Below are positions 1 through 21,432 of a stretch of DNA of 21,432 bases, piece by piece. The notes under the pieces are model-generated. The model did no database searches, was not told where the DNA came from, and saw nothing but the letters and a program-made list of their open reading frames with translations. Position 1 is the stretch's first letter, and every line of letters starts with the position of its first letter. The stretch is from a virus. The translations under genes and the position numbers were made by a program. The stretch covers positions 1 to 21,432 of the IMG/VR virus record IMGVR_UViG_3300048027_000032; one strand, 5' to 3'.

Positions 1-1764
1 GGCCGTACCTTATGGCTCGGTGGGACTGATGTAGCTAAGAAGCATGAAGCATCTCAATTTAACTGTAGCTTTGGTAGAATAGAAACAGTCCACGATGTAG
101 TGGATGCGTTCTGGTTACTACTACAAGGCTGTGGTGTTGGCTTTGAACCTATCGTTGGTACACTCAATGGCTTTGCAAAAAACATCGAGGTAGAAACGTT
201 TCGTTCAACAAGGACAGACCGTGGTGCTGAAGATAACAAAACAGAACTACGGGTTACTGAAGAAGGCTATCGTATCTATAAGATAACTATCGGTGATAGT
301 GCGAGGGCTTGGGCTAAAGCTCTAGGTAAAATCATGGCACTGAAAGACCCTATCGATAGGTTGATATTAGATTACACTGAAATCAGACCTGCAGGTACTA
401 GGCTAAAAGGTTATGGCTGGATTAGTTCTGGCGATGATACATTACACATAGCACTAGAAAAGATATGTAACATGATGAACAAACGTGCTGGTCAATTACT
501 AACACGTATGGATATCTTAGACTTGCTTAACCATATGGGAACTACATTGTCTTCAAGACGTTCTGCAGAAATCGCAGTGATGCCTGTAGATGATATCGAA
601 GTTGATGAGTTTATATCAGCTAAGAAAGATTTCTGGTTACATGACAATGCACACAGACAACAATCTAACAACTCATTGTTATTCTTTAAGAAGCCTACCA
701 AGTGGGAGATAGCATATATCTTTGACCGTATGGTTGATGCTGGTGGTTCAGAACCTGCATTCATTAATGCTGAAGCCGCACTCAAACGCGCTCCACATTT
801 TAAAGGAGTTAACCCATGCGCGGAGATACTCTTAGGTAATAAGAGTTTCTGTAACCTAGTTGAGATTGATTGGGGTAAATTCCTTGATGACTTCGAAGGT
901 TTGAAACGTGCTGTTTATATGTCAGCTAGAGCAAACTATCGGCAGACTTGTGTGAATTTAGATGACGGTATCTTACAGCGTTCATGGCATGAGCTAAATG
1001 AATTCTTACGTCTATGTGGTGTCGGTGCTACAGGTATTGTTAAATGGTTAGACCATCAAGAATATATGTACATGAATGTCGAGAGTATGCTCAAGACACT
1101 ACAGGCTCAAGCAAGACTAGGAGCTAACAGTATTGCGGATGAACTAGGACTACCTAGAGCTAAACTTGTATCAACCATAAAACCTTCGGGAACGTTGTCA
1201 AAAATCATGTCGACTACGGAAGGAGTGCATCGACCATTAGGTAAGTATCTGTTTAACAATGTTACTTTCTCTAAGCATGACCCTATCGTACCCATCATGA
1301 CTAATGCTGGATACAAGGTAATTGAGAAACCATTCGAACCTGACAGCGTATTGATTACATTCCCTGTATCATATGACGATGTTAGGTTTGATGAAGTTGA
1401 TGGTAAGTTTGTAAATCTCGAAACTGCAGTACAGCAATTAGATAGATACAAACTAATGATGGATAATTATGTAGACCATAATTGTTCAGTAACCATTAGT
1501 TATTCTCCTGATGAAATCCCAAGTATGATTGATTGGATTATGAATAACTGGGACAGCTATGTAGGTGTATCATTCATCTACAGGAACGACCCAACTAAAA
1601 CTGCTGAAGACTTAGGCTATGCCTACCTACCTCAAGATGTCGTATCTAAAGAAGTATACGATGAATATGTATCAAAACTAGCACCCGTAGATATTGAGAA
1701 CGCAAACTCATTTGATGAATTAACTGATGATGAATGTGCAACAGGTGCTTGCCCAATCCGATAA
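1..1764 (+). CDS. nrdJ: Class II (adenosylcobalamin-dependent) ribonucleotide reductase, 5'-truncated by window edge
   Basis: This enzyme reduces ribonucleotides to deoxyribonucleotides using a cobalamin-derived thiyl radical and needs no oxygen or second subunit. The frame is open from base 1 (587 codons visible), so the start lies upstream. The key residues of the monomeric Lactobacillus RTPR type are present. There is a first redox Cys in FNCSF (codon 22). The radical Cys and its Glu are in NPCAE (C273, E275). The partner Cys is in FCNLVE (C284), 11 residues after the radical Cys as in RTPR C408/C419. A C-terminal CX4C pair (C579, C584) is followed by three residues, matching RTPR C731/C736 of 739. 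STIKPSGTLSK and the following GVH also fit the family. Compared with RTPR, about 100 N-terminal residues are missing upstream. phoH follows after 9 nt with an AAGGAA Shine-Dalgarno, so the two are probably co-transcribed. Confidence 0.96.
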   Translation, partial: GRTLWLGGTDVAKKHEASQFNCSFGRIETVHDVVDAFWLLLQGCGVGFEPIVGTLNGFAKNIEVETFRSTRTDRGAEDNKTELRVTEEGYRIYKITIGDSARAWAKALGKIMALKDPIDRLILDYTEIRPAGTRLKGYGWISSGDDTLHIALEKICNMMNKRAGQLLTRMDILDLLNHMGTTLSSRRSAEIAVMPVDDIEVDEFISAKKDFWLHDNAHRQQSNNSLLFFKKPTKWEIAYIFDRMVDAGGSEPAFINAEAALKRAPHFKGVNPCAEILLGNKSFCNLVEIDWGKFLDDFEGLKRAVYMSARANYRQTCVNLDDGILQRSWHELNEFLRLCGVGATGIVKWLDHQEYMYMNVESMLKTLQAQARLGANSIADELGLPRAKLVSTIKPSGTLSKIMSTTEGVHRPLGKYLFNNVTFSKHDPIVPIMTNAGYKVIEKPFEPDSVLITFPVSYDDVRFDEVDGKFVNLETAVQQLDRYKLMMDNYVDHNCSVTISYSPDEIPSMIDWIMNNWDSYVGVSFIYRNDPTKTAEDLGYAYLPQDVVSKEVYDEYVSKLAPVDIENANSFDELTDDECATGACPIR

Positions 1765-1773
1765 GGAATAAAT

Positions 1774-2457
1774 ATGGCTAAAAAATCTGCCTACAAACGT
1801 AAGGTAGAAGAGCAAGGGCGCGTGGTTAATCCTCGCGTCCAACCTCTACTCCCAAAGAACCCTGCACAAGAGAACTATATGGAGTGTATCCACCGATACT
1901 CTCAGGTATTTGTTACTGGTGTTGCAGGTACTGGTAAGACTTATATAGCGGCGGCTATTGCCGCTGATATGTATAATAAACATAGAGTTAAAAAGATTAT
2001 ATTAACTCGCCCTAACATCCCTGCAGGTAAATCTTTAGGTTTCTTTGCAGGTACTATTGAAGAGAAGATTGCACCTTGGGTCTATCCGATTACTGAAGTT
2101 CTAACTGAAAGACTAGGTAAAGGTAAATATGAGATAGCTCGTAAGCGTAATGATATCGAAATAGTTCCTTTCGAGGTTATGAGAGGCCGTTCATTTAATG
2201 ATGCGTTTGTAATATTAGATGAAGGACAGAACCTTACACCTCACGAAATGAAGATGTTTCTCACCAGAATAGGAGAAAACACCAAGGTAATAATTAACGG
2301 TGATATATCTCAGCATGACCTTAGTGGTAACTCAGGTCTAAAGATTGCTATAGATTTATTGCATAAACATAACATTCCAGCCGCCCATTGTAACTTCACT
2401 CACGACGATGTTGTGAGGTCAGGTATATGTGCCGCATGGACACGCGCCTTTAATTAG
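1774..2457 (+). CDS. phoH: PhoH-like P-loop ATPase
   Basis: This is a PhoH-family NTPase of 227 residues. The Walker A motif GVAGTGKT is at residues 49-56 and the Walker B motif FVILDEGQN at about 145-153 (D149, E150). LTRPNIPAGKSLGF (about 78-90) and INGDISQHDL (about 174-183) are further PhoH signatures. It is shorter than E. coli PhoH, as usual for phage versions, which consist mainly of the ATPase core. The role in phages is unsettled: links to phosphate stress and to RNA metabolism have both been proposed. It sits directly downstream of the class II reductase, the arrangement expected in roseophage SIO1-like phages. The start is supported by AAGGAA at 1763-1768, which overlaps the reductase stop. 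Confidence 0.95.
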   Translation: MAKKSAYKRKVEEQGRVVNPRVQPLLPKNPAQENYMECIHRYSQVFVTGVAGTGKTYIAAAIAADMYNKHRVKKIILTRPNIPAGKSLGFFAGTIEEKIAPWVYPITEVLTERLGKGKYEIARKRNDIEIVPFEVMRGRSFNDAFVILDEGQNLTPHEMKMFLTRIGENTKVIINGDISQHDLSGNSGLKIAIDLLHKHNIPAAHCNFTHDDVVRSGICAAWTRAFN

Positions 2458-2484
2458 GTTGCACTTTAGAGGATTAAACAAACA

Positions 2485-2661
2485 ATGTTTCCTTATATTT
2501 CTAAAGAACTACTAGCAGAACTTAACACACGTTTTCCTAATGTATCTCCCAAAGCTGGTGAGACATTGGATGAATTAAAATGGCGTGGTGGACAGCGTTC
2601 AGTCGTAGACTTTTTAACAACAATTCATGAAGAACAATTAGCTTCAAATTTAGGAGAATAG
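2485..2661 (+). CDS. Small hypothetical phage protein (58 aa)
   Basis: This short ORF fills the space between phoH and the next small gene. It starts MFPYISKELLAELN and ends ASNLGE. The middle reads LKWRGGQRSVVDFL, with an amphipathic-looking C-terminal helix. An AGAGGA element at 2468-2473 lies 11 nt before the ATG. The stop (2659-2661) is 3 nt before the next ATG, whose own Shine-Dalgarno (AGGAG, 2652-2656) lies inside this gene, so translation is probably coupled. No signal peptide, membrane segment or catalytic motif is visible. I do not recognise a function. The tight spacing and Shine-Dalgarno are the main support that it is real. Confidence 0.7.
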   Translation: MFPYISKELLAELNTRFPNVSPKAGETLDELKWRGGQRSVVDFLTTIHEEQLASNLGE

Positions 2662-2664
2662 ACT

Positions 2665-2892
2665 ATGTGCTTTGGAGGCAGTAAAGCCGAACCTACACCC
2701 CCACCAGCCGCGCCACCAGCGGTTAACCCTGTACAAACTAATATGTACGACCCATCTACACCTGAGAGTGGTAACACTCAAGAGAAAGGTGCAGTAGCTG
2801 ATAAGGCCGCTGGAACATCTCAGTTACGTGTAGACCTAGACCCAACTGTTACAAACATGGGTAAAAATACTGGACTACAAATAACAAAGTGA
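2665..2892 (+). CDS. Small proline-rich virion-associated protein (T7 gp6.7/gp7.3-like)
   Basis: A 75-residue protein starting MCFGGSKAEP, followed by a Pro/Ala tract (residues about 11-20) and a C-terminal segment SQLRVDLDP...GLQI. Small, low-complexity proteins beginning MCF and placed just upstream of the portal are common in T7-like phages. T7 gp6.7 begins the same way and is a minor virion component, and T7 gp7.3 occupies a similar position. I assign it to that group by position, the N-terminal pattern and composition, not by alignment. It has no hydrophobic signal or lipobox, so the early Cys is not a lipoprotein site. The AGGAG at 2652-2656 supports the start. The portal ATG follows 11 nt after the stop. 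Confidence 0.6.
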   Translation: MCFGGSKAEPTPPPAAPPAVNPVQTNMYDPSTPESGNTQEKGAVADKAAGTSQLRVDLDPTVTNMGKNTGLQITK

Positions 2893-2903
2893 GAACGTAA
2901 ATT

Positions 2904-4454
2904 ATGAGTCAAGGTACTGCAGAAGCGCGGTATCGTCAGCTCGAACAAGGACGACAATCGTATTTAGATAGAGCTAGAGATTGTTCAGAACTAACTATTC
3001 CATCTTTAATACCACAAGATAGCCATAACGAGACAAGTGATTTATACACACCGTTTCAAGGCATCGGTGCGAGAGGTGTTAATAATTTAGCTTCTAAACT
3101 TTCACTAGCCCTAATGCCACCTAACTCACCATTCTTTCGCCTCATGGTTGAACCGTATACTTTAAAAGATATGGCTCAAGACGATGCGGCTAGAACTGCA
3201 ATGGAACAACAATTAGGTGAGTATGAACGGGCAGTAATGTCTGAGATTGAAACGTCTGGTGATCGAGTAGCGGTACATGAAGCGTTAAAACACTTAATTG
3301 TCGGCGGTAACGTTTTGTTACAAGTCGGTCAAAATAAAACAAGAGTAATCCATTTAGATAGTTATGTTGTATCACGCGCCCCTAACGGCGAAGTGTTAGA
3401 GATAGTAACGGTTGAACACGTTTCACCTAACGCTCTGGACAAAGCGACAGCGGCTAACATAACAGGAAAACTTGAAGGTGACGAAAAGACTGTAGAAATC
3501 TACACTCATATAGAGCGTAAGAATGATTTCTATACTGTTTACCAAGAGTGCAAGGGTACATTAGTTACTGGCTCTAAAGGTAAATATAAGAAAGATAGCG
3601 TACCATTCCTACCATTAAGGTTCTCCCGTATTGACGGTGAGGATTATGGTCGAGGGTTTGTTGAAGAACTTCTAGGTGACTTACGGTCTCTTGAAGCTTT
3701 ATCACAAGCAATCGTTGAGGGCGCGGCGGCGGCGGCTAAAGTATTATTCATGGTTAATCCTAACGGTACAACCAGAATGAGAACAATAGCTCAAGCAGAG
3801 AATACAGCAATCATTGAAGGTAATAAGAACGATGTGTCTGTTTTACAGATGGATAAGTTCAACGACTTCCGCGTGGCTTACCAAGCTATGCAGGGTATTG
3901 AAGAACGCCTATCACAACAGTTCATGTTACAATCATCTGTATCTCGAAACGCTGAACGTGTAACAGCGGAAGAAATACGATATCTTGCAGGTGAACTAGA
4001 AGATACCCTATCAGGTATTTACTCAATCTTATCTCAAGAATTTCAGTTACCTTACATTAACCGTAAGATCGACGTACTAACTAAATCTAAGAAGCTACCT
4101 AAGTTACCAGAAGAGGTTGTAAAACCTTCAATCGTAACTGGTATGGAAGCACTAGGACGTGGGCATGACCTACGCAAATTAGATTTGTTTATACAAGGAA
4201 TGTCTCAAGCATTAGGGGCTGAAGTATTACAGCAATATGTAAACTTACAGGACTATATCAAACGCCGTGCAACAGCATTAGGCATCGAGACAGACGGTCT
4301 TATTAAAACACAAGAACAAATCTCCCAAGAGCAACAGCAAGCGCAGATGCAACAAATGGCAATGCAAGCTTCGCCAAACGCAATTCAAGAGGGAGTTAAA
4401 GCATTAGGAAATTCATATGTTGAAAGCCAAAGACAGCAAGGCGGCGAAGGATAA
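2904..4454 (+). CDS. Portal protein (head-tail connector, T7 gp8-like)
   Basis: 516 residues, close to T7 gp8 (536). This protein forms the dodecameric ring at one capsid vertex, nucleates assembly, and is the DNA channel to which terminase and tail attach. Family features include an N-terminal YRQLEQGRQSYLDRARDCSEL, then LASKLSLALMPPNSPFFRL (about residues 61-79), DGEDYGRGFVEELLGDL (about 244-260) and an Ala run EGAAAAAK near 272-279. These are followed by IEERLSQQFM and a Gln-rich tail (about 475-495). The genes downstream (scaffold, capsid, tail tubes) are in T7 order. The last 38 nt overlap a small gene in another frame (4417-4545). The Shine-Dalgarno is weak (GTGAGAA). Confidence 0.95.
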   Translation: MSQGTAEARYRQLEQGRQSYLDRARDCSELTIPSLIPQDSHNETSDLYTPFQGIGARGVNNLASKLSLALMPPNSPFFRLMVEPYTLKDMAQDDAARTAMEQQLGEYERAVMSEIETSGDRVAVHEALKHLIVGGNVLLQVGQNKTRVIHLDSYVVSRAPNGEVLEIVTVEHVSPNALDKATAANITGKLEGDEKTVEIYTHIERKNDFYTVYQECKGTLVTGSKGKYKKDSVPFLPLRFSRIDGEDYGRGFVEELLGDLRSLEALSQAIVEGAAAAAKVLFMVNPNGTTRMRTIAQAENTAIIEGNKNDVSVLQMDKFNDFRVAYQAMQGIEERLSQQFMLQSSVSRNAERVTAEEIRYLAGELEDTLSGIYSILSQEFQLPYINRKIDVLTKSKKLPKLPEEVVKPSIVTGMEALGRGHDLRKLDLFIQGMSQALGAEVLQQYVNLQDYIKRRATALGIETDGLIKTQEQISQEQQQAQMQQMAMQASPNAIQEGVKALGNSYVESQRQQGGEG

Positions 4455-4545
4455 GAAACCTTCAGAAGAGCCTGTAAAGAAACCACTGGCAACACCTTCC
4501 ATTATCAAAGGAAATCCACACCCAATTAAAAGGGAAGACTTCTAA
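4417..4545 (+). CDS. Small basic protein overlapping the portal 3' end (42 aa)
   Basis: This ORF starts inside the portal gene in a different frame and ends 2 nt before the scaffold start. It reads MLKAKDSKAAKDKKPSEEPV and then KKPLATPSIIKGNPHPIKREDF. It is rich in Lys and Pro with no hydrophobic core, so it is probably disordered. TTAGGAA at 4404-4410 sits 6 nt before the ATG, a good Shine-Dalgarno inside portal coding sequence. Without this gene the 93 nt between portal and scaffold would be empty, which is unusual in such a compact genome. The scaffold Shine-Dalgarno (AAAGGGA) lies within its last codons, so translation may be coupled. Function is unknown; a minor virion or assembly protein is a guess. 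Confidence 0.6.
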   Translation: MLKAKDSKAAKDKKPSEEPVKKPLATPSIIKGNPHPIKREDF

Positions 4546-4547
4546 GA

Positions 4548-5240
4548 ATGGCAGAAAGCATCACAATAACAGAAGAAGAGACAGGTTCTGAAGCACCAGT
4601 TGCAGAAGATAATCTTTCTGAACGACCTGAGTGGTTGCCCGAAAAGTTTAGCTCACCAGAAGATATGGCTAAATCATACGGCGAACTTGAGAAGAAGATG
4701 TCATCACCGAATGATACACCAGAAGCGGACATTGAGACACCTAAAGGTGAACCTGTTAGCTTTAGCAAGTTTGCTGATGAATACGAAGCTGGTGGTGAGT
4801 TATCTAATGATAGCTTCACAGAACTTGAAGGTATGGGATATCCACGGGAAATGGTGGAGACATACATTAAAGGTATGCAATCAGGAGCAACAGCCGATGT
4901 TGCCGCAGTTATGGATGTAGCTGGTGGTAAAGAAGGTTACGCAGAATTAACTGATTGGGCAAAGCAATCTCTCGATACTAAAGAACTAGAGTTGTATAAC
5001 AACATGGTCGATGGTGGGACTGAGAATGCAAAGATGGCAGTCGAATGGCTTGCATCTAAACGTGAAGCGGCAGAAGGTTCTGAGCCTAGCTTACTACAAG
5101 GTAGAGCATCAGCGGCATCTAAAGATGAATTCCGTAGCACAGCACAAGTTGTAGCGGCTATGAAAGACCCTCGATACGGTAAAGACTCAGCGTACACTAA
5201 AGACGTTGAAGAAAAACTAGGACGGTCTTCAGTATTTTAA
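4548..5240 (+). CDS. Capsid assembly scaffolding protein (T7 gp9-like)
   Basis: 230 residues, shorter than T7 gp9 (307). Acidic at the N-terminus and largely helical in composition, as expected for a scaffold that fills the procapsid and leaves before packaging. The segment RPEWLPEKFSSPEDMAKSY (about residues 26-44) followed by GELEKKM is the typical scaffold signature of T7-like phages. The C-terminal part (AQVVAAMKDPRYGKDSAY, about 199-216, then VEEKLGRS) is also characteristic and probably binds the capsid protein. It lies between portal and capsid in the expected order. A 106-residue plus-strand ORF in another frame inside it (4600-4920) is a shadow. Confidence 0.92.
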   Translation: MAESITITEEETGSEAPVAEDNLSERPEWLPEKFSSPEDMAKSYGELEKKMSSPNDTPEADIETPKGEPVSFSKFADEYEAGGELSNDSFTELEGMGYPREMVETYIKGMQSGATADVAAVMDVAGGKEGYAELTDWAKQSLDTKELELYNNMVDGGTENAKMAVEWLASKREAAEGSEPSLLQGRASAASKDEFRSTAQVVAAMKDPRYGKDSAYTKDVEEKLGRSSVF

Positions 5241-5248
5241 AACTATTA

Positions 5249-5270
5249 TGGTGGGGAGAAATCCCCATCA
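5249..5270 (+). terminator. GAAA-loop hairpin between scaffold and capsid (weak terminator or processing site)
   Basis: TGGTGGGGA (5249-5257) pairs with TCCCCATCA (5262-5270) around a GAAA tetraloop. This gives nine pairs including one G-U. No T run follows, so efficient rho-independent termination is unlikely. An mRNA stability or processing element upstream of the capsid gene is equally possible. ACTATTAT flanks it on both sides (5242-5249 and 5273-5280). Confidence 0.55.
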
Positions 5271-5290
5271 ATACTATTATAGGAGTAACT

Positions 5291-5332
5291 ATGTCTAAGA
5301 AAAAACCTTACGGAAAAGGTACTAAGAAATAA
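5291..5332 (+). CDS. 13-residue basic microprotein
   Basis: A complete tiny ORF, MSKKKPYGKGTKK, with six Lys out of 13 residues. It has a strong Shine-Dalgarno (TAGGAG, 5280-5285) 5 nt before the ATG. It lies just after the scaffold hairpin and about 130 nt before the capsid start. Short Lys/Gly-rich peptides with a PYGKGT-like core occur near structural genes in other phages as far as I recall, which favours a real gene, but I cannot check conservation here. It could act as a nucleic-acid- or capsid-binding peptide, or its translation could be regulatory. The ribosome site is the main evidence. Confidence 0.5.
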   Translation: MSKKKPYGKGTKK

Positions 5333-5464
5333 CTAACACACCTAATTTGGGTGGTTGAGACTATCGACAATGAACGACAAGGCCATATGCGTATGACAAC
5401 CCTGCCTAGTAAGAGACCGAAAGTCATTCTTAAATCTATAAATTATTTTCAATAGGAAAAGACA
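5333..5464 (+). other. Capsid leader region, 132 nt without a confident gene
   Basis: This is the longest stretch in the window with no confident gene. It has short possible pairings (GGTTG near 5353 with CAACC near 5397; CATA-TGCG-TATG at 5384-5395) and an A/T-rich end (TATAAATTATTTT). A 22-codon ORF (5387-5455, MRMTTLPSKRPKVILKSINY plus FQ) ends inside the capsid Shine-Dalgarno (AGGA, 5454-5457). I see no T7-type promoter and no convincing -35/-10 pair, although a promoter for the capsid transcript would be expected here by analogy with T7 phi10. Confidence 0.45.
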
Positions 5465-6424
5465 ATGACAAACGTAACTCCGTCACGCCTCGGCGCGGCA
5501 AACCTAGCGGCGGCTAATGCAACGCAGTCGAATGCTTTATTTCTTAAAGTATTTGCTGGTGAAGTTTTAACTGCTTTTGACGAAACAAACGTAATGAAAG
5601 ATTTACACGTATCGCGTACAATCGCGTCTGGTAAATCAGCATCATTCCCAGTGACAGGTAAAGCGAATGCCGCATACCACACTGTAGGTACACCACTATT
5701 GGGTACACAACAAATCGCTCACAATGAAATCGTTATCAACATCGATGACGTATTAATTGCTGACACATTTATCGCAAATATCGATGAAGCTAAGAACCAC
5801 TATGATGTACGTGCAGAATACTCACGTCTATTAGGTATGGCTCTAGCTAAACAATTCGATGTTCGCTGTTTACAATTAGCTGTATTAGCGGCTCGTTCTG
5901 GTGCTACTGTAACAGGTGGTAACGGCGGTTCAGCTATCACAGACGCAGACGCGGCAACTAACGGCGCATCATTAGCGGCATCAATCTTTGAAGCGGCTAA
6001 AATCATGGACGAGAAAGACGTTCCTGAGAATGAGCGTGTAGCTATCGTGAAACCTTCACAATACTACAACCTTGTACAAACAACAGACGTAATCAACCGT
6101 GACTTCGGTGGTGCTGGTGTTTATGCAGACGGTACAGTTCTTAAAGTTGCTGGTATTGATATTGTTAAATCTAACAACGTACCAACAACAAACGTATCAG
6201 CAGTAGCTGGTGAGAACAACACATACCACGGTGACTTCCAAAACACTGTAGCTGTAGTAATGCAGAAGCAAGCTTTGGGTACTGTTAAGTTAATGGACTT
6301 AGCAGTTGAAAGAACATCAGGTGACTTCGAAGTTATGTATCAAGGTACATTAATGGCGGCGAAGTACGCAATGGGGCATGGCATCTTGCGCCCAGAGTGT
6401 TCTGTAGAAATCAAATCTGCTTAA
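5465..6424 (+). CDS. Major capsid protein (T7 gp10A-like)
   Basis: 319 residues (T7 gp10A: 345). This is the HK97-fold shell protein of the icosahedral head. The N-terminus TPSRLGAANLAAANATQSNA leads to LFLKVFAGEVLTAFDETNV (about 27-45) and a segment starting SGKSASFPVTGKANA (about 56-70). ERVAIVKPSQYYNLV (about 190-204) and a C-terminal GILRPECSVEIKSA are typical of podoviral capsids. AGGA at 5454-5457 lies 7 nt before the ATG. The gene is insulated by a hairpin upstream and a strong terminator immediately downstream, which fits a highly expressed transcript. I see no clear slippery site or long extension frame for a gp10B-like product. Confidence 0.95.
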   Translation: MTNVTPSRLGAANLAAANATQSNALFLKVFAGEVLTAFDETNVMKDLHVSRTIASGKSASFPVTGKANAAYHTVGTPLLGTQQIAHNEIVINIDDVLIADTFIANIDEAKNHYDVRAEYSRLLGMALAKQFDVRCLQLAVLAARSGATVTGGNGGSAITDADAATNGASLAASIFEAAKIMDEKDVPENERVAIVKPSQYYNLVQTTDVINRDFGGAGVYADGTVLKVAGIDIVKSNNVPTTNVSAVAGENNTYHGDFQNTVAVVMQKQALGTVKLMDLAVERTSGDFEVMYQGTLMAAKYAMGHGILRPECSVEIKSA

Positions 6425-6434
6425 TCTAATTTTT

Positions 6435-6468
6435 GGGTTGGCCTTTAATCGGGTCAACCCTTTTTTTT
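6435..6468 (+). terminator. Rho-independent terminator after the capsid gene
   Basis: GGGTTGGCC (6435-6443) pairs with GGGTCAACCC (6451-6460) through about nine pairs including a G-U. Eight T residues follow (6461-6468). It begins 10 nt after the capsid stop, the place of T7 T-phi. The next gene starts 12 nt after the T run, so partial read-through must supply the tail genes unless an unseen promoter lies within the capsid gene. Confidence 0.9.
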
Positions 6469-6480
6469 AATGAGGACATC

Positions 6481-7068
6481 ATGACAAAACCAACGTCTAT
6501 GACCGAACTAGAAGCGGTCAACGTTTTGCTGACAACAATCGGCGAAGCTCCTGTTAACACACTTACAGGCAATCAGGTTACAGATGTGACAATCGCTAAC
6601 CAAGTGCTGACTGAGGTAAGCCGTGAGGTTCAAGCTCAAGGCTGGCACTTTAATACTGAAGATAAAGTTGTGCTTAGTCGTAACGAATTTAAACAAATTG
6701 TTATACCTGCAGATGTTGCACGTATAGACACACCAGACTTCAATACAGTTGAGAGAGATGGAAAGCTATTTGATTTAACAGCTAGGTCTTTAGAATTTCA
6801 AGCAAGTGTTGAAGCCACAATCGTATACTATAGAGACTTCTTAACTCTGCCTGATGTAGCTAAACGGTACATCACTACAAGAGCCGCACGTATATTTTCA
6901 GACCGTATGCTTAACTCAGAAACCATTAGTAAGATGGTATCAAGAGATGAACAAAAAGCCCTGATTGATCTAAAAGATTTTGAAGGAGACACAGCGGATT
7001 ATAACATGATGGATAGCTATTCAGTATCCCGTGTAATGAATCGCGGAAATAATCGTAGGATGATCTAA
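6481..7068 (+). CDS. Tail tubular protein A (T7 gp11-like adaptor)
   Basis: 195 residues, essentially the length of T7 gp11 (196). It forms the adaptor ring between portal and nozzle. Signature segments are MTELEAVNVLLTTIGEAPVN (about 7-26), VLTEVSREVQAQGWHFNTE (about 42-60), and a C-terminal YITTRAARIFSDRM with YNMMDSYSVSRVMNRGNNRR. I chose the ATG at 6481 because GAGGA (6472-6476) precedes it. An in-frame upstream start at 6433 would fall inside the terminator and is rejected. The stop overlaps the next ATG by one base (TAATG), implying coupled translation with tail tubular protein B. Confidence 0.95.
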   Translation: MTKPTSMTELEAVNVLLTTIGEAPVNTLTGNQVTDVTIANQVLTEVSREVQAQGWHFNTEDKVVLSRNEFKQIVIPADVARIDTPDFNTVERDGKLFDLTARSLEFQASVEATIVYYRDFLTLPDVAKRYITTRAARIFSDRMLNSETISKMVSRDEQKALIDLKDFEGDTADYNMMDSYSVSRVMNRGNNRRMI

Positions 7069-9422
7069 TGGGTATGATAAGTTCTGCTATCCCCAACTTG
7101 ATACAAGGTGTATCGCAACAGTCTCCAGCTCTAAGATTATCATCTCAAGCTGAACAACAGGTTAATGCGTTCCCTTCTCTTGTTGAGGGTCTACAAAAGC
7201 GACCACCGCTAGAATACGTGGCTACAATGAGTAACTCCGCAACAACGGGGTCATTCACACATTTAATAAACAGAGATACAACAGAACGTTATTTTATGTT
7301 TATTAATGCTAGTAATCAGATATCTATCTATGACCTAGCTGGTAATCAGAAAACCGTTACTTACCCTAATGGTACTGCTTACCTAAACAGTACAACACCA
7401 GCTACTGATTTTAGAGCTGTTACAGTTGCTGATTATACATTCATTGTTAACTCAAAACAGACAACAGCAATGAGTACACAGCTAACCCCTACATATCCAT
7501 TTACAGGATTAATAGCTGTTAAACAGGGTGATTATAACCAAAGATTTACAGTATATCTTGATGGTAGTATTGCCGCTAACCACGTAACATCTGAGACTGA
7601 CCAAGTAGAAACTCGGACAGATGAAATTGCCACGGCATTAGCTTCAGCAATTAATGGTGTTTCTAACTTTTCAGCACAGGCTGATGGTTCAACAGTTGTT
7701 ATAACCAAGGCAGGTAATGCACCATTCGACCTAGCTACATATGATAGTTTAGGTGACACAGGTTTAAGTCCGACTATAGGTACAGTACAAAGATTTGATG
7801 ACCTACCTTCAAATGCTCCTGATGGTTATATAGCACACGTACAAGGTGATCAAACAAACGACTTTGATGATTACTATGTAAAGTTTGAAAGTGATAACGG
7901 AACACAAAATAAAATAGGTTCTGGTGTATGGATTGAATGGGCTAAACCTAACATAGAATACGAACTAAACGCCGCAACAATGCCACACCTTTTAATAAGA
8001 CAAGCAAATGGGACATTCACATTTGAACAAGCAAATTGGGGCGATAGAGCTGTAGGCGATGAAATATCCATAGCAAACCCATCATTCATAGGACAGAAAA
8101 TTACAGATGTATTCTTCTTTCAGAACCGCTTTGGAGTGTTGGCAGGTGAGAATGTTATTATGTCGAGGACTTCAGATTACTTTGATTTCTTTGCAACGAC
8201 TGCTAGAAGTCTTTTAGATAACGACCCAATAGACGTAGCGGCTAGTCACGTTAAAGTTTCTACATTGAAACACGCTGTGCCTTTTGACCGTAAATTATTA
8301 CTATTCTCTGATCAGACACAGTTCATTCTAAAGGGTGGTGATTTTATTACACCTAAGAATACATCTATAAGTCAAACAACTGAGTATGAAGCTAATACAG
8401 TTACAAGCCCTGTAAGTGCTGGTAGTGTTGTATATTTCCCTGCCAAGCGTGGTGGGTTCACATCGGTTAGAGAATATTATGTTGTTGATGATACAGATAG
8501 ATCAGACGCAACAGATATTACATCTCACGTAGCTAAGTATGTTCCTGACGGTGTTTATAAGTTAGCGGCTAGTACCGCTGAAAATGCATTAATTATGATG
8601 TCTTCTTTAGCTACAGATACAATATTCTTATATAAGTATCATTGGGCTGGGCGTGAGAAAATGCAATCGTCTTGGTCTAAATATACATTTGATAATAGTG
8701 AAGTATTAAATGCTGAATTTATAGAAAGCACATTATATGTTGTTTTAAATAAATCAGGTAAAACTCTACTAATGCAAATACATTTTGATGCTGGTCGAAG
8801 TGATACAGCTCAAGATTATGTAACTAGGCTAGATTATAGAGTTTCAAACCTAGAGGTTGGTAAGGCATACAATAGTGCAACCAATCAAACAACAATAACA
8901 ACACCATATTCTTTAACAAATCCAGTTGTAGTAACTAGAGGTACAAATCAAGGTACTGTGTTAACTAATATGAGCGCGTCAGGTACAACAATTATTGTAT
9001 CAGGTAATCACACATCAACAGAATTTTATGTAGGTGAACGTTACACAATGACTTATGAGTTCTCTGAGCCTACGCTTAAAGAACCTACAGCATCTGGCGG
9101 ACGTGTTGCGATTACTGGTGGACGACTGCAGATCAAACATTGGCTACTAAGATATCAAGATAGTGGTGATTTTAAGGTCAGCGTTATACAAAAACAAAAC
9201 TCACAAGCACAAGAATACATCTTTACAGGTCGTATTATTGGTGGTGGTTCTAACTTACTTGGCTCTACAGCATTAGATAGTGGAGACTTTAGGTTTCCAG
9301 TTATGTCTAAAGCTGAACGAATACGAGTATTAATAGAGAGTGATAGCCACCTACCCTGCCAATTCTTATCGGCAGAATGGGAAGGCAATATGCACCTCAG
9401 AAGTAGAAGAGTAAATGGATAA
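7068..9422 (+). CDS. Tail tubular protein B (T7 gp12-like nozzle)
   Basis: 784 residues (T7 gp12: 794). It forms the hexameric nozzle of the short tail. The N-terminus IPNLIQGVSQQSPALRL, then EGLQKRPPLEYV (about 39-50), is diagnostic. Other family features are the central FFQNRFGVLAGENVIMSRTSDYFDFF (about 349-374, broken here by family variation) and VVYFPAKRGGFTSVREYYV (about 457-475). The C-terminal CQFLSAEWEGNMHLRSRRV is also characteristic. AGGA (7057-7060) precedes the ATG. Its last eight bases overlap the next gene (ATGGATAA). Confidence 0.95.
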   Translation: MGMISSAIPNLIQGVSQQSPALRLSSQAEQQVNAFPSLVEGLQKRPPLEYVATMSNSATTGSFTHLINRDTTERYFMFINASNQISIYDLAGNQKTVTYPNGTAYLNSTTPATDFRAVTVADYTFIVNSKQTTAMSTQLTPTYPFTGLIAVKQGDYNQRFTVYLDGSIAANHVTSETDQVETRTDEIATALASAINGVSNFSAQADGSTVVITKAGNAPFDLATYDSLGDTGLSPTIGTVQRFDDLPSNAPDGYIAHVQGDQTNDFDDYYVKFESDNGTQNKIGSGVWIEWAKPNIEYELNAATMPHLLIRQANGTFTFEQANWGDRAVGDEISIANPSFIGQKITDVFFFQNRFGVLAGENVIMSRTSDYFDFFATTARSLLDNDPIDVAASHVKVSTLKHAVPFDRKLLLFSDQTQFILKGGDFITPKNTSISQTTEYEANTVTSPVSAGSVVYFPAKRGGFTSVREYYVVDDTDRSDATDITSHVAKYVPDGVYKLAASTAENALIMMSSLATDTIFLYKYHWAGREKMQSSWSKYTFDNSEVLNAEFIESTLYVVLNKSGKTLLMQIHFDAGRSDTAQDYVTRLDYRVSNLEVGKAYNSATNQTTITTPYSLTNPVVVTRGTNQGTVLTNMSASGTTIIVSGNHTSTEFYVGERYTMTYEFSEPTLKEPTASGGRVAITGGRLQIKHWLLRYQDSGDFKVSVIQKQNSQAQEYIFTGRIIGGGSNLLGSTALDSGDFRFPVMSKAERIRVLIESDSHLPCQFLSAEWEGNMHLRSRRVNG

Positions 9423-9888
9423 TAAACTACTAACACCAACAACGGTGGAAGATGTAGATTTTATCGCTCCTAAATTAAGACAAGCAGATTATGAAGAATG
9501 TAAAGCGGCAACAGGTAATGAGCCTCTAGGCGTTCTTCATAATGGCCTTGATATAGGAGACATAACACTAACCCTACGTTCACCTAATGGTGAGCGTGTG
9601 GGTCTGTGTGGTGTGGTAAAATCTGATTTAGAAAACGCAGGGGTCGTCTGGATGTGCGCTACAGATGACATCTATCAATACCAGATGACTTTCTTGCGAA
9701 ACAGTAAAGAAGCTTTGGCCTACTTAGGTCAAGACTATTCATTACTATATAACTGTGTAGATGCCCGAAACACTGTCCATATGAAATGGCTTGATTGGAT
9801 GGGCTTTACGTTCATCAACAAGCACGAAAACTACGGGGCTGAAAGCAGACCCTTTTACGAATTTGTAAGGATTAATAAAAATGTGTGA
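9415..9888 (+). CDS. Internal virion protein, GNAT-like (T7 gp13-like)
   Basis: 157 residues (T7 gp13: 138). In T7, gp13 is needed for virion morphogenesis, and such proteins share a GNAT acetyltransferase-like fold. The pattern here matches: an N-terminal part (VEDVDFIAPKLRQADYEECK) and LGVLHNGLDIGDITLTL, then a core strand ERVGLCGVV, VVWMCATDD, and a C-terminal NTVHMKWLDWMGFTFINKHE, which is the usual GNAT end and matches the T7 gp13 ending. Whether it binds acetyl-CoA is unclear. No classic Q/RxxGxG/A loop is evident, which suggests a structural role. It overlaps both neighbours by 8 nt. Confidence 0.82.
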   Translation: MDNKLLTPTTVEDVDFIAPKLRQADYEECKAATGNEPLGVLHNGLDIGDITLTLRSPNGERVGLCGVVKSDLENAGVVWMCATDDIYQYQMTFLRNSKEALAYLGQDYSLLYNCVDARNTVHMKWLDWMGFTFINKHENYGAESRPFYEFVRINKNV

Positions 9889-10393
9889 CCCAGCAACCAT
9901 AATGACTGCCCTAAAAGTAGGTGGTGCAGTAATGGAACAAAAAGCAAAAGCAGACCAAGCGGCGGCAGTCGCTAAAGCCTCTAAAGACGCTTACTTTATA
10001 AAGAGCAAGCAATCGAACTTACGCCTATTACAAGAACAAAATAAAGCATCTGAGATAAAACAAGATGCTGATTTAAAAGCCATGAAAGCACAAGGGACAG
10101 CGTTAGCTGTAGCTGGTGGTTCTGGGGTTCAAGGTAGAAACGTTGACCAGCTTATAAATGATTTTGAACGTTCTGAAGGCATAATGACAGCGAGAGTTGA
10201 TAGTCAACTTAAAGGTATGCAAGCTCAGAACGAAATGGATAAACTCGCTTTCCAATCTGAAGCACAAAACAGAATAAACTCAAACCCACCACCAAGCTTT
10301 GCTGAAAGTCTATTTGCAGTCGCAGAACCTTTAGCAAACTATAAGTTGGATATGGATGAGAAAAACGCTCAACGAACATTCGATATAGGATAG
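9881..10393 (+). CDS. Internal virion protein B (T7 gp14-like)
   Basis: 170 residues (T7 gp14: 196). In T7 this core protein is ejected first and forms the outer-membrane pore for DNA entry. The start MCDPATIMTALKVGGAVMEQ is typical. A long Ala/Lys/Gln-rich helical region (about 20-75) is followed by LAVAGGSGVQGRNVDQLIND (about 74-93), FERSEGIMTARVDSQL and a C-terminal helix. The position between gp13- and gp15-like genes supports the call more than sequence alone would. AAGGA (9867-9871) precedes the ATG, and the first 8 nt overlap the previous gene. The next gene follows after 9 nt with AGGAG. Confidence 0.85.
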   Translation: MCDPATIMTALKVGGAVMEQKAKADQAAAVAKASKDAYFIKSKQSNLRLLQEQNKASEIKQDADLKAMKAQGTALAVAGGSGVQGRNVDQLINDFERSEGIMTARVDSQLKGMQAQNEMDKLAFQSEAQNRINSNPPPSFAESLFAVAEPLANYKLDMDEKNAQRTFDIG

Positions 10394-10402
10394 GAGAATA
10401 AT

Positions 10403-12043
10403 ATGGCACGACCAGTAGTGGGTAATCCATTCGAAAACCAAATACCAAATACATCTCCTACTGCTAGAGTTGTAGAGACATATGTACAACCAGTTAAGAA
10501 TAACGACTTCGCTAAGTTAACAGAAATGTTAAACCGTTTAGACCCAAAGGTTAAACGTAACGAAGAGAATAATCAAAAACGTGCAGATGAAACAGCGTAC
10601 AAAGAAGGTACGAGATTATATCAAGAAAACAGAATTGCTATGGGCGAAGCTGTTAAAGAAGGTCTAATACCAGAAGGTGCAAGTCCTTATTTAAGAAAAG
10701 GTTATCGTGAGTCACAGATGAACACGTTAGCCATGAGATATACAGGTGAACTAGAGGCCGCATTAGCGTCTGAAAACCTACATCATAACGACGACCCTAA
10801 TGTAGTTAATAAATTTATTAGTGATTTCCAAGCTGATTTCGTAGAAGCAAATGGTATGTCACAATTCTCTGACGCAGAAATGGCAACTAACTTTGGTACG
10901 TCAGCGGCTAAAGCAGAAGAATTATTTAGACAATCTTGGCAGAATAAACATATCGAATGGCAGAAAGAAGAGAACTACAAACAACTTGGTAACGAGGTAT
11001 ATGAAGCTGTCTCTACTATGCTTACTGATGATATGGATGAAGTATCCTATATGACAAACCGTGGGATGTTTGGTGTGTGGTTAGAAGAAACAGCCGCCAA
11101 ATATTCAGTAAACGGTGCAAACAACGCTAAAGTATTAGACACAATAATTGATGCTGTTGGTATGCACGTACAAGAAACTGGTGATTTAGAAGTCTTAGAG
11201 GTTTTTAAAGACACTAAATTTGGTACAGATTTTGTAGGTAATTCTTTATATTATAAGAAAAAAGAAAACGCGATTATAACTAAATCTATACAGATAGAGA
11301 ACGCTAGGATTGCTAGAGAAGAAAAACTATTAGATAAAGAAAATGAAGTAATTCGTGCAAACTCCGCACAATTCCTTATTGATTATATTAACGACCCAAC
11401 ACCAGAAAATGAAACAATTTTAAGAGGTCAAATATTTAAATTAAGGATGTCGTCTGAAGAGAAAAACACTTCATTAGCAATATCTTACAACAATACTTTA
11501 AAGTCAATCGAGAAAGCTCAACAACTTGGTGGACAAAATAAAACTGCAGAAAGCGAACTAAATTTAGATGCGGCTTTAAGTAAAGCTAAAACCTATGAAG
11601 AAGCTTCTGATATTATTTTAAGATACGCAGAAGACGGTAAGGTTACTGTAGAAGGTGTTAACGCCAAACTAAATATCTGGAAATCTCAATATAACCCTGA
11701 GTTAGACGATAAACTTAATTTAGATTTTGTAGGTCAATCTGTAGAATCTGATTTGTTAAAAGACATACAGCAAATGTTTAAAGGTAACATGGAAGACTTT
11801 GATGACGCTAGACATCAGAGAGCAATCCAAGTTGGCTCAGAATACAGGCAATTCGTGAGAATAGGTGTTGAAAAGTTCATAAAAGATAATGGCGGTAGAT
11901 TTCCTAGTACCATTGAGAGGGACGAAATCACAATGAACGTATTTAGAGTATTAGTAGATAAATACGCAAATGTTTTAGAGAAATTAAGCGATGCAGTTAT
12001 GACAACTGGAACTAGCAATATTCCAGAAAACCTCAATAACTAA
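10403..12043 (+). CDS. Internal virion protein C (T7 gp15-like)
   Basis: 546 residues, shorter than T7 gp15 (747). In T7, gp15 forms the periplasmic conduit with gp16 during ejection. The sequence is almost wholly helical and charged with no membrane segment, as expected. Notable stretches are a start with ARPVVGNPFENQIPNTSP, NNQKRADETAYKEGTRLYQ (about 55-73), SEEKNTSLAISYNNTLKSIE (about 350-370) and RHQRAIQVGSEYRQFVRIGV (about 470-489). The call rests on order (after gp14-like, before gp16-like), size class and composition. AGGAG (10392-10396) gives a good start. The next gene begins 15 nt after the stop. Confidence 0.82.
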   Translation: MARPVVGNPFENQIPNTSPTARVVETYVQPVKNNDFAKLTEMLNRLDPKVKRNEENNQKRADETAYKEGTRLYQENRIAMGEAVKEGLIPEGASPYLRKGYRESQMNTLAMRYTGELEAALASENLHHNDDPNVVNKFISDFQADFVEANGMSQFSDAEMATNFGTSAAKAEELFRQSWQNKHIEWQKEENYKQLGNEVYEAVSTMLTDDMDEVSYMTNRGMFGVWLEETAAKYSVNGANNAKVLDTIIDAVGMHVQETGDLEVLEVFKDTKFGTDFVGNSLYYKKKENAIITKSIQIENARIAREEKLLDKENEVIRANSAQFLIDYINDPTPENETILRGQIFKLRMSSEEKNTSLAISYNNTLKSIEKAQQLGGQNKTAESELNLDAALSKAKTYEEASDIILRYAEDGKVTVEGVNAKLNIWKSQYNPELDDKLNLDFVGQSVESDLLKDIQQMFKGNMEDFDDARHQRAIQVGSEYRQFVRIGVEKFIKDNGGRFPSTIERDEITMNVFRVLVDKYANVLEKLSDAVMTTGTSNIPENLNN

Positions 12044-12058
12044 TAGAAAGATTATAAA

Positions 12059-15000
12059 ATGGAAGAAGAAGAATTCAAAGACGCACAACAGCGTCTTAAA
12101 GGCGGCTTGCTGTCTTCTACAGACTTCATATCCAAATACGGTCAGGATAAATATAATTCGACTATTGGTGTTATTGAGGCAGTACAGGAGACTAATGTTG
12201 TAGAAGCCGAACCAGAAGGTACTGGCTTCTTTGGTACTCTTGCCGACATGGGCGAAGGTATCTTAAACGGTATCGAAGGAGCTATCAACGAAACAGCACA
12301 GACAGTTAATAGTGCTGGCGAGTGGGTGGAAGATAAGCTTGGTACAGGTCGTTTAGTCTGGGAAGACAATGACGGTGATGGTAAAGCTGATAGTATGATA
12401 CCTACCTACTGGGATAGGGAAAAGGTTGTAGCTAACAAAGATAAGCTAGATCAAGACATTATCACTAAAGCTGTAGAAAACTTAAACATTATTGATGACG
12501 AACGTGAAACCATGATTGGTGGTTTTACTGAAGGTATCTCACAGTTTGTTACAGGATTTGTTGCACTTGGTGGAGCAAAGACTTTTGTTGGTGCAATGCT
12601 TAAAGGTGGTATCGTTGATGCTACTGTGTTTGACCCATATGAAGCTAACATATCATCTCTTATTGAAGATAGCTTTTTAGCGAACCCAATAACTGAAGCA
12701 CTTGAAATGGATGTAGACGCACCCGAATGGGAGAACCGCCTACGAAATTCTATTGAAGGTGGTGTTACTGGACTAGCTTTAGAAGGTATTATTAAAGGTG
12801 TTAAGTTCTATATGCTTGGCGGTAAAGCTAAAGCAGAGATAAAGAAACTAGGTAAAGTATCTGATGAAACAGCGGCTAAACTAGATGAAACACACGCAGA
12901 GTTAAATGAAATAGAAACTCAAAGCGGTAAACCTGATAAGCTTGTAGCTAATGATGATGGTACACTTGAAGCACCTGATGGTACTAAATTTAAGCCTAAT
13001 GAAGCTGGTGATGATCTAGTAGAAGTCCCTAAGACAGAAGCTGAGATTAAAGCTGAAAACGAATTGAATGCTAAAACAGCGGAAGCGTTAGCGTCAGACG
13101 ACCCTGCAAAAGCAATGAGTGAGCTAGATATCCCTGCAAATGCTAAAGCAGATGTAGAGATAAAGACATCTGATGAAGCAAAGAGTGAGATACTACAGGC
13201 ACAAGTAGAGCCTAAAGTAATCAAGCCAAAAGCTAAAGTTCCTTTAATTAAGAAAGAAGACTTTGAAAAAGCTTTATCAAGAGCATTTGAGAGTGGTGAC
13301 ACTGAATTAGTATCTATTGAAGATGGTGCATTCTTTAACTCAAGAAATATGAACCAGCCGATTGAGGGTGCTAAGATTCTTGAAGAATTCACAACTGTAC
13401 TGAGAGAGTCTAAAACATTCAAAAAGATGAAGCTAGATAAGCCTCAAACACTTGATGATGTACATAGAGGCGCAATTAAATATATCGCAGATGCTTCTGG
13501 CACAAACCCTAACAACATCATTAAAGAACTAAATATCACTGAAACAATCACAAGAGATTTATCTGAGAAGATAGTTGCAGGTAAATTTGCTATACAATCT
13601 ATGAGTGACGAAGTTGGTAGACTTTCAAAAGAACTGACTGAAAAGAAAGAACTTGGCACACTTACAGAAGTCGATGAAAATAAGTTTGTAGATATGATGC
13701 AAGCAACTATGGAAGTAGTAGCAAACGTTAAGTCACTACAAACATCAGCGGCTAGAGCAACAAGCGCAGGTAGAGTTGTCACTGACAATTCTCTTGGTAC
13801 TGACTTTGTAAATAGAGTTGATATGTTTGGTGGTAGTGAGAAGGTAAGAAAACTAGCTCAAGAATTATCTAAAGTTACTAACAGTAAACAGCGTACCAAG
13901 ACTATATTTAAAGCGGCAGAACGTAAGTGGTTACGTGTTCTAAATGAATATTGGATTAACTCTATTTTAAGTGGTCCGACTACACATATGCTCAATATGA
14001 CTTCAAACAGTGTTAACCTTATGATGAGACCTGCAGAACGCGCAGTAGGTGCGGTTTTAAGTGGAAACTTAAAAGAAGCTAAGACCGCAATGAAGATGTA
14101 TACATATTATATATCTAACTTTTCTGATGCCATACAATTAGCGGCTAGGTCTGGCTACAACATGAAGCCTATACTAGATGAAAGTGTTAAGGTTGATAAC
14201 GCAATGCAAGGTACTAACCCCCGTGCAATATCATCTGAATACCTTGGAGTTAAGAGTGGGACGTTAGACATACTAGGCAAAGCGTTAACTATACCATCTC
14301 GTATGTTAGGAGCTGAAGATGAATTCTTTAAGCAACTTTCTTACAGGTCACATCTACAAGCTAAGATAGCTACTGACGCGGCTTACATGGATATCAAAGA
14401 TATTCAAAAAGCTGGATTTAATACACGACGTGAGTGGATTGAAGATACGTTTGAAAAAGCATTTGTCACAAAGATAGATGCTGAAGAAGCTTGGTCGGAT
14501 GCTGTTATAACTCGCAGAGTTGTAGACGACCCTAAAGTTAAAGAGAAGTTCATTGAGAATGCTATTGGTTCTGCTAACAAGAATAGTAGTTATTCATCAG
14601 CGGCGTTGCTAGAAGCTAGACAGGCTACATTTACACAGCCACTAGAAAAAGGAACATTCTCTGGAAACTTCCAAGGGTTTGTAAATAAACACCCGTTAAT
14701 GAGACAGTTAACACCGTTCATTCAAACACCAATGAATATCTTAAACCAAGCTATAGATAGAACACCAGCGTTTAATCTATTAAGAAAGCAGTACAAAGAT
14801 GAATGGAATAACGCTGACCCATCTATAAGAGCGCAAGCTAGAGGTAAGATGGCTATGGGTATTGCTATTTATGGTACTCTATCGGCTCTCGCCCTTAATA
14901 ATAAGCTATCTGGAGGTGGTCCGACTGACCCAAAACTAGCTAAATTATGGCGTGAATCAAAGGATTGGCAACCATACTCAATTAACTTTGGTACAGATGA

Positions 15001-15904
15001 AAAGCCTTACTGGGTTAGTTATGCTCGATTAGACCCTTGGACTACATCGTTTGGTATCGTAGCCGATATCAATGAAATGATTGTAGCAGGTCAAATGGCA
15101 GATAACGATGCAACAGACCTAATGGCTATGTTTGTAGCGGCGGCAGGTAATAACATCGTATCTAAAACATACCTACAAGGTATCTCTGATACAGTAAGCT
15201 TAATGAATTCTAAAGATAGTCCTTGGGAAATTGAGAACTTCTTTAAGCAACGAATGGCATCATTACTACCGTTATCTAGTCTTACAAACCAGACAGGTAA
15301 CATGAATGATGAATATTTACGTGACACTCGTAGCTACTTAGATAAGCTTAGAAAGCAATCAGGAATTGGTCGTGATGGTCTTACTATCAAATACAGTTGG
15401 ATAGACGGACAGCCTTTAGACACACCTGATAGACTTAAAGGTTTCGTACATATTACCAAAAAAGGTCTTGAAGAGAAAGATGTTGGCACAGCTTTAATTA
15501 ACAAAGAAATGCGTAAATTAGGTTATAGATTTCAAGGTGCAACCAGAAAAGTAAAAGGCGTAGAGCTTACTGCAGATCAGGTAGAACGTTGGAATCAATT
15601 AATGGGTTCAATGAAATCTGGCTCAAGAACTTTAAATGAAAAACTACAAAGAGTTATCAAAAGCAAAAAATACAATAAAGACGGTGAAGATTACGGTCTA
15701 GTATCAGCTTCAGAAAGTCACAGGGTAGCTATGCTTAATAGAGAAATTAAGCGTTACAGGGATAAAGCGTTAAGACAGTTAATGAAAGAATATCCAGTTA
15801 TACGTGAGCAAACAAAGGCTTACAGGAAGTTCCTAAGAAACAGTCAGCGTAATAAACCTGCAGTAAAACCAGAGACAATTCTGGATAATCTAAGACTCGA
15901 TTAA
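12059..15904 (+). CDS. Internal virion protein D, large ejection protein (T7 gp16-like)
   Basis: 1281 residues (T7 gp16: 1318), the largest gene here. It should line the inner-membrane part of the ejection channel. The N-terminus holds a calcium-loop-like DNDGDGKAD (residues 103-111) and a Gly-rich hydrophobic stretch (about 152-190). A long acidic, Ala/Lys/Glu-rich helical region (about 255-400) follows. The conserved core is near SILSGPTTHMLNMTSN (about 640-655), and a hydrophobic segment MGIAIYGTLSALAL lies near 931-945. After it come YWVSYARLDPWTTSFGIVAD (about 983-1002) and a very basic C-terminus. T7 gp16 carries a lytic transglycosylase domain at its N-terminus; I see none here. The Shine-Dalgarno is weak (AGAAAG). 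Confidence 0.85.
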   Translation: MEEEEFKDAQQRLKGGLLSSTDFISKYGQDKYNSTIGVIEAVQETNVVEAEPEGTGFFGTLADMGEGILNGIEGAINETAQTVNSAGEWVEDKLGTGRLVWEDNDGDGKADSMIPTYWDREKVVANKDKLDQDIITKAVENLNIIDDERETMIGGFTEGISQFVTGFVALGGAKTFVGAMLKGGIVDATVFDPYEANISSLIEDSFLANPITEALEMDVDAPEWENRLRNSIEGGVTGLALEGIIKGVKFYMLGGKAKAEIKKLGKVSDETAAKLDETHAELNEIETQSGKPDKLVANDDGTLEAPDGTKFKPNEAGDDLVEVPKTEAEIKAENELNAKTAEALASDDPAKAMSELDIPANAKADVEIKTSDEAKSEILQAQVEPKVIKPKAKVPLIKKEDFEKALSRAFESGDTELVSIEDGAFFNSRNMNQPIEGAKILEEFTTVLRESKTFKKMKLDKPQTLDDVHRGAIKYIADASGTNPNNIIKELNITETITRDLSEKIVAGKFAIQSMSDEVGRLSKELTEKKELGTLTEVDENKFVDMMQATMEVVANVKSLQTSAARATSAGRVVTDNSLGTDFVNRVDMFGGSEKVRKLAQELSKVTNSKQRTKTIFKAAERKWLRVLNEYWINSILSGPTTHMLNMTSNSVNLMMRPAERAVGAVLSGNLKEAKTAMKMYTYYISNFSDAIQLAARSGYNMKPILDESVKVDNAMQGTNPRAISSEYLGVKSGTLDILGKALTIPSRMLGAEDEFFKQLSYRSHLQAKIATDAAYMDIKDIQKAGFNTRREWIEDTFEKAFVTKIDAEEAWSDAVITRRVVDDPKVKEKFIENAIGSANKNSSYSSAALLEARQATFTQPLEKGTFSGNFQGFVNKHPLMRQLTPFIQTPMNILNQAIDRTPAFNLLRKQYKDEWNNADPSIRAQARGKMAMGIAIYGTLSALALNNKLSGGGPTDPKLAKLWRESKDWQPYSINFGTDEKPYWVSYARLDPWTTSFGIVADINEMIVAGQMADNDATDLMAMFVAAAGNNIVSKTYLQGISDTVSLMNSKDSPWEIENFFKQRMASLLPLSSLTNQTGNMNDEYLRDTRSYLDKLRKQSGIGRDGLTIKYSWIDGQPLDTPDRLKGFVHITKKGLEEKDVGTALINKEMRKLGYRFQGATRKVKGVELTADQVERWNQLMGSMKSGSRTLNEKLQRVIKSKKYNKDGEDYGLVSASESHRVAMLNREIKRYRDKALRQLMKEYPVIREQTKAYRKFLRNSQRNKPAVKPETILDNLRLD

Positions 15905-15914
15905 CAACTACAAC

Positions 15915-15940
15915 GGCCTCGCTTCGGCGAGGTCTTATTA
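15915..15940 (+). terminator. UUCG-loop terminator between ejection and fibre genes
   Basis: GGCCTCGC (15915-15922) pairs with GCGAGGTC (15927-15934) around a TTCG tetraloop. This gives eight pairs, one of them G-U, followed by TTATTA. The stem is very stable but the T tract is imperfect, so it may terminate only partly. It lies 11 nt after the gp16-like stop and ahead of the fibre Shine-Dalgarno. Confidence 0.75.
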
Positions 15941-15957
15941 CAATATAGGAGATATGG

Positions 15958-18900
15958 ATGGCATCCATTGTAAACTATGTCGCTGACGGTGCGACGAACC
16001 AGTTTCAAATACCGTTCACATACATAAATCAAGCAGACGTAGTTGTTACCGTAAATGGGACAGCTCCAACTTTTACATTTTTAAACTCAACGACAATTAA
16101 TATAGCCGCAACACCAGCGTCAGGTGCTAAAGTTATTATTAGTCGTGCTACACCTTTAAATCCGTTAGTGGATTTTGCAGATGGCTCAACATTATTTGAG
16201 GCTGATCTGGATTTAGCACACCAACAAAACAGACTAATAGCTGAAGAAAGTAGAGATAGAGCTGATAGTGCTATTGCTACAATCAACGCTAATATAGATA
16301 ATATTGATACAGTTGCAGAGATTGCAGGTAACGTAAATATAGTTGCAGGTAATACAACTAATGTTAACTCAGTCGCGGCAAACATGGCTGAAGTATTAAC
16401 TGCAGATGATAACGCCGCTACAGCTACAACTAAAGCTAATGAAGCGTCTGCTTCTGCATCAACAGCATCAGCTCAAGCAACTATTTCAACTACAAAAGCT
16501 GGTGAAAGTTCTACAAGTGCCGCAGAAGCTTTAGCGTCTAAAAATGCCGCATCTGCATCTGAAAGCGCAAGTTCTACTTCAGAAACTAATGCCGCTAATA
16601 GTGCTACATCATCATCAAATAGTGCAACGGCAAGTGCATCAAGTGCTTCATCAGCTAACTCTAGTCAAACCGTAGCGACAACTAAAGCCGCTGAAGCTGT
16701 TGTATCAGCCAATAATAGCGCAGTAAGTGCAACAAATAGTGCGAACTCAGCTACTACAGCGACAACTAAAGCCAATGAAGCGAGTGCTTCACAAGTTGCG
16801 GCCTCAAACTCAGAAACAAATGCGTTAAGCTCAAAGAATGCGGCGGCATCTTCAGCAACCAATGCGGCAACTTCAGAAACAAATAGTGCTTCAAGTGCTA
16901 CAGCTTCTGCTAATTCATCCGCAACTGCTACAACAAAAGCAAACGAAGCGGCGGCTTCAGCTACATCTTCTGCAAACTCAGCTACTGCAAGTGCAAACTC
17001 AGCAACAGCGGCGGCGGCAAGTGCGGCCTCAATAACGGGCGCAGAAACAAATTCAGCTAACTCTGCAACAGCGGCGGCTAACTCTGCAACAGCGGCATCA
17101 GCTTCTAAGGATGCGGCTTTAGCGGCTTTAGATAACTTTGACGATAGATACTTAGGTGTAAAGTCTAGCAATCCATCAGTAGACAATGACGGAAACGCAC
17201 TGGTTGCTGGTAGCCTCTACTTTAACAGCACAGACGACACTATGAAAGTTTACGAGGGTTCTACTTGGGTAGCGGCTTATGCTTCGTTAAGTGGTGCTGT
17301 GTTACAGACTGGCAGTACAATGTCAGGCGACTTGTCATTTGGTGACAACGACAAAGCCATATTCGGTGCTGGGTCTGACCTACAGATTTACCATGATGGG
17401 TCACATAGTTATATTGATGATGTAACAGGTAGTGGAGAAGGGTCATTATATATTAAGGCAGACCAATTTTATATAAATAATAGCAATTATAATTACTTGC
17501 AAACTAATTCTAGTGGTGACATCCGTTTTAAATATCAGAGCGCAACCAAACTAGCCACAACATCAACAGGCATTGACGTTACTGGTGCTAACAATTCTGT
17601 TACCACAAAGATAGAAAACACAACTGGTGCAAATTACCTACAAATTACAAACGGAACTGCAAACGGATACTTCGGCACAACTGGCTCAAACACCGTCTCT
17701 ATGATGAGTATCGGTACACACCCACTTACGTTTGGTGTTGATGGCGGTCAGGAAAAAATGAGAATAGATTCGTCAGGTAACTTGTTGGTGGGTAAGACTG
17801 TTGAAAACACTACGACTGTTGGTATCCAAGCCCGTGCTGATGGATTATTTACTGCGGTGAAGGCTAGTGCTGAAAGCGCAATCTTTGGTCGAAACACTAA
17901 TGATGGTGACATAGCTAAGTTCCGCAAAGACGGCTCAACTGTAGGTAGTATTGGTGCTAATGGCTCATACCCTTATATTGGTTCTCACGGCACATCTGGT
18001 AAAGGTATTAAAATTACCGATGCTCTACTCCCAGCGACAAACTCTGGTGCTTTTAACGATGCGAATGTAAATTTAGGTGCATCAAATGTACGTTGGAAAG
18101 ACCTCTACCTCAGTGGTTTTACCCGTTATAACACAGAAGTTTACGTTGGTGATGGGGCTTCTATATCTGGCAGTTATGCAGCTAATGACTTGTTGTTACA
18201 CACAGACAACAATCCTATTGTGTTTAGACCTAACGGCACAGAAGCCGTGCGCATAGACGCATCAGGTAATGTTGGTATTGGGACGAGTTCACCTAACGCT
18301 ATTGCTGATTTGCACGTTGCAGACAATTCCGATGCACGTATCTGGTTAGACGCAACCTCAGCAGACACGATGGAACTTTACTCAGGCACTGGCGTTGGGA
18401 TGTTTAACAGGTCAAACAGCCACTTAATACTAGGCACTAACAACACAGAACGTATGCGCATTGACTCGTCAGGCAATGTTGGTATTGGGGCGAGTTCTCC
18501 TAGCAACCAATTACACCTACAAAAGTCTGCCGATACTGGAATAGTAATAGAAAATTCTGCCTCGTCTAATGCAACCCTCAGTTTATTGGCAACAGGTGCA
18601 GGTCGAGTACGAAGCAGTGGAACTTTAATTTTCGATACAGGCGGTGCTACAGAACGTATGCGCATAGACTCATCAGGCAAAGTTGGTATTGGAGATAGCA
18701 CCCCAACTGCTAGATTAGACATTGGAGGTATGGCGGCAGGTGAAGTTGGTTTACAAATTACAAGCCCACGTAATGATGCTATATCAACAGGGCTTGCTTA
18801 TATAAATGTAACAGACAGCGTTGCTCCATTTAGTGCGTTGACTATTGACCATAATGGTACTGGAAAACTTATTGAGTTTCGTGATGGTGGTACACTATCA

Positions 18901-19380
18901 GGTGTTATTTTTAAGAAAGCCGACCAATTATGTATTGGCGTACATGATACTAACATTAGGTTCTTAGATTCATCTGACTCAATTATACCTGTGCATAGTG
19001 GTGGTGATGGTAGAAATGACTCTATAAGTTTGGGTACAAATGGTGCTAGATTTAAGAATGGCTACTTCTCAGGAAGTCTATACGGCGATGGCTCTAACCT
19101 AACAGGTGTTGGCGGTAGTACAACCCGTGGCGATGTTGGTACTTATACTGTAGGTGCTACGTCTAATAGTAACAGCACAGCTATAGCGGCTGGAGCTACT
19201 GCGGCAGGTAATACGCTTGTAACAGATTACTATAGCTTTTATCACCAACGACCATTAGCTACAGATTTTAATGGTTCAACAAGTTGTGGTCTTTCAGGTA
19301 CATGGAGAAACATGGGCGGTACGGCTACAGGTGCGCAGTTTGGTGTAAAATCGCCAACACTTTGGGTCAGAATATCTTAA
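15958..19380 (+). CDS. Tail fibre protein with T7 gp17-like N-terminus
   Basis: 1140 residues, about twice T7 gp17 (553). Residues 1-130 match the T7-type attachment domain (NYVADGATNQFQIPFTYIN, RATPLNPLVDFADGSTLFEA, EADLDLAHQQNRLIAEE). Residues about 150-395 are an Ala/Ser/Thr/Asn-rich shaft with recurrent TTKANEAS units at exact multiples of seven residues, pointing to a trimeric coiled coil. Residues about 440-1050 are beta-rich with four MRIDSSGNVGIG-type repeats. The C-terminus (SGTWRNMG, then SPTLWVRIS) is the likely receptor-binding tip. No peptidase S74 chaperone motif is seen; a chaperone gene follows instead. AGGAG (15947-15951) lies 6 nt before the ATG. Codon and motif use changes at about 17.76 kb, suggesting a transferred distal part. 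Confidence 0.92.
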   Translation: MASIVNYVADGATNQFQIPFTYINQADVVVTVNGTAPTFTFLNSTTINIAATPASGAKVIISRATPLNPLVDFADGSTLFEADLDLAHQQNRLIAEESRDRADSAIATINANIDNIDTVAEIAGNVNIVAGNTTNVNSVAANMAEVLTADDNAATATTKANEASASASTASAQATISTTKAGESSTSAAEALASKNAASASESASSTSETNAANSATSSSNSATASASSASSANSSQTVATTKAAEAVVSANNSAVSATNSANSATTATTKANEASASQVAASNSETNALSSKNAAASSATNAATSETNSASSATASANSSATATTKANEAAASATSSANSATASANSATAAAASAASITGAETNSANSATAAANSATAASASKDAALAALDNFDDRYLGVKSSNPSVDNDGNALVAGSLYFNSTDDTMKVYEGSTWVAAYASLSGAVLQTGSTMSGDLSFGDNDKAIFGAGSDLQIYHDGSHSYIDDVTGSGEGSLYIKADQFYINNSNYNYLQTNSSGDIRFKYQSATKLATTSTGIDVTGANNSVTTKIENTTGANYLQITNGTANGYFGTTGSNTVSMMSIGTHPLTFGVDGGQEKMRIDSSGNLLVGKTVENTTTVGIQARADGLFTAVKASAESAIFGRNTNDGDIAKFRKDGSTVGSIGANGSYPYIGSHGTSGKGIKITDALLPATNSGAFNDANVNLGASNVRWKDLYLSGFTRYNTEVYVGDGASISGSYAANDLLLHTDNNPIVFRPNGTEAVRIDASGNVGIGTSSPNAIADLHVADNSDARIWLDATSADTMELYSGTGVGMFNRSNSHLILGTNNTERMRIDSSGNVGIGASSPSNQLHLQKSADTGIVIENSASSNATLSLLATGAGRVRSSGTLIFDTGGATERMRIDSSGKVGIGDSTPTARLDIGGMAAGEVGLQITSPRNDAISTGLAYINVTDSVAPFSALTIDHNGTGKLIEFRDGGTLSGVIFKKADQLCIGVHDTNIRFLDSSDSIIPVHSGGDGRNDSISLGTNGARFKNGYFSGSLYGDGSNLTGVGGSTTRGDVGTYTVGATSNSNSTAIAAGATAAGNTLVTDYYSFYHQRPLATDFNGSTSCGLSGTWRNMGGTATGAQFGVKSPTLWVRIS
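16423..16953 (+). repeat. TTKANEAS shaft repeats in the tail fibre, heptad-spaced
   Basis: Five units of the form [AST]-T-T-K-A-x-E occur with their Lys at fibre residues 159, 180, 243, 271 and 327. The gaps are 21, 63, 28 and 56, all multiples of seven. This is the register of a long coiled coil. The DNA of the copies differs at synonymous sites, so they are old duplications or under protein-level constraint. Confidence 0.8.
17758..18705 (+). repeat. Four RIDSSGN-VGIG repeats in the distal tail fibre
   Basis: Copies start at 17758 (MRIDSSGNLLVG), 18247 (VRIDASGNVGIGTSSP), 18454 (MRIDSSGNVGIGASSP) and 18658 (MRIDSSGKVGIGDSTP), at fibre residues 601, 764, 833 and 901. Each is preceded by a related strand (PLTF, PIVF, HLIL, TLIF). 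Such repeats occur widely in phage fibres and can guide recombination between them. The last two spacings are 69 and 68 residues. Confidence 0.85.
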
Positions 19381-19395
19381 CAATAGGAGGCGTTT

Positions 19396-19815
19396 ATGCC
19401 AACAATAACAATAACAGAAGTGCGTAACGCACAATCGCTTAACACAGAAAATACGGCATTTAATGTAGAGATTAACCATCCAGAATATGATTGGATACCT
19501 TACACACTAAGCCCTGATGATACAGATATGACTGTAGACAACAGCGTATTGCTTGAACTTATAGGCTCAGATTTCGAGGCTTATGTAGCACCTACTCAAG
19601 AAGAACTAGATGCAGAACTAGCGGCAGGTCTTAGGGAGCAACGTAACCAAAAATTAGTAATGGAAGTAGACCCTATAGCTGGTAACGCTTTACGTTGGGC
19701 GGCACTTACATCCGCAGATAGAGAAGCGTGGGCAGATTATAGAGAAGCATTATTAAATATTACAGATCAAGTAGGATTTCCTCACGATGTAATATGGCCA
19801 AACAAACCAGCATAA
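19396..19815 (+). CDS. Tail fibre assembly chaperone-like protein
   Basis: 139 residues. The C-terminal half (RNQKLVMEVDPIAGNALRW, AWADYREALLNITDQVGFPH, then WPNKP) is the pattern of the phage tail assembly chaperone family (PF16778 as I recall it): an R-N/D-x-L start, a W..YR..L core and a final P...WP.KP. The N-terminal half (EVRNAQSLNTENTAFNVEIN, then YDWIPYTLSPDDTD) is variable and probably fits the cognate fibre. The gene directly follows the fibre, where such chaperones usually lie, with a near-perfect AGGAGG (19385-19390) 5 nt before the ATG. It may help trimerise the fibre or remain in the virion. Confidence 0.85.
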   Translation: MPTITITEVRNAQSLNTENTAFNVEINHPEYDWIPYTLSPDDTDMTVDNSVLLELIGSDFEAYVAPTQEELDAELAAGLREQRNQKLVMEVDPIAGNALRWAALTSADREAWADYREALLNITDQVGFPHDVIWPNKPA

Positions 19816-19825
19816 GGATAAAAAA

Positions 19826-20128
19826 ATGCCAAACACACACATATGGTCTATCGCTGACCTAGAGCGAAACACATCTAATGATGGAGTAACAATAGCACAC
19901 TGGCGTTGCGAAAGCACAGATGAAACAAACACTGTATCAGCATATGGAACTACAAGTCACACGCCTAATCCATCGGACTCTGACTTTATTCCTTACGCTG
20001 ATTTAACAGAAACAAAAGTATTAGAATGGGTACACGAACAAGTAAACAAAGCTGATACTGAAGCGGCAAATGATGCTAAGATAGCTGAACTTGCAAACCC
20101 AACATCCACAACTGGGATGCCTTGGTAA
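19826..20128 (+). CDS. Conserved phage tail-region protein (100 aa, function unknown)
   Basis: The protein begins HIWSIADLERNTSNDGVTIA and continues HWRCESTDE. It has YADLTETKVLEWVHEQVNK near residues 57-75 and ends NPTSTTGMPW. This WxIxxLER...DGxVxxxHWR...LTExxVxxWV...NP...G.PW pattern recurs in small proteins near fibre genes of marine and other phages. I know of no established function. It is soluble and acidic. AGGA (19815-19818) precedes the ATG, overlapping the end of the chaperone gene. A minor tail component or fibre-associated protein is the likeliest role given its position. Confidence 0.7.
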   Translation: MPNTHIWSIADLERNTSNDGVTIAHWRCESTDETNTVSAYGTTSHTPNPSDSDFIPYADLTETKVLEWVHEQVNKADTEAANDAKIAELANPTSTTGMPW

Positions 20129-20154
20129 TTTTAACTTAAATAAAGGAGATCAAA

Positions 20155-20376
20155 ATGGCTGAAGATAAAAAGGTTATTACGATTGATAATAAAGAATACA
20201 CTGAAGACCAACTAACTGACAACCAGAAGGTAATCATAAACCACCTTCACAGTTTAAGTCAGAAGATTGCTTCTGCTGAGTTTAACCTAGACCAACTCAA
20301 GGTAGGCAAGGAAGCATTTGTAACCATGCTAAAAACAGAAATGGATGCACCCACCGAAGAGGTGGCGGCTGAATAA
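20155..20376 (+). CDS. Small coiled-coil phage protein (73 aa)
   Basis: The start ITIDNKEYTEDQLTDNQKVI is followed by a single long amphipathic helix (about residues 24-62) and an acidic tail ending EEVAAE. The IDxKEY...L..NQK.xxxHL layout resembles a small phage family (DUF6447-like, by memory). It has no membrane segment. AAGGAG (20143-20148) is a strong ribosome site 6 nt before the ATG. It sits between tail accessory and lysis genes; its role is unknown. Confidence 0.68.
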   Translation: MAEDKKVITIDNKEYTEDQLTDNQKVIINHLHSLSQKIASAEFNLDQLKVGKEAFVTMLKTEMDAPTEEVAAE

Positions 20377-20392
20377 ATCAAGGAGATAAGTA

Positions 20393-20659
20393 ATGACGCA
20401 AGAAGGTTGGCACTTATCAAAGAGTGTACCAGCAACACTTCTATTAGGGCTTATTACACAAGCGGCGGCGATTGTATGGACGGTATCGATGATGATGTCC
20501 GACATAGACCGCAATACACAATCAATTAGCTCAGTAACTATGAGACTAGGCGAAGTAGAAGATAACGTCCACAGTCAAGCAATAGCAACAGCTAGGATTG
20601 ACGAGAACATTAAAGCAATTCGTAATGCTGTCGAGAAGATGGCAGATAGGAATAACTAA
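20393..20659 (+). CDS. Single-pass membrane protein with coiled-coil tail (lysis-cassette candidate)
   Basis: 88 residues. MTQEGWHLSKSVPA leads into one transmembrane helix (LLLGLITQAAAIVWTVSMMM, about 16-35). A charged helical tail follows (SDIDRNTQSISSVTMRLGEV, ARIDENIKAIRNAVEKMA) with coiled-coil character. Similar small proteins starting with a Trp and a Lys ahead of the helix are common next to phage holins. It lies 1 nt before the holin. It could be a second holin, an antiholin or an inner-membrane spanin-like subunit; I cannot choose among these. I saw no lipobox-bearing partner ORF. AAGGAG (20380-20385) supports the start. Confidence 0.72.
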   Translation: MTQEGWHLSKSVPATLLLGLITQAAAIVWTVSMMMSDIDRNTQSISSVTMRLGEVEDNVHSQAIATARIDENIKAIRNAVEKMADRNN

Positions 20660-20660
20660 C

Positions 20661-21053
20661 ATGAAACTAGACCCTCTCGGCGGTATCGTCGAAGGTCTTG
20701 CTTCTGGTTTAGATGAATTATTTACAAGTGATGAAGAGCGTGAGGCCGCCAAGTTAAAGTTAATGACTTTGATGCAACAGCCTCACATTCTCCAAGCGGC
20801 GGCAAATATTGAGGGTGCAAAACATCGTTCAGTGTTTGTCGCTGGTTGGCGACCAGCTATCGGCTGGATAGCGGCGTGTGGCCTAGCTTATGAATTTTTA
20901 ATCTTACCATTCGCAAGCCTAATAAACGCATATGCAGAATTACCTGCAGAACTACCACATCTACAAAGCGAACAACTTATGAGCCTTGTCATGGCCTTAC
21001 TAGGACTTGGTGGCATGAGAAGCTTTGAGAAATATAAAGGAGTGTCCAAGTGA
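20661..21053 (+). CDS. Holin, 3TM gene-transfer-agent family
   Basis: 130 residues. A charged N-terminal half (DEEREAAKLKLMTLMQQPHI) leads to the family hallmark AGWRPAIGW (residues 61-69). Next is a hydrophobic region (about 66-90) and a second membrane segment LMSLVMALLGLGGMRSFEKY (about 107-125). This matches the 3TM holin family named from alphaproteobacterial gene transfer agents. It would permeabilise the inner membrane to time lysis. The ATG at 20661 is preferred over an in-frame upstream start at 20598, which would overlap the previous gene by 62 nt. Order holin, small terminase, large terminase equals T7 17.5-18-19. Its stop overlaps the next GTG start. Confidence 0.9.
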   Translation: MKLDPLGGIVEGLASGLDELFTSDEEREAAKLKLMTLMQQPHILQAAANIEGAKHRSVFVAGWRPAIGWIAACGLAYEFLILPFASLINAYAELPAELPHLQSEQLMSLVMALLGLGGMRSFEKYKGVSK

Positions 21054-21283
21054 CTGAGAAACAACTCTTAGAACTACTACACAAAACTTTAGCAGAGAAC
21101 TTACTAGCACGTATACAAGACCCTGATGCAAAATCAGCAGACCTTAACGTTGCCCGTCAGTTCCTAAAAGATAACCATATAGATGCACTTCCAGCGGACG
21201 GTAGCCCACTAGCAGACCTAGTTAAGACACTACCAGACTTTAACGATGAAGATGCAGATTTATCAGAAATGCGACCTAATTAA
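21050..21283 (+). CDS. terS: Terminase small subunit (T7 gp18-like), GTG start
   Basis: 77 residues (T7 gp18: 89). It recognises phage DNA for packaging together with the large subunit. TEKQLLELLHKTLAENLLAR is followed by the typical SADLNVARQFLKDNHIDALP (about 29-48) and an acidic C-terminus. It begins with GTG at 21050, overlapping the holin stop by 4 nt (GTGA). AAAGGAG (21036-21042) lies 7 nt upstream. The position between holin and large terminase confirms the call. Confidence 0.88.
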   Translation: MTEKQLLELLHKTLAENLLARIQDPDAKSADLNVARQFLKDNHIDALPADGSPLADLVKTLPDFNDEDADLSEMRPN

Positions 21284-21286
21284 TAT

Positions 21287-21432
21287 ATGTTTACATCCAC
21301 AACCTCGTTGGGTGTTCCTGTAAAACAAGACCCTTTAAGTGACTTTAGGAAATTCTTGTTTGTTTGTTGGCAACACCTCAACCTTCCCGACCCTACCCCA
21401 GTTCAATATGATATAGCTAAACACATACAACA
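21287..21432 (+). CDS. terL: Terminase large subunit, N-terminal fragment (T7 gp19-like)
   Basis: The ORF runs open off the window end with 48 full codons visible. DFRKFLFVCWQHLNLPDPTP and then QYDIAKHIQ align well with the T7 gp19 N-terminus (DFVAFLFVLWKALNLPVPT, then Q.DMAK). The ATPase (Walker A) and nuclease domains would lie beyond the window. It starts 3 nt after the small-subunit stop. No good Shine-Dalgarno is visible, so translation may be coupled to terS. There is no room for T7-like 18.5/18.7 spanin genes between the two. Confidence 0.88.
   Translation, partial: MFTSTTSLGVPVKQDPLSDFRKFLFVCWQHLNLPDPTPVQYDIAKHIQ

Follow-up and report, generated by a model that had tools for sequence, protein, structure and literature searches.

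The tail fibre gene of the phage described here raises the question of whether its distal part was acquired from a phage whose hosts had been different ones. A reading of the sequence alone had proposed that positions 17758-19022 represent a recent import which escaped the avoidance of GANTC and GCWGC sites prevailing elsewhere. The window, i.e., the whole stretch of DNA analysed, is a contig entered as a virus record of 21.4 kb and belongs to a marine T7-like (Autographiviridae) phage. It is close to the Roseobacter phages CRP-114, CRP-227 and CRP-361, with approximately 70-75% DNA identity in the structural genes and 80.6-82.2% identity of the capsid protein. The fibre gene is placed after the large internal virion protein, in the same gene order as in the CRP phages, and encodes a T7-like fibre in which the T7 tail-fibre N-terminal domain (residues 3-108, PF03906, E=1.8e-23) is followed by a long Ala/Ser/Thr-rich stretch and then by the distal part. 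A structure prediction for residues 590-1140 (19 sequences) reached a mean pLDDT of 54 and was set aside. The genes and larger units concerned are the following.

15958-19380, plus strand: tail fibre gene, 1140 residues (open reading frame; Pfam PF03906)
15958-17303, plus strand: proximal fibre, lineage-stable, common to the T7-like relatives L013 and L014 up to exactly 17303
17303-20380, plus strand: putative exchange cassette that comprises the distal fibre, the tail-assembly chaperone and a pair of small genes; L013, L014, L016 and L017 have it replaced in its entirety
19396-19815, plus strand: tail-assembly chaperone (PF16778, E=2.1e-10)
19826-20128, plus strand: DUF7936 protein, 86% identical at the nucleotide level in the siphovirus-like contig L025
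20155-20376, plus strand: gene for a small protein (phrog_21153) that closes the cassette

The relatives used for comparison are metagenome contigs (IMG/VR), and the closest of them differ in which distal fibre they carry. Throughout the fibre, L008 and L009 are 99.98-100% identical to the window. L011 is 99.9% identical over 7101-18246 and 19066-21432 and approximately 50% identical between these stretches, L012 is 99.9% identical from 18097 onward and differs before, and L015 has a mosaic structure over 18246-18926. Likewise, L016 is 97.5% identical to the window in its core with the whole cassette replaced, and a different cassette is also found in L013 and L014, which stand at 88-92%; the replacement in L013, L014 and L016 spans approximately 17303 (or 16897) to 20380-20408. 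The same alternative cassette, 100% identical over 5 kb, occurs in L016 and L017, which come from separate samples. Both of these match the proximal fibre to 16897 and again over 17101-17306, and the N-terminus is 65-66% identical at the amino acid level in CRP-227 and CRP-361. Near-identical genomes with different distal fibres are represented here by L011 and L016 and, judged from the contigs, alleles have been replaced between such genomes. The segment replaced in L011 is the following.

18246-19066, plus strand: swapped module, window allele and L011 allele approximately 50% identical, in genomes 99.9% identical outside

The alternative modules also occur in phages of another type. Over 970 bp, the L011 module is exactly identical to the 57-kb contig G008, both having been recovered from one metagenome. 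The coat protein of G008 is 87.7% identical to that of CRP-2, a phage of the HMO-2011 type, and 90.6% identical to that of roseophage CRP-603. The latter is listed as HMO-2011 type (PMC9038755). The window itself shares three exact stretches with G008 and a longer segment with L090, an 80-kb contig related to CRP-1, CRP-2 and CRP-9.

18097-18246, plus strand: 150-bp exact match to G008 with its left edge at RWKDLYLSG, where L012 crosses over
19066-19179, plus strand: FKNGYFSGSLYGDGSNLTG region, 114 bp exactly identical to G008, right crossover of L011
19354-19506: 153 bp exact match to G008, reaching the first part of the chaperone gene
17918-18485, plus strand: segment shared with L090, 97.5% identical, running from FRKDGSTVGSIG on the left into RIDSSG box 3

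In addition, L151 is exactly identical to the window over 303 bp, and the stretch 17901-18110 is matched at 96% by L021 and at 88% by L025, whose siphovirus-like assignment was made solely from its open reading frames. With G008 and L090, the same module is thus present in an unrelated phage type, and the contig comparison establishes exact or near-exact sharing of modules with it. The nearest isolates of the module-sharing HMO-2011-type contigs infect Rhodobacteraceae strains from one FZCC set, to which the hosts of the T7-like relatives also belong. As a separate observation, a region is doubled in IMGVR_UViG_3300046167_000032 (G001), the 80-kb contig with L090: the copies, near 7.3 kb and 62.7 kb and hence about 55 kb apart, are 94.8% alike and differ in their fibre genes, the open reading frames being 1362 and 1602 residues long. 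This 80-kb L090/G001 contig probably consists of two related genomes joined in assembly.

The edges of the exchanged segments were mapped near 17303, 17918, 18097, 18246-18270, 18461-18473, 19066 and 20380; at 17758, where the sequence-only reading had set its boundary, none of the relatives breaks. The motifs at the edges are FRKDGSTVGSIG, RWKDLYLSG, GTEA(V/M)RID(A/S)SGN, ERMRIDSSG and FKNGYFSGSLYGDGSNLTG, and the following conserved boxes were located.

17309-17420, plus strand: conserved DNA box (GDLSFGDNDKAIFGAGSDLQIYHDGS; GDLSFGDNDKAIFGAGSDLQIYHDG), at least 75% match in up to approximately 115 other marine contigs
17761-17781, plus strand: RIDSSGN box 1, carrying the first distal GANTC
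18246-18270, plus strand: RIDASGN box 2, in which L011 and L015 have their left crossovers
18457-18477, plus strand: RIDSSGN box 3, carrying the second distal GANTC, right edge of the L090-shared segment
18661-18681, plus strand: RIDSSGK box 4, carrying the third distal GANTC

The left crossovers of L011 and L015 as well as the right edge of L090 lie inside boxes of the RIDSSGN type, and L151 departs from the window sequence just past box 2, from approximately 18295. Edges favour positions of high DNA matching across contigs (permutation P=0.032), with only three of the seven lying in strong boxes, i.e., DNA matched by 40-100 other contigs. Recombination guided by these boxes is suggestive, not proven. 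The contigs matching the box at 17309-17420 belong to several phage types, and its DNA is more conserved than the surroundings.

Site avoidance in the whole window is strong when measured against synonymous-codon shuffling, with 17 GANTC vs 51 expected, one GCWGC vs 64, 13 GATC vs 62 and no CCGG vs 13. The earlier reading had placed its sites correctly: six GANTC at 17767, 18463, 18667, 18967, 18976 and 19018, three of them inside RIDSSG(N/K) boxes, none of either motif in the proximal fibre as it was then delimited (15958-17757), and a single GCWGC in the window (GCAGC within GCAGCT, Ala-Ala).

18178-18182, plus strand: only GCWGC site of the window; L090 differs by one base and is without this site

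In the distal fibre, GANTC occurs at expectation (6 vs 6.7), whereas it is missing from the proximal part, where 3.5 sites are expected. The clustering is supported by a scan statistic (P=0.023) and by the comparison of cassette and core (P=0.014 to 0.034), observed vs expected numbers being 10/43 in the core, 7/8.5 in the cassette and 3/4.5, 2/2.8 and 4/4.1 in the alternative modules. The lone GCWGC had been taken as a further escape, but with 1.8 expected in the segment and 3.4 in the distal part this count is still low and uninformative. Nor is the escape a general one, as GATC is absent from the distal part (0 vs 3-4.6 expected). The GANTC cluster is modest evidence, a weak trace of exchange. 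Where GCWGC is nearly absent (the window, L013, L014, L016 and L017), GCSGC is over-used threefold and CCGG is missing.

Comparison across isolates relates avoidance to the phage lineage. On the single host strain FZCC0023, the T7-like phages CRP-114, CRP-125, CRP-113 and CRP-171 contain GANTC at 0.11-0.37 of expectation, whereas CRP-1 and CRP-9 reach 0.63 and 0.83; avoidance therefore follows the phage lineage, and a GANTC-tolerant module needs no different host. The HMO-2011-type contigs G008 and G001 show ratios of 0.73-0.75. GCWGC avoidance is confined to the clade of the window and some unrelated contigs and holds in other cassettes of this clade (0 vs approximately 9 expected). Since the related isolates CRP-114, CRP-227 and CRP-361 are without it, it appears to be clade-specific, as if directed against one restriction system. 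Avoidance patterns shift fast between neighbouring lineages: L018 and L019 (T7-like relative) contain no GATC (0 vs approximately 33 expected in the L018 core) at normal GCWGC. The FZCC0023 phages CRP-125, CRP-113, CRP-171, CRP-1 and CRP-9 (L005, L006, L007, L223 and L224 in our set) contain almost no CCGG (0-1 sites vs 36-78 expected), and the motif is normal in CRP-114 from the same host (106 vs 105 expected). A literature search on GANTC avoidance in phages gave nothing specific.

If 17758-19022 had been imported recently and in one step from a phage growing on another host, as escaped GANTC and GCWGC sites and codon use were taken to show, this would agree with the GANTC frequency of the distal part and with the different closest relatives of the two fibre halves. 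The latter result had been named as a test beforehand and came out in favour of exchange, but the compositional break demanded at 17.6-17.8 kb is seen neither in GC nor in codon fit, a mild codon shift starting already at approximately 17.1-17.3 kb. Likewise, the reported change in codon choice is not borne out, as no significant difference between the distal segment and the rest is seen for Arg and Gly codon use (P=0.55 and 0.30), for CGC (P=0.27) or for GGC and GGG together (P=0.10); of the four CGC codons in the distal part, three lie within RIDSSGN/RIDASGN boxes, and Arg occurs only six times in the proximal fibre. The loss of all avoidances together with shifted codon use, as would mark an import from a different host, is not observed, given that GATC is still avoided. 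At least six edges other than 17758 point to several nested events, so that the exchange of modules stands and its description as one import does not. The different host history fares no better, as the module-sharing phages resemble isolates growing on roseobacters and GANTC avoidance varies with phage lineage on one strain; altogether, this scenario is very improbable. The motifs might even carry no import signal at all, the cluster reflecting a repeated Asp-Ser-rich motif and chance, which would be compatible with the exchange itself. Each of the six distal GANTC sites falls in frame on an Asp-Ser codon pair (GAY-TCN), half of them within boxes, and without the four RIDSSGN/RIDASGN boxes the difference between cassette and core falls to P=0.16. 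Nevertheless, Asp-Ser pairs are coded with TCN in seven of nine cases in 17303-20380 vs one of 18 in the core (Fisher P=0.0003), and the exchange is evident independently of the motifs. The absence of any motif signal is a serious possibility, if not the favoured one.

The swaps could also be chimeras, assembled from co-occurring phages that have repeat-like fibre stretches in common. G008 and L011 stem from one metagenome and are exactly identical over 150 bp at the left junction, which an assembler could in principle cross, and the contig L010 ends at 18246. Such an artefact is nevertheless unlikely, because L008 and L009, which come from other samples, carry the window allele unchanged, the alternative cassette of L016 and L017 recurs in two samples, and further junctions from other samples are present in L012, L015, L090, L151 and L021. 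Moreover, L011 has approximately 60 bp of its own bases before the right junction which match neither parent. Programmed variation by an invertible segment or a diversity-generating retroelement, rather than exchange between phages, would likewise place alternative alleles in otherwise near-identical genomes. Rather than adenine point changes, however, the alleles are whole blocks of approximately 50% identity that also occur in other types of phage, and the L011 module sequence has no second place in the window on either strand; this mechanism is most unlikely here.

Very probably, then, the distal fibre (residues approximately 449-1140) and the chaperone form a cassette of sub-gene modules which are shared, through recombination, with HMO-2011-type roseophages of the same kind of host, as far as contig comparison can tell. 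Two phages would co-infect one cell, and recombination would join modules in frame at short conserved stretches, candidates being RWKDLYLSG, RIDSSGN-VGIG and FKxGYFSGSLYGDGSNLTG, by presumably homology-guided crossover. In this way, the putative receptor-binding tip would be swapped, and the virion-anchoring N-terminus and the remaining genome would stay unchanged; a change of receptor is the presumed benefit. GANTC would be commoner in the cassette because the lineages supplying the modules do not avoid it strongly and because Asp-Ser within the RIDSSGN box itself is frequently written GAY-TCN.

Modular tail-fibre mosaics are known from P2/Mu/T4-type phages. These resemble the present case in the constant N-terminal anchor, the variable tip, swaps across unrelated phages and crossover at conserved stretches; they differ in the protein family, and the shared stretches are here RIDSSGN and similar motifs, which are repeated and occur widely among contigs of marine phages. 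A host-recognition module of tail fibre and chaperone is common across families in the Alteromonas phages A5, V22 and P24 (PMC10579305). There too, a fibre and its cognate chaperone are common to morphologically different marine phages of one host genus, whereas here the sharing is below gene level, exact identity extends over as much as 970 bp, and genomes that are 99.9% identical carry alternative alleles. The Roseobacter Autographiviridae CRP-114, CRP-227 and CRP-361 (PMC11092137) are alike in genome type and gene order; their distal fibre is unrelated or approximately 35% identical, they lack the GCWGC avoidance, and the paper on these phages does not mention tail fibre or recombination. 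The exchange of fibre modules is thus already known, and the sub-gene scale and exact identity make this locus a clear instance, not a new kind.

More tentatively, and with the balance somewhat against it, the short boxes (RIDSSGN, GDLSFGDNDKAIFGAGSDLQIYHDG and others), similar across many marine phage types, might serve as common joints, at which unrelated phages of one water mass would recombine receptor-binding modules below gene size out of a shared pool. The findings also carry a warning that the local escape from motif avoidance is a signal of phage lineage and not necessarily of a different host. They provide a case, open to direct testing, in which receptor-binding modules have passed between two ocean-abundant phage families, apparently very recently, with exchange points that can be read to the base.
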